A stretch of DNA of 54,622 nt from an uncultured Bacteroidota bacterium (GTDB lineage Bacteria; Bacteroidota; Bacteroidia; Bacteroidales; UBA12077): the NCBI GenBank assembly GCA_913055635.1, contig CAJXLK010000030.1, forward strand, positions 1 through 54,622. Direction: 5' to 3'. Both the position numbers and the translations under genes were made by a program. The notes under the pieces were generated by a model, which was not told the DNA's origin, did no database searches, and saw nothing but the letters and a program-made list of their open reading frames with translations. Below, in pieces: positions 1-54,622 of this stretch. Each line of letters opens with the position of its first letter. The stretch's first letter is position 1.

Positions 1-908
1 ATGGAGCGGTAATCGGGGTTGACCCGGCGGTAGGTGCCACCCACCGTGAAGCCGTCCAGGTTGAGGGTCAGGCTGGTTTCGCCCGACCAGCTGAAAAGGG
101 AAGAAGTGCGCGGTGTATAGAGGTTGGTCAGGAATGCAGGAACCTGTTCATTTTCCAGGTCGATTTTTCTCTGACGTATATCCCTTGTATAAGCGCTTCC
201 TGCCACATCAAATTTCCAGGAGAGGGCATCGTTGAAAAAGTTGACCCGGCTGCTGACCCCTACAACCATGTTTTCGCGTGCCGGTATTTCCCGACGCAGA
301 CTGTCGCTTGCTCCTGATAGGGAGTTGAGTTGGTCGCGAGAGCGGAAAAAGATCAGGTCCAGGTATTCCTCTTTTGTGCCCACACCAATCTTCCCACCCC
401 ATGCCATGCGTTTGTACTGGGGTTGCAGAATGTTGCCGGTGCGGGTGCGGCTGGCCTGGTCGAGCCGCCCATAAAAGGCTCCGAACCGGAATTTGCCGGG
501 ATTAAGTTCAATACCACCCCCGGCAAAGGTCTGCCCATCCAGGGTAAACGGTGAAAAATTCATCCGGCGATAACCCAGGTGCAGTTGGGCCCATTTGTAT
601 TCAGGCGACATGCCAAATTGGTTGAATGGCTGGCTGAATCGCGTACCCTGCTTGTTCAGGGTTAGCGAGAAAGGCAGGGATATGCCGTAGAGTTGAAGCG
701 TTGGATTGAAGCGCAAACTGTAATTGTAAGGCTGACGACGCGCTCCAATGCCACTCATTTCATAAAAACCGGTGTTGAGTGATGCTGAACCGGACATCTG
801 AACAGGTTCTTCATCCGTGATGTTTTCCACATCCTGCGATTGTACTGGCAGTGTGCATATCGAACAAAGACCAAACAGACAAACGGTGGAGAGGAATTTA
901 AATAACAT
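1..908 (-). CDS. Outer-membrane beta-barrel protein (3' end outside window)
   Basis: An uninterrupted minus-strand frame begins at ATG 906-908 and runs off the left edge, giving about 302 residues. It starts with a clear signal peptide (MLFKFLSTVCLFGLCSICTL, likely cleaved after VQS). The rest is rich in alternating aromatic and polar residues (YNYSLRFNPTLQLYGISLPF, YKWAQLHLGYRRMNFSPFTL), the pattern of outer-membrane beta strands, and its last visible residues are GTYRRVNPDYRS. No TonB plug is visible in the part present. It diverges from the TANFOR-like gene across a 257-bp AT-rich gap, so both may be expressed from that region. The exact family is not recognised; a porin-like or secretion-associated barrel is the best description. 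Confidence 0.7.
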   Translation of the reverse strand, partial: MLFKFLSTVCLFGLCSICTLPVQSQDVENITDEEPVQMSGSASLNTGFYEMSGIGARRQPYNYSLRFNPTLQLYGISLPFSLTLNKQGTRFSQPFNQFGMSPEYKWAQLHLGYRRMNFSPFTLDGQTFAGGGIELNPGKFRFGAFYGRLDQASRTRTGNILQPQYKRMAWGGKIGVGTKEEYLDLIFFRSRDQLNSLSGASDSLRREIPARENMVVGVSSRVNFFNDALSWKFDVAGSAYTRDIRQRKIDLENEQVPAFLTNLYTPRTSSLFSWSGETSLTLNLDGFTVGGTYRRVNPDYRS

Positions 909-1165
909 AGGCTGCAATTTATAAGGCGTTTTGAAAAAAAATGGGATGTCGGGCAAAGGCCCTGAAAATTAATTTATATTTTATTTTTAAAACATTGAAA
1001 ATCAGTATTTTATTTGTGTTTGTTGGTCTGAAATTTCCGTATTTTCTGTATTTTGTGTAGATTATTATCAGTTAGAATTTTATGTAAAATTTTCACCCTT
1101 GAACAATGAAAAATGAGCAATTGTTTGCCGGAGCAAATAATCTTAATAAATGTTAAAAGCGTTAG
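909..1165. other. Divergent AT-rich intergenic region
   Basis: This stretch separates two divergent genes for exported proteins and is strongly AT-rich, with runs such as TTTATATTTTATTTTTAAAA. It probably carries promoters in both directions, but I could not find a full TAnnTTTG -7 element with a matching -33 TTG on the plus strand, so no specific promoter is called. Confidence 0.4.
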
Positions 1166-4100
1166 ATGCTTCTAAAATTCTTTTTTGCTATGGTTTCCCG
1201 ATTCAAGTTTTTTCTTCTGATTTTTTTTCTCTCCGCAGCGGCTGTTCATGCACAGCAAAATCCTGTTAATGTGAATGTTAATGTGGTCCCGCCCTATTCC
1301 ATGTATCTTTCCGATTACATGCAGGGATCCAATAAAGTGGTGGTCACGCTGGTCAATCAAAGCATGAGCGAAACCCAGCGTTTCAAGCTACAGTGGCGAT
1401 TGACCGGCAACAACGATGTCTCGGCCAGCACAGAACAGGACGCCATGCCGCGTCAACCTATTGTTTTGCAGCCAGGCCAGTCCATCACCCTTTCCGCCCA
1501 GGAATTGCGTTCACGTTATCAATCTTTTAGCCGCAATGATATTGAAGTGGAAGGAATGGACCTGAGCAGCAACCTGTCCAATCAAACCCTTCCTGAAGGT
1601 ACGTATAACCTTTGTGCCCAGGCCCTTCAGTATGAGACCAACGAGCCCTTGTCAGCGGGCAAGCCGGTGGGCTGCAGCCAGCCCATCCGCATCTCCATTG
1701 TTGATCCGCCAAGGATCATGAAGCCACGCGACCAGGCCAGCATCACATCCCCTTCCCCCCAGTTCATCAACTTCAACTGGATTCCTGTGAACACCCGCAA
1801 TGCCCGGATAGAGTATAAGTTCAAACTGGTAGACATCACCGGTGCCGACATCAGTCCCTATGATGCCATGCGGAGTCAGAATTTCAAGGTCTATGAGTCC
1901 CGCAATTTGAACCAGAATTTTCTCAATTACGGCATGGGCAAACCCATGCTGGAAGACGGACACCGTTATGCCGTTCAGGTGCAGGCCTATGATCCCACCA
2001 ACCAGATCCGCATCAAAAACGACGGCAAAAGTGAGATCCATACCTTTACCTATCAACAGCGCCAGGTAGCACAGTCCCTGCTGCCCGATACCCTTGACTT
2101 GCTGCCACCTTCTCCTTCACCCACGCCCACGCCCTCCGATGACGATACCACCGAACTGGCGCAGACGGGAGCCAAAGGGAAAGGAAATTTTCAGTGCGGC
2201 GGCCATTGCACGGTGGACATATCCAATATCTCCAAACAGGCCACCGATAGGTTTGGCGCTGGCGATACGGTACTGATGGGAAATTTCGAGCTGGTGCTCA
2301 CCAATACGATTGCCAGTGGGAATGACAATCAATACATCGGGAAAGCCAACCTTGTCAATGCCACTTTCATTAAAGGCGGAAGTCTGCCGGTGCTGATGAC
2401 CAATGTGAAGATCAATCAAAACGGCCGGGTTTTTAAGGGAAAAGCTGCTTTGGAAGCCGACAGGCAAACCCTGAAGAATAAGATCAATGAGCTGAGTGGC
2501 AAACCTAAACTGAAGGATTACATTAAAAATGGGGTGCCCCTTAAAAAGGTATACAAGGAAATTTCGGGTAAGTCCAGCAAACCTAAAAAAGCACCGGTCA
2601 GTCTGAAAAAAGGTTTTGCCCACATCAAGATGGTGGGCCTGGAGTTGACCCCCACCAAGGCTACAGCCAACCTGATGGCCATGCTGGAGTTGAAGGACGA
2701 CCGCATCCGCAACAAGTACCTGACTTTTGCCACCAATGATTTGTGCATCAACCCCAAGGGACTGGCCATCTCCGAAGAAGAAGCCTACCTCAGGCTTATG
2801 AAGCCGGTCACCGTAGATGTTTCAAAAAACTATACGGTGACCCTGCTGCCGGCTGATAAGAGGGGTAAGCAAGATAAGCAGGCTACCTATCTGAATTTTG
2901 ACTGCGATGGTTTCCGTGATGTTCAGGCCTATGGCATGGTTAAGTTTTCGAGGGACCTGGTTAAACCCAAAAACAAGAATGGGAAGGTAAGTCAGCAGGA
3001 TACCCTGGCTGCCACTTTTTCAACAGCCTTCAAGAACTGGGACAACTGGGTAGCCAAGCTGGATTTTACATCGCTGCCTTCCGGGGTGAACGCTACCAAA
3101 AAGCTGGCCACCCAAAAGTTTGGTTACGTCAAGCTGCCCGGTTATACCTTCCACGTTCAAAAGGCCTACCTGGATCATTCCTCCAAAGAAGATATGTTCA
3201 AAAAGGCCGGTGGGGGTGGCAGTCCGGTTGGTCTCAACGCCGGTGCCGGATGGCAGGGTGTCTACCTGAGCAGTGCCGATGTATGGCTGCCCCAATTTTT
3301 CAACAAGAAGAGTTCTGTTCAGCAAGGATCCGGCCATGGCAGCACTCAGAATAATTCCGGAAACAGCGAGCGCATACGCATCACCGGCGATCAGCTGGTC
3401 ATTGGTGCAGCAGGGGTGAGCGGCCACATCTTTGCCACCGACCTGATGGATCGGGGTACCCTCGAGAACATGCCCCTTTCCATCGATACCCTGGATGTGG
3501 ATATCCACCGCAATATGCTCAATACCGCCCGGATGACCGGTGAACTGACCATACCTTCCTTCAAGAAACCTCTGGGCTATGAGGCCAACATCACTTACGT
3601 CAGCCAGCAGGCTTCCTACAGCTTCTTGCTGGAAACGAAAAAGACCATTCGCATTCCCATGTGGCTGGCTACAGCCGACCTGGAGCCCAACTCCACGGTC
3701 AACCTGAACATACAGGGCAGCCAGGTGGATTTCAAGGCTGTGTTGAATGGTAAGTTTACTTTCGACCGCACCCTGGGTAAAGTGCCGGGCGTTGCTATGA
3801 ACGACCTGAGGTTTCAGAATTTCAAGATCACCAACCGCGATCCATACCTGGACATCAGCAATTTTGGAATCAACACCAACGCCAAAGCTCCTAAAGTAGT
3901 GGGATACCCAACCGATCTGAAAAACATCGACGTTCAGTTTGGACAGCAAAAATACTATGCCAACCTGGGATTTGATCTGCGCTTCAACCTTTCCAAAGGG
4001 TTGAGCCAGATCTCCGGAGAATCGGAGGTGAGGCTCTACAGTGAGATCAACACCAACCAGAATCAGGGTGGAAAATCCATCCCGGAGTTCACATTCAAAC

Positions 4101-7100
4101 GGGCTGAGATTGACAGCATCAAGCTCAATGCTCAGTTTGGTCCGATGAAGATCCTGGGCTCGCTGAATATGTATAAGAACGATCCCACCTTTGGGATGGG
4201 CTTTGACGGAGACCTGGAAATGAAGGTATTCGATACACAGGGCTTTAAAGGCAATGCCCTGTTTGGCCACAAGCAGCAGTCGAACAACCAGCACCTGCGC
4301 TACTGGTATGTCGACGGCATGGCCACCTTCTATCCCGTGGGGGTCCCCTTTGCCAAACCCCTGGCTTTTTACGGTTTCGGTGGAGGGGCCTATTTCAACC
4401 TGGTCCAGAAATCGCAGGTGAGCTCCTCAAAGCTGAAAAACAAGTCGCTTACCCAGGATCCCAATGTGCGTGAGCGTTACAAGCCCCAGAAGAATACCAT
4501 CGGGATGAAGGCTTCCACCATCATTGGGTTGGAAGGCGAACCCTTTATCATCAACGGCGATGCCACCCTGGAGGCTGCCTTTAAACGCCAACCCTTTGGC
4601 ATCAAGACCCTGGGATTCTCTGGCGATGCTTATGCCCTGACCGGTGTACGCAACAGGGGAAATACCCCGGTGAAAGGGTCCATCGATGCCGAGTACCAAA
4701 ACAACATCTTTGATTTTCAATCTGCCTTTGACATAAAGGTGCCACCTAAAAGCCCGGTAATCCAAGGCAATGGTGATCTGCGTTTCCATTTGAACGACAA
4801 CAGCAATTACTGGTACCTCCATTTTGGAACGCCCAAAGACCGGGTCGGATATTCCCTTGGACTGGGCAAGGTTCAGATAGCCAGTTCATCGGGATACTTT
4901 ATGGCGGGAGATAAGATACTGGCCCCCGAACTGCCGGACAAAGTGAGCAAATATCTGGGTGGCTATACTTCCAAGTTGAAGCAGGTCAACCTGGGAGATA
5001 AGATGTCGGGTGTGGCCGCCGGGTTGAAGTTTGAGTCGGGATTTGATTTGGGCGGTAAGGTGGCCCGTGCCGAAGGTGATGTGATAGCAGGAGCGGACGT
5101 GGTGCTGGGAAAATATGCCCCGTCCATGCTTTGCAATGGCAACAGTGATTTTGGCCTCGACCACTGGTATGCCCTGGGACAAGGTTATTTCTACGGCAAC
5201 CTGGGATTTTATGTAGCTCAGAAAGAGATCCTGGGCACCACCGCTGGATCGGTCGTGGAAGTGGGCCTGCCTGATCCGGTGGGTGTGAAAGGACAAATCA
5301 AAGCCGATTTGGTCGTCCTTGGCAAATCGCTGGTCTTCAACCAGAATTTTTCCATTGGCAGCATTTGCGACTTTCAGTCTAAAGGAGGAGGCGCCGTTTC
5401 TGTCAGTTCGCCTGTGGAGCGGATGCAGTTCATCTCTTCGGTCACACCCAACCACCATCAGAAAGGCGTCGGGCTGTTTGTCGAGCCTACCATCACCTTT
5501 AACCGGGGCATTTACCACGACTCAAAGATGAGTTTTACATACTCCGATGGCAAAGGGGGCTCGCAAAAAGCCACTTACCGCTTTGATATCTCCTATACCT
5601 GGGAGAAAGAGTATCAGCCGGGCAGGTGGACCGATATCTACCGGAACCTGGATGACCAGATCATGGAAGACTACGACAAAAACAGTGAGACCCTTACCCT
5701 GACGCTCAAAGAAAATGTGGGCTCTTTGGCTTCCAAGGATTACCGGAAAATCATGTTGGAAGGAAATACACGCTACCGGCTGAAGGCCACGGTGACGGTC
5801 GAAGAAAAAACAGGGGCCAATACCTGGGAGACTGCAACCTACAACGTGGATTCCCTGAAAGGCCAGAAAATTCAGCATGTGGAGACTCATATCTTCACCA
5901 CGGGCGGAACACCGAAAAGCATACCGGAACAGCAGGTGGTGGATGTGATTCCCACCCCCCGCCGCCGCTATTTCACCCAGGATGATTATGATGAGGGATT
6001 CATGCGGTTTAATACCGATATCTCCGCTGTCTGGGACAGCCTGGAGACCGAGGGCTATGATCTGAAAGCCCGTTTTGAACCGATCAACAGCAGCGGTGAT
6101 CAGAATGAGATCCTTCAGAGTGTTCGAAAAACCAATGATGGGCGATTGGTAAAATATGATATTCCTACCTTGAAGCAGCAAACCATCTATCGGCTGGAAC
6201 TTATCGCCACACCTCCTGAAGAAGAATCCTCCCAATCAGGTGGCCTGACAGGCAAGGATAAGAGCCCGGGTAAGAGCATCTGGGGAGATGACGACTCCGA
6301 CAAGCCGGTTACCAAAATGGCGGGCAAGGCACAGGAAGGTGCCCGGAGTATGGGCAGGCGCCTGAACACGGAGGTGTTGTACACCAGCTATTTCCGGACC
6401 AGCCAGTTCAATACCATGAAAGCCAAAATCAATGCCTTGTCGGTGAGCCAGAGCAAAGTGGTTTCCAAGCAGGCCAACCGGGCCAAACAACCCCATCTGG
6501 AAAAATTCAATGCCTACGATGTGGTTCAGATCACCCTGAGCGGATCCGAACCCTTTGGCTATTATGATCTTCAGCCTGCCAATTCGCGCAATGCCTCCCA
6601 TGTGGATGTCGAAACGCCTACGGGTAAGAGCCAGTGGCAGCTGAAGATGGAGAGGCTGATCGACGGGGATGATTTTTGTGTAAGCGCCCCGGGTCGTTTG
6701 ACACCGGCCATGCGATTGCCTGCTTATGATATCGACTCATGGGCATTTGCCAAGAAATCACCTTCTGCCGTATGGTCTGGTTCGGGGGGCAGCAGTTACA
6801 AGCATGTGGACAGTCCCCTGAGCGATTCGGAAGTGGGCATCGACCAGTCATCGGGCAACAGCAATGACAACACCTATTTCCTGATGCCCATCAATTATGG
6901 TGCTGGTGGCGGGCAATCCACCAATCAAAAGGTGCTGACCGTAAGCTATCGGGACGATTATCGCGGACGGCTCAACCACGAGAAGCTTCGGGAATGCCTC
7001 AACTTTCAGTCGAATCACCCCGGCCTGAGTCCTTATCCGGCCATTCAACAGGGAACAACCATCAACCTGGAAGTTCAAGGGGCAGTGGGGACTAAGATCC

Positions 7101-7144
7101 GCGGCAGTGGTGCCAATACCTTTTCTATAACCCTGAATCCCTAA
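1166..7144 (+). CDS. Giant exported TANFOR-like surface protein
   Basis: Encodes 1992 residues. ATG 1166 gives MLLKFFFAMVSRFKFFLLIFFL, and a second in-frame ATG at 1190 is also plausible; both keep the signal peptide ending VHAQ. Residues about 30-310 (VNVNVVPPYSMYLSDYMQGS, then an Ig-like region with LPEGTYNLCAQALQYE) resemble the TANFOR N-terminal domain described in Tannerella and other Bacteroidetes; this is from memory of the family, not a search. A Pro/Ser/Thr/Asp linker (PSPSPTPTPSDDD) near residue 312 separates it from a long beta-rich body with many GYxxxLxNIxV-type strands, and a fibronectin-like region near 1450-1650. No T9SS C-terminal sorting domain is obvious. The fibronectin-module gene follows 240-260 bp downstream on the same strand. 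Function unknown; a cell-surface or adhesion scaffold is an inference. Confidence 0.8.
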   Translation: MLLKFFFAMVSRFKFFLLIFFLSAAAVHAQQNPVNVNVNVVPPYSMYLSDYMQGSNKVVVTLVNQSMSETQRFKLQWRLTGNNDVSASTEQDAMPRQPIVLQPGQSITLSAQELRSRYQSFSRNDIEVEGMDLSSNLSNQTLPEGTYNLCAQALQYETNEPLSAGKPVGCSQPIRISIVDPPRIMKPRDQASITSPSPQFINFNWIPVNTRNARIEYKFKLVDITGADISPYDAMRSQNFKVYESRNLNQNFLNYGMGKPMLEDGHRYAVQVQAYDPTNQIRIKNDGKSEIHTFTYQQRQVAQSLLPDTLDLLPPSPSPTPTPSDDDTTELAQTGAKGKGNFQCGGHCTVDISNISKQATDRFGAGDTVLMGNFELVLTNTIASGNDNQYIGKANLVNATFIKGGSLPVLMTNVKINQNGRVFKGKAALEADRQTLKNKINELSGKPKLKDYIKNGVPLKKVYKEISGKSSKPKKAPVSLKKGFAHIKMVGLELTPTKATANLMAMLELKDDRIRNKYLTFATNDLCINPKGLAISEEEAYLRLMKPVTVDVSKNYTVTLLPADKRGKQDKQATYLNFDCDGFRDVQAYGMVKFSRDLVKPKNKNGKVSQQDTLAATFSTAFKNWDNWVAKLDFTSLPSGVNATKKLATQKFGYVKLPGYTFHVQKAYLDHSSKEDMFKKAGGGGSPVGLNAGAGWQGVYLSSADVWLPQFFNKKSSVQQGSGHGSTQNNSGNSERIRITGDQLVIGAAGVSGHIFATDLMDRGTLENMPLSIDTLDVDIHRNMLNTARMTGELTIPSFKKPLGYEANITYVSQQASYSFLLETKKTIRIPMWLATADLEPNSTVNLNIQGSQVDFKAVLNGKFTFDRTLGKVPGVAMNDLRFQNFKITNRDPYLDISNFGINTNAKAPKVVGYPTDLKNIDVQFGQQKYYANLGFDLRFNLSKGLSQISGESEVRLYSEINTNQNQGGKSIPEFTFKRAEIDSIKLNAQFGPMKILGSLNMYKNDPTFGMGFDGDLEMKVFDTQGFKGNALFGHKQQSNNQHLRYWYVDGMATFYPVGVPFAKPLAFYGFGGGAYFNLVQKSQVSSSKLKNKSLTQDPNVRERYKPQKNTIGMKASTIIGLEGEPFIINGDATLEAAFKRQPFGIKTLGFSGDAYALTGVRNRGNTPVKGSIDAEYQNNIFDFQSAFDIKVPPKSPVIQGNGDLRFHLNDNSNYWYLHFGTPKDRVGYSLGLGKVQIASSSGYFMAGDKILAPELPDKVSKYLGGYTSKLKQVNLGDKMSGVAAGLKFESGFDLGGKVARAEGDVIAGADVVLGKYAPSMLCNGNSDFGLDHWYALGQGYFYGNLGFYVAQKEILGTTAGSVVEVGLPDPVGVKGQIKADLVVLGKSLVFNQNFSIGSICDFQSKGGGAVSVSSPVERMQFISSVTPNHHQKGVGLFVEPTITFNRGIYHDSKMSFTYSDGKGGSQKATYRFDISYTWEKEYQPGRWTDIYRNLDDQIMEDYDKNSETLTLTLKENVGSLASKDYRKIMLEGNTRYRLKATVTVEEKTGANTWETATYNVDSLKGQKIQHVETHIFTTGGTPKSIPEQQVVDVIPTPRRRYFTQDDYDEGFMRFNTDISAVWDSLETEGYDLKARFEPINSSGDQNEILQSVRKTNDGRLVKYDIPTLKQQTIYRLELIATPPEEESSQSGGLTGKDKSPGKSIWGDDDSDKPVTKMAGKAQEGARSMGRRLNTEVLYTSYFRTSQFNTMKAKINALSVSQSKVVSKQANRAKQPHLEKFNAYDVVQITLSGSEPFGYYDLQPANSRNASHVDVETPTGKSQWQLKMERLIDGDDFCVSAPGRLTPAMRLPAYDIDSWAFAKKSPSAVWSGSGGSSYKHVDSPLSDSEVGIDQSSGNSNDNTYFLMPINYGAGGGQSTNQKVLTVSYRDDYRGRLNHEKLRECLNFQSNHPGLSPYPAIQQGTTINLEVQGAVGTKIRGSGANTFSITLNP

Positions 7145-7407
7145 TGTCATGGCAATGAAATGCAATGACCCACAAAAGCAGGAAACGAATGAAGCAGCCA
7201 GGTCTACAGAATGCCATACCCAATATCAATTTATTGATAATCAATAAAATACCGACATACAGTATGGTCATTAGGTCCTTATACAGACAGAAATTGATAT
7301 AATCATCTTTCAATAAGCCTTATACTGATACGAATTGATATGATAAGCGAATCATCCTTTAAAATTAACATCAAACCATTGAATTGAAATTAAAAACAAA
7401 AGATACC

Positions 7408-9552
7408 ATGCGATATTTTACAACAATTTTATTCCTTTTGGCTTTTTCCGGCTTGCCTGTTGCAAATGCCCAGCAAGCCAACCCGGATTTTGCAAGGGAG
7501 ATGCAGCAGGACACCGCAGCAGGCAGTGACTCCGGTCTGGGTCTTAAGATTCGTAAGTACCAGGGCGATGTGTTGATCAAAATCGTTCCCCGTCAGACAG
7601 ATGCTTTCATCCATTTCAAGAACAATGGTTGGCACCTGGAACGGGCCAGGGTCAGCAACGGAGACACCAGTGATTTTCAACTGCTTAATGACGAGCCCGT
7701 TCGCCCGGCTTCCCGGGAAAGATGGGAGCAACTGGCCCGGGATAACCAGTCGGCCGGAGCCATCCTGGAGCTTTTGTTTCCCACCCCCCCGCAACAAGCA
7801 CCCCAAACTTTTATGGAACGGGTGGAGTCACATACTACCCTGAACAACAGGCATTTTTTCTATCTTTTTCTTTCTGCCGACAACCGGGATATATCTGAAG
7901 CTTCGGGCCTGGAATATCGCCATGAGATAAGTGGGGGAAGCCGGGAATATGTATACAGGGCTTTCATCAAGGGCTATCAGGATTCAACCGGGCACAGCGG
8001 CAGCAAAACTCTTCAAATGCAGTATGTTCCTGAGCAATACAGGGCCCCTGAACTGGAGGGAGGCAGCCTGGATTCGGCAGCGCTCCTGTCGTGGAACCAC
8101 ACCGATTATGATGATGTATTCGTTTCCTATGATCTGGAAAGATCTCAGCCGGGAGGTGATTATACCCGCATCACCGATGTGCCCCTGGTTTATAACCGGC
8201 AAACGCGGCCCTCGGATACCGTGGAGGGAAGCATGTATCACGTGGATTCCCTGAAGGAAAATGGGGTGATGCATCATTATCGTTTGGTGGCTCATGATTA
8301 CTTCGGCATCTCCTCCCAACCCTCCAATGTGGTAAAGGTGGAGGGCAAAGACCAGACTGCCCCGCCTGCCCCTGACAGATTGCGCGCTCAGCCAACGAGC
8401 CGGGGAGTGGAGATCGTGTGGCAGTATCCCCATGAGACGGAAGATCTGGCCGGATTCTACGTGGTGCGATCAGGCCGCTCCCTGGATGGACCTTTTGAAC
8501 GCCTGCACAAGGAACTGTTGCAACCCGGACGCATGCAGTATGTCGATGAATCGTCTCTCCCGGGCAACAACCAATATTATGCCGTGGCGGCCTTTGATGA
8601 AGCGGGTAATTACAGCATGAGCGATGGCATAAGTGCTGCTGTGCGGGATACGGTACCTCCTGATCCCCCGGCAGGTCTGGAAGCCCGGCTTGACTCTTCA
8701 CGTGGGTTGGTGGCCCTGAGATGGAATACCGGGGAGGCGGATGACATCACGGGTTACCGTGTCTTTCGATCGCTCAGCCGCGACTATGAATTTGTACAGG
8801 TCACCGACACCCCCACCGTGTACAACGCCTATGTGGACACCCTTAACCTGAACGCGCTCAACAGCAAGGTCTACTATAAAGTGGTGGCCGTCGACGACCG
8901 GTGGAACCATTCCCGGTTTTCCGATGTGCTGGAGGTGACCCGCCCCGACACCATCGCCCCCACCAAAGCCCTGCTCACCGGGGCCAGCTATGCCAAGGGA
9001 AGGGCCACACTGGAATGGGAACCCAGCTCCAGCCAGGATGTGGAAAAGCAATATGTAATGTACCGGGGCGAAGGGCAGAATCAATGGCGGATACTGGATT
9101 CGCTCAGCGACCCCGGCAAAGATCGCTATTCAACTCGGCTGCCCGATACCATCCGGGCCTGGCAGCTGGCCATCCAAACCGTCGATGACAACGGACTGCG
9201 CTCCGGGTTGTCCAACATCCGGAAGGTGGTGGTGGAGGGCTACAACCCCTTGCCCCCTGTAAAGGATTTTCAAGCCGAAAAGGGGGGAGGCGACCAGGTG
9301 CAGCTCTCCTGGGAAACACCCCGCGGGGCACAAAATTATCGTTTGATGCTGTATCGTGCCCAGGGTGAAGGCCAACCCTTGCTTTACGAGACCCTGGAAG
9401 GGACCCGTACCGCCTATACCGACACCGGCTTACCGGCTGATACCACCTACCGCTACCAGGTGGCCCTGAAACGAAGATCTGACGGAGTGGTCTCACCAAG
9501 AAGCCAAAGTCAACAGGTGCAGCTGGGCCCCACCAGTAAAGGCGACCGATAA
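7408..9552 (+). CDS. Exported protein with five fibronectin type III modules
   Basis: Encodes 714 residues from ATG 7408 (MRYFTTILFLLAFSGLPVANAQQ); the in-frame TTG at 7384 is less likely because it would put charged residues before the signal peptide. After an N-terminal region of about 200 residues come five similar modules of roughly 100 residues starting near 210, 316, 413, 513 and 612. Each opens with a Pro-rich strand (TAPPAPDRLRAQP, DTVPPDPPAGLEARL, NPLPPVKDFQAEK), has a core Trp (IVWQYP, LRWNTG, LEWEPS, LSWETP) and ends in a Tyr-rich strand (QYYAVAAFDEAGN). This is the fibronectin type III signature. It lies downstream of the TANFOR-like gene and may form an operon or surface complex with it. 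No catalytic domain is visible. Confidence 0.85.
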   Translation: MRYFTTILFLLAFSGLPVANAQQANPDFAREMQQDTAAGSDSGLGLKIRKYQGDVLIKIVPRQTDAFIHFKNNGWHLERARVSNGDTSDFQLLNDEPVRPASRERWEQLARDNQSAGAILELLFPTPPQQAPQTFMERVESHTTLNNRHFFYLFLSADNRDISEASGLEYRHEISGGSREYVYRAFIKGYQDSTGHSGSKTLQMQYVPEQYRAPELEGGSLDSAALLSWNHTDYDDVFVSYDLERSQPGGDYTRITDVPLVYNRQTRPSDTVEGSMYHVDSLKENGVMHHYRLVAHDYFGISSQPSNVVKVEGKDQTAPPAPDRLRAQPTSRGVEIVWQYPHETEDLAGFYVVRSGRSLDGPFERLHKELLQPGRMQYVDESSLPGNNQYYAVAAFDEAGNYSMSDGISAAVRDTVPPDPPAGLEARLDSSRGLVALRWNTGEADDITGYRVFRSLSRDYEFVQVTDTPTVYNAYVDTLNLNALNSKVYYKVVAVDDRWNHSRFSDVLEVTRPDTIAPTKALLTGASYAKGRATLEWEPSSSQDVEKQYVMYRGEGQNQWRILDSLSDPGKDRYSTRLPDTIRAWQLAIQTVDDNGLRSGLSNIRKVVVEGYNPLPPVKDFQAEKGGGDQVQLSWETPRGAQNYRLMLYRAQGEGQPLLYETLEGTRTAYTDTGLPADTTYRYQVALKRRSDGVVSPRSQSQQVQLGPTSKGDR

Positions 9553-10017
9553 AGGCGCCCGGCCGGGAGTGAACCCTCTTTAAAGAACGGCAGGCTTTGA
9601 AGAAAAAATAAACCTGCTTATGCCCAATATCCTGTTCTGATGACCATCTTGTCCTTTTTTTACAAGATTTTGTGGCTATTATATTGTAATTTAAAGCAAT
9701 GGTTTTGGAAATTACACCCTTTTTTCCGATCAGACCCAACATCCTGGTGAGTTAGCTTTATAACCCCAGATAGACGGTTCCCAGAGGAAAGGATGGCGTT
9801 TATAGCTATGGCGAAACCAACTCATGGCTACACAAAAATCTGGGCTGTAACTGTTGATCATGATTTTTCTGTAGGGCCGGTCACTAAAAAAGGGGTGGCT
9901 TTCAGCTGTTATACTGGTGGAAGCCGGAGAACCTACTGACCCGATAGGGGTCCGCTATGGGGTTGTTCCCCGCAGTGTTTTTTTAACGCTGGGCTTTGAA
10001 TCGCCCAGGCTTCCAGT
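9553..10017. other. Intergenic region without recognisable gene
   Basis: About 465 bp with no supported coding frame and no clear terminator. Part of it (GGTGAGTTAGCTTT near 9746) resembles sequence near 50543, but the match is short. Confidence 0.4.
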
Positions 10018-10836
10018 ATGCTGGAGAATTCGTCTGAGATGGATGAGATTGAGCAACATCGGAGGGTTCACGCTTTGATCGAACCCACAGTGCTGGAGAT
10101 CATCCGCAGCCTTCACCTTCCTCTTGGAAGCAGTGGGCTGGATGCCGGATGTGGTATCGGTCTGCCTGCCTTGCTTTTGGCTGATGAAGTGGGCCCTACC
10201 GGGAAGGTTACTGGTTTGGATCAGTCCGAAGAATTGATCAGGGAAGCAGAGCAAGTGGTTAAACAGGCTGATTTGTCGGATCAGGTGGTTTTTCAGAGGG
10301 GAGATGTTCAGCAGTTGCCCTTTGAGGACAACACGTTTGAATGGGCCTGGAGCGCCAGTTGTGTGGGATATGCCCCCTCCATTGACCCCTGGTACTCGGT
10401 CCGGGAATTAGCCCGGGTGGTCAACCCCGGCGGTACCGTGGCCCTGTTGGCCTTCTCGTCCGAGAAACTCTTGCCCGGTTATCCTTTGCTGGAAGCACGC
10501 TTAAATGCCACCGCCTCCGGAAGGGCACCCTTCGTCTCAGAGGGCAAACCCGAAATGCATTTTATGCGGGCCCTGGGTTGGTTTAAGGCTGCCAGGCTAA
10601 GAAATGTCGCCGCCCAGAGTTTTGTCGGCGACCTCCAGGCTCCCCTCAAACAGCAGACCAGACAGGCTTTAATTGCCCTTTTTACCATGCGCTGGCAAAA
10701 TATGGAGAATGAACTGCCGGAAGAACTCTACAAAGTGTACCAAAAAATATGTCTTCCCCAATCCCCTGACTTTATTGGCGACCATCCCGATTATTACGCT
10801 TTTTTTACCTTTACCCTCTTTACCGGATATGTGTAA
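10018..10836 (+). CDS. Class I SAM-dependent methyltransferase (UbiE/Methyltransf_11 type)
   Basis: Encodes 272 residues. The frame is closed by TGA at 9997, so ATG 10018 is the first usable start. Motif I is LDAGCGIGLPALLLA (about residues 40-54), followed by an acidic motif II position (VTGLDQS), GDVQQLPFEDNTFEWAWS (motif III/post-III) and VNPGGTVALLAF (motif IV/V). This order is that of small-molecule methyltransferases in the UbiE/MenG group, and the chain is slightly longer than average with a helical C-terminal half that may hold the acceptor site. The acceptor cannot be told from sequence. It stands alone between a non-coding stretch and the convergent alanine racemase. Confidence 0.88.
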   Translation: MLENSSEMDEIEQHRRVHALIEPTVLEIIRSLHLPLGSSGLDAGCGIGLPALLLADEVGPTGKVTGLDQSEELIREAEQVVKQADLSDQVVFQRGDVQQLPFEDNTFEWAWSASCVGYAPSIDPWYSVRELARVVNPGGTVALLAFSSEKLLPGYPLLEARLNATASGRAPFVSEGKPEMHFMRALGWFKAARLRNVAAQSFVGDLQAPLKQQTRQALIALFTMRWQNMENELPEELYKVYQKICLPQSPDFIGDHPDYYAFFTFTLFTGYV

Positions 10837-10905
10837 ATGCTCCCTGATAACTATGTGTCAATGGAACCTGATAAAAAGGTCCTGACTTAAACCCAATCCA
10901 TTCGC

Positions 10906-11114
10906 CCATTCCCCTCATTCCCTCATTTCCTCATTCCCTCATTCCCTCATTCCCTCATTCCCCTCATTCCCTCATTTCCTCATTCCCTCATTCCCTCATT
11001 CCCTCATTTCCTCATTCCCTCATTTCCTCATTCCCTCATTTCCTCATTCCCTTATTCCCTCATTCACTCATTTCCCCATTCCCTCATTCTCTCATTCCCC
11101 TCATTCTCTCATTG
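10906..11114. repeat. Microsatellite of an 8-bp unit (TCATTCCC)
   Basis: About 25 consecutive copies of TCATTCCC with 8- and 9-bp variants (TCATTTCC, TCATTCCCC). The right end of the array overlaps the last ten or so codons and stop codon of the alanine racemase gene, so the unit is translated there as Glu/Met/Arg-rich residues. Arrays of this kind change length by replication slippage. Confidence 0.95.
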
Positions 11115-12271
11115 CTTCCCTCTACCCCATACCTTGGAATCTCCTCCGGGAGCCGGGTCAGCAATTCGTAGTTCATGCTGTTGTTCATGTCGCTGAATGA
11201 GCTGACCGTGATCGTGTTGTTACCCTGGGTACCGATTAGTACCACTTCATCGTTGACCTGTACATCGGGGAGGTCGGTGACATCGATGACCATCATGTTC
11301 ATGTTCACCGTCCCCACTACCGTTACCCGCTTGCCTTTGACCAGTACGTGGCCCAGGTTACTCAGATTCCGACTGAAACCGTAACCATATCCTACCGGGA
11401 CAACCCCTATCAGGCTGTCGCGATTGGTCAGGTAACTGGTGCCGTAGCTCACGTATTCGCCCTCCGGGACGTGGTTGACGCTCATGATCTTGCTTTTCCA
11501 GGAAAGCACCCTTTTAAGGGGATCGGTGGGGATCACCCCGTTTTCTCTCAGATGCAGCATCCGGGTCTCCTCGCTGGGCCAGAAACCATAATTGGAGATG
11601 CCGATGCGGACCAGGTCGAGGGCGGAGTCCGGAAAATTCAAAAGGGCTGCCGAACAGGCTACGTGCCTAAATCGCGGTTTGAGACCGAAATTGTGAAACC
11701 ACGTGCACCTTTTTCGAAAACGCTCCAGCTGCTTGCTGGCCCGGTCGAAGTTGACCAGATGTTCGGCCCCGGCCAGGTGGGTGCATATGCCTTCCAGAAA
11801 AATGTTCTTGTTATTTTTGGTGAGTATTTCAGCTACTTCGGTCAGTTCGTGCGGCAAAAAACCGGTGCGGTGCATGCCTGTCTCGAGTTCTATATGTACC
11901 CGGGCTGGCTTGCTGGTTGTTTTGGCCACTTTTTGTACCGCCCGCAATCGTTCCATGGTGAAGACAAAAAACGATACCTCATGCTCGATGGCCCATTCCA
12001 GGTATTCATCATCGATGAACCCCATCACCATGATCTCACAGTGCTCCTGCTTGATCTTATGTGCTCGCATGGCTTCATCGACGCTGAAAACAGCAAAATG
12101 ATCAATACCCGCTTCTTCAATCATCGGGAGTATGCTTTCGATGCCATGCCCGTATGCATTGCCCTTGATCACCATGGAATAGCGAACCCCCGGCTTTAGC
12201 TTCTTCTTCAAAAACTGGATGTTGTTGTTCAGGGCCGCTTTGCTGAGCTCAATATAGGATGTATGTAACAT
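11084..12271 (-). CDS. alr: Alanine racemase
   Basis: Encodes 395 residues, close to the usual 360-390 plus a short tail. Pyridoxal-phosphate enzyme that interconverts L- and D-alanine for peptidoglycan, in the cytosol. The PLP lysine is K36 in VIKGNAYGHG; the N-terminal TIM barrel continues with HIELETGMHRTGF and CTHLAGAEH; the C-terminal beta domain has YVSYGTSYLTNRDSLIGVVP with the second catalytic Tyr and GTVNMNMMVIDVTDLP, where the usual CMD segment is NMN. The end of the protein (NERMRGMRE) is encoded by the adjoining microsatellite, so the natural terminus is probably near EIPRYG and the tail has been altered by repeat expansion. No D-Ala ligase or MurF neighbour is present; the gene stands alone. 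Confidence 0.95.
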   Translation of the reverse strand: MLHTSYIELSKAALNNNIQFLKKKLKPGVRYSMVIKGNAYGHGIESILPMIEEAGIDHFAVFSVDEAMRAHKIKQEHCEIMVMGFIDDEYLEWAIEHEVSFFVFTMERLRAVQKVAKTTSKPARVHIELETGMHRTGFLPHELTEVAEILTKNNKNIFLEGICTHLAGAEHLVNFDRASKQLERFRKRCTWFHNFGLKPRFRHVACSAALLNFPDSALDLVRIGISNYGFWPSEETRMLHLRENGVIPTDPLKRVLSWKSKIMSVNHVPEGEYVSYGTSYLTNRDSLIGVVPVGYGYGFSRNLSNLGHVLVKGKRVTVVGTVNMNMMVIDVTDLPDVQVNDEVVLIGTQGNNTITVSSFSDMNNSMNYELLTRLPEEIPRYGVEGSNERMRGMRE

Positions 12272-12347
12272 GCCGTTGATTTTTGGAGATCTTTTTCAAA
12301 CGGCTAAACTAAGAAACATTGGGGGTATTATCAAATGGATGGGGCAA

Positions 12348-13076
12348 TTATAACCGGGATACCAGCAGGGCCACAAATATGGCTATACCGAAGCTCAAGA
12401 GGGTGCCCACCCAAACATACTCCGACTGTTTGGTGTTGCGGAACCGAAGGATGGATTGAGCCGCTATGATCAACCCTACTGCACTGTACTGACCAAATAA
12501 TATCAGGAAGAATGCCAACAGCCGCTCGACGATCCCAATCAGTTTGCCGGCATTGGGAAGACCCTTCGTGTTCTCTTCTTTACCCTGCTCCACCAGTTTA
12601 TTGGACGGTTCTGCAGAGGCATCAATATGGAAAACATCCAGTATGTGCTTGATGATGATGTTTGCCGGTTTCAGGCAAAGGAGGACTCCGGCCATGGTGG
12701 CCAGAGTGGCCAGACGTACTCCAAATGGAAGGGAATAGCCGAAATAGTGCTCATACCCGGTAGTTACCAAAATAAGCATCAAAAGATGGATTCCCTGATC
12801 GGTAAAGAAATAGTTCTTGTTTTGCTTTGATTGAAGGGTGCTCTTCAGTATATCCTGCCCAAAATGAAGTATGGCAAGGGTGGCGGCGGCCTTCCAGAAC
12901 CCCGGATCAAAGGAAAGCAGCCAGGAGGCGGTAAAAACGATCAGGGTATGCCACACATGTTGTTTGGTCAAAGGACGGGTTTCCTTGGAACGGCTCCATT
13001 GGGGACCCTGTAACATAAAGTCGGCCAGGATATGAGCCGTGAACTGTAGAATGAGCAGTTGATAGAGACTTGTCAT
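12348..13076 (-). CDS. DUF3307 membrane protein
   Basis: Encodes 242 residues from ATG 13074-13076 (MTSLYQLLILQFTAHILADF). That start overlaps the TGA of the upstream SatD-like gene as ATGA, which points to translational coupling and decides the start against the longer frame. The first 120 residues match the DUF3307 pattern: LILQFTAHILADFMLQ, then HTLIVFTASWLL, ILHFGQDILK and TDQGIHLLML, with several membrane helices and conserved His/Asp/Gln in or near them. A second membrane part (FGVRLATLATMAGVLLCLKP, LLAFFLILFGQYSAVGLIIA) is separated by a polar linker. DUF3307 proteins are often encoded next to SatD-like proteins; no biochemical role is established as far as I know. Confidence 0.85.
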   Translation of the reverse strand: MTSLYQLLILQFTAHILADFMLQGPQWSRSKETRPLTKQHVWHTLIVFTASWLLSFDPGFWKAAATLAILHFGQDILKSTLQSKQNKNYFFTDQGIHLLMLILVTTGYEHYFGYSLPFGVRLATLATMAGVLLCLKPANIIIKHILDVFHIDASAEPSNKLVEQGKEENTKGLPNAGKLIGIVERLLAFFLILFGQYSAVGLIIAAQSILRFRNTKQSEYVWVGTLLSFGIAIFVALLVSRL

Positions 13077-13759
13077 TGTACCCATTTTTCGAAATATATT
13101 ACAGCCGCTTCTATTGCATGCCAACCGGCTGCCGTTGAATGTTCGTTGATGGTCGACCTGTATTTGTTGAGTTTTTCAGCTATCTGACCTTCATCCAGAC
13201 CCATTAATTTGTAATAAACAACCTGGCTTTGTTTACCTGTACATTTGGTAAGTAAAGTATCCAGCAATGCAAACAAGGGTTCAAAATGTTCCTCTGTAAT
13301 GGGATTGGCGGCACGGAAGAACAGGGTTCTTTTTATGACGATGTTTTGTTTGCCTGAGGTGTCCTGCTTTTGTATGGTTCTGCCCGACAGCTGAATGGCC
13401 TCGCCATCGATGATGCCTGCCCTGGTATCAAATGTCTCAAGCGGGGCAACAGCGGCAGCCAGTCGGACACCATGTTCTTTAAACAGCCGGATGCGTTTAT
13501 CCCTGCCGGGTTCTTCCGGTATTTCAAGCGACTTGATATAGGCTTTAAGCAACAACGCAATTCTCAATACCTTTTGGGGAGCATCGAGTGCACACTCTAT
13601 GTGATCGCCCTGTACCAGCCTTCCGAAGAAGTTTTCCTTCTTATATTGATCGGTTAACTTCTCCAATAAATCATGAATTTCCTGCTCCAACTTTCTTTTC
13701 TCGGAAGCAGACAGAGCCGTGTAAGATATTATATCTGCCGATAGGGTACCCCTGTTCAT
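13073..13759 (-). CDS. SatD-like protein with C-terminal helix-turn-helix
   Basis: Encodes 228 residues starting MNRGTLSADIISYTALSASE, the N-terminal pattern of the SatD family (an S/GDII(N/S)S-like start), followed by QGDHIECAL, a second conserved block. The C-terminus (LDEGQIAEKLNKYRSTINEH) reads as a helix-turn-helix, so DNA binding is likely. SatD was named in the Streptococcus mutans sat operon, linked to acid tolerance; its molecular action is not settled. The gene overlaps the DUF3307 start by 4 bp and has two palindromic operators 45-92 bp before its ATG. I infer that it represses its own two-gene operon, possibly in response to a signal sensed by the DUF3307 membrane protein. Confidence 0.8.
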   Translation of the reverse strand: MNRGTLSADIISYTALSASEKRKLEQEIHDLLEKLTDQYKKENFFGRLVQGDHIECALDAPQKVLRIALLLKAYIKSLEIPEEPGRDKRIRLFKEHGVRLAAAVAPLETFDTRAGIIDGEAIQLSGRTIQKQDTSGKQNIVIKRTLFFRAANPITEEHFEPLFALLDTLLTKCTGKQSQVVYYKLMGLDEGQIAEKLNKYRSTINEHSTAAGWHAIEAAVIYFEKWVQ

Positions 13760-13800
13760 AGGTTTCGATTTGGTTGCGAGCGATAATGAAACTGATTTAA

Positions 13801-13824
13801 TTTTTCGGCATTATTACCGAAAAA
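13801..13824. promoter_or_regulatory. Operator palindrome 1 upstream of the satD-like gene
   Basis: An inverted repeat with 8-bp arms TTTTTCGG and CCGAAAAA around an 8-bp centre; its 18-bp core is TTCGGCATTATTACCGAA. The centre lies about 53 bp before the ATG of the satD-like gene, in the promoter zone. The same half-site ATTACCGAA recurs in operator 2. Confidence 0.7.
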
Positions 13825-13831
13825 AATGTAA

Positions 13832-13849
13832 TTCGGTTAAATTACCGAA
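13832..13849. promoter_or_regulatory. Operator palindrome 2 upstream of the satD-like gene
   Basis: An inverted repeat TTCGGTTAAATTACCGAA with 6-bp perfect arms (TTCGGT/ACCGAA). It has the same length and TTCGG-N8-CCGAA design as operator 1 and lies 28 bp centre to centre from it. It could also affect the divergent VOC gene, whose ATG is about 104 bp away. Confidence 0.7.
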
Positions 13850-13952
13850 AGTTGAATCTTTCGGGGTTTTGATCGAATGACGAGTGAAGTAGATCAATGG
13901 TATGGAAATATTTTGTAACTTGTTTTCGGAGAATTTCAATTTATACGCTATT

Positions 13953-14435
13953 ATGAAAGAAATCAAATATCACTCAACTGCGGTTTTTGTCAAAGACATT
14001 GACGCTTCCAAAAAATTTTATACCCGGGTTTTGGGCCAGGAAGTGGCCTTTGATTTTGGCAAGAATGTCATTTTAAGATGTGGCATCACGTTATGGGAGG
14101 TGGATCCGAATCACATCATCCCGGAGAAGCTTGGGAAAAACCGGGTGGTGGAGACCCGGGCCAATTGTTTCGAACTCTATTTTGAAACCGAAGCCATTGA
14201 GGTGGTCTTTAAGAAGCTCAGCGAGCAGGGGGTTGAAATGCTGCACGCCCTTCATGAGGAGCCCTGGGGGCAAAAGACCATGCGGTTTTATGATCCTGAC
14301 CGTCACCTGATCGAGGTGGGGGAGAAGCTGGAGCATTTTGTCCGCCGGCTGCATATGGAAGGCAGGACCCCGGAACAGGTGGCTGAGAAAACCTCTATAC
14401 CTCTTAATGAAATCAGGGATTGGATTTATCATTGA
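13953..14435 (+). CDS. VOC (glyoxalase/bleomycin-resistance superfamily) protein
   Basis: Encodes 160 residues from ATG 13953 (MKEIKYHSTAVFVKDIDASK); the upstream extension to 13902 is AT-rich and unlikely to be translated. The pattern STAVFVKDIDASKKFYTRVLGQEV (strand, helix, FY) and the closing MRFYDPDRHLIEVGE are the two paired beta-alpha-beta-beta-beta motifs of the vicinal-oxygen-chelate fold. Probable metal ligands are the His in YHSTAVFV and the Glu in LIEVGE. A C-terminal helical part (RRLHMEGRTPEQVAEKTSIP) is an addition to the bare fold and resembles a short helix-turn-helix, so a regulatory role is possible. Substrate unknown. It diverges from the SatD-like operon. Confidence 0.85.
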   Translation: MKEIKYHSTAVFVKDIDASKKFYTRVLGQEVAFDFGKNVILRCGITLWEVDPNHIIPEKLGKNRVVETRANCFELYFETEAIEVVFKKLSEQGVEMLHALHEEPWGQKTMRFYDPDRHLIEVGEKLEHFVRRLHMEGRTPEQVAEKTSIPLNEIRDWIYH

Positions 14436-14590
14436 TGCGATCGGGTATCTCCCGCTATAAAATTAACCCGCTGGAAAAGTTGCTGATGATTCGGGGCAGC
14501 ACGATGGCTTTGGGATTTGCTGTTTGCGGTCCTGTCGTGTAAGAAGCCCTGAAACATCCGGAACTGGAGATTTTTGAACCCGGAGGTTGA
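14435..14590 (+). pseudogene. Degenerate small gene after the VOC gene
   Basis: An ATG overlaps the VOC stop codon as TGATG and opens a 35-codon frame (ending LLMIRGSTMALGFAVCGPVV) closed by TAA near 14540. The same frame continues after the stop as EALKHPELEIFEPGG, which reads like genuine protein, then meets further stops. The simplest reading is a small coupled gene broken by a point mutation and lost beyond that point. The family is not recognised; a real 35-residue peptide is the alternative. Confidence 0.4.
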
Positions 14591-14685
14591 ATCTGTTGAA
14601 AGGGCGGGCATTTGAGTATTATCTGCATTAAAAGCCTATGGCGGACAGGTTAGTTGGAAGCATTCAGTCAGGCTAAAAATAAGGA

Positions 14686-14716
14686 TAAAAAAAGGAGTCG
14701 ACTTTTAGCCGACTCC
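14686..14716 (-). terminator. Rho-independent terminator of the TonB receptor gene
   Basis: Arms GGAGTCG (14694-14700) and CGACTCC (14710-14716) form a hairpin, with further pairing inside the loop. Read on the minus strand it is followed by a run of seven T residues, just after the receptor stop codon. Confidence 0.85.
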
Positions 14717-14730
14717 CCGGGATGATTTTG

Positions 14731-17115
14731 CTATAGCATGTTGCCTACTTTAATGCCAAAGTGAATGGTGCGGGGATTGGAAGGGCCGTAGATGTAGCCC
14801 GGGTCACGGTTGATGCCCCGGTCAAAATCGCTTTGGTAGGAGTTGAACAGGTTCTTAACGCCTGCCGACAACTCCATTGTGGATTGTTTATTGATATTTA
14901 AGGTATAGGAAATTTTAAGGCCCAGGTCAAAGAACCGGGGGGATTGCCTGAGGGTTCCTTCTTCGGGATGGGCCAGTTCGTTGCCGAAATAGGGCACCAG
15001 CATCCGGCCGGTGTAAGCCCCCGAGGAAGATATAGCCAGATGATCGTTGGGATTCCAGTTCAGGTTCATATACCCGTAATCGTCGGGTGTGCGGAAGAAA
15101 GCCTCTTTGTTGAAGGCATGGGGGTCTTGGTAGGCGCTTGTTTGTAGCGTGAATCCGCCCTTGAAGGATAGTTTCTGCGAGGGCACCAGTTTCATCTCGA
15201 TGTTGATGCCCTGTACCGATGCCCCGTTGTTTGCGTTATAACGGGTATACACCACCGTGCCGTTTGCATTGGGTTGACCGAAATCATTGACAAAGGCATC
15301 TGTCAGTCGGGTATAAAAACCTTCCACGAGAACCCCCACATAGGTATTGCCCAGCCGTTTGTTGTAGTCGAGCGAGGCCATGTAACTGTGGCTGGTCTCC
15401 TGGGTCAGGTCGTCGGCATTGCGGTGGATCACCCTGCGGGCCCCGGAAGTCTCAATGTGCAGGTCCTCATTATAGATCTGGGGTGCCCGGTAGCCCTGGG
15501 CGAAGCTCAGCCTGGCCTGAATCGATTTTCTGATGTCGTATTTCAGGGTAAGGCGGGGGCTCAGTACATTGCCGGATACCCCTCCGCCATCTCTTTTTTG
15601 ATCGGTGATTTGGTAATGGTCGTATCGCAACCCGGCCGATATTTTCCATTTGTTCCATTCATACTTGTACTGGGCAAACATCCCCAGGGTATTGGTGAAC
15701 TGATCGGCAATGGTTCGGCTTTGGGCATAGGGTATGCTGAGGGTGGAATCGGCAAAGTTGATCTCGGCATTGTCTATATCCGGATACCCCATCTTGCGGT
15801 CTTTCAGCCAGGCTCCCTTGTCCTCAATGCCCACGATCAGGTTGGACTCCCCGAGGGAAGCATTGTATTGGGTGCCCAGGCTAAAGGAGAAATCTTCTGT
15901 TTTGCCGTAATCTTTGAGCGATCGGTTTGCCCCGTAGTATGAATCTCTTTCCACCCGCTGCCCGGAGACGTACACCGACAGCTTGTCCTTCTCCCGGAAG
16001 AACCGCTCGTAGTTCAGGGCACCGGTGGTGATCTTGTGGGTGAGGGCTTCGGCTATTCCAGCCATATGGGGGAGCTTTTCGTGCTTGTTGCCGCCCCGGC
16101 GTTGTTCATTGATGTGGAAGAAATCGGCCGTCAGCTTTTGCCGGGAACCGAGGCGATGAAAGAGGCGGGTGCCGGCGGTGATGTTTTTCAGGGCGGTGCC
16201 CTCTGAAAATCCATCGCCATTGGCATCGAAGGGTTGTTGATCCCTGTAAAAACCGTAAAGCGACATGCCCGATTTGTTGTCCCCGCCAACAATCGAGGTG
16301 TTGAAACTGGCGCTGTAGTCAGAGGCAGGTTCACCCGAGCCATCCAGTCCCACACCGGTTGATCCCCCATTGATGCCAAATTCGTAGGTATTGTTGATGG
16401 GATCTTTTAAGATCAGGTTGATCGTACCGGCAATGGCATTGCTGCCATAAAGGGCCGATCCGCCACCGCGAATCACCTCCACCCGCTCGATCATGTTCGA
16501 GGGGATCAGCTCCAGACCATACACACCGGCCAAGCCACTGAAGATGGGCCGGCTGTTGATCAGGATCTGTGTATAGGGGCCTTCCATACCATTCATCCGT
16601 ACTTGGGTAAAACCACAGTTCTGACAGCTCTTTTCCACCCTTACCCCAGGGGTGAAAGTCAACCCCTCACTGAGGGTCTTCGATTGGGTGGATTCAAACA
16701 ACTTGGGCTTTAGGGAATTGACAATCACCGAAGCCTCTTTCCGCGGCGTTCCGGTACGGTCGCCTGTTACGACCACTTCCTCCATGTTGAGCACATCTTC
16801 CTCCAAGCGGAAATTGATCTCTTTCTTCTGGCCCGCTTCAATTTCTATTTTGATGCTTTTAGGCCGGTATCCCAGACAATTGGCCTGCAATACATGGGTT
16901 CCCGCCGGAAGCCCGCTCAATATATAATGCCCCGAGGCGTTGGTGATCGTCCCGATGGTGGTTCCTTTAACACTCACCGAGGCAAAAGGAATGTGGTTGC
17001 CTTTCGAATTGATGATGTGGCCTTTGATCAGTGGATGGGTCTCATCACCGTCTGCCAATGCAATTTGGGTTATGAATATTATGATCGGTATTAGTATGAC
17101 TGCTATGCGCTTCAT
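14731..17115 (-). CDS. TonB-dependent outer-membrane receptor
   Basis: Encodes 794 residues. Signal peptide 1-21, then a carboxypeptidase-regulatory-like beta domain (about 28-105: IKGHIINSKGNHIPFASVSV, SGHYILSGLPAG) typical of Bacteroidota receptors, a TonB-box-like EEVVVTGDR near 112-120, a plug (about 125-235, with IERVEVIRGGGSALYGSNAI) and a C-terminal beta-barrel ending in FGIKVGNML. The plug carries CQNCGF (Cys164 and Cys167), a pair seen in a receptor subgroup often near metal genes. It would import a substrate across the outer membrane using TonB energy. The upstream gene on the same strand encodes a His-rich membrane protein, so a metal or metal-chelate substrate is the inference. 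A terminator closes the unit. Confidence 0.93.
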   Translation of the reverse strand: MKRIAVILIPIIIFITQIALADGDETHPLIKGHIINSKGNHIPFASVSVKGTTIGTITNASGHYILSGLPAGTHVLQANCLGYRPKSIKIEIEAGQKKEINFRLEEDVLNMEEVVVTGDRTGTPRKEASVIVNSLKPKLFESTQSKTLSEGLTFTPGVRVEKSCQNCGFTQVRMNGMEGPYTQILINSRPIFSGLAGVYGLELIPSNMIERVEVIRGGGSALYGSNAIAGTINLILKDPINNTYEFGINGGSTGVGLDGSGEPASDYSASFNTSIVGGDNKSGMSLYGFYRDQQPFDANGDGFSEGTALKNITAGTRLFHRLGSRQKLTADFFHINEQRRGGNKHEKLPHMAGIAEALTHKITTGALNYERFFREKDKLSVYVSGQRVERDSYYGANRSLKDYGKTEDFSFSLGTQYNASLGESNLIVGIEDKGAWLKDRKMGYPDIDNAEINFADSTLSIPYAQSRTIADQFTNTLGMFAQYKYEWNKWKISAGLRYDHYQITDQKRDGGGVSGNVLSPRLTLKYDIRKSIQARLSFAQGYRAPQIYNEDLHIETSGARRVIHRNADDLTQETSHSYMASLDYNKRLGNTYVGVLVEGFYTRLTDAFVNDFGQPNANGTVVYTRYNANNGASVQGINIEMKLVPSQKLSFKGGFTLQTSAYQDPHAFNKEAFFRTPDDYGYMNLNWNPNDHLAISSSGAYTGRMLVPYFGNELAHPEEGTLRQSPRFFDLGLKISYTLNINKQSTMELSAGVKNLFNSYQSDFDRGINRDPGYIYGPSNPRTIHFGIKVGNML

Positions 17116-17244
17116 GGTTAATGGCGTATCTGGTGTGTAAAAATTTTAGTATTCAGGTCCTGACATGATGGTCTTAACCCCGGATTACACCGGTGGTATC
17201 CTGGATATCATAATGACGTATAAGGGAATGTTGATGATGCAAAT

Positions 17245-17601
17245 TTACTGCATGGGAGGATCACGGCCCTGTTGATTGAAAATGATGGCCGAGTAAACAG
17301 GTATGATGCTGTGTATCGGTCTTTTGACCGGGGTAGGAGTGGCCAATGTGAGGTATACCAGAAAAAGTAACGGGAATAGTATTCCCACATGATTCAGGAA
17401 TAGAATCTGTGCTTTATTGTGGTGATGGGTTTGGGCAGGCTTATCATCCGAGGATGTGTTATAGGGATGGGAATGGGTGACGATCTGGCCGTTGATGTGG
17501 TGGGTGTGTTTAAAGGCAGCTTCGTTGGCCACCATTAAACCGACCAAACCTATGAGCAGAAGGGCAAAAGCTCTGTATGTTACCTTCTTGAATGTTCCCA
17601 T
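17245..17601 (-). CDS. Histidine-rich small membrane protein
   Basis: Encodes 118 residues from ATG 17599-17601 (MGTFKKVTYRAFALLLIGLV); the longer upstream frame lacks a fitting start region. One membrane helix (about 10-27) is followed by an external loop with many His (FKHTHHINGQIVTHSHPYN, then QTHHHNKAQ), then a second helix (HVGILFPLLFLVYLTLA) and a basic tail. The His cluster between two helices suggests binding of a transition metal in the periplasm. The TonB receptor begins 130 bp downstream on the same strand, so the two probably act together. No enzyme motif is visible. Confidence 0.7.
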   Translation of the reverse strand: MGTFKKVTYRAFALLLIGLVGLMVANEAAFKHTHHINGQIVTHSHPYNTSSDDKPAQTHHHNKAQILFLNHVGILFPLLFLVYLTLATPTPVKRPIHSIIPVYSAIIFNQQGRDPPMQ

Positions 17602-17828
17602 AGGGGGCAAATATATAATCTTTTGCTCAACAACAGCCTCCCCAGATGTTGGGATTTTTTTCATCAGTCTGCAAGCGATTGTTTGTGCATCGCCCAAAAA
17701 ATATTTTCGTCTATATTAAACGGCAGATCTCATGGTTTAAATGTTTTTATTATCTTTATAGGCCGCTGATATCCAGTATAAAATTTTAACAGGAACAACC
17801 AATAATTTCCTTAATTTTTAGAACAGCA

Positions 17829-20423
17829 ATGTCGATCATTTATTTACCCCGAATCTGGCTGGCAGGTGTGATGTGTCTGTTTTTTCTGCCGGGGTTTTCC
17901 ATGGCTCAGAAACCGGGCAAAAGGATTTATACCACCCGTCGCATCCATGGAAAGGCGCCAAATATTGATGGTTATATCAATGAAAAAGCATGGAACAGTG
18001 TTGACTGGTCGGCCGATTTCACCCAGCGGGAGCCTCATGACGGGGAAGCTCCTACCTATCAGACCGCCTTCAAGATCCTTTATGACGAGAACAACCTGTA
18101 CATTGCCATACGCGCTTATGACGGCGAACCCGAAAAGATTGTCCGTCGCATGTCGAGGCGCGACGGCTTTGAAGGCGATTGGGTAGAGGTCAACATCGAC
18201 AGCTATTTTGACAAACGCACGGCTTTTTCTTTTACCGCGTCGGTCTCGGGTGTAAAGGGGGATGAGGCCATCAGCGACAATGGAGATAACTGGGATGCGA
18301 CCTGGGATCCCATCTGGTACCTGGAGACATCGGTTGATGAGAAGGGGTGGGTGGCCGAGATGCAAATCCCATTTACTCAACTGCGTTTCAGCAGCAATCC
18401 AGAACAGGTGTGGGGTTTGCAGTTCACCCGGCGTTTTTTCCGAAAGGAGGAGCGATCCAACTGGCAATATATCCCGCAGGAAGAAGCCGGGTGGGTCCAT
18501 CATTTCGGTGAGCTGAGAGGAATTAAAAGCATTCAGCCCCAGCGCCAAATTGAGATTTCACCCTATTTCGTATCGAAGCTCAATAACTATAAGGCAGAAT
18601 CGGGAAATCCTTTTTCCGACGGCAGGGATTTTGGCTATGATGTAGGGGTAGACGGTAAGATTGGTCTGACCAATGACCTTACACTGGATTTCACTGTCAA
18701 TCCTGATTTTGGGCAGGTGGAAGCCGATCCCTCCGAGGTGAACCTGACGGCCTTTGAGACCTATTTTCAGGAGAAGAGGCTTTTTTTCATTGAGGGCAAG
18801 AACATCACCGATTATCAGCTCAGCAGCGGGGGCAATCCTTTCTCCTCGGACAACCTGTTTTATTCGCGCCGCATTGGCCGGAGTCCGCATCATTACCCCG
18901 ATCTGGATGAGGGTGAATATGCCCGGGTGCCCGAGCGAACCCGCATCCTTGGAGCCGCTAAGATTACCGGCAAGACAAAGAACGGGCTTTCGCTTGGGTT
19001 CATGGAAAGTGTCACCACCCGGGAAAAAGCCGATGTATTGTTGGATGGAAAAAAAAGCCGGCAGGTGGTCGAACCCTGGACCAATTATTTTTTGGGGCGG
19101 GTTCAGAAGGATTTGAACAATGAAAATACCCTGATTGGGGGCATGGTTACTTCCACCAACCGTTTCCGACTGACCGACGAGCTGGATTATCTCACCAAAA
19201 ATGCCTGGTCAGGTGGCCTGGATTTCACCCAGTTTTGGAATGAGAAAAAGTATTATCTGAGCTTTAAATATTCGATGAGCCATATTCGGGGCAGTGAAGA
19301 GGCCATGGAGCATCAGCAGGAATCTTCCCGCAGGTATTTTCAACGACCCGACAACCAGTATGTCCAGTATGATACGACGCGTCGGTCTTTAACCGGGCAC
19401 GGCGGCACCCTGCATTTCGGCAAGCAGGCGAGCAGTGGCCTGCGGTATCTTACCTGGATCACATGGCGCTCTCCCGGTTATGAGTTAAACGATATGGGGT
19501 ACCTGCGCCAGGGAGATGCCGTCTTTCAGGTGCTGTGGGCAGGATATCGTTTCCATGAACCTTTTTCCATTTTCCGGGAGGTCCAAATCAGCCTCAATCA
19601 ATGGACCGGCTGGGACTTTGGCGGCAACAGCTTATTCAGGGGAGGCAACATTCAGTGGTGGAGCCAGTTTAAAAACCATTGGTCTTTGGGCAGCGGCATC
19701 AGCCTGGAAGGCAATGGCCGTAGCAACGACCTGCTTCGTGGAGGCCCGGCAATAAAGACCCCTGGCGACTGGAATTACTGGCTCAACTTCGGGAGCGATC
19801 GGCGAAAAAAATTTTCCCTCCAGGGTTGGCATTCCAATGTCTTCGGTTTCGAGCAGGCTTTCCGGGGGCAGTCCTACGGACTGGATATCGGTTACCGGCC
19901 GTTTGATGCCCTGAACATTTCGTTGACTCCAAATTATTCCATCACCAAACGGGTGCTTCAGTATCTCAATACAGAAACAGTGAATGCAGAAGATGCTTAC
20001 ATCTTCGGTCGGTTGCATCAAAAAACCCTGGACCTGACCCTGCGCATCGATTATACCATCTCGCCTGAACTCACCATTCAATATTATGGGGCGCCGTTTA
20101 TCAGCGGGGTGGACTATTCCCGGCCCAAAAAAATTACCGATCCCCTGGCAGAGGTGCTTCGCGATCGGTATTCCCTTGATGTTTCCTTTTCCGAAGAAGA
20201 CTACGTGAACGACTATGATTTTAATTTCCGCCAGTTTCGCTCCAACCTGGTTGTACGGTGGGAATATCAGCCCGGTTCCTTGCTTTACCTGGTTTGGACC
20301 CAGGGCAGAACCGGTTCGGCTGAAACCGGGCGCTTCTCCTATGGCAGGGACCTGAGGGGATTATATGATATATACCCGGAGAACGTCTTCCTGGTTAAAC
20401 TCTCCTATCGTTTTATTCGCTAA
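17829..20423 (+). CDS. DUF5916 protein: CBM9-like domain plus beta-barrel
   Basis: Encodes 864 residues, a usual length for the family. Signal peptide ends FSMAQ (about residue 26). Residues about 35-215 form a CBM9-like sugar-binding fold: APNIDGYINEKAWNSVDW, ILYDENNLYIAIRAYD, WVEVNIDSYFDKRTAFSFTA and GWVAEMQIPFTQLRF. The rest is the DUF5916 part, with VNPDFGQVEADPSEVNLTAF and FFIEGKNITDYQ, then repeated amphipathic strands ending LVKLSYRFIR, as in an outer-membrane barrel. The final aromatic residue context fits barrel insertion. Function is not established; glycan or oligosaccharide handling at the outer membrane is the usual guess. No linked glycoside hydrolase is present. Confidence 0.88.
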   Translation: MSIIYLPRIWLAGVMCLFFLPGFSMAQKPGKRIYTTRRIHGKAPNIDGYINEKAWNSVDWSADFTQREPHDGEAPTYQTAFKILYDENNLYIAIRAYDGEPEKIVRRMSRRDGFEGDWVEVNIDSYFDKRTAFSFTASVSGVKGDEAISDNGDNWDATWDPIWYLETSVDEKGWVAEMQIPFTQLRFSSNPEQVWGLQFTRRFFRKEERSNWQYIPQEEAGWVHHFGELRGIKSIQPQRQIEISPYFVSKLNNYKAESGNPFSDGRDFGYDVGVDGKIGLTNDLTLDFTVNPDFGQVEADPSEVNLTAFETYFQEKRLFFIEGKNITDYQLSSGGNPFSSDNLFYSRRIGRSPHHYPDLDEGEYARVPERTRILGAAKITGKTKNGLSLGFMESVTTREKADVLLDGKKSRQVVEPWTNYFLGRVQKDLNNENTLIGGMVTSTNRFRLTDELDYLTKNAWSGGLDFTQFWNEKKYYLSFKYSMSHIRGSEEAMEHQQESSRRYFQRPDNQYVQYDTTRRSLTGHGGTLHFGKQASSGLRYLTWITWRSPGYELNDMGYLRQGDAVFQVLWAGYRFHEPFSIFREVQISLNQWTGWDFGGNSLFRGGNIQWWSQFKNHWSLGSGISLEGNGRSNDLLRGGPAIKTPGDWNYWLNFGSDRRKKFSLQGWHSNVFGFEQAFRGQSYGLDIGYRPFDALNISLTPNYSITKRVLQYLNTETVNAEDAYIFGRLHQKTLDLTLRIDYTISPELTIQYYGAPFISGVDYSRPKKITDPLAEVLRDRYSLDVSFSEEDYVNDYDFNFRQFRSNLVVRWEYQPGSLLYLVWTQGRTGSAETGRFSYGRDLRGLYDIYPENVFLVKLSYRFIR

Positions 20424-20666
20424 ATCTTTACCTGGCCCCCCCCCATACAGAGACTTAACAACCAGACAGGGAATAAAGCATGTGGGCTTCATAGGTAGCT
20501 TTCCATTTGGAATTTAATGGTGCCATGCCAGAGCGATGATCACTTTAAATGTCGTCTATCCAAATGTAATTTTTACAAATGGTCCATCCTTGCCGGGGTT
20601 TCGCCTTGAATTTTCGAAGCCCTGTTCTGTAACCATTGGAAAAAGTCAGGTCTTTTATACCAGGTA
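20424..20666. other. Intergenic region without recognisable gene
   Basis: About 240 bp between converging genes. I see no coding frame or terminator for the DUF5916 gene; only the terminator of the opposite gene follows. Confidence 0.4.
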
Positions 20667-20702
20667 AAAAAAAGCCGGTATCCCACAGGGGTGATACCGG
20701 CT
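20667..20702 (-). terminator. Rho-independent terminator of the AhpD-like gene
   Basis: Perfect 9-bp arms GCCGGTATC (20675-20683) and GATACCGGC (20694-20702) with a 10-base loop. On the minus strand the hairpin is followed by a run of eight T residues. Confidence 0.9.
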
Positions 20703-20724
20703 GGTGACTAACCAAAGGTTTTTC

Positions 20725-21087
20725 TTACATCATTTCCTGCATGGCTTTGTAGGCTTTGTTGCCATAGACAACCGAGGGGCCTCCTCCCATCAGGACAGCC
20801 ACACCAATGGTCTCGACGATCTCATCTTTGGTGGCACCTGCCTTGATGGAGTCCTGCACGTGGCAGGCGATGCAACCTTCACAGCGAATGCTGATGGCGA
20901 TGGCCAGGGCCTGCAGTTCCTTGTGCTTCTTGGTCAGTGCACTGTCCTGGCCCGTTGCTTTGTGCATGGTGACAAAGCCTTCTGCAATCTTGGGCTGCTC
21001 TTCAGAGAGCTTGCCTATGAAATTAAATACTTCTTGTGCTTGTTCGGTGTAATTGCCGTTGACTTGGGTTTCTTGATAATGACTCAT
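20725..21087 (-). CDS. Carboxymuconolactone decarboxylase/AhpD-like protein
   Basis: Encodes 120 residues. The helical fold and the motif RCEGCIACHVQDSIKAGAT carry a CxxC pair followed by His, as in AhpD-type alkylhydroperoxidases; the upstream Glu/Lys-rich helix (TKKHKELQALAIAISI) and the end AVLMGGGPSVVYGNKA are family features. The likely role is thiol-dependent peroxide reduction, though many family members have other roles. It is encoded about 390 bp from the nickel SOD gene on the same strand with a gene remnant and a hairpin between them, so they are separate units but could share a response to oxidative stress. A strong terminator follows. Confidence 0.88.
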   Translation of the reverse strand: MSHYQETQVNGNYTEQAQEVFNFIGKLSEEQPKIAEGFVTMHKATGQDSALTKKHKELQALAIAISIRCEGCIACHVQDSIKAGATKDEIVETIGVAVLMGGGPSVVYGNKAYKAMQEMM

Positions 21088-21309
21088 ATCTACTGCTTTT
21101 TTTTATTTGGTTTGTGTTAAAATGGTTTCATTGTTATAACGCTAACAAATACCTTTTGGTTTTATCCAATTGTATGATTATTCTCATGAATGGACATTCT
21201 CGAGAACAGATGTGTATGTTTAGCTCCTGAATTTAAAGATTTTAAATAGCATAAGTTGTAGTGTTATTATATTAACATTATAATTTTTTCGGGGAATTAT
21301 AACAGAACA

Positions 21310-21405
21310 CTAGAACTGAACGGTTATCCCGAAGAAGTCACTGAACAAGCCCGCACCCTGGCCGAGCGCTTTGCCCGGATGAAAACCTATGAATCGGACC
21401 GATAA
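21310..21405 (+). pseudogene. 3' fragment of a lost gene
   Basis: A frame reading LELNGYPEEVTEQARTLAER, then FARMKTYESDR and TAA, has the composition of a real helical C-terminus and normal GC content, but upstream of 21310 the sequence turns abruptly AT-rich with no plausible start. This looks like the 3' end left by a deletion. The family is not recognised. Confidence 0.4.
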
Positions 21406-21438
21406 AACAAGCCACCCTTTGAACAAAAGGATGGCTTT
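21405..21438 (-). terminator. Probable terminator of the nickel SOD gene
   Basis: Arms AAGCCACCCTTT (21409-21420) and AAAGGATGGCTT (21426-21437) pair with one mismatch. Read on the minus strand the hairpin is followed by GTTTTATC, and it lies 38 bp after the SOD stop codon. Confidence 0.55.
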
Positions 21439-21475
21439 GAGAGGGGATTAAAAGGACATCCGAAAAAATTGCGGC

Positions 21476-21958
21476 TCATTCATGGTTGTGCTCGTGGAAA
21501 TATGCATCCTCAAACTTATCCACTGTTTGCCTTAGCTTTTCGATGTATTGCAGGTCGGTGGTTTGTTTGGCTTTCATGGCATAGACCAGGATCTCGTGCA
21601 ACAGCTTTAGATGGGTGACATACCGCTGGTGCATTTCCTCATTTTCGGGCGAAACGGGTTTGATCCTTTGATGGAGGAAATATTGGCTGACAATGTCCTG
21701 GATTTTATTGGCATGGTCGTCCTTGTTGTTGATCCACCGTACCAGTTGGTTGTAATTTTTGTCTCCTTCCTGGGACAACTCATTGATTTGATTCATTGAT
21801 TTTTCAAGGGTCCGGATGTGTTCTTCGATCTGTTCAATCCGCAGTGAATCACCATAGATGCCACAGGGAATCTCACAGTGCGCCTGAGCAGATCTGGCCT
21901 GGCTCATAAACAGAACCGCAGCCAATACAAGTGAAAAAAGAATTTTTTGGGTTTTCAT
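21476..21958 (-). CDS. sodN: Nickel superoxide dismutase with Sec signal peptide
   Basis: Encodes 160 residues. After a signal peptide (MKTQKILFSLVLAAVLFMSQ, ending SAQA) the protein continues HCEIPCGIYGD, which is the nickel hook: His1, Cys2, Pro5, Cys6 and Tyr9 of mature Ni-SOD correspond to H27, C28, P31, C32 and Y35. The remaining sequence is a four-helix-type chain with QEGDKNYNQLVRWINNKDDH, as in the family; mature length would be 134. The enzyme converts superoxide to oxygen and peroxide. Classical Ni-SODs are made with a short propeptide cut by SodX; here the AQA/H junction is a signal peptidase I site, so export would itself expose His1. No sodX-like gene is next to it. Confidence 0.93.
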   Translation of the reverse strand: MKTQKILFSLVLAAVLFMSQARSAQAHCEIPCGIYGDSLRIEQIEEHIRTLEKSMNQINELSQEGDKNYNQLVRWINNKDDHANKIQDIVSQYFLHQRIKPVSPENEEMHQRYVTHLKLLHEILVYAMKAKQTTDLQYIEKLRQTVDKFEDAYFHEHNHE

Positions 21959-22035
21959 AACGCATTATTTTTAAATTTATTGAACATTTTATGGATAACA
22001 ACTGAAATCCAAAATGGTTTGATGTGGATATTTTA

Positions 22036-22104
22036 CCCCGCTAAGCGGGGGTAAATTTCATCCCACCCCGCTAAGCGGTATTTGTAGACCCCGCTAAGCG
22101 GGGT
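22036..22104. repeat. Three REP-like palindromes, locus 1
   Basis: Three copies of CCCCGCTAAGCGGGG (22036-22050, a shortened copy 22066-22078, and 22089-22103) lie in the gap between the nickel SOD and DUF6599 genes. Each is self-complementary around CTAAG. The same element occurs in three copies at 42329-42403. Confidence 0.9.
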
Positions 22105-22234
22105 CCGGAGGGGTCCGGAATAACCCCCCGGGTTGAATTGCGCTTTTAAATTTCTTATCTTGGGTGAATCCAAATGGATGCGGGTGGATTATCACCCGAT
22201 GGATGGAACCTGGATATAAAGAAAGCCCCGGCCT

Positions 22235-23143
22235 ATGATTTCCCTGATGCGCTGTAGCATTCTAATGTTGTTGTTTTCCCTAATCATCCCTTCTGGTTAT
22301 ACCATGTCAAACGATTCTATTATGCACTTAATGCCCAATGGTGATTCCGCCCTTACCATTGAATCCGAACAGGTCATCGTAACGGATAAGGCCTTTTATG
22401 ATTACATCAATGGAGCGGCAGAACTATACCTCAAATATGGTTTCCAAAAGCTTGGCAGGCGCAGCTATTTGCTGGAAGACAAAGATGAGCTCAAGGTCGA
22501 GGTCTATGACATGGGGGCCCCTGAAAATGCCTTTGGGGTATTTTCTTATTCGAAAGACACGGCCAATCTTGCTTTGGGCCAGGGTGGCCAGTATATGGCC
22601 GGCTCATTGATCTTTTGGCAGGACCGCTATTTTGTCTCGATTTTTGCCCATCGTGAAACCAAACCCATCAAGGAACAGATGCACCGCATCGCTGAACATA
22701 TTAGCCAGGCCATCGGCCAAAAGAAAGCGCTTCCCACCTTCTTTCATGTCACCCCCAAACAGGAGAGGGTGGAAGGGAGTCTCTTTTATTTTACTCATCA
22801 TGCCTGGCAGAATAAATACGGGTGGCTTGCCAATGAAAACATTTTCCGCGTTGATCAGCACACAAGAGCCCTTCTTGCTCAGTATGGCCCGCGAAAGGAT
22901 CGATATCTGCTTTTTGTTGTAGAATATCCAACGCCCCGGGAAGCCAAAAAAGCCCGCAAGAAAGGACTTCCCAAACTGAACCCTCAGCTTGGAAAGCATC
23001 GGTTGGTGCGCACTTCTGATTCACGTTGGATGGGATATAAAATGAAAGACCGCTTGCTGGTATTTGTTTACCGGGCTCCTTCCCAAAAAAAGGTTTCCGG
23101 TTTGCTGGAACAAACCGTTGAAAATTATTCCGGGAAACCGTGA
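22235..23143 (+). CDS. DUF6599 family exported protein
   Basis: Encodes 302 residues. ATG 22235 gives MISLMRCSILMLLFSLIIPS, a signal peptide; ATG 22247 is an alternative. The body has the features I associate with DUF6599: FYDYINGAAELYLKYGFQKL, VEVYDMGAPENAFGVFSYSK, GGQYMAGSLIFWQDRYFVSI and the later WMGYKMKDRLLVFVYRA. There is no catalytic motif. The DUF362 gene follows 134 bp downstream, a pairing common in Bacteroidota, and the two are likely in one operon. Role unknown. Confidence 0.75.
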   Translation: MISLMRCSILMLLFSLIIPSGYTMSNDSIMHLMPNGDSALTIESEQVIVTDKAFYDYINGAAELYLKYGFQKLGRRSYLLEDKDELKVEVYDMGAPENAFGVFSYSKDTANLALGQGGQYMAGSLIFWQDRYFVSIFAHRETKPIKEQMHRIAEHISQAIGQKKALPTFFHVTPKQERVEGSLFYFTHHAWQNKYGWLANENIFRVDQHTRALLAQYGPRKDRYLLFVVEYPTPREAKKARKKGLPKLNPQLGKHRLVRTSDSRWMGYKMKDRLLVFVYRAPSQKKVSGLLEQTVENYSGKP

Positions 23144-23277
23144 TTAATTGGCCATCAATCTGTATGGTGTTCAAAGATGATCATTTATTATCTGAACCAT
23201 GTCCTCCATCTGCCTTATAGATAGACTTGTTGTGCAGGTTCCTCCATGTACGTTTAATTCATCAAAACGCCTATATT

Positions 23278-24168
23278 ATGAGACGATTGACAAGAAGAGA
23301 AGCATTAAAACGGCTGGGGCTGACCGCAGCAGGCAGTTTCCTTTTAACAAGCCTTCCCTGGCGTGTTTGGGGTCAGGGTGGGTCAAATCCTTCCCGGGTG
23401 GTATTGATCCGTCGCCAGGAGCTTACGGGTCGTTCAGGAAAACTTGACAAGAAAGTGCTGGCCGAGATGCTGGATCGGGCCATACTGAGCCTGACCGGTA
23501 AGGCAGAGGTGAAGCAGGCCTGGGCCGAAATGATTCAACCCGATGATGTGGTGGGCATCAAATCGAACGTTTGGCACAACCTGCCTACCCCAGACGAATT
23601 GGAGCAACTCATTACCCAGCGCGTTATGGGAGCCGGTGTTCAGAAAGACCAGATTAGCGTGGATGACCGAGGGGTGTTGAATAATCCGGTTTTTAAAAAG
23701 GCCACCGCTCTGATCAATACCCGCCCGATGCGTACCCATGATTGGGCAGGCGTGGGGTCACTGATCAAGAATTATATCATGTTTCATCCCCGACCCTATG
23801 AATATCACCCCGATACCTGCGCCGATCTGGGCAAACTGTGGAAAAAACCCATGGTGCGCAACAAAACACGCCTCAACATCTTGGTGATGATTACCCCGCT
23901 GTTTTATGGTGTTGGCCCTCACCATTTTAACGAAAAGTACACCTGGACCTACAATGGCTTGATCATGGGTTTTGATCCTGTGGCAGTGGATGCCACCGGC
24001 CTGCGTATCATCCAGGCTAAAAGAAATGCTTATTTCGGGGAAGAAAGGCCCGTTAGTCCATCGCCTCACCATATTAAACTGGCTGATAAAAGGCATCATC
24101 TGGGCAATGCCGATCCTTCAAAGATTGAATTGATTCGGCTGGGCTGGCAAAAAGACATTTTGATCTGA
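23278..24168 (+). CDS. DUF362 protein with Tat-type signal
   Basis: Encodes 296 residues from ATG 23278 (MRRLTRREALKRLGLTAAGS). The twin Arg in TRREALKRLG followed by a hydrophobic stretch and WRVWGQ is a Tat signal; the longer frame starting at 23227 would bury it and is rejected. The DUF362 core shows DDVVGIKSNVWHN, LINTRPMRTHDWAGVGSLIK NYIMF-type residues and GFDPVAVDATGLRII, a Mg/cofactor-fold domain of unknown reaction. The usual C-terminal ferredoxin Cys clusters of longer DUF362 proteins are absent. Tat export implies folding in the cytosol, perhaps around a cofactor. Probably co-transcribed with the DUF6599 gene. Confidence 0.8.
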   Translation: MRRLTRREALKRLGLTAAGSFLLTSLPWRVWGQGGSNPSRVVLIRRQELTGRSGKLDKKVLAEMLDRAILSLTGKAEVKQAWAEMIQPDDVVGIKSNVWHNLPTPDELEQLITQRVMGAGVQKDQISVDDRGVLNNPVFKKATALINTRPMRTHDWAGVGSLIKNYIMFHPRPYEYHPDTCADLGKLWKKPMVRNKTRLNILVMITPLFYGVGPHHFNEKYTWTYNGLIMGFDPVAVDATGLRIIQAKRNAYFGEERPVSPSPHHIKLADKRHHLGNADPSKIELIRLGWQKDILI

Positions 24169-24435
24169 CGGATCGATGCCTCGCCGGAGTGTGGCCCCGA
24201 TTTTTCAAACCTTTACCGGCCACCCCATAGATCTTCTTTTCCTTAAAATTAAAGATCGTTCCATCCGAAAAGATAACCACCAGGGCAGGGGAGAGGATCT
24301 TATTCTATCCGCCAGCCCTGGATTTATTAAGAACTGAATGTTTCATTGAAGGCCCGGATCATGATCCATGTTGTCCGGCATTGGAATTTCATGGATTTTT
24401 CCTCATTTTTGTCATTATTCAGGCAATAAAAAACC

Positions 24436-25512
24436 ATGATCTCCATGAAAAAAATATTCCGGATTTTATTATATGGTCTGTTCATACTGGTAGGAGCCGT
24501 TTTGGTTCAGTTTGCTTACAACGAGTACCGGGCAAACCGTTTGGACCAGCCCTATGATGGGAATACTCTATCATCAGAAGACCTTACTACTTTAAAGGAG
24601 CTTCGTTCTTTTAAAGACCAATATGGCGGATTGATCTGGCCCGGATTTGATCGCGAAAACATACCGGTGGTTTTGTTCAATGACCGGTATGAATTCATGG
24701 CCAATGTTGGAAGCAATCCCGATGGCTGGAAGCGGGTAGGAGAGAGTGATTCTTCAGCGGTGAATTATTACCGCAGGCAGGCCAAAGATCCACAGGCTTT
24801 CGCGGTTCAAACCCAGGTTGGATGGGCAGGAAGATTCACCACCCTCAACAGGCTCAACCGTCGGCTGCTGTTGAACCTGCGCCGTGATATACCGGTTCCC
24901 CTTAATAAGCTGATGCCTTCCCAAATGATTTTAAAAGATAACGATTACCATATGGTGGCTCTGGTTCATGAAATGTTTCATGCCCATCAGGCCAACCAGG
25001 CCCCCGAAAAATTTGCCGCCAGCAATAGCCTGGCCCCTTTAACCGACCAGTATCCTTATCACAGGGATAGCCTGAACCACCTGTTTTCTCAAGAAGGCAA
25101 ATATCTGGTGGCCGCCCTTGAGACCGACAGCATCGCCGAAAAAAAACGCTTGTGCAGGAAATTTCTCCAAACCAGGCATCAACGAAGGGAACAATTGCCT
25201 TCTCAAATGGTGAAATTTGAAAAGCACTATGAATGGCTGGAGGGGCTTGCCAAATATGCGGAGGTACAGGCTTATAAAGTGGCCCTGGACCACAGAGAAT
25301 CATTGAGCCTGGACTATCAGGAAGGCATGCCCCATTGGCAGACCGACCGAAAGAACCTTCGTGGTCTTGGTCGGGTGGATGGTTCAACGCGTTTTTATTT
25401 AAGTGGCATGGCCCAGGCCCGACTTTTGGATCAAATCGCCGGTAAATGGAAAAAACAGGCCATGACGCAGGATGTATATCTGGAAGGGCTCATTCGTCAG
25501 GTTTTAAAATGA
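24436..25512 (+). CDS. Membrane-anchored putative zinc metallopeptidase
   Basis: Encodes 358 residues; ATG 24436 and ATG 24445 are both possible. One N-terminal membrane helix (about 6-26) would anchor it facing the periplasm. The motif ALVHEMFHAHQ contains HEMFH at residues 178-182 (HExxH, two zinc His and the catalytic Glu). About 85 residues later, WLEGLAKYAE offers E269 as third ligand, the arrangement of gluzincins (EGxAxYxE). The N-terminal half (YGGLIWPGFDRENIPVVLFN) fits a small substrate-side domain. I do not recognise a named family. No inhibitor or substrate gene is adjacent; the next gene begins 110 bp downstream after a flavodoxin remnant. Confidence 0.65.
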   Translation: MISMKKIFRILLYGLFILVGAVLVQFAYNEYRANRLDQPYDGNTLSSEDLTTLKELRSFKDQYGGLIWPGFDRENIPVVLFNDRYEFMANVGSNPDGWKRVGESDSSAVNYYRRQAKDPQAFAVQTQVGWAGRFTTLNRLNRRLLLNLRRDIPVPLNKLMPSQMILKDNDYHMVALVHEMFHAHQANQAPEKFAASNSLAPLTDQYPYHRDSLNHLFSQEGKYLVAALETDSIAEKKRLCRKFLQTRHQRREQLPSQMVKFEKHYEWLEGLAKYAEVQAYKVALDHRESLSLDYQEGMPHWQTDRKNLRGLGRVDGSTRFYLSGMAQARLLDQIAGKWKKQAMTQDVYLEGLIRQVLK

Positions 25513-25522
25513 TTCACAGATC

Positions 25523-25609
25523 ATGAAAACAGCCCTTGTGTATTCTTCCCATCACGGCACCATGGAGAAGGTGGCACGCCGAATAGGTAAAATGAAGCCC
25601 CCTCGCTGA
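25523..25609 (+). pseudogene. Truncated flavodoxin gene (N-terminal 28 residues)
   Basis: The frame reads MKTALVYSSHHGTMEKVARR and IGKMKPPR, then TGA. ALVYSSHHGTxEKVA is the first beta strand and FMN phosphate-binding loop of flavodoxins, so this is the beginning of such a gene with the remaining 100 or more residues deleted. It sits between the putative metallopeptidase and the DUF6544-like gene. Confidence 0.7.
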
Positions 25610-25623
25610 CAAACCCAAAACAG

Positions 25624-26454
25624 ATGAGACATATGACCCCCATTCTTGTGACCATCATCCTGATGGTTTTCCTATCGTTCCCACTGACGGGCAGGGCTAT
25701 TTTGAAAAGCCGCTTTCATAAAGAAGTGCGCCTGCTTTTTGACCGGGCCGCGCCCCTGAAGGACAAAAAATTTTCCTATGATCAACTTGAAGGGCTTCCT
25801 GTGCCGGTTCAAAATTATTTTAAGCATGTTTTGGAGCAGGGCCAGCCTTATATCAGCTATTTAAGGCTTCAACATGGGGGTTGGTTCAAAACCGGTTCGG
25901 ACAAGAAGGCCATGGACATAAAGGGTGAACAGTATTTTACAGCTTCCCGGCCCGGGTTTGTCTGGAAGGGCAAAACCTCTCTTTTCACGGCCCGGGATAT
26001 GTATATGGGTGGCAAAGGCAGGCTGGTGGTTTCGCTTTTTTCTCTTTTTAAGGTGGCCGACCAGCAGGGGCCAGAGGTGGATCAGGGTGAGTTGCTCAGG
26101 TGGTTGGGTGAGAGCGTTTGGTTCCCCACCAACCTTTTGCCCCGCGAAAACCTTCAATGGTCGCCGGTCGACTCAAACAGGGCCAAACTGACCTTCACTT
26201 ACAAGGGATTGTCGGTCTATTATATTGTGACTTTCAACAACAACCACGAGGTTGTTAAGTTGGAAACCCAGCGGCATATGGAAGATCAGGGCCTGAAGCC
26301 CTGGGTGGGCCAATTCAGTGATTACCGAAACATCAATGGCATTCGGGTGCCTACAGTCATTGAAGCTTCATGGGATTTGGAAGAAGGCCTTTACACCTAT
26401 GGCCATTTTACAGTGAAGCGCTTTGAATACGATGTTCCCCGGCGGTTCCCGTAG
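25624..26454 (+). CDS. DUF6544/DUF6920-like exported protein
   Basis: Encodes 276 residues. ATG 25624 or 25633 gives a signal-anchor (MTPILVTIILMVFLSFPLTG). The sequence LEGLPVPVQNYFKHVLEQGQ, ISYLRLQHGGWFKTGS and PGFVWKGKTSLF follows the pattern I associate with this uncharacterised family (PxPVxxYF, QPYI, GxF, PGFVW), and the C-terminal SDYRNINGIRVPTVIEASWD is typical of its final sheet. It may bind a lipid or small ligand in a barrel-like fold, but that is inference. The downstream cyclase gene is convergent. Confidence 0.65.
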   Translation: MRHMTPILVTIILMVFLSFPLTGRAILKSRFHKEVRLLFDRAAPLKDKKFSYDQLEGLPVPVQNYFKHVLEQGQPYISYLRLQHGGWFKTGSDKKAMDIKGEQYFTASRPGFVWKGKTSLFTARDMYMGGKGRLVVSLFSLFKVADQQGPEVDQGELLRWLGESVWFPTNLLPRENLQWSPVDSNRAKLTFTYKGLSVYYIVTFNNNHEVVKLETQRHMEDQGLKPWVGQFSDYRNINGIRVPTVIEASWDLEEGLYTYGHFTVKRFEYDVPRRFP

Positions 26455-26463
26455 AGGGGGGCT

Positions 26464-27501
26464 TTAATAGGGACTATATACCCGGATGGGTTTAGATTTT
26501 CCCTTGAGAAAGAGCTCTTTAATAAAACGGTAATTTTTCGGCGCTTGTAAACTCTTGACCGTGTTTTCACTGATTAAAATATGCCCGGGCTCAGCGGCTT
26601 CTTCTATGCGATAGGCGGTGTTGACCACATCGCCTACCACCGTCCAGTCCCTTCGGTCCTCCGACCCGATGTTCCCCTGGATCAAATTGCCCGTATTGAT
26701 TCCAATGCGCAGGTTGATCGGGTTTAACCGCCTGTCGGCCAGCAATCGGTTGAGCTCATTGAGGCCTTCAGGAATCATATCTTTTGCCGCATTTACCGCA
26801 TCGGGGGGATCTTTGAATATGGCCATGACCCCGTCGCCCAGAAATTTGTCGATGTCCCCGGAATTTTTTTGAACCACCCGGGCCGTTCGGGTAAAATAGA
26901 CATTGAGCATCTCCACTACTTTTTCGGGCTTCAGTCGCTCGGATAAGCCCGTAAAGCCTACAATGTCCATAAACAAAATGGTCAGGTTCCGGTTGTAAGC
27001 CTTGATGCGGTATTCATCGGAACTGACCACCCTGATGATCTCTTTATAAGTGGTTTCTGAAACATACTGCCGGATGACTTCCTTATAGCGTTCCTCCAGG
27101 TGGTGAAACCGCTCTTCTATTGATATGTCGCGGAATATAGTCACGAGCCCGGTGATGTTCTCATCGCTATCTCTCACCGGTTGGAAAAAGGCGCGAACAG
27201 GGAAGCGATAACCATATTTATGGGTCAAATATAACCGGGTTTCATAGGTGAAGCCTTTGCTTATAACTTCTTGAAAAACAGTACTCGCTGTTTGGTCGGG
27301 TTTGCCATTGTCTTCGTTGATCTCCAGCAATGCGTCTATCCCTTCATTGCCTGTGATATCCCGGCTTTGATAACCAGTGATCTGCTCTGCACCCTTGTTC
27401 CAGAACAGCGCCTTCTGGTTTTTATCAACAATGATGATCCCGTCATATATGGAATTCATCCATTGCCGGGCGGTTTCGGAAATAAGTGGTTGGGCTTTCA
27501 T
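26464..27501 (-). CDS. PAS-domain class III adenylate cyclase
   Basis: Encodes 345 residues from ATG 27499-27501 (MKAQPLISETARQWMNSIYD); a TTG ten codons earlier is weaker. PAS domain about 12-130 (YDGIIIVDKNQKALFWNKGA, GLVTIFRDIS), a helical linker, then a cyclase homology domain about 170-345. Metal residues D179 (LFMDIVGFTG) and D223 (LGDGVMAIF), substrate residues K219 and D291 (adenine-selecting Lys/Asp), and transition-state N294 and R298 (VVNTAYRIE) are all present, so ATP to cyclic AMP is the expected reaction. No transmembrane helix: a soluble sensor. What the PAS domain senses is unknown; no haem or flavin motif is evident. A BLUF protein is encoded about 900 bp away. Confidence 0.9.
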   Translation of the reverse strand: MKAQPLISETARQWMNSIYDGIIIVDKNQKALFWNKGAEQITGYQSRDITGNEGIDALLEINEDNGKPDQTASTVFQEVISKGFTYETRLYLTHKYGYRFPVRAFFQPVRDSDENITGLVTIFRDISIEERFHHLEERYKEVIRQYVSETTYKEIIRVVSSDEYRIKAYNRNLTILFMDIVGFTGLSERLKPEKVVEMLNVYFTRTARVVQKNSGDIDKFLGDGVMAIFKDPPDAVNAAKDMIPEGLNELNRLLADRRLNPINLRIGINTGNLIQGNIGSEDRRDWTVVGDVVNTAYRIEEAAEPGHILISENTVKSLQAPKNYRFIKELFLKGKSKPIRVYSPY

Positions 27502-27836
27502 GGCTATGTAATTCGCACAAAATTTAACCAAAAATATGATGCGATTAAATGACCTGGCAAGATTTCATTATTTTGCCCGCATTCCTCAATTTAGGCCATA
27601 AAGAAGGTAACACGGGAGGAATCCTTTTCTTTGGCTTACCCAATTTTAACTGAACCATCAGATTCCTGCCTGATCATTATAGATGCTGGTTGTAATTTAT
27701 TACCTTTAATTTCCAGGATGTGTGAGGTTCTGGCAAAGACCTCGGATTCGGGACTTATAGACTCTGGAATCTTTGCCTGTGGGGGGATATGTTCAATGCA
27801 AAGCCAATTGATAACTTTTAATAAGTCTTGATACCA
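27502..27836. other. Intergenic region, no supported gene
   Basis: About 335 bp between divergent genes. Both strands have open frames of about 66-69 codons here (27631-27831 plus, 27636-27845 minus), but neither has a family pattern, signal peptide or convincing start, and they overlap each other. Confidence 0.4.
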
Positions 27837-28271
27837 ATGAAACATTTGTTTATTCTTTTAATCCTGGGGTTAATGGCTTCGGCAGCCTCTGCCCAGTTAG
27901 GTGTTAGCTACCATCAGTCGAGTGTTCCTTATCTGGGCATTAACTATGAGTTGAACAATCAATATATGGCGGAGGTAAGGGTGGGAGCGAATAATTATTT
28001 TGAGCACCTGGCCTTTGAGCTCACCGCAAATTATTTCATTGTTCATGACCCGTCTTATGATCTATATGGTGGGATAGGAGGCCGAACCACCCATTTTGCC
28101 GGGTTGGTGGTGCCGGTTGGTGTAAATTTATATCCTTTTGACAACAAGGATTTTGGTTTTCACATTGAGGCTGCAGGCATGTTCGGCGAAACGGCCGTAT
28201 TTCGTGCGGATTGGGGCATCAGGTATCGCTTCGGATCGACTGGTGTCCCCTCCGAAAAGGAGGAGGAATGA
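27837..28271 (+). CDS. Small outer-membrane beta-barrel protein
   Basis: Encodes 144 residues from ATG 27837 (MKHLFILLILGLMASAASAQ, signal peptide). The mature part alternates hydrophobic and polar residues in eight or so strands (YLGINYELNNQYMAEVRVGA, LAFELTANYFIV, HFAGLVVPVGVNLYPF, FGFHIEAAGMFG, DWGIRYRFG), like small OmpA/OmpX-type barrels. The short acidic tail (PSEKEEE) follows the last strand. It would sit in the outer membrane; ligand unknown. It is divergent from the cyclase and not obviously in an operon. Confidence 0.75.
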   Translation: MKHLFILLILGLMASAASAQLGVSYHQSSVPYLGINYELNNQYMAEVRVGANNYFEHLAFELTANYFIVHDPSYDLYGGIGGRTTHFAGLVVPVGVNLYPFDNKDFGFHIEAAGMFGETAVFRADWGIRYRFGSTGVPSEKEEE

Positions 28272-28411
28272 TTCCGGCCAGCCCCCAGGAAATAACCCAA
28301 AAACGGTGAAATAAGTCCTGAAACGGTGAAGCAACCCCTTTGCCGTTGATTTTGTGAGGTCTTTCTGAAGGTTAAAAGCCTGGGAGCCCACGGTAATTGA
28401 AAGACATTCCC

Positions 28412-28837
28412 TTAAGTATATTTGGTGAAGCTTTTGAGCAGGTACCTGACCTGGGGCGTTATTTCACGAAGCTTTTGATCGGGATTGGGGTGGTCAAGCA
28501 AATCAGTAAATCCCTTGAGCCGGGAAGTTTTTCGGGCTGAAATATCCCGAAAGCCCATAGACCAGTCGGGAAAGCCCCTCTTTTCAATGGGTTCTTCCAC
28601 GAGTTTGACAATGCGGCTGTGGCGCCTGTCTTTTTGAATGACCTCAAACAGGCTATGAATGGCTTGCGAAGGCCCTTCGATGACCTGTATGAAGGCGCCA
28701 TTCTGAAAAAGCAGAAGCCCGGTGATTCCCCGCTCAGCATTCTTAGGACGGATGTCCCCCAAAAGTGCCTTGAGGTCCTGCGGGGTAAAATGCTTTTCGG
28801 CAAAGCTGATGTAGACAATATGAATCAGTTCGTTCAT
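28412..28837 (-). CDS. BLUF blue-light photoreceptor protein
   Basis: Encodes 141 residues, a single BLUF domain with a short helical C-terminus. The flavin pocket residues are present: Y9 (HIVYIS), N33 (RPKNAERGITG) and Q51 (FIQVIEG), the Tyr-Gln pair that changes hydrogen bonding to FAD in blue light, plus W92 and M94 in PDWSMGF. Light changes would be passed to another protein, since no output domain is fused. The PAS-cyclase about 900 bp away is a possible but unproven partner. It is convergent with the small barrel gene and divergent from the DUF6122 gene. Confidence 0.93.
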   Translation of the reverse strand: MNELIHIVYISFAEKHFTPQDLKALLGDIRPKNAERGITGLLLFQNGAFIQVIEGPSQAIHSLFEVIQKDRRHSRIVKLVEEPIEKRGFPDWSMGFRDISARKTSRLKGFTDLLDHPNPDQKLREITPQVRYLLKSFTKYT

Positions 28838-28997
28838 TAACCCGAAATCATTCAGAATTTATGCAGCAAAAGGGTTGCTTTTATTACAACCCCGGTTGCG
28901 ATCAAATGTTCATTGAACCCATCCAGTGGGATGTATCATCCTTGGTCAATTCATTTTTTATCATTTTCCGATTGTTTTTTTTAAAGAAAAGGTTGTG

Positions 28998-29354
28998 ATG
29001 GGGGAAAACGTGTTGCTTTCAGAAGTGGCAAACGATTGGCTGCGTTACCTGGTGCACTATGGGCTGCATTTGCTGCTGCCTGGAGTGGTAGCCTGGTCCT
29101 TTTTCAGGCCTCGATGGAAACGGGCCTGGTTGATCATGGTGGCAACCATGTTGGTGGATCTGGATCATCTGTTGGCTGACCCGATCTATGCCCCGGGACG
29201 CTGCAGCATAGGCTTTCATCCCCTTCATTCCTGGTATGCCATTGGTGGATACGGCATATTGGCTTTTCTGCCCCGTTTTCGCCTGCCGGCCATCGGATTG
29301 CTGATCCATATGCTGGCCGATCTGGTTGACTGCCTCTGGATGGGCGGCCTTTAA
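28998..29354 (+). CDS. DUF6122 membrane protein
   Basis: Encodes 118 residues from ATG 28998 (MGENVLLSEVANDWLRYLVH). Four membrane segments are visible. Family pattern: VHYGLHLLLPGVVAWSFFRP, ATMLVDLDHLLADPIYAPGR, CSIGFHPLHSWYAIGGYG and LLIHMLADLVDCLW. The conserved His and Asp residues (LHY, DLDHL, HPLHS, HMLAD) in membrane segments resemble metal-dependent phospholipid or membrane hydrolases such as the YdjM/YfhO-like metal-dependent group, but no activity is known for DUF6122. Monocistronic as far as can be seen. Confidence 0.8.
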   Translation: MGENVLLSEVANDWLRYLVHYGLHLLLPGVVAWSFFRPRWKRAWLIMVATMLVDLDHLLADPIYAPGRCSIGFHPLHSWYAIGGYGILAFLPRFRLPAIGLLIHMLADLVDCLWMGGL

Positions 29355-29506
29355 AGGGATCATAAGGTTGTGCTTTTGGCCGCCTAACGCCACATTTGCC
29401 GACCTGCCATTTTCGTTGCGGGCATCCACCTTTCGTAGGGATGCACTTTGTTTAAACTTTTGGTTGACCATTCACGTATGGGAAGCAATCATGAAAGTTT
29501 TTTGCC

Positions 29507-30706
29507 ATGAGAAGTTTTCTGATCTTTTGTCTGTTTTGTCTGGTGTTTTTTTCCTGCAGCCTGCTCCGGCAAAGGATCGAGATGAACCGGGGTCGTGCTG
29601 AGCGAAAGGTTTATCATGACACCCTCGCTTTTGATTATCTGAGCGATAAACTCATCTTACCGGTGAAGATCCAGGGCAAGACCTACCGATTCATATATGA
29701 TTCGGGGGCCCTTACCGTGGTTTCAAAAGCCCTCTATCGGCAAATGGATTACCCGGTGATCGGAACCCATCACTTTTATGATGTGCATCGCAATACCGAT
29801 ACTTCCCGGGTTGTGCGAACCGGTCAGCTGTCCCTGGGAAGGGTCACCTTTACGGGCACTCCTGCTTTGGTCTATGACCTGAGCAAATTGCCCTGGTCGT
29901 GTTTTGAGGTGGATGGGATCATCGGCAGCAACATGCTCCGCAATTCCGCCATTCAAATCGACCTGCAGGACAGCCTGTTTATCCTGGCAAATGAAGTCGA
30001 AAAGCTGGATGTGAAGCAAAAGGCATCTTATTCCATGAAGCATGACCACCAGTACACCCCTTATTTTGCGGTGAAATTTGGCCACGGCCCATCCCATCAA
30101 GTGATGTTTGACAGCGGCAGCGATGTTTTTATCAATATAGACCGTGAACTGTTGGCTTCATTGAAGGAAACGGTCAAGCTCACCCGGACCAAAACAGGAT
30201 ATGGCTCTCATAATATGGGTGTCATTGGTTCGGGTGAAAAAAACAGGGTTTACCGGTTTGTTTTGGATTCGCTTACCCTGGCGGGGAACCCCATCCACCA
30301 GCCCGAAATTGAAGTGACTGCAAATGCCTCACGCATTGGCAGCAACTTACTCCGTTATGGACGGGTTACCCTGGATTATCCGGGAGAAAGGTTTTATTTT
30401 GAGCCCGCTTCATCCCCATTGACTTATCAGGATCCTGAGGGGTCCGGTCTCGGTTTCAGTCCGGTGGTAGAGCAGGATACTTTTCGCGTGGGCCTGGTAT
30501 GGCAAAATTCTTTGGTCGATAGCCTGGGCCTGGAACCCGGCAACCGCATCCTACGCATCAATCAGTACAACTATGCCGATTCCCTGCAGCAATCTTTCTG
30601 TAAATCTTTCCTGAACAATGCCTTTCGGTCATCGAAAATGATTGAGATGATTTATCAGGATGAACAGGGGAATTATAAAAGGATAAAGATCAGAAGAAAA
30701 AAATAG
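29507..30706 (+). CDS. Lipoprotein with two retropepsin-type motifs and PDZ-like C-terminus
   Basis: Encodes 399 residues. The leader CLFCLVFFSCSLL has a lipobox with C17, so the protein is probably lipid-anchored. Two aspartyl-protease motifs lie in one chain: IYDSGA (D65) and MFDSGSD (D202), each followed by a flap/GIIGSNMLR- or GSNLLR-type strand, so each half looks like a retropepsin lobe and the pair could form a pepsin-like bilobal site. The last 100 residues (GLVWQNSLVDSLGLEPGNRI, LRINQYN) resemble a PDZ domain. A periplasmic or surface aspartic peptidase is the prediction; the substrate is unknown. It stands alone between small membrane and esterase genes. Confidence 0.85.
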   Translation: MRSFLIFCLFCLVFFSCSLLRQRIEMNRGRAERKVYHDTLAFDYLSDKLILPVKIQGKTYRFIYDSGALTVVSKALYRQMDYPVIGTHHFYDVHRNTDTSRVVRTGQLSLGRVTFTGTPALVYDLSKLPWSCFEVDGIIGSNMLRNSAIQIDLQDSLFILANEVEKLDVKQKASYSMKHDHQYTPYFAVKFGHGPSHQVMFDSGSDVFINIDRELLASLKETVKLTRTKTGYGSHNMGVIGSGEKNRVYRFVLDSLTLAGNPIHQPEIEVTANASRIGSNLLRYGRVTLDYPGERFYFEPASSPLTYQDPEGSGLGFSPVVEQDTFRVGLVWQNSLVDSLGLEPGNRILRINQYNYADSLQQSFCKSFLNNAFRSSKMIEMIYQDEQGNYKRIKIRRKK

Positions 30707-30858
30707 CATCGTCCCTGTTCTACGTTTGTAAATCTTTTGCGCAATGTTTCCCATCCTCGGAACTACCAGTCATTCATAACAGGCCAGGATGATAAGCGGA
30801 TTGTAAGTTTTGAAGATTCTTTTGAAGCTATGGGATGGCCCTGGATTTTCTGTACCTC

Positions 30859-30903
30859 TCAGACCTGATGAAAGCTTTGTCTGATGAATTTCAGCCATTG
30901 ACC
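30859..30903 (-). pseudogene. Remnant of a second esterase 3' end
   Basis: On the minus strand the segment encodes GQWLKFIRQSFHQV and a stop. The complete esterase just to the right ends DGLKFIGESFHQF and a stop, so this is a diverged copy of the same C-terminus. A shorter third copy (SFYQF plus stop) lies at 30928-30945. The rest of each copy has gone. Confidence 0.65.
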
Positions 30904-31000
30904 TTTAATTGTTCATCATCGCTTGGCTCAGAATTGGTAGAAGCTTAATTTGCAGTATTTCAGTTGTTTAATTCTGTGCTCCCTCATAAAGGTAATGGGT

Positions 31001-31903
31001 TCAGAATTGATGGAAACTTTCTCCGATGAATTTCAGTCCGTCTATTATTCCGCTGCGCCAGTAGGGCCAGGCATGGCTCCCGTCGCGAACCCGGTATTCA
31101 TGGGGAATTTTTTTATTAAGCAACAGATTGTGAAATGTATTGTTGGCCACTGAAAGCGCGTCGTCATCGCCACAGTCAATATAGTAACGAACGGATGAGG
31201 TTTTTTTAGCCGGGCGGTTTTTTACCAGGTGAAAAGGATTATTGGCCAGCAAATGATCAGTAATCCGCTCTTCCCCCTCTAATCCGGGCCCATATACCAC
31301 ACTTTCGGTATTTTTCCACCTTTGTTCACTCATCTCGATCACTTGTTCGCGGGTATATAGAGCAGCACTAAATGCAGCACAGGCAGCAAATTTATCGGGA
31401 TGTTTCAGGGAATAGACCAGGGCACCAAAACCTCCCATCGATAAACCTGAGACCCCCCGGTATCTTTTCTCCTGACGGATGCGGAATTTTGATTCCACCT
31501 CCGGGATCAGCTCCTGGAAGAAGAAATCCTCATAGGCCACCGATTGATCGTAGTTGTTGATGTACCAGGATACCCCGCCATCGGGCATGATGATGATCAT
31601 CGGAGGTATTTCTCCCCGGGCAATGGCTTTGTCGGCCTTCAGATGAACTTCCCCAAACTGGATCCAGCCCGTATCATTGTCCGTATAGCCATGCAAAAGA
31701 TAAACCACCGGATAAGAACGCGAGGAGCGTTCGTAATCAAATGGCAGGTAAACACTGTAGCGTACTTCTTTTCCAAGGATTTTGCTCTCCAGGGTCAAAC
31801 CTTCCAAAACTTTACCATGGGAAACCTGCCCCTGCGCAGTGTTGGCAGAAGAAAATAACATAGCTCCCGTCAGCAGCATTAAAAATGCGGTTGAAAATTT
31901 CAT
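31001..31903 (-). CDS. Exported esterase (Esterase D / CE1-like alpha/beta hydrolase)
   Basis: Encodes 300 residues with a signal peptide (MKFSTAFLMLLTGAMLFSSA, ending TAQG). The alpha/beta-hydrolase features are VVYLLHGYTDND (oxyanion region), the nucleophile S155 in VSGLSMGGFGAL, an acid near 246-248 (CGDDDAL) and H277 in DGSHAW. This order and the PFDYERSSRSYPV start match the esterase D/feruloyl esterase (CE1) group acting on carbohydrate esters or S-formylglutathione-like substrates. With export, a polysaccharide or cell-wall ester is more likely. Two decayed copies of its 3' end lie just downstream. Confidence 0.9.
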   Translation of the reverse strand: MKFSTAFLMLLTGAMLFSSANTAQGQVSHGKVLEGLTLESKILGKEVRYSVYLPFDYERSSRSYPVVYLLHGYTDNDTGWIQFGEVHLKADKAIARGEIPPMIIIMPDGGVSWYINNYDQSVAYEDFFFQELIPEVESKFRIRQEKRYRGVSGLSMGGFGALVYSLKHPDKFAACAAFSAALYTREQVIEMSEQRWKNTESVVYGPGLEGEERITDHLLANNPFHLVKNRPAKKTSSVRYYIDCGDDDALSVANNTFHNLLLNKKIPHEYRVRDGSHAWPYWRSGIIDGLKFIGESFHQF

Positions 31904-32000
31904 GTTTTGTTTATGTTATTGGTTATTCCTATCTTTTGAATAATCAGGCATGGGATTGTTGCTGCAGGTAGATAAATTTTTTCCCGGGGCAACTCCTAAT

Positions 32001-32055
32001 GAAACCCTCATGCACCGACTAGCACAAAAGGTAATGAATAAAACATGAGGGTTCC
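32001..32055 (+). repeat. Palindromic leader element, copy A
   Basis: Arms GAAACCCTCATG (32001-32012) and CATGAGGGTTCC (32044-32055) pair with one mismatch around a 31-base loop. The element lies in the 467-bp leader of the CocE hydrolase gene. It is followed by about 83 bp (32056-32138) that is closely repeated, on the minus strand, before the MFS gene. Confidence 0.85.
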
Positions 32056-32138
32056 ATGGCAGAGGTTACCGAGACCAACGAATTGTTTGCTATTATTATA
32101 CTGAAATACAAACTGTTAATTAAACTTTATACGAATGA
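32056..32138 (+). repeat. Conserved segment following copy A
   Basis: About 83 bp that matches the minus-strand region 50255-50174 with roughly ten differences, including GGCAGAGGTTA, GAGACCAAC and TACAAACTGTTAATT. It ends in CGAATGAA, the point at which the MFS start codon lies in the other copy. A shorter relative follows copy B near 32240-32275. Confidence 0.8.
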
Positions 32139-32191
32139 AACCCGCATGCAAGGACTTACACAACAAGGACATGGATATACATGCGGGTTCC
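32137..32191 (+). repeat. Palindromic leader element, copy B
   Basis: Arms GAAACCCGCATG (32137-32148) and CATGCGGGTTCC (32180-32191), again with a 31-base loop. Relative to copy A, the ninth base pair has changed from T-A to G-C, which keeps the pairing. Copy B begins 136 bp after copy A, giving a tandem arrangement. Confidence 0.85.
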
Positions 32192-32370
32192 ATAATGATT
32201 GACCACATAATGTCTGTTTTAAGATTCAGACCATATTGAGTTACAAACTATTAATTAAGTTATATACTTATGAATTGCACCAAAATTTAAAAAAAAAGTT
32301 GCTGAATCTAACAGGTTTATGGAAATTTTTACGAATTTTAACCCTGATAAAAAGGGGAGATGGATTTATC

Positions 32371-34362
32371 ATGGACATAAAAGTATTGGAACATGTTTAC
32401 ATCCCGATGTCGGATGGGGTTCGTTTGGCGGCCAGGATATGGATGCCAGCAGATGCTTATGAAGTGCCGGTTCCGGCCGTTTTAGAATATATCCCATACC
32501 GCAAGCGTGATTTTAAGGCCGTGCGGGATGATCAGATCCACGGTTATTTTGCCCGTCAGGGTTATGTAGGGGTAAGGGTTGATTTGAGGGGAAGTGGTGA
32601 TTCGGAGGGGATATTGAGGGATGAATACCTTCAACGCGAACTGGATGATGGGATAGAGGTGATCCGGTGGTTGGGCCGGCAGAGTTGGTGTACAGGGCAT
32701 GTTGGTATGATGGGCATTTCCTGGGGCGGCTTCAATGCCCTTCAAATTGCTGCCCTGCAACCCCCGGAGTTGAAAGCGGTGATCGCTGTGGCCTCATCGG
32801 ACGACCGGTATGCCGATGATGTTCATTATATGGGGGGTGCCCTTTTGACCGATAACCTTTCGTGGGCTTCTACCATGCTGGCATACAATTCTTGTCCGCC
32901 TGATCCTCAGTTGGTTGGTGAGAAATGGAAACAGGTGTGGTTGGATCGTTTGGAAGGCAGTGGTTTGTGGGTGAAAAAATGGCTGGCCCATCAACGGCGG
33001 GATGATTACTGGCGCCATGCCAGCATATGCGAGAATTATCACAATATTCGTTGTCCTGTTTTTGCAGTGAGTGGATGGGCCGATGGGTATACCAATGCGG
33101 TTTTTCGGTTGATGGAAAATTTGTCGGTCCCCCGCAAGGGGCTTATCGGCCCGTGGGGGCATAAGTATCCCCATATGGGGGGGCCGGGACCGGCCATTGA
33201 TTTTCTCAGGGAATGTGTAAGGTGGTGGGATCAGTGGTTAAAAGGCCGGGACAGGGGGTGTCAAAGTGATCCTATGATCCGGGCCTGGATGAAGGATACG
33301 GTCTCGCCCATCTCCAGTAAAAGGCCGGGCCGCTGGGTGGCGGAAGAACGCTGGCCTTCGCCCGATATTCGCACCCGCTCAGTGGGTTTATCGAATGGAA
33401 TGTTGAGTTTTAACCCGGATGAATCTTCCCGGGAGGTGCTCAGCCTTCAGAGTCCACTTAGCGTAGGGCTTTTTGCAGGTAAGTGGTGCTCTTATTCGGA
33501 ATCCACTGATCTGCCGAGTGATCAGAGAGAAGAGGACGGGGGCGCCCTGGTCTTCGATACCCCTCCGCTGGAAGAGGAGGTCGAAATATTAGGGGCCCCA
33601 CGCCTGGCATTGGAAATAGCCAGTGACCAACCCATTGCCACGGTAGCTGCCAGGCTTTCTGACGTGGCCCCCGACGGAAAGGCTACGCGGGTCACTTATG
33701 GCCTGTTGAACCTGACCCACCGCCATGGCCACGAAAACCCAAGTGAACTTACTCCCGGGCAAACTTACCCCATCGTGCTTGATATGAATTATGTGGCCCA
33801 GAAATTTCCCCCCGGACACCAACTCCGCCTTTCCATATCCTCCTCCTACTGGCCCCTTGCCTGGCCCCCTCCGATACCCGCCCGGCTGAAGCTCCATCTG
33901 AACAACAGCCACTTGTATGTGCCTGTTCGCGAACCCAAAGAAAGTGACCTTCATTTGCCTGACCTGGGAAAACCCCAATACCCAGCCCCCATGCCTACTA
34001 CATTACTGGCTCCGGCCCTCCGCGAATGGGAGGTGAGACATAACCTGGCCACCAACCAGGTGAGCCTTAGAATAACCAACAATGACCCCCTTTACCGACT
34101 CGATGCTTTCAATTGGACCATCCAAAAAGATGTTACCGAAAACTATTCCTACCACAATAACAATTATGATACCCTGCGGGGAGAAATTACCAGCAAACGC
34201 AGTTTCCAGCGCGACGACTGGCAGGCTTCCATCATTTCACGAACCATACTGACTTCCGATCGCCATCGTTTCCGGATCAGAGCTACCCTCGATGCTTATC
34301 AAAAGGATACCCGGATTTTCAGTAAAACCTGGGATGAATCTGTTTCACGCGATTTGCTTTAA
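32371..34362 (+). CDS. CocE/NonD family hydrolase (X-Pro dipeptidyl-peptidase S15 type)
   Basis: Encodes 663 residues from ATG 32371 (MDIKVLEHVYIPMSDGVRLA); the frame is open further upstream but runs through the repeat elements, so it is not counted. The alpha/beta-hydrolase catalytic set is S117 (MGISWGGF), D238 (SGWADGYTN) and H264 (GPWGHKYPH). The C-terminal half is the jelly-roll domain of the CocE/PepX group (PGHQLRLSISSSYWPLAWPP). Substrates of the family include acyl esters and amide or peptide bonds. No signal peptide, so cytoplasmic. An ATP-grasp enzyme is encoded 186 bp downstream on the same strand, suggesting linked metabolism of a peptide-like compound. Confidence 0.92.
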   Translation: MDIKVLEHVYIPMSDGVRLAARIWMPADAYEVPVPAVLEYIPYRKRDFKAVRDDQIHGYFARQGYVGVRVDLRGSGDSEGILRDEYLQRELDDGIEVIRWLGRQSWCTGHVGMMGISWGGFNALQIAALQPPELKAVIAVASSDDRYADDVHYMGGALLTDNLSWASTMLAYNSCPPDPQLVGEKWKQVWLDRLEGSGLWVKKWLAHQRRDDYWRHASICENYHNIRCPVFAVSGWADGYTNAVFRLMENLSVPRKGLIGPWGHKYPHMGGPGPAIDFLRECVRWWDQWLKGRDRGCQSDPMIRAWMKDTVSPISSKRPGRWVAEERWPSPDIRTRSVGLSNGMLSFNPDESSREVLSLQSPLSVGLFAGKWCSYSESTDLPSDQREEDGGALVFDTPPLEEEVEILGAPRLALEIASDQPIATVAARLSDVAPDGKATRVTYGLLNLTHRHGHENPSELTPGQTYPIVLDMNYVAQKFPPGHQLRLSISSSYWPLAWPPPIPARLKLHLNNSHLYVPVREPKESDLHLPDLGKPQYPAPMPTTLLAPALREWEVRHNLATNQVSLRITNNDPLYRLDAFNWTIQKDVTENYSYHNNNYDTLRGEITSKRSFQRDDWQASIISRTILTSDRHRFRIRATLDAYQKDTRIFSKTWDESVSRDLL

Positions 34363-34418
34363 AATACAGAAAATCAGCCTATAGCTAATCAGCTCCGTGG
34401 CTTCTAGAAGATGCTTGA

Positions 34419-34482
34419 GCAATGAACAACGGGCAATGAGCAATGCACAATGAACAATGAACACTGAGCAATGGGCAATGAT
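34419..34482. repeat. Degenerate 7-bp repeat (CAATGAA/CAATGAG type)
   Basis: About eight or nine units resembling GCAATGA or CAATGAAC in the gap between the CocE and ATP-grasp genes. Lower copy number and more divergence than the microsatellite at 10906. Confidence 0.75.
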
Positions 34483-34548
34483 TCCCCTTCACCATTGAAT
34501 CAACCAACATATAGAGTTCAACCACCATTTTTAATCCATTGAAGTAAG

Positions 34549-35847
34549 ATGAATCTAAAATCTCAAGTTTTCGTTATTGGCCTGGACGATTTTAACCTGA
34601 AGAAGCTTCAGCGTTTGCCCGTGGCTGCATCCTGTGAATTTTTACCGGCCATTTATTATGCCGAAATGCGGGGTGTACAAAAGTATGACATGAAAAGCCT
34701 TATCGACAGGGCTATTCAACGGATCGATGCCCATGGCCATATAGATGCCATTGTCACCTACTATGATTTTCCCGGAACCAGTATTCTCCCTGTTATTGCG
34801 AAACATTATGGCCTAAAGGGCCCTTCGCTTGAGAGTGTCATGAAATGTGAGCATAAATACTGGAGCCGTCTGGAGCAGAACAAGGTGATTCCAAGAAGCC
34901 TGCCGATTTTTAAAGCCTTTGATCCATTTGATCCCAATGCCTATCAGCATATTGAGATGATTCCCCCTTTCTGGATCAAACCCATCAAGTCGTTTCGTTC
35001 TTTTTTGGCTTACCAGATCAATAGCGAACATGAGTTCCACCATTATATGAAGGAGGTGCAGAGCCACATTGAATACCTCTCGGAACCGTTTCATTATTTG
35101 TTCGGGCATTATGACTTGCCCCGGGAATATGCCGGGATGAAGGAGACCATGATTGCTGAAACGCCCATCAGCGGACATCAATGTACAGTGGAGGGATATG
35201 TCTTCGAAGGAGAGGTGGTGATCTATGGCATCGTCGATTCGATCCGGGAAGCTGATCGCTCATCCTTTGCCCAGTATATCTATCCCTCCGGTTTGCCCCA
35301 GGAAATTCAGTTCCGAATGGCTGATCTGGCCCGCCGGGCAATTACACAGATCGGGCTGAACCATTCCCCCTTTAATATTGAATTTTTCTATAATTCTACC
35401 ATTAATCAAATTTTTTTACTGGAGATCAATCCAAGGATATCCCAGGCCCATACCGATATATTTGAAAAGGTCCACGGGATCTCTCACCATGACATCATGC
35501 TGAACCTGGCCCTGGGTAAACGCCCGCAAGCCCTTGAGTACAAAGGTCCCTTCCGAATCGCAGGAAATTTCATGTTGCGCACTTATGAAGGGGGGCGTGT
35601 CAGAAAACTCCCGGCCGAACAGGAAATCAAGGCACTTCAGCACCAATTTCCCGAAATGTATCTTAAGCTGCACGTCACCGAAGGCATGCACCTGTCTGAA
35701 TTACAGGGCCAGGATAGTTACAGCTATGAACTGGCCAACCTTTTCCTGGGGGCCAGAAACCAGGATGAATTGATCGAAAAATATCAGCAATGTCTGGAAC
35801 AATTAACCTTTGACATCGATTATGATGAGGTTCCCCATGTACACTAA
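34549..35847 (+). CDS. ATP-grasp family enzyme
   Basis: Encodes 432 residues. The first 90 residues are a pre-ATP-grasp domain (QVFVIGLDDFNLKKLQRLPV, IDAIVTYYDFPGTS). The central region has the nucleotide-binding Lys (FWIKPIKSFRS), and the metal-binding end of the fold is FNIEFFYNSTINQIFLLEIN with PRISQAH, providing conserved Glu and Asn. The enzyme should ligate a carboxylate to an amine or thiol with ATP, through an acyl phosphate. It is 186 bp after the CocE hydrolase on the same strand, so the two may make and cleave related amide bonds. The substrate is unknown. Confidence 0.88.
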   Translation: MNLKSQVFVIGLDDFNLKKLQRLPVAASCEFLPAIYYAEMRGVQKYDMKSLIDRAIQRIDAHGHIDAIVTYYDFPGTSILPVIAKHYGLKGPSLESVMKCEHKYWSRLEQNKVIPRSLPIFKAFDPFDPNAYQHIEMIPPFWIKPIKSFRSFLAYQINSEHEFHHYMKEVQSHIEYLSEPFHYLFGHYDLPREYAGMKETMIAETPISGHQCTVEGYVFEGEVVIYGIVDSIREADRSSFAQYIYPSGLPQEIQFRMADLARRAITQIGLNHSPFNIEFFYNSTINQIFLLEINPRISQAHTDIFEKVHGISHHDIMLNLALGKRPQALEYKGPFRIAGNFMLRTYEGGRVRKLPAEQEIKALQHQFPEMYLKLHVTEGMHLSELQGQDSYSYELANLFLGARNQDELIEKYQQCLEQLTFDIDYDEVPHVH

Positions 35848-35988
35848 GCCGGGGCTTTTAACCCGTTTGCCTTTACCCGGCTGCAGGGATAGGCCTCCGG
35901 GAAACCTTCCCCGGGAATCGATCAAAAAGAAAAGATCCTAAATCACTATCTTTCAGCCCATCTTTTTTTTAATATAAAAAAATGACCG

Positions 35989-36384
35989 ATGAAAAAACTA
36001 CTTCTTTATGCATTGTTCATACTCCTTGTATTTGTTGCCTGCAGCGAAGGCGATGATTATTATGTAAGGAGAACCGACCGGGTCAATATTGTTGAGTTCA
36101 CCACCCCCGATACCACTTTGGTAACCGATACCATTGACCTATATGCCAAAGCCCAGATGGATAACGGATGTTGGCGCGATCTTTTCTTTGTGTTCAATGA
36201 ATTAAGTGATTCTGCCGCTTACCTCTCTGCTTACGGAACTTTTGAAAGTTACGGCAGCTGCCCGGATATAAAGGTTACCAAAGATACGCTCATTGAATTC
36301 AGCCCCTCACGTGAAGGCATCTATATTTTTTATATCGCCAGGAATTATTACCAGTTGATCCAGGATACCCTGATTGTTGAATGA
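35989..36384 (+). CDS. Small lipoprotein of unknown function
   Basis: Encodes 131 residues, starting MKKLLLYALFILLVFVACSE with a lipobox (VFVAC), so it is a likely lipoprotein; the acidic residues after the Cys are common in outer-membrane or surface lipoproteins of Bacteroidota. The body is beta-rich (TTLVTDTIDLYAKAQMDNGC, EGIYIFYIARNYYQLI) with two further Cys (about 62 and 90) that could form a disulfide. No family recognised. It stands alone. Confidence 0.7.
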   Translation: MKKLLLYALFILLVFVACSEGDDYYVRRTDRVNIVEFTTPDTTLVTDTIDLYAKAQMDNGCWRDLFFVFNELSDSAAYLSAYGTFESYGSCPDIKVTKDTLIEFSPSREGIYIFYIARNYYQLIQDTLIVE

Positions 36385-36607
36385 AGTTGGGGGTGAGTTT
36401 TTTTTATTCCTGGAAGCATTGACTTGAATGGGGATGACAATGAATTTTTTCATTCCATGCGGGTGTTTAATCTGTGTTTCGCCACCCTTCAGAAGGCCGA
36501 TGGCATTGTTTTGAGCAGGCTGAAGGCCTTTTCTTTGAAAAGCTCATAATTCTTCTTATATTAGAATCGCCTGTGGACAAGGTCCTCTCTTAATAAAAAA
36601 TTTTTAT

Positions 36608-36829
36608 ATGACGATATTGCTACAAACGGGGGATATGAATGATTTGACCATGACCCTGGGGTTGATTGTGGTCCTTTTGGTAGCATGGCTTTTTCTCAGG
36701 CGGATGGGCAAGCGCGACAAACGCACTTTCCGCAGCACAAGCCTCAGAAATCTGCGCCAGCGTTATTTGCGGGGAGAAATAACGGATGAAGAGTATGAGC
36801 GCCAGAAGAAGGATTTTGAGCAGGAATAG
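36608..36829 (+). CDS. SHOCT-domain small membrane protein
   Basis: Encodes 73 residues. One membrane helix (about residues 14-30: MTLGLIVVLLVAWLFL) is followed by a basic stretch and a C-terminal SHOCT motif, LRQRYLRGEITDEEYERQKK. SHOCT is a short C-terminal oligomerisation-type motif in many bacterial membrane proteins. ATG 36635 is an alternative start. Converges with the HAD gene at 8 bp distance. Function unknown. Confidence 0.75.
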   Translation: MTILLQTGDMNDLTMTLGLIVVLLVAWLFLRRMGKRDKRTFRSTSLRNLRQRYLRGEITDEEYERQKKDFEQE

Positions 36830-36836
36830 CCCCACC

Positions 36837-37493
36837 CTAATCAAGCATTTGAAATAATTCGCCGGGTTGATGCAAAAAATGCCGGATGCCTATTCTGCGG
36901 GCCTGTTCCAGGAAATCTTTTTTTTCCTCCGCAGACTTGGCCCAGCAGGAGGCAGCAAATTGCGTGCCTGCTTCGTAGGCTACATGATGGTCCATCAGGT
37001 TATCTCCAATGTAGAGCACCTCATTGTGGTCCAGGGAAAGCAGATGGCAGGCTTTCTTTAGCCCTTCTCCATGGGGTTTGTAGTGTTCCACATCGCTGTC
37101 GGTGATCACCACATCAAAGTCTCCGAAAGCCTCTTTTCGTGCGGTGATCTCCCAGGCCGGCCTGCTTTTACCGGTGACAATACCCATGGGATAATCAGCG
37201 TTTCTGATTCGCCCAAGCATATCTTTTATTCCTGGATATTGCCCCTTGGATAAGGTATCATAAAAATGGGCGTAGTGGCTTAAAAAACGTTTGTAGGCGT
37301 GATCCCGCTCTTTTGCCGGAACGGTTAATTCAATAAACTGACGCTCAGGGGTGGGTTTGGAATTGGCAATGTCCTGGGGGGTAAGGGTCTTCCTTACATA
37401 AGGCTGCAGCAACATTCGGTATACCTCCATATAGAGGTCCCAGGTGTTGATCAACGTGCCATCCAAATCAAATAGGATACCCGATATCTTCAT
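36837..37493 (-). CDS. HAD-superfamily phosphatase (phosphoglycolate-phosphatase-like)
   Basis: Encodes 218 residues from ATG 37491-37493 (MKISGILFDLDGTLINTWDL); a TTG three codons earlier is less likely. Motif I is FDLDGTLIN with the nucleophile Asp and the acid Asp; motif II is GIVTGKS; motif III is the Lys in EHYKPHGEG; motif IV is YIGDNLMDHH. A helical cap lies between motifs I and II. It hydrolyses a phosphate monoester; phosphoglycolate, pyrophosphate or a sugar phosphate are possible. No operon partner: the SHOCT gene converges with it, and the ABC genes lie divergent 260 bp away. Confidence 0.88.
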   Translation of the reverse strand: MKISGILFDLDGTLINTWDLYMEVYRMLLQPYVRKTLTPQDIANSKPTPERQFIELTVPAKERDHAYKRFLSHYAHFYDTLSKGQYPGIKDMLGRIRNADYPMGIVTGKSRPAWEITARKEAFGDFDVVITDSDVEHYKPHGEGLKKACHLLSLDHNEVLYIGDNLMDHHVAYEAGTQFAASCWAKSAEEKKDFLEQARRIGIRHFLHQPGELFQMLD

Positions 37494-37641
37494 GGTCGAC
37501 AATATTAGTGATATTTGTTTGATTAATCAACATCATAGGCCTTTAATTGTTTATCTTATGGCATCAGCCATTCTTTGAATCTGAATGATCTGCTTTTTGG
37601 GAGATTTTGAACTCAAGTCAGTTTTTATCAATTTTGCAGGC

Positions 37642-37672
37642 TTTGATTCAGCGCTGTTTTTATGTACATTTT
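37642..37672 (+). promoter_or_regulatory. Candidate promoter for the ABC exporter operon
   Basis: TTTG (37642-37645), 19 bp, then TACATTTT (37665-37672), which fits the Bacteroidota TTTG-N19-TAnnTTTG pattern with one change in the last base. The ATG is about 80 bp downstream. There is no further support. Confidence 0.35.
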
Positions 37673-37751
37673 CGTAAAATTCATCAGGGAAGCCCCCTAA
37701 AATAGTGCAGTAGTATTGTGAATTAATAATTCGGTGAAAGGAGCAGGAAAC

Positions 37752-38726
37752 ATGGAATTAATCAAGGTGGATCAGCTCACCAAGACTTTTGGCGATTTGG
37801 TGGCAGTGGATCACGTCAGTTTTTCCATCGAGCAAGGCGAAATATTCGGTTTTCTTGGCCCCAACGGTGCCGGTAAAACCACCACACTATCCATTCTTTC
37901 TACTTTGCTCAAGCCCACTTCGGGGCAGGCTTTTGTGAACGGATATGATGTAGAAAACCAGCAATCCCAGGTAAGGCGGTCTATAGGGGTGGTCTTCCAG
38001 GATCCCACCCTTGATGAAGAGCTGACCGCCCGTGAGAATATGGATATTCACGGGCGTTTATACGGGATGAAGCATCGAAAGGCACGTATTGATGAATTGT
38101 TGAAGCTGGTGGAGCTGGAAAACCGAAAAAATCAGCTGGTTAAGCAGTTTTCGGGTGGGATGAAGCGCCGTTTGGAGATTGCAAGGGGATTGCTACATGA
38201 TCCCCAGATTTTGTTTCTGGATGAACCCACCCTGGGGCTTGATCCCCAAACGCGCAATCATTTGTGGGATTATATCCGGGATTTGAATCAAAAGAAGGGG
38301 GTCACCATCATTTTAACCACCCATTACATGGATGAGGCGGAAAAGTTGTCGGACCGTGTGGCCATCATTGACCACGGCCAGATCATCGCCCTTGATACGC
38401 CCATGGCCTTGAAGGAACAAGTCGGGGGAAGCCGCATCCGCATTGAGTCGAAGGAAAATCAAAAAATACTTCAAAGGCTGCAAGGCATAAAGTGGTTGAA
38501 CAACCTGACCAACTACAATGGTTTCACCGATATAACCTTGCAAAACGCGGAAAAAAAGATTGCCGGGGTCATCCGTGAGATCAACGACCTGCCGATTGAT
38601 TCGGTTTCGCTGAAAATACCCAGCCTGGAGGATGTATTCCTTCATTACACCGGCAAGACGATCCGCGAGCAGGAAGCCAGTGCCAAAGACCGCATTCGTC
38701 AACATCGTAAAGCATCAAGGAGATGA
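37752..38726 (+). CDS. ABC-2 type exporter ATP-binding protein (DrrA-like)
   Basis: Encodes 324 residues from ATG 37752, with AGGAG eight bases upstream; the GTG at 37734 is less likely. Walker A is GPNGAGKTTT, the Q loop VVFQDPTLDE, the signature SGGMKRRLEIARGL, Walker B ILFLDEPTLGLD and the H loop TTHYMDEAEK. It powers a membrane transporter for a drug, lipid or polysaccharide. The permease gene overlaps its stop by 4 bp, so the two are coupled. A C-terminal extension of about 90 residues (IRIESKENQKILQRL and onward) fits DrrA-type proteins. Confidence 0.93.
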   Translation: MELIKVDQLTKTFGDLVAVDHVSFSIEQGEIFGFLGPNGAGKTTTLSILSTLLKPTSGQAFVNGYDVENQQSQVRRSIGVVFQDPTLDEELTARENMDIHGRLYGMKHRKARIDELLKLVELENRKNQLVKQFSGGMKRRLEIARGLLHDPQILFLDEPTLGLDPQTRNHLWDYIRDLNQKKGVTIILTTHYMDEAEKLSDRVAIIDHGQIIALDTPMALKEQVGGSRIRIESKENQKILQRLQGIKWLNNLTNYNGFTDITLQNAEKKIAGVIREINDLPIDSVSLKIPSLEDVFLHYTGKTIREQEASAKDRIRQHRKASRR

Positions 38727-39481
38727 GAGGACTTAGCGCAATTTATACCATCTGGTACCGCAACGTATTGAAATACTTCAGGATGAAAAGCCGCATCATT
38801 GGAAGTTTGGGCATGCCCTTCTTCTTTTTGGTGATCATCGGCTTTGGATTGAATTCGACCATCCAGGTTCCCGGCATGGAAGTGGATTATGTGGAATTTA
38901 TTGCCCCTGGCATCATTGCCATGAGCATTTTGTTTTCTAGTATGTTTTCCGGGGTGCAGCTGGTCATTGATAAACAGATTGGCTTTTTAAAGGAAACCCT
39001 GGTGGCCCCGGTTTCGCGCCTTCACCTGATGATCGGTCAGGCCCTGGGAGGGGCCACCACAGCCCTGATGCAGGGCATCCTGGTGCTGATCATCTCCCTG
39101 TTCATCGGGGTCAATTTGCCCAGCCTTTCTGGAATCCTGATTGCCCTGGTGTTTATGTTCCTGATCGGACTCTCCTTTACCTCAGTCGGCATTGCCTTTG
39201 CCTCGAGAATGGAGGATACCCACGGGTTTCAATTGATCGTCAACTTTATCCTTTTTCCGGTTTTCTTCCTCTCCGGCGCCCTCTTCCCACTGGATCGAAT
39301 CCCTGATTGGCTCTCTTTTTTAACCTATATTGACCCCTTGACCTATGGGGTCGAAGGCATTCGTTACGGGCTGCTCGGTGCCACCCAGATTACACCGGTG
39401 TTGAGCTTTTCTGCCCTTGGCGGGTTTTTAGTGGCCATGCTGCTGCTCGGGAGTTTCCTGTTCAATAAAATAAAAATTTAA
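38723..39481 (+). CDS. ABC-2 type permease (DrrB-like)
   Basis: Encodes 252 residues with about six membrane helices, including MPFFFLVIIGFGLNS, GIIAMSILFSSMFSGVQ and LIVNFILFPVFFLSGALFPL. The signature near LSGALFPLDRIPDWL and FLTYIDPLTYGVEGIRYGLL is that of ABC-2 family exporters. It is the membrane partner of the preceding ATPase (ATGA overlap). The substrate is unknown. Confidence 0.92.
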   Translation: MRGLSAIYTIWYRNVLKYFRMKSRIIGSLGMPFFFLVIIGFGLNSTIQVPGMEVDYVEFIAPGIIAMSILFSSMFSGVQLVIDKQIGFLKETLVAPVSRLHLMIGQALGGATTALMQGILVLIISLFIGVNLPSLSGILIALVFMFLIGLSFTSVGIAFASRMEDTHGFQLIVNFILFPVFFLSGALFPLDRIPDWLSFLTYIDPLTYGVEGIRYGLLGATQITPVLSFSALGGFLVAMLLLGSFLFNKIKI

Positions 39482-39531
39482 AGGCAAAATGGGTCGGCCC
39501 CCTACAAATATGAAATTGTTGCATCCTGACC

Positions 39532-39963
39532 ATGAACATTCCCTGTCCAAATAAAGACCTCTTGCCCGGGCGTTATGCTTTACGGCTCATAAGTGTTGTG
39601 ATCCTGGCCCTATTAATGGGTGCCTGTAAGCCCGATTACAAAAAACATCAGTTGGAGGTCACCGCCACTGCCTACAATTCCCATGCCAATCAGACCCAGG
39701 GAGACCCCAGAATTACCGCCTGGGGCGATACCCTTAAACCGGGCATGAAAGCAATAGCTGTTTCCCGCGACCTGATTTCCCGGGGACTTACATCCGGGGT
39801 GGAAGTTAAAATAGAAGGCCTGCCGGGAACTTACGTGGTCCGCGATAAGATGAACCGGCGTTGGGAGAAGAAGATCGACATTTATATGGGAAATGACCTG
39901 GAAAAAGCCCGGGAATGGGGGAGGAAAAAAGTGGTCATTCACTGGAAAACAAAAATTCATTAA
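39532..39963 (+). CDS. 3D-domain lipoprotein (RlpA/MltA-like fold)
   Basis: Encodes 143 residues. Leader ALRLISVVILALLMGACKPD has a lipobox with Cys. The rest is a 3D domain: TATAYNSHANQTQGDPRITA, WGDTLKPGMKAIAVSRDL and VVRDKMNRRWEKKIDIYMGN, with three conserved Asp (GD, RD, ID). Such domains occur in lytic transglycosylases and RlpA/Sps proteins acting on peptidoglycan. Located 50 bp after the ABC permease and 32 bp before the sigma-54 activator, so it may be part of the same envelope-related operon. Confidence 0.82.
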   Translation: MNIPCPNKDLLPGRYALRLISVVILALLMGACKPDYKKHQLEVTATAYNSHANQTQGDPRITAWGDTLKPGMKAIAVSRDLISRGLTSGVEVKIEGLPGTYVVRDKMNRRWEKKIDIYMGNDLEKAREWGRKKVVIHWKTKIH

Positions 39964-39994
39964 ATTTATTGGTCTCAGCAAAACCATTGTATAT

Positions 39995-41068
39995 ATGCTG
40001 GATCCTCAGCAAATAGAGGAAGAGCGCTATTATCAGGTCAGTGAATTGATCCCCGCCTCGCCCATATCCTTCCACAGTGATCAGATGAAGGGTTACTGGT
40101 TGTTTTCGGATCAGATAAAAAGCCTGTTCAACCGGTTGCGAAAGATGGCCTCCAGCCCTGATATACCCCTGCTTATTAAAGGGCACACCGGAAGTGGCAA
40201 AGAGGTGGTGGCACGTTTTATGCACCATGAGGTGGATCAAAACCAGGGCCGGTTTATCGCCATCAATTGTACCAACATGAACAGGGAGCTTTTTGAATCT
40301 CAACTTTTTGGTTATAGCGGGGGGGCTTTTACCGGGGCCCAGAAATCCGGACACCAGGGATATATCAAACAAGCGGGTTCAGGAACCCTCTTTTTGGATG
40401 AGATCAGTGAAATCGACCCGGAGCTTCAGGCGAAACTGCTCCGGGTGATCGAACAGGGAGAGTATTTTCCCTTGGGAAGCAATCAGAAAGAAACCGTACG
40501 GGCCCGGATGATTTTTGCTTCCAACAACGACCTTGAAAAAATGATGGAGAACGGCCGCCTTCGTGAGGATCTGTATTACCGCCTAAATGTGGTTGCCGTC
40601 GAAATGCCGGGTTTAAAAGACCGACGCGAGGAGATTATACCGCTGGTGGCCCTTTTTATTGACCATTATAACCGGGAATTTCAAAAGCAGATCCATTACG
40701 TGCAGGGAAAAGTACTCCGCTTCTTTTATGCCTACAATTGGCCGGGAAATATCCGCGAGCTGAAAAATTTTATTACCCAGATGATGATTTTCATTGAAGG
40801 CGATACCCTCAGATTTGAGCATCTCCATATAAAAGATGAAATGGAGCGGCAGCAAACCCAAAGCTTTTCACAGCAGCTTTCGGGAAAAGAACAATCCAAA
40901 CAGGATATTATCGATGCCCTGATTGAAGAACCTTTTGATTTGGAGGCCTTTACCTCCGAAGTGGTGCGGCGCACACTGAAAAAGTTTGGAGGCAATAAAT
41001 CCAAAACTGCCCGTTTTTTGGGAATAAAACGAGAGCAGCTTTATCATCGATACCGAATTGATAAATAA
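39995..41068 (+). CDS. Sigma-54-dependent enhancer-binding activator without receiver domain
   Basis: Encodes 357 residues from ATG 39995 (MLDPQQIEEERYYQVSELIP); earlier codons overlap the lipoprotein gene. An N-terminal region of about 40 residues replaces a sensor or receiver. AAA+ domain: Walker A GHTGSGKE (63-70), sigma-54 contact loop GAFTGA (110-115), Walker B TLFLDE (about 131-136), sensor region FASNND and the arginine finger zone REDLYYRLNVV. The C-terminus is a Fis-type helix-turn-helix (FGGNKSKTARFLGIKREQ). It would open sigma-54 promoters by ATP hydrolysis. Two 17-bp palindromes and a -24/-12 element immediately downstream are probable target sites for control of the next gene. 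Confidence 0.93.
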   Translation: MLDPQQIEEERYYQVSELIPASPISFHSDQMKGYWLFSDQIKSLFNRLRKMASSPDIPLLIKGHTGSGKEVVARFMHHEVDQNQGRFIAINCTNMNRELFESQLFGYSGGAFTGAQKSGHQGYIKQAGSGTLFLDEISEIDPELQAKLLRVIEQGEYFPLGSNQKETVRARMIFASNNDLEKMMENGRLREDLYYRLNVVAVEMPGLKDRREEIIPLVALFIDHYNREFQKQIHYVQGKVLRFFYAYNWPGNIRELKNFITQMMIFIEGDTLRFEHLHIKDEMERQQTQSFSQQLSGKEQSKQDIIDALIEEPFDLEAFTSEVVRRTLKKFGGNKSKTARFLGIKREQLYHRYRIDK

Positions 41069-41089
41069 GGGGTCCCCGCCCCAAGGATA

Positions 41090-41106
41090 GTGTATGATTT
41101 TTTACA
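41090..41106. promoter_or_regulatory. Upstream activator site 1 (sigma-54 enhancer candidate)
   Basis: GTGTATGATTTTTTACA, an imperfect palindrome TGTA-N8-TACA. It differs from site 2 at one base and starts exactly 42 bp before it (four DNA turns), about 143 bp before the predicted transcription start. Confidence 0.6.
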
Positions 41107-41131
41107 GATGGTTTTTTTCAGGATATGAAGG

Positions 41132-41148
41132 GTGTAAGATTTTTTACA
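41132..41148. promoter_or_regulatory. Upstream activator site 2 (sigma-54 enhancer candidate)
   Basis: GTGTAAGATTTTTTACA, extended by flanking G/C to the hairpin-like GGTGTAA...TTACACC. It is about 101 bp before the predicted start, within the usual range for enhancer-binding proteins. Confidence 0.6.
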
Positions 41149-41214
41149 CCGCGAAGGGGAATGAGCGGGACGGCCTTTTTTAAAATCATTGAAGATCAGG
41201 ATTATGTATACCTT

Positions 41215-41229
41215 TGGCACATTAATTGA
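41215..41229 (+). promoter_or_regulatory. Candidate sigma-54 (-24/-12) promoter
   Basis: TGGCACATTAATTGA matches TGGCACG-N4-TTGC at 13 of the 15 positions counted as fixed or spaced, with the correct 10 bases between GG and the -12 dinucleotide. The -12 GC is GA here, which would weaken it. Transcription would begin near 41241, about 16 bp before the response-regulator ATG. Confidence 0.6.
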
Positions 41230-41256
41230 TATGATTTGCACAGACAAGGGTGTTCT

Positions 41257-41619
41257 ATGAAGATTTTAAACATTGATGATTCTACTGTGAACAACATGCT
41301 GATGGAAAACATCATCAGCTCCTTCGGGTACGAGGCTTATTCGCTTTTGCAGGGATCCGGGATTGCTGAAAAGATTGAAGAGTATCAGCCTGACGTGATC
41401 ATCCTGGATCTGATGATGCCGGATAAAAGTGGGTTTGATGTGTTGGACGAACTCAATAAACTGGGCTTTAATATTCCGGTTATTGTGGTAACGGCCATGA
41501 ACAGTTCCGAACTGAAGCGTCGGGCCTTGGAGATGGGAGCAGTGGACTATCAGGCGAAGCCGGTCAATATGAAGAGCCTGAAAAGGAGCCTTGATAAGGC
41601 CTTTCAGGGAGAGGCCTGA
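41257..41619 (+). CDS. Single-domain response regulator receiver (CheY-like)
   Basis: Encodes 120 residues from ATG 41257 (MKILNIDDSTVNNMLMENII); an upstream TTG at 41236 lies near the predicted transcription start and is rejected. Acid residues D7/D8, phospho-acceptor D51 (VIILDLMMPDKSG), the Thr in VVTAMNSS and Lys in YQAKPVN complete the receiver site. No output domain, so it passes phosphoryl groups or binds partners. No kinase gene is nearby. It follows the predicted sigma-54 promoter, and the barrel gene is 49 bp downstream. Confidence 0.93.
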   Translation: MKILNIDDSTVNNMLMENIISSFGYEAYSLLQGSGIAEKIEEYQPDVIILDLMMPDKSGFDVLDELNKLGFNIPVIVVTAMNSSELKRRALEMGAVDYQAKPVNMKSLKRSLDKAFQGEA

Positions 41620-41668
41620 GTTTTGGCGATAGAACATCCTCCGAACCGCAAATCATATCGGAGGTACT

Positions 41669-42304
41669 ATGTTATCTTTTTCCCGCATCAAGTGGTCAAA
41701 ATGGATTATTTTTCTTACTGTTTTTTTTAGTTTTAACCCATTAATGGCTCAGCTTTCCGAATCTCCCGGGGATTATTTTGGCGCCCGCTTTTACCAGGAA
41801 ATTAACGGGCTGGTTAACAACAGAAATGTTTTAGGTGCCGAGTACACGCATCATCGACGTACCTACGAGTTGGGATTGTTGCTGAACAGGATGAAGATGG
41901 TTTCAGGGTTTGTTTTTCGCCATCAATTTTTCCTGAATTCCACCCGGCCAAACCATAATTATCAAATCGATGACTATACCTGGCGTCCCTACCTGATCTA
42001 TCATTTTGTTTATAACACGAATATTTCGGAGCGTTACCTGAAAAATTCGATAGGCACTGGTACTATAAGGTTTAAGCAGGAGTATCCGGGTGTTCCAACT
42101 GTCAATACCATGGAGCATTATTTGGGTTTTGGAACCGAAGTGGATATGGTAGGGGCGTTTTTTATGAACGTCTATGTGGGGGGCGGGTTATATTTTTACC
42201 GCAGCAATTCCCGGGTAGTCACCCGGGATGATCGGCTGTTGCCCGAACAACACATCGGTTTTACCTGGAACATGAGCTTCGGGATAGGCTACCGCTTGCA
42301 TTGA
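41669..42304 (+). CDS. Exported putative outer-membrane protein
   Basis: Encodes 211 residues with a signal peptide (KWIIFLTVFFSFNPLMAQ). The body has the strand pattern of a small outer-membrane barrel: DYFGARFYQEINGLVNNR, VLGAEYTHHRRTYELGLLLN, HYLGFGTEVDMVGAFFMNVY and the last strand FTWNMSFGIGYRLH ending near the C-terminus. No family recognised. It lies 49 bp after the response regulator, so it is probably co-transcribed from the sigma-54 promoter; this makes it a candidate regulated product of that module. Confidence 0.7.
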   Translation: MLSFSRIKWSKWIIFLTVFFSFNPLMAQLSESPGDYFGARFYQEINGLVNNRNVLGAEYTHHRRTYELGLLLNRMKMVSGFVFRHQFFLNSTRPNHNYQIDDYTWRPYLIYHFVYNTNISERYLKNSIGTGTIRFKQEYPGVPTVNTMEHYLGFGTEVDMVGAFFMNVYVGGGLYFYRSNSRVVTRDDRLLPEQHIGFTWNMSFGIGYRLH

Positions 42305-42328
42305 TATCCATTACCCTGCTTTACATCA

Positions 42329-42403
42329 CCCCGCTAAGCGGAGTTCTTTTAATCCTGACCCCGCTAAGCGGGGTTCTTTTAATTATGACCCCGCTTAGCG
42401 GGG
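42329..42403. repeat. Three REP-like palindromes, locus 2
   Basis: Copies of CCCCGCTAAGCGGGG (42329-42343, altered at the end, 42359-42373) and CCCCGCTTAGCGGGG (42389-42403), spaced at 30 bp, with shared spacer TTCTTTTAAT. The same palindrome occurs at locus 1 (22036). Confidence 0.9.
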
Positions 42404-42459
42404 TGATTCCATAAATTGTGATATATTTGAGGGGCAAAGCAACCTGAAAATTGAAAGGT

Positions 42460-43035
42460 ATGAGAGCATTGTTGTTTAATGGCAGTCCCCGTGAGAAAGG
42501 CAATACCGCTGCTATGCTGACCCGGATCTCTGATGTGTTTTATGAATCAAACGCCCATGTAGATTATATCCAGCTTGGCGGCCAATCAATCCACGGATGC
42601 ACCGCATGCATGGAATGCAGGCAGAACAAAGATGAACGCTGTGTACTGGAAGACGACGGGGTCAATGAATACATCCAATTGATGAAGAAAGCCGATGCCA
42701 TTGTGATTGGTTCACCGGTATATTTTTCCCAGATCACACCGGAGACCAAAGCCTTAATTGACCGGTGTGGTTATGTGATCAGGGGCAACAAACAATTTTT
42801 GAGCCGCAAGATTGGAGCAGCCGTAACAGTGGCACGCCGTGCCGGAATGATGCCGGCTTTTCACTCCATCAACGATTTTTTTCTGATCAACGACATGATT
42901 GTACCCGGTTCACAATACTGGAATGTGGGGGTTGCCGGAGGAGCCGGTGAGGTACAGCAGGATGAGGAAAGCCTTGCCATCGTAACCCGCCTGGCTCATA
43001 ATATCCTTTGGTTGCATGATCAGATTCACCGATAA
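42460..43035 (+). CDS. Iron-sulfur flavoprotein / NAD(P)H-dependent FMN reductase family
   Basis: Encodes 191 residues from ATG 42460 (MRALLFNGSPREKGNTAAML); an earlier TTG is less likely. SPREKGNT is the FMN phosphate loop of the flavodoxin-like reductases; ADAIVIGSPVYFSQITPETK is the second flavin-binding segment. The cluster C47-x2-C50-x2-C53-x7-C61 (GCTACMECRQNKDERC) is the compact Cys motif of archaeal and anaerobic iron-sulfur flavoproteins, which can hold a 4Fe-4S cluster. It would move electrons between a nicotinamide or ferredoxin and an acceptor. It follows the REP repeats. Confidence 0.88.
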   Translation: MRALLFNGSPREKGNTAAMLTRISDVFYESNAHVDYIQLGGQSIHGCTACMECRQNKDERCVLEDDGVNEYIQLMKKADAIVIGSPVYFSQITPETKALIDRCGYVIRGNKQFLSRKIGAAVTVARRAGMMPAFHSINDFFLINDMIVPGSQYWNVGVAGGAGEVQQDEESLAIVTRLAHNILWLHDQIHR

Positions 43036-43192
43036 AATACATTTATTCAATTTAAATAAATATAAACCGGCCAACGCCTCCTGTAATCCTTGCCGATAGC
43101 CTTCTTTGGGTTCACCCCCTGGGCCCCTCTTGACTGGTTGAGCCAGATTGTTTATCTTACCCGTATACACCTGCAGCCAGGCATTTGGGATT

Positions 43193-43522
43193 ATGAACCA
43201 CTATGACTATTTATGGCCCGTTCTCGAAGAATTCCGCTCTTATTTAGGGCCGCAGAAAATGCTCTTTACCTATATCGCTCCTAAAGACCGGGAGTTGTAT
43301 TATACTTTCCTGCGCAATATTTATAATTCCTCCATGTCCAATTGCCTGTATCTTACCCTGTCCAAACCCGATACGGTCAGGAAACTGCTTTCTGATATGA
43401 ACCTGCTGGAGGATACCGAAATGGAAATTTATATCGCCTCCAATGACCTTTATGCCACCAGGTGGTTCAATGAATCGCTGCAGAATTTTATCCGCCGCAA
43501 ACACCTCGATTTTGAGTATTGA
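43193..43522 (+). CDS. Hypothetical protein
   Basis: Encodes 109 residues from ATG 43193 (MNHYDYLWPVLEEFRSYLGP); the longer frame from 43148 uses TTG and is not favoured. It has alternating helix- and strand-like sections (LLSDMNLLEDTEMEIYIASN, LYATRWFNESLQNFIRRK) and no signal peptide or membrane helix. A probable terminator follows, which supports a real gene. I do not recognise a family. Confidence 0.6.
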   Translation: MNHYDYLWPVLEEFRSYLGPQKMLFTYIAPKDRELYYTFLRNIYNSSMSNCLYLTLSKPDTVRKLLSDMNLLEDTEMEIYIASNDLYATRWFNESLQNFIRRKHLDFEY

Positions 43523-43619
43523 TGAAGCCCTCATGCTTCAAATACCCGGCAGGAGCAATGGTTGACCATGTTAAACTGTATACCCCTGGAGCCCAGGTTG
43601 TCATGCAGATCAGCAAGGC

Positions 43620-43646
43620 GCTTCCTTCGTTAAGGAGGCTTTTTTT
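43620..43646 (+). terminator. Rho-independent terminator
   Basis: Arms GCTTCCTT (43620-43627) and AAGGAGGC (43632-43639) with a 4-base loop, then seven T residues. It closes the hypothetical gene. Confidence 0.75.
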
Positions 43647-43683
43647 GATCCCACAAGCTTTTCTATAGGATGTTGACCCCCAT

Positions 43684-43720
43684 TTTTTTATAGTTGTCTG
43701 TAAATCAGTTGATATATTTG
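43684..43720 (+). promoter_or_regulatory. Candidate promoter for the serine hydrolase
   Basis: TATATTTG (43713-43720) fits the Bacteroidota -7 consensus TAnnTTTG exactly, and TTG (43694-43696) is 16 bp upstream as -33 element. The 17-bp piece TTTTTTATAGTTGTCTG at 43684 is repeated exactly at 50553. Confidence 0.55.
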
Positions 43721-43808
43721 TTTACCCCTTGAGTTCGGTTTTCAGGCTCAATTATTTTTACTATTTTTAAACAACGAATGAACCACGATTTGATAAATTT
43801 TATTGATT

Positions 43809-45341
43809 ATGAAATGTATGTACCGATTTTTAATGGTTTTCTGGCTGATTTTCCCGGTGATGACCCTTCAAGGCCAGGAACAACCTTCCACGGATCAGCT
43901 TCGCGAGGAGATTCGGCGGATTTGCCGGGGCCTGGAACCTACCGGCGTTGCAGTTGCAATTGTAAAGGACGGGCAAACAAAGATGACCTATACTTATGGC
44001 CAGGCCAGCGAGGCATCAGGCGCAGAGCTTACTCAATCTTCTTTGTTCAACATTGCTTCCTGCAGCAAAGCCTTTACGGCTGCTTCTGTTGCCATGCTTG
44101 TGCAGGAGGGAAAGTTGAGTTGGGGTGATCCGGTAACTGAATATATTCCTGAACTGAAACTCAAGGATCCCTATATTACCCGCAATCTGAATATTGTGGA
44201 TATTTTGTCGCACCGCAGTGGCCTGTCCACTTTCACCGGTGATTTGCTGTGGTACCATACCGATTATTCCAATGAGCAGATCATTAAACGGATGAAGTAC
44301 CTGCCCATCGAGAATGATTTTCGTTCAGATTTTGGCTATCAGAACAACATGTACATGCTGGCGGGTGAAATTGTGGAGCGTGTTACGGGCAAAACCTGGA
44401 GCCAGTTTGTGAACGAGCGGATATTCACTCCCCTGGAAATGGAGGCTTCGGTGCCCTCTCCCTCAGAGTTGGAAGCTGATGCCCATCTGGCCTATCCCCA
44501 TTATAAGGATCAGCAGATGGAGGTTTATGAGTTTAACGGGACCAAACCCGCCGCCTCCATTTATTCGAATATTGAGGAGATGGCCCATTGGATGGGTATG
44601 TGGTTGAATCAAGGAAAGTGGCAGGGGCAGTCGCTTTTACAGCCGGATCGGGTCAACCGTTGCATGGCCCCTCAAACCCTGTTGAACGTATCCGAATCGG
44701 AGAGGCAGCAGGGAACGCATTTTAAGGCCTATGGCCTGGGCTGGTCGATGTACGATTACCATGGTCTGAAAGTGGTGGAGCACGGCGGAGGCATGCCGGG
44801 CTATCTGAGCAAAGTAACCATGGTGCCGGAAGCCGGCCTGGGAGTGGTTATCCTCAATAACGGGTTTGATCTTTTTATTCGACAAACCATCAATCAGACC
44901 ATTATGGCACATTATCTCGGGGAAGTCCCTTCAAAGGACCGTCTGCAGCAAGCTTTGGATGCACGCAAAAATTACCGGGCCCGGCAGGAAAAAGCCCGCC
45001 AAAAGCGCCTGAATCAAAGGGTCAGCAATACCCGTTCCTCCCTGGATTTAAAAGCCTATACGGGAAACTACCGTGACCGGTTTTACGGGGAAGCCCGCAT
45101 TGACCTTCAAAACGACAGCCTCAGACTTACCTTGCTGCCGGCCGGAGAAACTTTTACCAGCAAAATGAGCCATTGGCATTATGATACGTTCCGGGTGGAT
45201 TTTAATGACCCGTTTTTGCCTTTTGGCCTGGTTACCTTTGAGTTCAATGCCAAAGGAGAAGTCTCGGGCTTTCAAATCAACCTGCCCAGCCAGGATTTCC
45301 ACTTTGACAATTTGCATTTTATCAAGCAAGCCAGCCGGTAG
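43809..45341 (+). CDS. Serine hydrolase of the beta-lactamase/DD-peptidase class C type
   Basis: Encodes 510 residues from ATG 43809 with a signal peptide (MYRFLMVFWLIFPVMTLQGQ). Active-site pieces: S84-x-x-K87 (NIASCSKAFTA), Y177-x-N179 (FGYQNNMY) and HGGG in VVEHGGGMPGY. This is the class C/AmpC-type esterase set. The last 100 residues (SSLDLKAYTGNYRDRFYGEA) are a C-terminal beta domain of the DUF3471 type common in these proteins. It is probably periplasmic; D-amino peptide or ester substrates are possible and it need not give drug resistance. Promoter candidate upstream. Confidence 0.9.
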   Translation: MKCMYRFLMVFWLIFPVMTLQGQEQPSTDQLREEIRRICRGLEPTGVAVAIVKDGQTKMTYTYGQASEASGAELTQSSLFNIASCSKAFTAASVAMLVQEGKLSWGDPVTEYIPELKLKDPYITRNLNIVDILSHRSGLSTFTGDLLWYHTDYSNEQIIKRMKYLPIENDFRSDFGYQNNMYMLAGEIVERVTGKTWSQFVNERIFTPLEMEASVPSPSELEADAHLAYPHYKDQQMEVYEFNGTKPAASIYSNIEEMAHWMGMWLNQGKWQGQSLLQPDRVNRCMAPQTLLNVSESERQQGTHFKAYGLGWSMYDYHGLKVVEHGGGMPGYLSKVTMVPEAGLGVVILNNGFDLFIRQTINQTIMAHYLGEVPSKDRLQQALDARKNYRARQEKARQKRLNQRVSNTRSSLDLKAYTGNYRDRFYGEARIDLQNDSLRLTLLPAGETFTSKMSHWHYDTFRVDFNDPFLPFGLVTFEFNAKGEVSGFQINLPSQDFHFDNLHFIKQASR

Positions 45342-45532
45342 GAAGAAGTAAGGAGGCAGAAAGGAATTTATCAATAAAAGCCAGTAGCAATCCGGCAAAC
45401 CTTTTGCTTGAAATCCGCGGCCGGGGTTTTTATCGCAGCCAGAGGGTGTTGGATGTAATATGCACGGGCGGTCAATCCATTAAAATCCGCCCTTATCCAA
45501 ATGAACAATACATTCCATTAAAGTCAATCCTT

Positions 45533-46762
45533 ATGAGTAAACAAATAGCATATGCCGGCAATAAAGGTGACAATGTCCGCTCGGACTGCCATATAACCCT
45601 GGAACTTCGGGACAGGGGAGGCCGGCAAATTGAGGTTGACAGCAAAGTCAACACCCTGTATGGGCAGGCCATTCGTTCGTTGGTAGAGGATATGCTCGGT
45701 TTTTTTGAGCTTCCCCATGTGTGGATCAGGTTGGAGGATACCGGGGCCCTTTCGTTGGTCATTGCAGCCAGGGTGGAAGCGGCCATCAGCCAGCTGATTG
45801 ACACCGAAACCCAATACCTCTTGCCGATGATCGAAGAGAATCAATATGGGGCCGCAAAAGAACAGTTTCGCTTTTCGCGGCTTTATTTACCCGGCAACAT
45901 GCCCAAGATGATGTTGAATGCAGGCATCCATCATCCCAACGGGGTGATACTGGACCTTGAGGATTCGGTGGCTCCTGACAAGAAGCATGAGGCCCGTTTT
46001 TTGGTACGCAACGCCTTGAGGGGCATCAACTTTTATGGAGCTGAGCGGATGGTGCGGATCAACCAGCTTCCCCGCGGAATTGAGGATTTGCCCTACATCC
46101 TGGGCCACAATGTGCATACCATCCTGGTGCCCAAATGTGAAGGAGCCGGACAGATCCGGGAACTGGAAGAGGCCATTGACCGTTATCGAAAACAGACCTC
46201 AAGGGAGGCGATGTTTTACCTGATGCCCATCATTGAGAGTGCCCTGGGAGTTGAAAAAGCCTTTGAAATAGCCAGTGCTTCGGCCAACATTGTGGCTTTG
46301 GCCATCGGTTTGGAAGATTATACCGCGGATATTGGTGCCCGGCGTACCAATCAAGCAAAAGAGTCTTTTTTTGCCCGCAGCCGGCTGGTCAATGCCTGTA
46401 AAGCTGCTGGCATACAGGCCATTGATTCGGTTTTTTCCGATGTAGCTGATCAGCAGGGATTGCGTGATACCGTTAAGGAGAGCAAATCATTGGGCTTTGA
46501 AGGGATGGGTTGTATTCATCCCCGCCAAATAAGGATAATCCATCAAAGTTTTGCCCCCGATGCCGATGAAATAGAACAGGCCAAGAAAATTGTCAATGCC
46601 TATTATGAGGCTCAGGAAAAAGGCCTTGGTGTGGTCTCGCTCGGCTCAAAGATGATTGATCCCCCGGTGGTTAGAAGGGCCCAGAAGAACATAGACCTGG
46701 CTTTGTATTTGGGCCTGATCCCCGAAAACTGGCGGGAAGCTTTTGATGAAGATCACCATTAA
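45533..46762 (+). CDS. citE: Fused citrate lyase acyl-carrier (CitD) and beta (CitE) subunit
   Basis: Encodes 409 residues from ATG 45533 (MSKQIAYAGNKGDNVRSDCH). Residues 1-90 match CitD: a GxKGDxxRSD start with a Ser, then IEVDSKVNTLYGQAIRSLVE and the ALSLVIAARVEAAI end. Residues about 110-409 are CitE (HpcH/HpaI superfamily): HHPNGVILDLEDSVAPDKKH, MVRINQLPRGIEDLPYIL, ALAIGLEDYTADIGARRTNQ and GFEGMGCIHPRQI. In canonical CitD the CoA-like group sits on a Ser in LESxD; the Ser here precedes Asp directly and its role is inferred. CitF follows 152 bp downstream. No citC, citX or citG is present, so citrate versus citramalate lyase is open. Confidence 0.9.
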   Translation: MSKQIAYAGNKGDNVRSDCHITLELRDRGGRQIEVDSKVNTLYGQAIRSLVEDMLGFFELPHVWIRLEDTGALSLVIAARVEAAISQLIDTETQYLLPMIEENQYGAAKEQFRFSRLYLPGNMPKMMLNAGIHHPNGVILDLEDSVAPDKKHEARFLVRNALRGINFYGAERMVRINQLPRGIEDLPYILGHNVHTILVPKCEGAGQIRELEEAIDRYRKQTSREAMFYLMPIIESALGVEKAFEIASASANIVALAIGLEDYTADIGARRTNQAKESFFARSRLVNACKAAGIQAIDSVFSDVADQQGLRDTVKESKSLGFEGMGCIHPRQIRIIHQSFAPDADEIEQAKKIVNAYYEAQEKGLGVVSLGSKMIDPPVVRRAQKNIDLALYLGLIPENWREAFDEDHH

Positions 46763-46825
46763 GGCTGCTTCCACCGCTGAATTGGCTCATCTTAGCATTG
46801 ATCGGCCTGTTCCACCGGCCTGAGT

Positions 46826-46857
46826 TTTGTTTGTACACCTTTTTATTCCTATCTTTA
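46826..46857 (+). promoter_or_regulatory. Candidate promoter for citF
   Basis: TTTG (46826-46829), 20 bp, then TATCTTTA (46850-46857), near the TAnnTTTG consensus. It is 57 bp before the citF ATG and after the citDE stop. Confidence 0.4.
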
Positions 46858-46913
46858 CAAAAACGATGCATAGAGGGGCGGAACAATCCACATGAATACT
46901 TAACAAATCAGCC

Positions 46914-48479
46914 ATGGGACAACCAGCAGACCATTTAGTAGAGAATGCCATTGGCCGTGAGGTACCTGAGCAGATCAACGGTGAGCAGGCGATCCCCTTT
47001 CAGGGGGTTGGCCAATATAAACCTTCGGGATATAAACACGCCCCCCGGATCAGATCTTGCAGCGATTATCCCTCCAATGGGGATAAGCGGGTTGCTTCGC
47101 TGAAGGAAGCATTGAAGAAGGCGGGTATAGGTGAGGGGATGACCATTTCGACCCATCATCATTTTCGAAATGGTGATCTTCTGGCCAACCAGGTTTTCGA
47201 GGCGGCTCATGAGCTGGGGATCAAAAACCTGCGGTGGTTTCCTTCGGCTTCTTTCCCCTGTCACGAGCATTTGATCCGGTATATGGAGGACGGCACCATT
47301 CATCACATAGAAGGCAGCATGAACGGCCCGCTGGGTAAATTCACCTCGGAAGGTAAGATGAAGGGCACCGGAGTGCTTCGTTCACATGGCGGCAGGTATC
47401 AGGCTGTGCAGGATGGGGAGGTTAAAATTGATATTGCCGTGATCGGGGCCGGATGCGCCGATGCTTTTGGCAATGCCAACGGTCTTTATGGCGATTCTGC
47501 CAGCGGGTTGCTGGGATTTGCCCTGGCCGATTCCGAATATGCCGATCAGGTCATTGTGGCCACCGACCATATGGTGGACTTCCCCTGTGTTCCCTGGCAG
47601 ATTCAGGGAAATCATGTTGACTTTACCGTGGAGCTGGAACAGGTTGGTATCCCTGAAAAAATTGTCTCAGGCACAACCCGAATTACGAAAAGTCCCGACC
47701 GCTTGTTGCTGGCAGAGATGACCGCCAATTTCTGTGAAGCCACCGGCATTTTACATGACGGTTTTTCCTTTCAATCGGGTGCCGGGGGCACATCGCTCGC
47801 CGTGGGCGAATTCTTTGCCCAAAAAATGCGGGACACAGGCATAAAAGCCCGTTTTGCCCGGGGGGGCAGCAACAAATATTTGGTGGGCATGTTGGAAGAG
47901 GGCCTGGTCGATTATATCCTGGACGGGCAAACCTTCGACCTGGAGGGACTCCGCTCGATGAGGGATAATCCCAATCATGTATGGACCAGCCCCTTCACCA
48001 GTTACAATTACCATGGAAAAGGCAACTTTGCAGGGATGGTCGACGTGGTGGTCCTGGGAGCCACTGAAGTGGATGTGCATTTTAATGCCAATGTGGTGAC
48101 CCATTCTGATGGATACCTGCTTCATGGCATCGGCGGATGGCAAAACTGCTTGTTCTCGAAAACCGTTATTCTTCCTTTGCCCCTTTTCCGCGACCGGATA
48201 CCGGTAATCACCGATCAGGTTACCACGGTTTGCGGACCGGGTGAAATGATCGATGTGGTTGTCACCGAACGCGGGATTGCCATCAATCCTCAACGCAGCG
48301 ACCTGATTGAAAAGGCCAAAGGATCCGGCCTGCCCATTCGTGATATTCATGAATTGAGGGATGAAGCTTTAAAAATCTGCGGTAAGCCAGCCAAACCCCG
48401 GTTGGAGGATCAGGTCATTGCTGCCATCAAATGGGTAGACGGCACCGTGATCGATGCCGTTCGCAAGGTCGGCAAGTAA
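46914..48479 (+). CDS. citF: Citrate lyase alpha subunit (CitF-like)
   Basis: Encodes 521 residues, the usual CitF length. Recognisable CitF/acyl-transferase blocks are KKAGIGEGMTISTHHHFRNG, SFPCHEHLIRYMEDGTIHHI, IGAGCADAFGNANGLYGD and AGGTSLAVGEFF, with the CoA-transferase-type fold. In citrate lyase the alpha subunit moves the acyl group onto the carrier thioester. It would act with the CitD-CitE fusion upstream. CitF homologues also serve citramalate lyase, in which acetyl and pyruvyl products replace oxaloacetate. No transport gene for citrate is in the window. Confidence 0.93.
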   Translation: MGQPADHLVENAIGREVPEQINGEQAIPFQGVGQYKPSGYKHAPRIRSCSDYPSNGDKRVASLKEALKKAGIGEGMTISTHHHFRNGDLLANQVFEAAHELGIKNLRWFPSASFPCHEHLIRYMEDGTIHHIEGSMNGPLGKFTSEGKMKGTGVLRSHGGRYQAVQDGEVKIDIAVIGAGCADAFGNANGLYGDSASGLLGFALADSEYADQVIVATDHMVDFPCVPWQIQGNHVDFTVELEQVGIPEKIVSGTTRITKSPDRLLLAEMTANFCEATGILHDGFSFQSGAGGTSLAVGEFFAQKMRDTGIKARFARGGSNKYLVGMLEEGLVDYILDGQTFDLEGLRSMRDNPNHVWTSPFTSYNYHGKGNFAGMVDVVVLGATEVDVHFNANVVTHSDGYLLHGIGGWQNCLFSKTVILPLPLFRDRIPVITDQVTTVCGPGEMIDVVVTERGIAINPQRSDLIEKAKGSGLPIRDIHELRDEALKICGKPAKPRLEDQVIAAIKWVDGTVIDAVRKVGK

Positions 48480-48783
48480 AGGCGGGGTCCCCGCCAACGG
48501 CTTTGATTGAAAAAACTCCTGTTCGTGAATGCCGTGGAAGGCATATGGGGATCCAGAAAAGAGCTTGGTGATGTTCATTAAAATGGGGTCCGATTCATGT
48601 GAAGACGCATCCATCAAGGGATCAGGCCGAAACAGGGCGAAAGCAGCCCGGAAGCAGACCAAAACAACGCGGATCAGACCCGAGCAGCCCGGAAGCAGGT
48701 TACACCATTAAAGAGAAAATGAACATTATCTCCACAATAAACGTCAAATCGCATAAATCTACGAACCTCTAAATCCAAAGTCT
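48480..48783. other. Intergenic region with a GC-rich hairpin and a short direct repeat
   Basis: About 304 bp. Just after citF is GGCGGGGTCCCCGCC (48482-48496), a perfect palindrome without a T run. A 16-bp direct repeat AGCAGCCCGGAAGCAG lies at 48642-48657 and 48683-48698. No convincing gene; a 60-codon frame at 48529-48711 is judged spurious. Confidence 0.5.
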
Positions 48784-48945
48784 ATGAAAAAGTACAAATG
48801 CAGAGTCTGTGGTCACATTTATGATCCCAAAGAGGGGGATCCCAAAGGCAACATTAAACCCGGCACACCTTTCGAAGAAATCCCTGACGACTGGAAATGT
48901 CCCATATGTGGTGCAAGTAAAGGGGAATTTGAACCCATGGATTAA
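48784..48945 (+). CDS. Rubredoxin
   Basis: Encodes 53 residues, the normal size of rubredoxin. Two CxxCG pairs hold one iron: [14 protein letters not shown] (C6, C9) and [12 protein letters not shown] (C39, C42), with the usual W38 (DDWKCP) and the [12 protein letters not shown] loop. It is a small electron carrier of anaerobic or oxygen-sensitive metabolism, often serving rubrerythrin, peroxide reduction or alkane systems. No partner gene is adjacent; the iron-sulfur flavoprotein gene lies 5.7 kb upstream. A strong terminator follows. Confidence 0.97.
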
Positions 48946-48968
48946 GCCACCTGAATGAATGCATCCCT

Positions 48969-49003
48969 AAAGCCGGCGGTTGTTTTCAACTGCCGGCTTT
49001 TAT
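48969..49003 (+). terminator. Terminator after rubredoxin (shared with MFS 3' end)
   Basis: Arms AAAGCCGGC (48969-48977) and GCCGGCTTT (48992-49000), with inner GTTG/CAAC pairing and a T-rich end TTTTATATT. The MFS stop codon (minus strand) lies within the hairpin loop, so it may also limit transcription from the other side. Confidence 0.88.
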
Positions 49004-50176
49004 ATTGCGGTTGGTTTGGATGAAGTAGCCCCCGGCAATAAGGGCCAGCAGGAAAAAGGTAGCAGCCGCCAGGGCCAGGGCACTGGGCAGGGTGTAATGG
49101 TCGGTATACCAACCCAGGAACGGACCAATACCGGCAAAGAGCATGCGAATGAAAAAATTGCGCACCGACAGCACCGTTGCCCGGCTGTGGGATTCGGTGA
49201 TGCGGTTGATGTAATCCTTGAGCACCGGCGTAGCGATGCCCCGCACCAGGTAAAAAATGAAGAGCACTGCAATACCCCAGAGGGCATCTATATAGCTGAG
49301 GACAAAATACAGCAGCGGGAGGGCAATGGTGATGAAGACAATCATTTTTACCGGTCCCAGCCTGTATTCTACTTTATAGGCCAGGTATGAAGTGATGGCT
49401 ACGGAAAGGTTGAGCAATGACCAAAAAACCCCGAATAAGGGCAGATCCAGATCAACATGCCGGAAATAAGGCTGTACGAACCAAGCCATGGTCAGAGTAG
49501 AGGCCCCGATTACCGCTGAGTAGATGATGTTCCATTTAAGCCGGGGCTTTTTCACCAGGGCTTCCTGCACGATGAGGAGGATATCGCGAAACCTCATTTT
49601 TGAGATCTTTTCTTGCCTGAATGGTTCCACCAGCAGGATAGCGGCAGGAATTCCGATGAAGGAGACCCCTGTTTGTGCAATAAATGGGGTTCTCAGGCTG
49701 ATCTCTGCCAGCAGCCCCCCTAAAATGCCCGCGGTGGCTTCGGCAAAATTTCCCACCGAAACCATCCTGCCTTCCAGCCGAAGATATTGATCCCTTCGGC
49801 CCATGGCTTGAAGGCTGTCATAGAGCATGGCCGAATCGGCCCCGGATATCAAACTCTGCCCAATGCCCATGGTCATCTCAGCCAGCAAAAAACCCCAGAA
49901 TCCAAAGGAAACACTGTAGATGGCAAACCCTGCGCAGCCCAGGGTGGTGCCGATGATCATCGTGGTCTTTCGCCCCAGGGCATCAGCCAGATAACCCGAA
50001 GGAATCTCCAAAACCACAATCGCCACTGAATATACCCCCTGCAGGATAAATACATCCTGCATCGTCAACCCGTTTTCCTGGTAAAACAGCACGATGATGG
50101 GCATGAACAACATGAACCACTTGGCAATCTTGATCAGGTAGAGCTTGGTAATATTGGCCCCCAGACTTTGGTTCAT
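48986..50176 (-). CDS. Major facilitator superfamily transporter
   Basis: Encodes 396 residues from ATG 50174-50176 (MNQSLGANITKLYLIKIAKW); the TTG five codons earlier lies in the repeat element and is not favoured. About 12 hydrophobic helices, with the MFS motif A variant GYLADALGRKTTMIIGTTLG between helices 2 and 3. The substrate cannot be named; sequence resembles drug/metabolite exporters in Bacteroidota. Expression would be controlled through the palindromic element that ends at its ATG. Its 3' end converges with rubredoxin and shares the terminator zone. Confidence 0.88.
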   Translation of the reverse strand: MNQSLGANITKLYLIKIAKWFMLFMPIIVLFYQENGLTMQDVFILQGVYSVAIVVLEIPSGYLADALGRKTTMIIGTTLGCAGFAIYSVSFGFWGFLLAEMTMGIGQSLISGADSAMLYDSLQAMGRRDQYLRLEGRMVSVGNFAEATAGILGGLLAEISLRTPFIAQTGVSFIGIPAAILLVEPFRQEKISKMRFRDILLIVQEALVKKPRLKWNIIYSAVIGASTLTMAWFVQPYFRHVDLDLPLFGVFWSLLNLSVAITSYLAYKVEYRLGPVKMIVFITIALPLLYFVLSYIDALWGIAVLFIFYLVRGIATPVLKDYINRITESHSRATVLSVRNFFIRMLFAGIGPFLGWYTDHYTLPSALALAAATFFLLALIAGGYFIQTNRNIKAGS

Positions 50177-50255
50177 TCGAATAAAATTCAATTAACAGTT
50201 TGTATTTCAGTATAATAATGGTATATAATTGGTTGGTCTCGATAACCTCTGCCAT
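50174..50255 (-). repeat. Conserved segment of palindromic element, copy C, at MFS start
   Basis: Minus-strand counterpart of the segment after copy A (32056-32138). It contains TACAAACTGTTAATT and ends in CGAATGAA, where ATG is the MFS start codon. Thus the leader up to the start codon is shared. Confidence 0.8.
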
Positions 50256-50311
50256 GGAACCCCCATGCTTTATTCATGTTTTTGTTGTGTAAGTTCTTGG
50301 ATCGGGGTTTC
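50256..50311 (-). repeat. Palindromic leader element, copy C
   Basis: On the minus strand, arms GAAACCCCGATC (complement of 50300-50311) and CATGGGGGTTCC (complement of 50256-50267) pair in their outer eight positions, with a 32-base loop containing AACTTACACAAC. It sits before the MFS gene in the same orientation as copies A and B before the CocE gene. Confidence 0.8.
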
Positions 50312-50374
50312 ATTCTGTTTTTTCATTTATTTGAAAAACGACCGATTGGCTCCTTTACCATGGCCGGTTTTAGG

Positions 50375-50430
50375 CACGTAGTTGTGGTATAAGTTCATGG
50401 ATGTCTATGTTGTGCAATTCTTTGCATGCA
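50375..50430. repeat. Diverged copies of the element's internal GTTGTG motif
   Basis: GTTGTGGTATAAGTTCATGG (50381-50400) and GTTGTGCAATTC (50409-50420) repeat the motif of GTTGTGTAAGTTCTTGGATC at 50284 with changes. They look like decayed or partial units of the same element family. Confidence 0.5.
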
Positions 50431-50434
50431 AGAA

Positions 50435-50465
50435 CCATTGCAGGGGTGTTTCACCTCTGCAATGG
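50435..50465 (+). promoter_or_regulatory. Strong 14-bp hairpin upstream of the aconitase-family gene
   Basis: Arms CCATTGCAG (50435-50443) and CTGCAATGG (50457-50465) plus inner GGGTG/CACCT pairing (one G-T pair) with a 3-base loop. It lacks a T run, so it is not a plain terminator; an RNA-stability or attenuation role is possible. Confidence 0.5.
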
Positions 50466-50552
50466 ATGCTGCAAAAGTAATGGATCAGCATAACAATTAA
50501 AAGTTAAACCCAACCTGCTACTTTCTGGGAGGCGATGATCCGGTGAGTTGGC

Positions 50553-50620
50553 TTTTTTATAGTTGTCTGGCTATGGGGGTAATATAAATTAGGAGGAGTG
50601 GGGGAAAAATGTTAAATTTG
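50553..50620 (+). promoter_or_regulatory. Candidate promoter region of the first dehydratase gene
   Basis: The exact 17-bp TTTTTTATAGTTGTCTG (50553-50569) shared with the serine hydrolase promoter is followed, 17 bp after its TTG, by TATAAATT, and by TAAATTTG (50613-50620), a perfect TAnnTTTG. Which one is used cannot be told. Confidence 0.4.
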
Positions 50621-50651
50621 TTTAAGTAGCAAACTCGAAATTTATAAAGTC

Positions 50652-52463
50652 ATGGCTATGACAATGATAGAAAAAATTCTTGCCCGTCATTCAGGGCGAG
50701 AGGTTTTAAAACCTGGGGATATCACCGATATTGAGATAGATGCCCGGGTTGCCCGGGATTTTGGTGGGGCCAGTGTGGTCAAGCATCTGGTTGACCATGA
50801 CCTTTCGATTGATGATCCGCTGAAGACTTTTTTCACCTTTGATTGCAATCCCACCGGCTCTGATCAGCGATATGCCCAGAATCAGCAGATATGTCGGGAA
50901 TTTGCCCGTGAGCGTGGCATAAAGATATATGACATCAACAATGGCATAGGCACTCATACCCTGATACATGAAGGATGGGCCTATTCGGGGACAACGGCGG
51001 TAACGACCGATTCGCATGCCAACATACTGGGGGCGGTTGGTGCTTTTGGACAGGGCATGGGCGACAAGGACATTGCTGCGGCCTGGCACAAGGGCAGTGT
51101 ATGGTTTAAAGTCCCCAGGTCGGTGAAGCTGAACCTGACGGGGCAGCGTCCGGAAGGGCTTACGGCCAAGGATATGGTGTTGAATTTGCTGAATCGTTTT
51201 GGGGCCAATACCCTGCTGGGCTATTCGCTCGAGATGTATGGGGATGAGGTAGGGCGGTTATCTCTGGATGAGCGCATCACCATTTCCTCTATGGCCACCG
51301 AGATGGGGGCGATTATCATTCTGTTTACCCCGAATGAGGAAGTGAGAAAGTATAGTGAAAGCCGGGCTGGCAAGGCCATTGAGGTGGTCAAAGCCGATGC
51401 AGATGCCCGGTATGATCAGGTATTTGATCTGGATATCAGCCAGTTTACCCGTCGGATTTCACTTCCGGGTCAACCCCATGATACCGTGGAGATGGATCAG
51501 GTGAAAAAGACCAGGATTGACAGTGGTTTTATCGGTTCATGCACCAATGGGCGGATGGAAGATATGCGGGCCGCAGTCCGGGTATTGCAGGGCAAGCAGG
51601 TGGCCCCCGGAGTGGTCCTGAAGATTGTTCCTTCGACCAATGAAGTTTGGATGCAATGTATGGAGGAAGGGCTGTTGCAGATTTTTAAAAATGCCGGGGC
51701 ACTGGTCTCCAATGCCGGATGTGCCGGATGCGCTGCCGGCCAGGTGGGGCAAAACGGACCGGGCGAAGTGACGGTCAGTACCGGTAACAGAAACTTCCCC
51801 GGGAAACAGGGAAAAGGCAGCGTTTATCTTAGCTCCCCGGCGGTGGTGGCAGCTTCTGCGGTGGCCGGTTACATTACCACCCCCGATGACATCCCTGAAA
51901 AACCGCCCGCCTTCACCCCAACCGAAAAAACCGTAAAAAAGAAGAAGGCCAAAGCGCAAAAGAAGGTTGTCCATGATCAACCCATTGAAGTCGAGGGCCG
52001 TGTGTGGGCCATCAACCGCGACAACATTGATACCGATATGATCTACCACAACAAGTACCTCTCTGTTACCGATATCCATGAGATGGGCCAATACACCTTC
52101 GATAACCTGGAAGGCTATGAAGATTTTGCCCAAAAAGCCCAACCAGGCGATATTGTCATTGCAGGTAAGAATTTTGGAAGCGGCAGTTCCCGGCAACAGG
52201 CCGTTGATTGCTTTAAATCCCTTGGCGTACAGGCCATCCTGGCTGAGTCTTTTGGGGCCATCTATGAAAGAAATGCCATCAATGCCGCTTTTCCGATTCT
52301 TATGTATGATTCACTGGCGGAACTCGGGTTGCAAACCGGCGATACCATCCAGGTCAACTTTAAAACCGGGGCCCTTACCAATACAAAAAATGAGCAGACC
52401 ATCAGGGTGGAACCTTTCTCGGAGGTTCAGATGGAGATCTATCAAAACGGGGGATTGTTTTAA
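50652..52463 (+). CDS. Aconitase-family dehydratase, fused large and small subunits (1)
   Basis: Encodes 603 residues. Large-subunit part about 1-420: VTTDSHANILGAVGAFGQGM, FIGSCTNGRMEDMRAAVRVL and VSNAGCAGCAAG. The three Fe-S Cys would be in GSCTNGR and AGCAGCAAG; in most relatives the latter reads GCGPC, so this is a variant with both Cys kept. A Lys-rich linker (KTVKKKKAKAQKKV) at about 430 joins a small-subunit (LeuD-like) domain with GKNFGSGSSRQQAV. It hydrates/dehydrates a 2-hydroxy acid. It could be homoaconitase-, isopropylmalate-, citramalate- or aconitate-type. The sister gene follows 102 bp downstream. ATG 50658 is an alternative start. Confidence 0.9.
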   Translation: MAMTMIEKILARHSGREVLKPGDITDIEIDARVARDFGGASVVKHLVDHDLSIDDPLKTFFTFDCNPTGSDQRYAQNQQICREFARERGIKIYDINNGIGTHTLIHEGWAYSGTTAVTTDSHANILGAVGAFGQGMGDKDIAAAWHKGSVWFKVPRSVKLNLTGQRPEGLTAKDMVLNLLNRFGANTLLGYSLEMYGDEVGRLSLDERITISSMATEMGAIIILFTPNEEVRKYSESRAGKAIEVVKADADARYDQVFDLDISQFTRRISLPGQPHDTVEMDQVKKTRIDSGFIGSCTNGRMEDMRAAVRVLQGKQVAPGVVLKIVPSTNEVWMQCMEEGLLQIFKNAGALVSNAGCAGCAAGQVGQNGPGEVTVSTGNRNFPGKQGKGSVYLSSPAVVAASAVAGYITTPDDIPEKPPAFTPTEKTVKKKKAKAQKKVVHDQPIEVEGRVWAINRDNIDTDMIYHNKYLSVTDIHEMGQYTFDNLEGYEDFAQKAQPGDIVIAGKNFGSGSSRQQAVDCFKSLGVQAILAESFGAIYERNAINAAFPILMYDSLAELGLQTGDTIQVNFKTGALTNTKNEQTIRVEPFSEVQMEIYQNGGLF

Positions 52464-52565
52464 GGGGCTGTGGCTTGCCGGGGGTTTATTTATATTTTTT
52501 TGTGCCGGGCCAGAGGATGTGAAGTTGCGGGCTTCATTCAATAGCAATTTATTAAATCTTATGAT

Positions 52566-54350
52566 ATGGCGAATCCTCAAACCTTTGTTGAAAAGATACT
52601 CAAGGCCAAGACAGGTTCCATTGTCTTTAAGAAGCCGGGTATTGTCCTGACCCACGACAATACGGCAAGCATCATGAATACTTTTGCCAGGATGAATGGG
52701 GTAAAAGTTGCTGATCCCGATCAGTTGCTGGTTGTATTGGATCACAATGCCCCGCCAACCAATGCCAAGCTGGCCAACAATTACCAGATGGTGCGTAAGC
52801 TGGTCAAAGAGCAGGGAATTAAAAAGTTTTATGATGCGGGCCGGGGTATTTGTCACCAGATTATGTCGTACCATGCGGAGCCAGGGATGGTTATTGTAGG
52901 CAGCGACAGCCATACCTGCACGGCGGGTGCCTTTAATGCGCTGGCTGTCGGCATTGATAGGACGGAAGCGGCCGGCATCTGGAAAGGGGGGGGAACATGG
53001 TTCCGTGTTCCTGAATCCATCAAAATTACCTTAAGAGGCAAGCTCAATCATGGTGTTTATGCCAAAGATCTTTCTCTTTGGATTATAGGGATGATTGGCT
53101 CGGCCGGGGGCAATTACAAGTCGATTGAGTACCATGGCCCGGGTGTCCAGACCCTTTCGGTGGCTGAGCGGATGACCCTGGCGAACCTGGCCTCGGAGAT
53201 GGGGGCGAAGAATGCCGTTTTCCCGCCCGACCAGGTACTGGCCGATTTTTATGGGGTGAACACCGTGGAAGGTATTTGGGCAGATGAAGGGGCCCATTAC
53301 GAGCAGGAAATAGAGCTCGACCTGGATGATATCTTCCCCTTGGTAGCGGCCCCCCACCACGTGGATCATGTCAGGGCTGTTTCTGAAGTGCAGGGAACAC
53401 CCGTTCATCAGGGTCTGGTTGGGACCTGCACCAATGGCCGGCTGGAGGATCTCAGGCAGTCAGCACGTGTTTTACAGGGCAAGCAGATTGCAGAGGGGTT
53501 TCAGTTGCTGGTTATCCCTGCCTCCCGGAAAATATACCTGGAAGCCCTGGATGAGGGCATCATCACCGCCCTGGTGGAAGCCGGGGCTACCGTTTTGAGC
53601 GCTTCCTGCGGCCCCTGCCTGGGTACCGGCCAGGGCATTCCCGCCGACGATTTTACAGTCATTTCTACGGCCAACCGCAATTTTAAAGGCCGCATGGGCA
53701 ATAAAAATGCCCAAATTTACCTGGCATCACCGGCTACAGTTGCCTGGTCGGCCATTCACGGGGTCATAACCGATCCGAGGGGTAAACCCCGTCAGGACCG
53801 GTTCCCCTATGAAAAAAAACAGAGCCCCACCGTTACCATTGCCGCCGATGACCACCGCCGCTTCAACGGGGTCTGGAATTATAAGGATGTCAACAACCTG
53901 AACACCGATCAAATGTTTGCCGGGAACCTGACCTATGAGATTGCCAGCTCTGATCCAAAGGCCATTTTACCTTACCTGTTCCAGGGTTTTGATGCCCATT
54001 TCGCCAACCAGGTTCAGGAGGGTGATGTGATCATAGCCGGGGAAAATTTCGGCTGCGGCAGTTCTCGCGAACATCCCGCCGTCGGGCTGAGCTATGTTGG
54101 AGTGAAGGCGGTTATCGTTAAATCGGCCAACCGTATATTTTTTCGCTCTTCCATCAACCAGGGACTGCCGGTGATTGTGCAGCCTGAAGTGGTCGAGGCC
54201 TATCAGCCGGGGGATGCCGTAAAGGTTGATTTCAACCAGGGGGCCCTCTACCTGAACGAACACCAATATGGTTTCGCCCCCTTACCGGACAAACTCATGC
54301 AGATCATCGAAAAAAAAGGCCTGGTCAACTGGATCCGCTCGCTGGCATGA
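52566..54350 (+). CDS. Aconitase-family dehydratase, fused large and small subunits (2)
   Basis: Encodes 594 residues. Large-subunit blocks: VVLDHNAPPTNAKLANN, VIVGSDSHTCTAGAFNALAV, LVGTCTNGRLEDLRQSARVL and SASCGPCLGTGQG, which keeps the normal GPC pattern. The small-subunit part has AGENFGCGSSREHPAVGLSY. The HxxxNPPP-type element and DSHT loop suit 3-isopropylmalate dehydratase/homoaconitase/DmdAB-type enzymes of the 2-hydroxy acid class. It is 102 bp after the first dehydratase and clearly paralogous, but the two differ throughout, which argues for different substrates rather than a recent duplicate. Confidence 0.92.
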   Translation: MANPQTFVEKILKAKTGSIVFKKPGIVLTHDNTASIMNTFARMNGVKVADPDQLLVVLDHNAPPTNAKLANNYQMVRKLVKEQGIKKFYDAGRGICHQIMSYHAEPGMVIVGSDSHTCTAGAFNALAVGIDRTEAAGIWKGGGTWFRVPESIKITLRGKLNHGVYAKDLSLWIIGMIGSAGGNYKSIEYHGPGVQTLSVAERMTLANLASEMGAKNAVFPPDQVLADFYGVNTVEGIWADEGAHYEQEIELDLDDIFPLVAAPHHVDHVRAVSEVQGTPVHQGLVGTCTNGRLEDLRQSARVLQGKQIAEGFQLLVIPASRKIYLEALDEGIITALVEAGATVLSASCGPCLGTGQGIPADDFTVISTANRNFKGRMGNKNAQIYLASPATVAWSAIHGVITDPRGKPRQDRFPYEKKQSPTVTIAADDHRRFNGVWNYKDVNNLNTDQMFAGNLTYEIASSDPKAILPYLFQGFDAHFANQVQEGDVIIAGENFGCGSSREHPAVGLSYVGVKAVIVKSANRIFFRSSINQGLPVIVQPEVVEAYQPGDAVKVDFNQGALYLNEHQYGFAPLPDKLMQIIEKKGLVNWIRSLA

Positions 54351-54427
54351 GGATTCAAGGTAGCAATTGCTTTCCCGATCCACTTTATAGCTGTGCCGGA
54401 CGACTAAATCCCATTCTCCGCCAAAAT

Positions 54428-54466
54428 CCCAGGTTCGAATGCCAAGTTCGAATCCGGGCAGGATCA
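54428..54466 (+). repeat. tRNA-Arg 3' fragment (decayed or att-like)
   Basis: The segment contains GGTTCGAAT, then AGTTCGAATCC and GGCAGGATCAC followed by TTTTT. These copy the T loop and acceptor 3' side of the complete tRNA-Arg gene about 100 bp downstream; the 5' part of the copy is missing. It is either a broken tRNA or the trace of an integration/deletion. Confidence 0.7.
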
Positions 54467-54505
54467 CTTTTTAGGGGATTCTTTTTATGGGGGCGATATT
54501 TTTTA

Positions 54506-54513
54506 TATTTTTG
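54506..54513 (+). promoter_or_regulatory. Candidate -7 element of the tRNA-Arg promoter
   Basis: TATTTTTG fits TAnnTTTG exactly and lies 17 bp before the first tRNA base, the expected distance for a short leader. No clear -33 TTG is seen. Confidence 0.5.
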
Positions 54514-54529
54514 TATCGCTTTACAAGCC

Positions 54530-54603
54530 GGTCCTGTAGCTCAGCTGGATAGAGCAACGGCCTTCTAAGCCGTAGGTCCCAGGTTCGAATCCTGGCAGGA
54601 TCA
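54530..54603 (+). tRNA. tRNA-Arg (anticodon TCT)
   Basis: All four arms pair: acceptor GGTCCTG with CAGGATC (one G-T pair), D arm GCTC/GAGC, anticodon arm ACGGC CTTCTAA GCCGT giving anticodon TCT, and T arm CCAGG TTCGAAT CCTGG. The discriminator base is A and the 3' CCA is not encoded, as in many Bacteroidota. It reads AGA/AGG codons. Confidence 0.95.
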
Positions 54604-54622
54604 CTACGCCACCTCCAACGGG

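Follow-up and report, generated by a model that had tools for sequence, protein, structure and literature searches.

What does a sigma-54 activator that lacks a sensor domain control, and what controls the activator, when the gene directly downstream encodes a stand-alone receiver? This arrangement occurs in the 54,622-nucleotide window analysed here, contig 30 of a 4.08 Mb genome in 77 contigs (labelled G000 below). From sequence comparison, the junction between the two genes is very probably the enhancer and sigma-54 promoter of a local switch, through which the neighbouring activator would drive the receiver gene and a gene for a predicted eight-stranded outer-membrane barrel (Table 1).

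Paired dyads and a candidate sigma-54 promoter

The palindrome pair 42 bp apart that an initial annotation of this DNA had described is indeed present (GTGTATGATTTTTTACA and GTGTAAGATTTTTTACA, measured start to start). Both sites are TGTA-N8-TACA dyads; the proximal one (GTGTAA-N6-TTACAC) is the better palindrome, the distal one being dyadic in TGTA...TACA only. They start 124 bp (distal) and 82 bp (proximal) upstream of the TGG of the promoter element. TGTA-N8-TACA occurs three times in the window against 0.19 expected, a number reached by one of 100 shuffles; two of these occurrences are the junction sites and the third, at 39625, is intragenic. When the 191 bp from the activator stop codon to the receiver start were shuffled 2000 times, no shuffle reached the two sites at 10/12 or better that are observed, and two shuffles gave two sites at 9/12 or better. 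Genome-wide, GTGTANGATTTTTTACA without mismatch is found only at the two junction dyads, with four further places at two mismatches. The dyads exceed chance, and their exact form is confined to the junction within this genome.

The annotation had also placed a -24/-12 element ahead of the response regulator start, and this element (TGGCACATTAATTGA) is found there with correct spacing (TGGCAC-N5-TTGA), which would put the transcript start at about 41240-41241. Its -12 part is TTGA; the C of the -12 element is usual, not strict, and it is absent from six of the seven junctions compared below (TTGA in five, TTGG in one, TTGC in G004 only). The genome carries one rpoN gene (PF04552, 2.4e-56), whose product contains ARRTVAKYRE, presumably the RpoN box. 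On its own, the -24/-12 motif is not above chance, with three occurrences in the window against 2.0 in shuffles, and TTTGGYAY-N5-TTG is not enriched genome-wide (21 places, 16 for the reversed control). Because neither this element nor the genome-wide dyad counts exceed chance, the case rests on position and conservation.

Table 1 Coordinates of the junction, its flanking genes and related loci in other genomes (window numbering unless a locus is given).
Feature	Position	Strand	Basis
Activator (enhancer-binding protein), AAA+ with GAFTGA and Fis-type HTH, no sensor domain	39998..41068	+	Pfam, orthologue alignment, model
Distal dyad, proposed activator site, core TGTATGATTTTTTACA at 41091-41106	41090..41106	+	sequence; counterparts in 6/6 relatives
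Proximal dyad, proposed activator site, core TGTAAGATTTTTTACA at 41133-41148	41132..41148	+	sequence; counterparts in 6/6 relatives
Proposed sigma-54 promoter, -24 TGGCAC, -12 TTGA	41215..41229	+	sequence; 6/6 relatives
Stand-alone receiver, CheY-like response regulator (ATG at 41257)	41257..41619	+	Pfam Response_reg 2.5e-23
Predicted 8-stranded outer-membrane beta-barrel, same operon as receiver	41669..42304	+	model, pLDDT 74.5
Hairpin then T-rich tail, possible operon end	42357..42375	+	pattern scan; within repeat array
Divergent frames beside the activator (G007, G014, G018)	L018 4623-8057; L019 9846-13262; L021 948-4358	-; +; +	
Putative ABC-exporter promoters of sister-genus relatives	L203 4888-5030; L204 3939-4060; L205 2557-2680 (reverse strand numbering); L206 4179-4320; L207 4010-4110		

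Conservation of the junction in related genomes

Of 59 genomes searched for the activator, nine matched at 1e-60 or better. These are the window's own genome, six others from its family, and two more distant genomes in which the frames are longer (G039, G044). Among the family relatives, G001, G002 and G004 belong to the window's genus and G007, G014 and G018 to a sister genus; in all six, the activator gene lies directly upstream of the receiver gene. With the window's own, we read seven junctions, which come from related family genomes and so are not independent of one another. Each contains at least two dyads at 9/12 or better together with TGG(C/T/A)A(C/T)-N5-TTG, and the proximal dyad starts 82, 82, 81, 80, 80, 79 and 79 bp ahead of TGG (G000, G001, G004, G002, G007, G014 and G018, respectively). 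The proximal pair is spaced by 42, 43, 43 and 43 bp in the window's genus (G000, G001, G004, G002) and by 32, 33 and 32 bp in the sister genus (G007, G014, G018). These spacings are near whole helical turns, which predicts same-face placement of the two sites in all seven junctions. In the sister genus, an additional dyad is located at the activator stop codon or shortly after it, with 68, 67 and 64 bp separating it from the next one downstream; it would share that face loosely at best, being poorly phased in two of the three relatives. A further weak site (9/12) overlaps the promoter in G014 and was left out of the spacing figures.

The number of sites observed at 9/12 is reached by 0 to 24 of 2000 shuffles per junction, and nine of the 11 dyads at 11/12 or better in the 117,038 bases around these loci fall inside junctions; the junction alignment displays three blocks conserved amid diverged bases. 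Some of the sequences are incomplete: the G018 activator is on two contigs with internal stops, that of G002 is cut at a contig end, the first part of its frame being unrelated sequence, and the G004 contig stops inside the receiver gene. The initial annotation had predicted that the activator controls the receiver-barrel operon, a prediction that it held refutable by a lack of conserved palindromes where both genes occur. The palindromes do recur in all six relatives, their distance from the -24/-12 element, itself conserved, being nearly constant, and this conservation supports the predicted control. G004 has another such dyad (11/12) just upstream of its activator gene (L017 1569-1584), which would permit autoregulation there.

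A wider regulon was sought in three ways and rejected in each. The dyad alone (TGTAAG-N4-CTTACA, up to two mismatches) is rarer genome-wide than its reversed control, with 82 and 145 places, respectively. Paired dyads were found in seven of 25 family genomes, against two of 25 for the reversed control; the G000 and G004 matches are this junction and the G014 match lies elsewhere. The dyad-plus-promoter pattern matched at 20 places in 14 of the 25 genomes (reversed control, two of 25), of which three are this junction (G000, G004, G002) and five an ABC-exporter promoter, and in the window's own genome it matched nothing besides the junction. As far as seen, the switch would have one target, the operon of the receiver and the barrel; weak targets may be missed, because the strict pattern passes over the less exact sites at the junctions of G001, G007, G014 and G018. 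The ABC-exporter promoter occurs in five sister-genus relatives, where a sigma-54-like TTTGGTA(C/T)-N5-TTG, accompanied by TGTAC-N6-GTACA dyads, precedes an operon that we read from the sequences as ABC-exporter-like; in four of the five, two of these dyads are spaced by 21 bp. Sigma-54 enrichment of such permeases in Bacteroidia is described in a passage of PMC12316311.

The activator, the receiver and the barrel

The GAFTGA loop, the Fis-type HTH and the absence of a sensor domain that had been ascribed to the activator were all confirmed by Pfam and by alignment. The protein matches Sigma54_activat (3.6e-58) and HTH_8 (4e-8) and no N-terminal domain, its AAA+ match starts at residue 37 of 356, and no extra domain is present in its model (pLDDT 75.8, with lower values over the HTH), which begins with a stretch of about 37 residues. 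GAFTGA is invariant across five aligned orthologues; the start codon was set from the alignment with five relatives, in a frame that is open from 39893 and upstream. On its predicted domains, the activator is of group 4 (sensor-less) anatomy. Group 4 activators are described, in a part of PMC7175178, as lacking a regulatory domain and being controlled in trans by protein binding. Since about 8% of activators are shorter than 400 aa according to a passage of PMC3162934, activators without a sensor are not as such a rarity.

The nearest relatives of the activator bear an N-terminal extension, mostly a receiver, and the activator has therefore probably lost one, which is the simplest history. In a midpoint-rooted tree of 44 rows chosen by similarity to the activator (PspF and G018 left out), the six orthologues have as their sister group a pair of Spirochaetales proteins that bear an N-terminal receiver (99/96). 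All of these fall in a group of 17 rows, of which the 11 besides the orthologues comprise nine flagged as receiver-bearing by a simple pattern and two with N-terminal extensions of like size. Wider-spread samples comprised 393 genomes of the order (at 1e-70) and 395 of the phylum (at 1e-85), with at most five candidates scored per genome. Among the matches listed, all outside the G000 and G007 orthologues sit in open frames of at least 446 aa, and so no sensor-less orthologue was seen outside the family in these samples. A scan of named genomes returned at least 80 loci, the best identity being 42% among the matches listed. The activator of one genome of the same order (G399) is identical, over the compared part, to one of Labilibacter marinus, which marks the bacterium of the window as a member of the Bacteroidota. 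About 5 kb from the sensor-less activator, G007 also carries a gene for a receiver-AAA+-HTH activator followed by one with a histidine-kinase ATPase domain (L018 82-2782, +), and G014 has like-sized frames.

The receiver retains an acidic pair, a phospho-aspartate, Thr or Ser, and Lys in the six full sequences, which we take to be its phospho-acceptor residues. We considered whether it is the activator's own detached domain, an assignment that the sequence does not allow, as three classes of protein score about alike: a profile of the six receivers gives 94 bits for a 469-aa protein (in L047), 93.5 for a stand-alone receiver beside a barrel relative, and up to 89 for receivers of full-length activators.

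The barrel gene is present in six of the seven family genomes with the activator and in none of the 18 without (thresholds 1e-5 for the barrel profile and 1e-60 for the activator), several of the latter being incomplete; five of the six matches are the profile's own members, that in G018 is new, and the G004 sequence ends before the barrel. Across the order, barrel matches were found in 16 genomes besides G000 and G007. In two of them (G340 of family f39 and G269 of family f43), a CRP/FNR-like gene and a stand-alone receiver lie close to a weakly related barrel gene, which matches at 6e-10 in G340 (one of the two pieces of a broken frame) and at 3e-10 in G269, and in G402 a barrel relative (4e-17) adjoins a CRP/FNR-like gene. 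These make three of the 16 genomes (L233 948-3094, L234 4638-6393, L235 3-1498), the CRP/FNR-like identity being our reading of the sequence, with no family search. No activator of the present kind was seen beside barrel relatives in the neighbours of 15 of 19 loci. The receiver and the barrel may form an older pair that different activators have come to control (sigma-54 here, the CRP/FNR-like type in two further families of this order), and we offer their belonging together under changing activators as a lead, no more.

The pattern scan that gave the hairpin beyond the barrel gene (Table 1) yielded eight terminator-like sites in 2.7 kb, against 3.3 in shuffles. The hairpin is contained in the second of two plus-strand arrays of three CCCCGCT(A/T)AGCGGGG palindromes (22036-22103 and 42329-42403, the latter after the barrel gene; 0.10 expected by chance), two of the six palindromes having one or two mismatches. 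Rfam returned no match at gathering score within 39000-43500. Elsewhere in the window, a 1992-aa open frame (1166-7144, +) has no Pfam match at 0.001.

The proposed switch, its alternatives and known systems

In the switch that we propose, the activator would bind both dyads on the same helix face, assemble its AAA+ ring there and, via DNA looping, open the RpoN-polymerase complex at the promoter, upon which the receiver and the outer-membrane barrel would be made. We infer that this activator is the dyad binder, that the promoter is active and that the operon is its main or only target. A passage of PMC3162934 makes the case that sigma-54 governs the cell exterior, and a target in the outer membrane agrees with this view.

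Could the motifs be coincidental, the receiver transcript coming instead from a housekeeping promoter or from read-through of the activator gene? By itself, the -24/-12 match does not exceed chance, and no strong plus-strand terminator-like site was found between the two genes, but the three blocks are kept at near-fixed spacing in seven junctions and the aligned promoters share no TAnnTTTG element, the Bacteroidota housekeeping promoter motif; coincidence is thus very improbable. A real sigma-54 promoter whose dyads are bound by some other activator or a repressor, the neighbouring activator acting elsewhere, is another alternative, given ten other strong Sigma54_activat matches in the genome and the TGTAC-N6-GTACA dyads before a different promoter in five relatives without the activator at the threshold used. 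The dyads, however, lie between both genes in seven of seven activator genomes, and the dyad-plus-promoter pattern matches once in the window's genome, which makes this alternative quite unlikely.

A further alternative bears on the input of the switch and is compatible with the reading that we prefer: a SiaA-like phosphatase pathway, not the receiver, may set the activity of the activator. In G007, G014 and G018, the activator is flanked by a divergent frame of 1137-1145 aa. This frame matches the SpoIIE phosphatase and Reg_prop families in G007 and G014, and that of G007 also matches NCBIfam SiaA (8.5e-53, under the family cut-off); for G018, the observation is of an open frame of similar length only. 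Such a gene does not flank the activator in the window, however, and the receiver gene adjoins the activator in all seven genomes, so that we regard this pathway as unlikely.

Returning to the proposed switch, the activity of an activator without a sensor domain must depend on how much of the protein is present or on a partner in trans. The nearest candidate partner would be the receiver made from the activator's own target operon, a conjecture to which our confidence in the switch itself does not extend. The initial annotation had likewise suggested that the receiver could tune the activator; the phospho-acceptor residues retained in six receiver sequences and the receivers borne by most relatives of the activator make such feedback a plausible conjecture. 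Taken further, the locus would be a split NtrC, in which the built-in receiver was lost and a separate, self-made receiver from the one target promoter, along with the barrel, switches the activator in trans, a scheme that we consider possible but doubtful. The sequence parts of the switch exist and are kept in related bacteria, and the activator probably turns on the neighbouring receiver and barrel genes. The module is compact and conserved; as it comprises one activator, a single promoter (as far as seen) and an obvious candidate partner, control in trans can be tested directly; the activator-site motif and the -12 variant (TTG without C) are useful for predicting sigma-54 promoters in this lineage. 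Among the papers listed by literature searches, none describes an activator-receiver-barrel module in its title or abstract.

Among known barrels, OmpW, OprG and AlkL have the eight strands that are predicted here, and OmpW is the best Foldseek match (E 2.2e-4); the resemblance is weak (TM-score 0.41, 13% identity), the barrel has no Pfam match, and we do not claim membership. Sensor-less activators need outside control, PspF with PspA being the standard case. PspF and HrpR/HrpS, listed in group 4 in a table of PMC7175178, have the same AAA+ plus HTH without a regulatory domain, and in common with the activator here their activity is presumably set by a protein binding in trans. The activator differs in falling among receiver-bearing NtrC-type activators, in a tree that had no PspF; it scores 206.3 bits against the PspF family of NCBIfam (TIGR02974), below the cut-off of 443.55, no psp genes occur in the neighbourhood searched, and its target is the receiver-barrel operon. 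By sequence and tree, its nearest relatives are the NtrC/AtoC-type activators of group 1, built of receiver, AAA+ and HTH, in contrast to which the activator here has no receiver domain and a separate receiver is encoded in the downstream operon.
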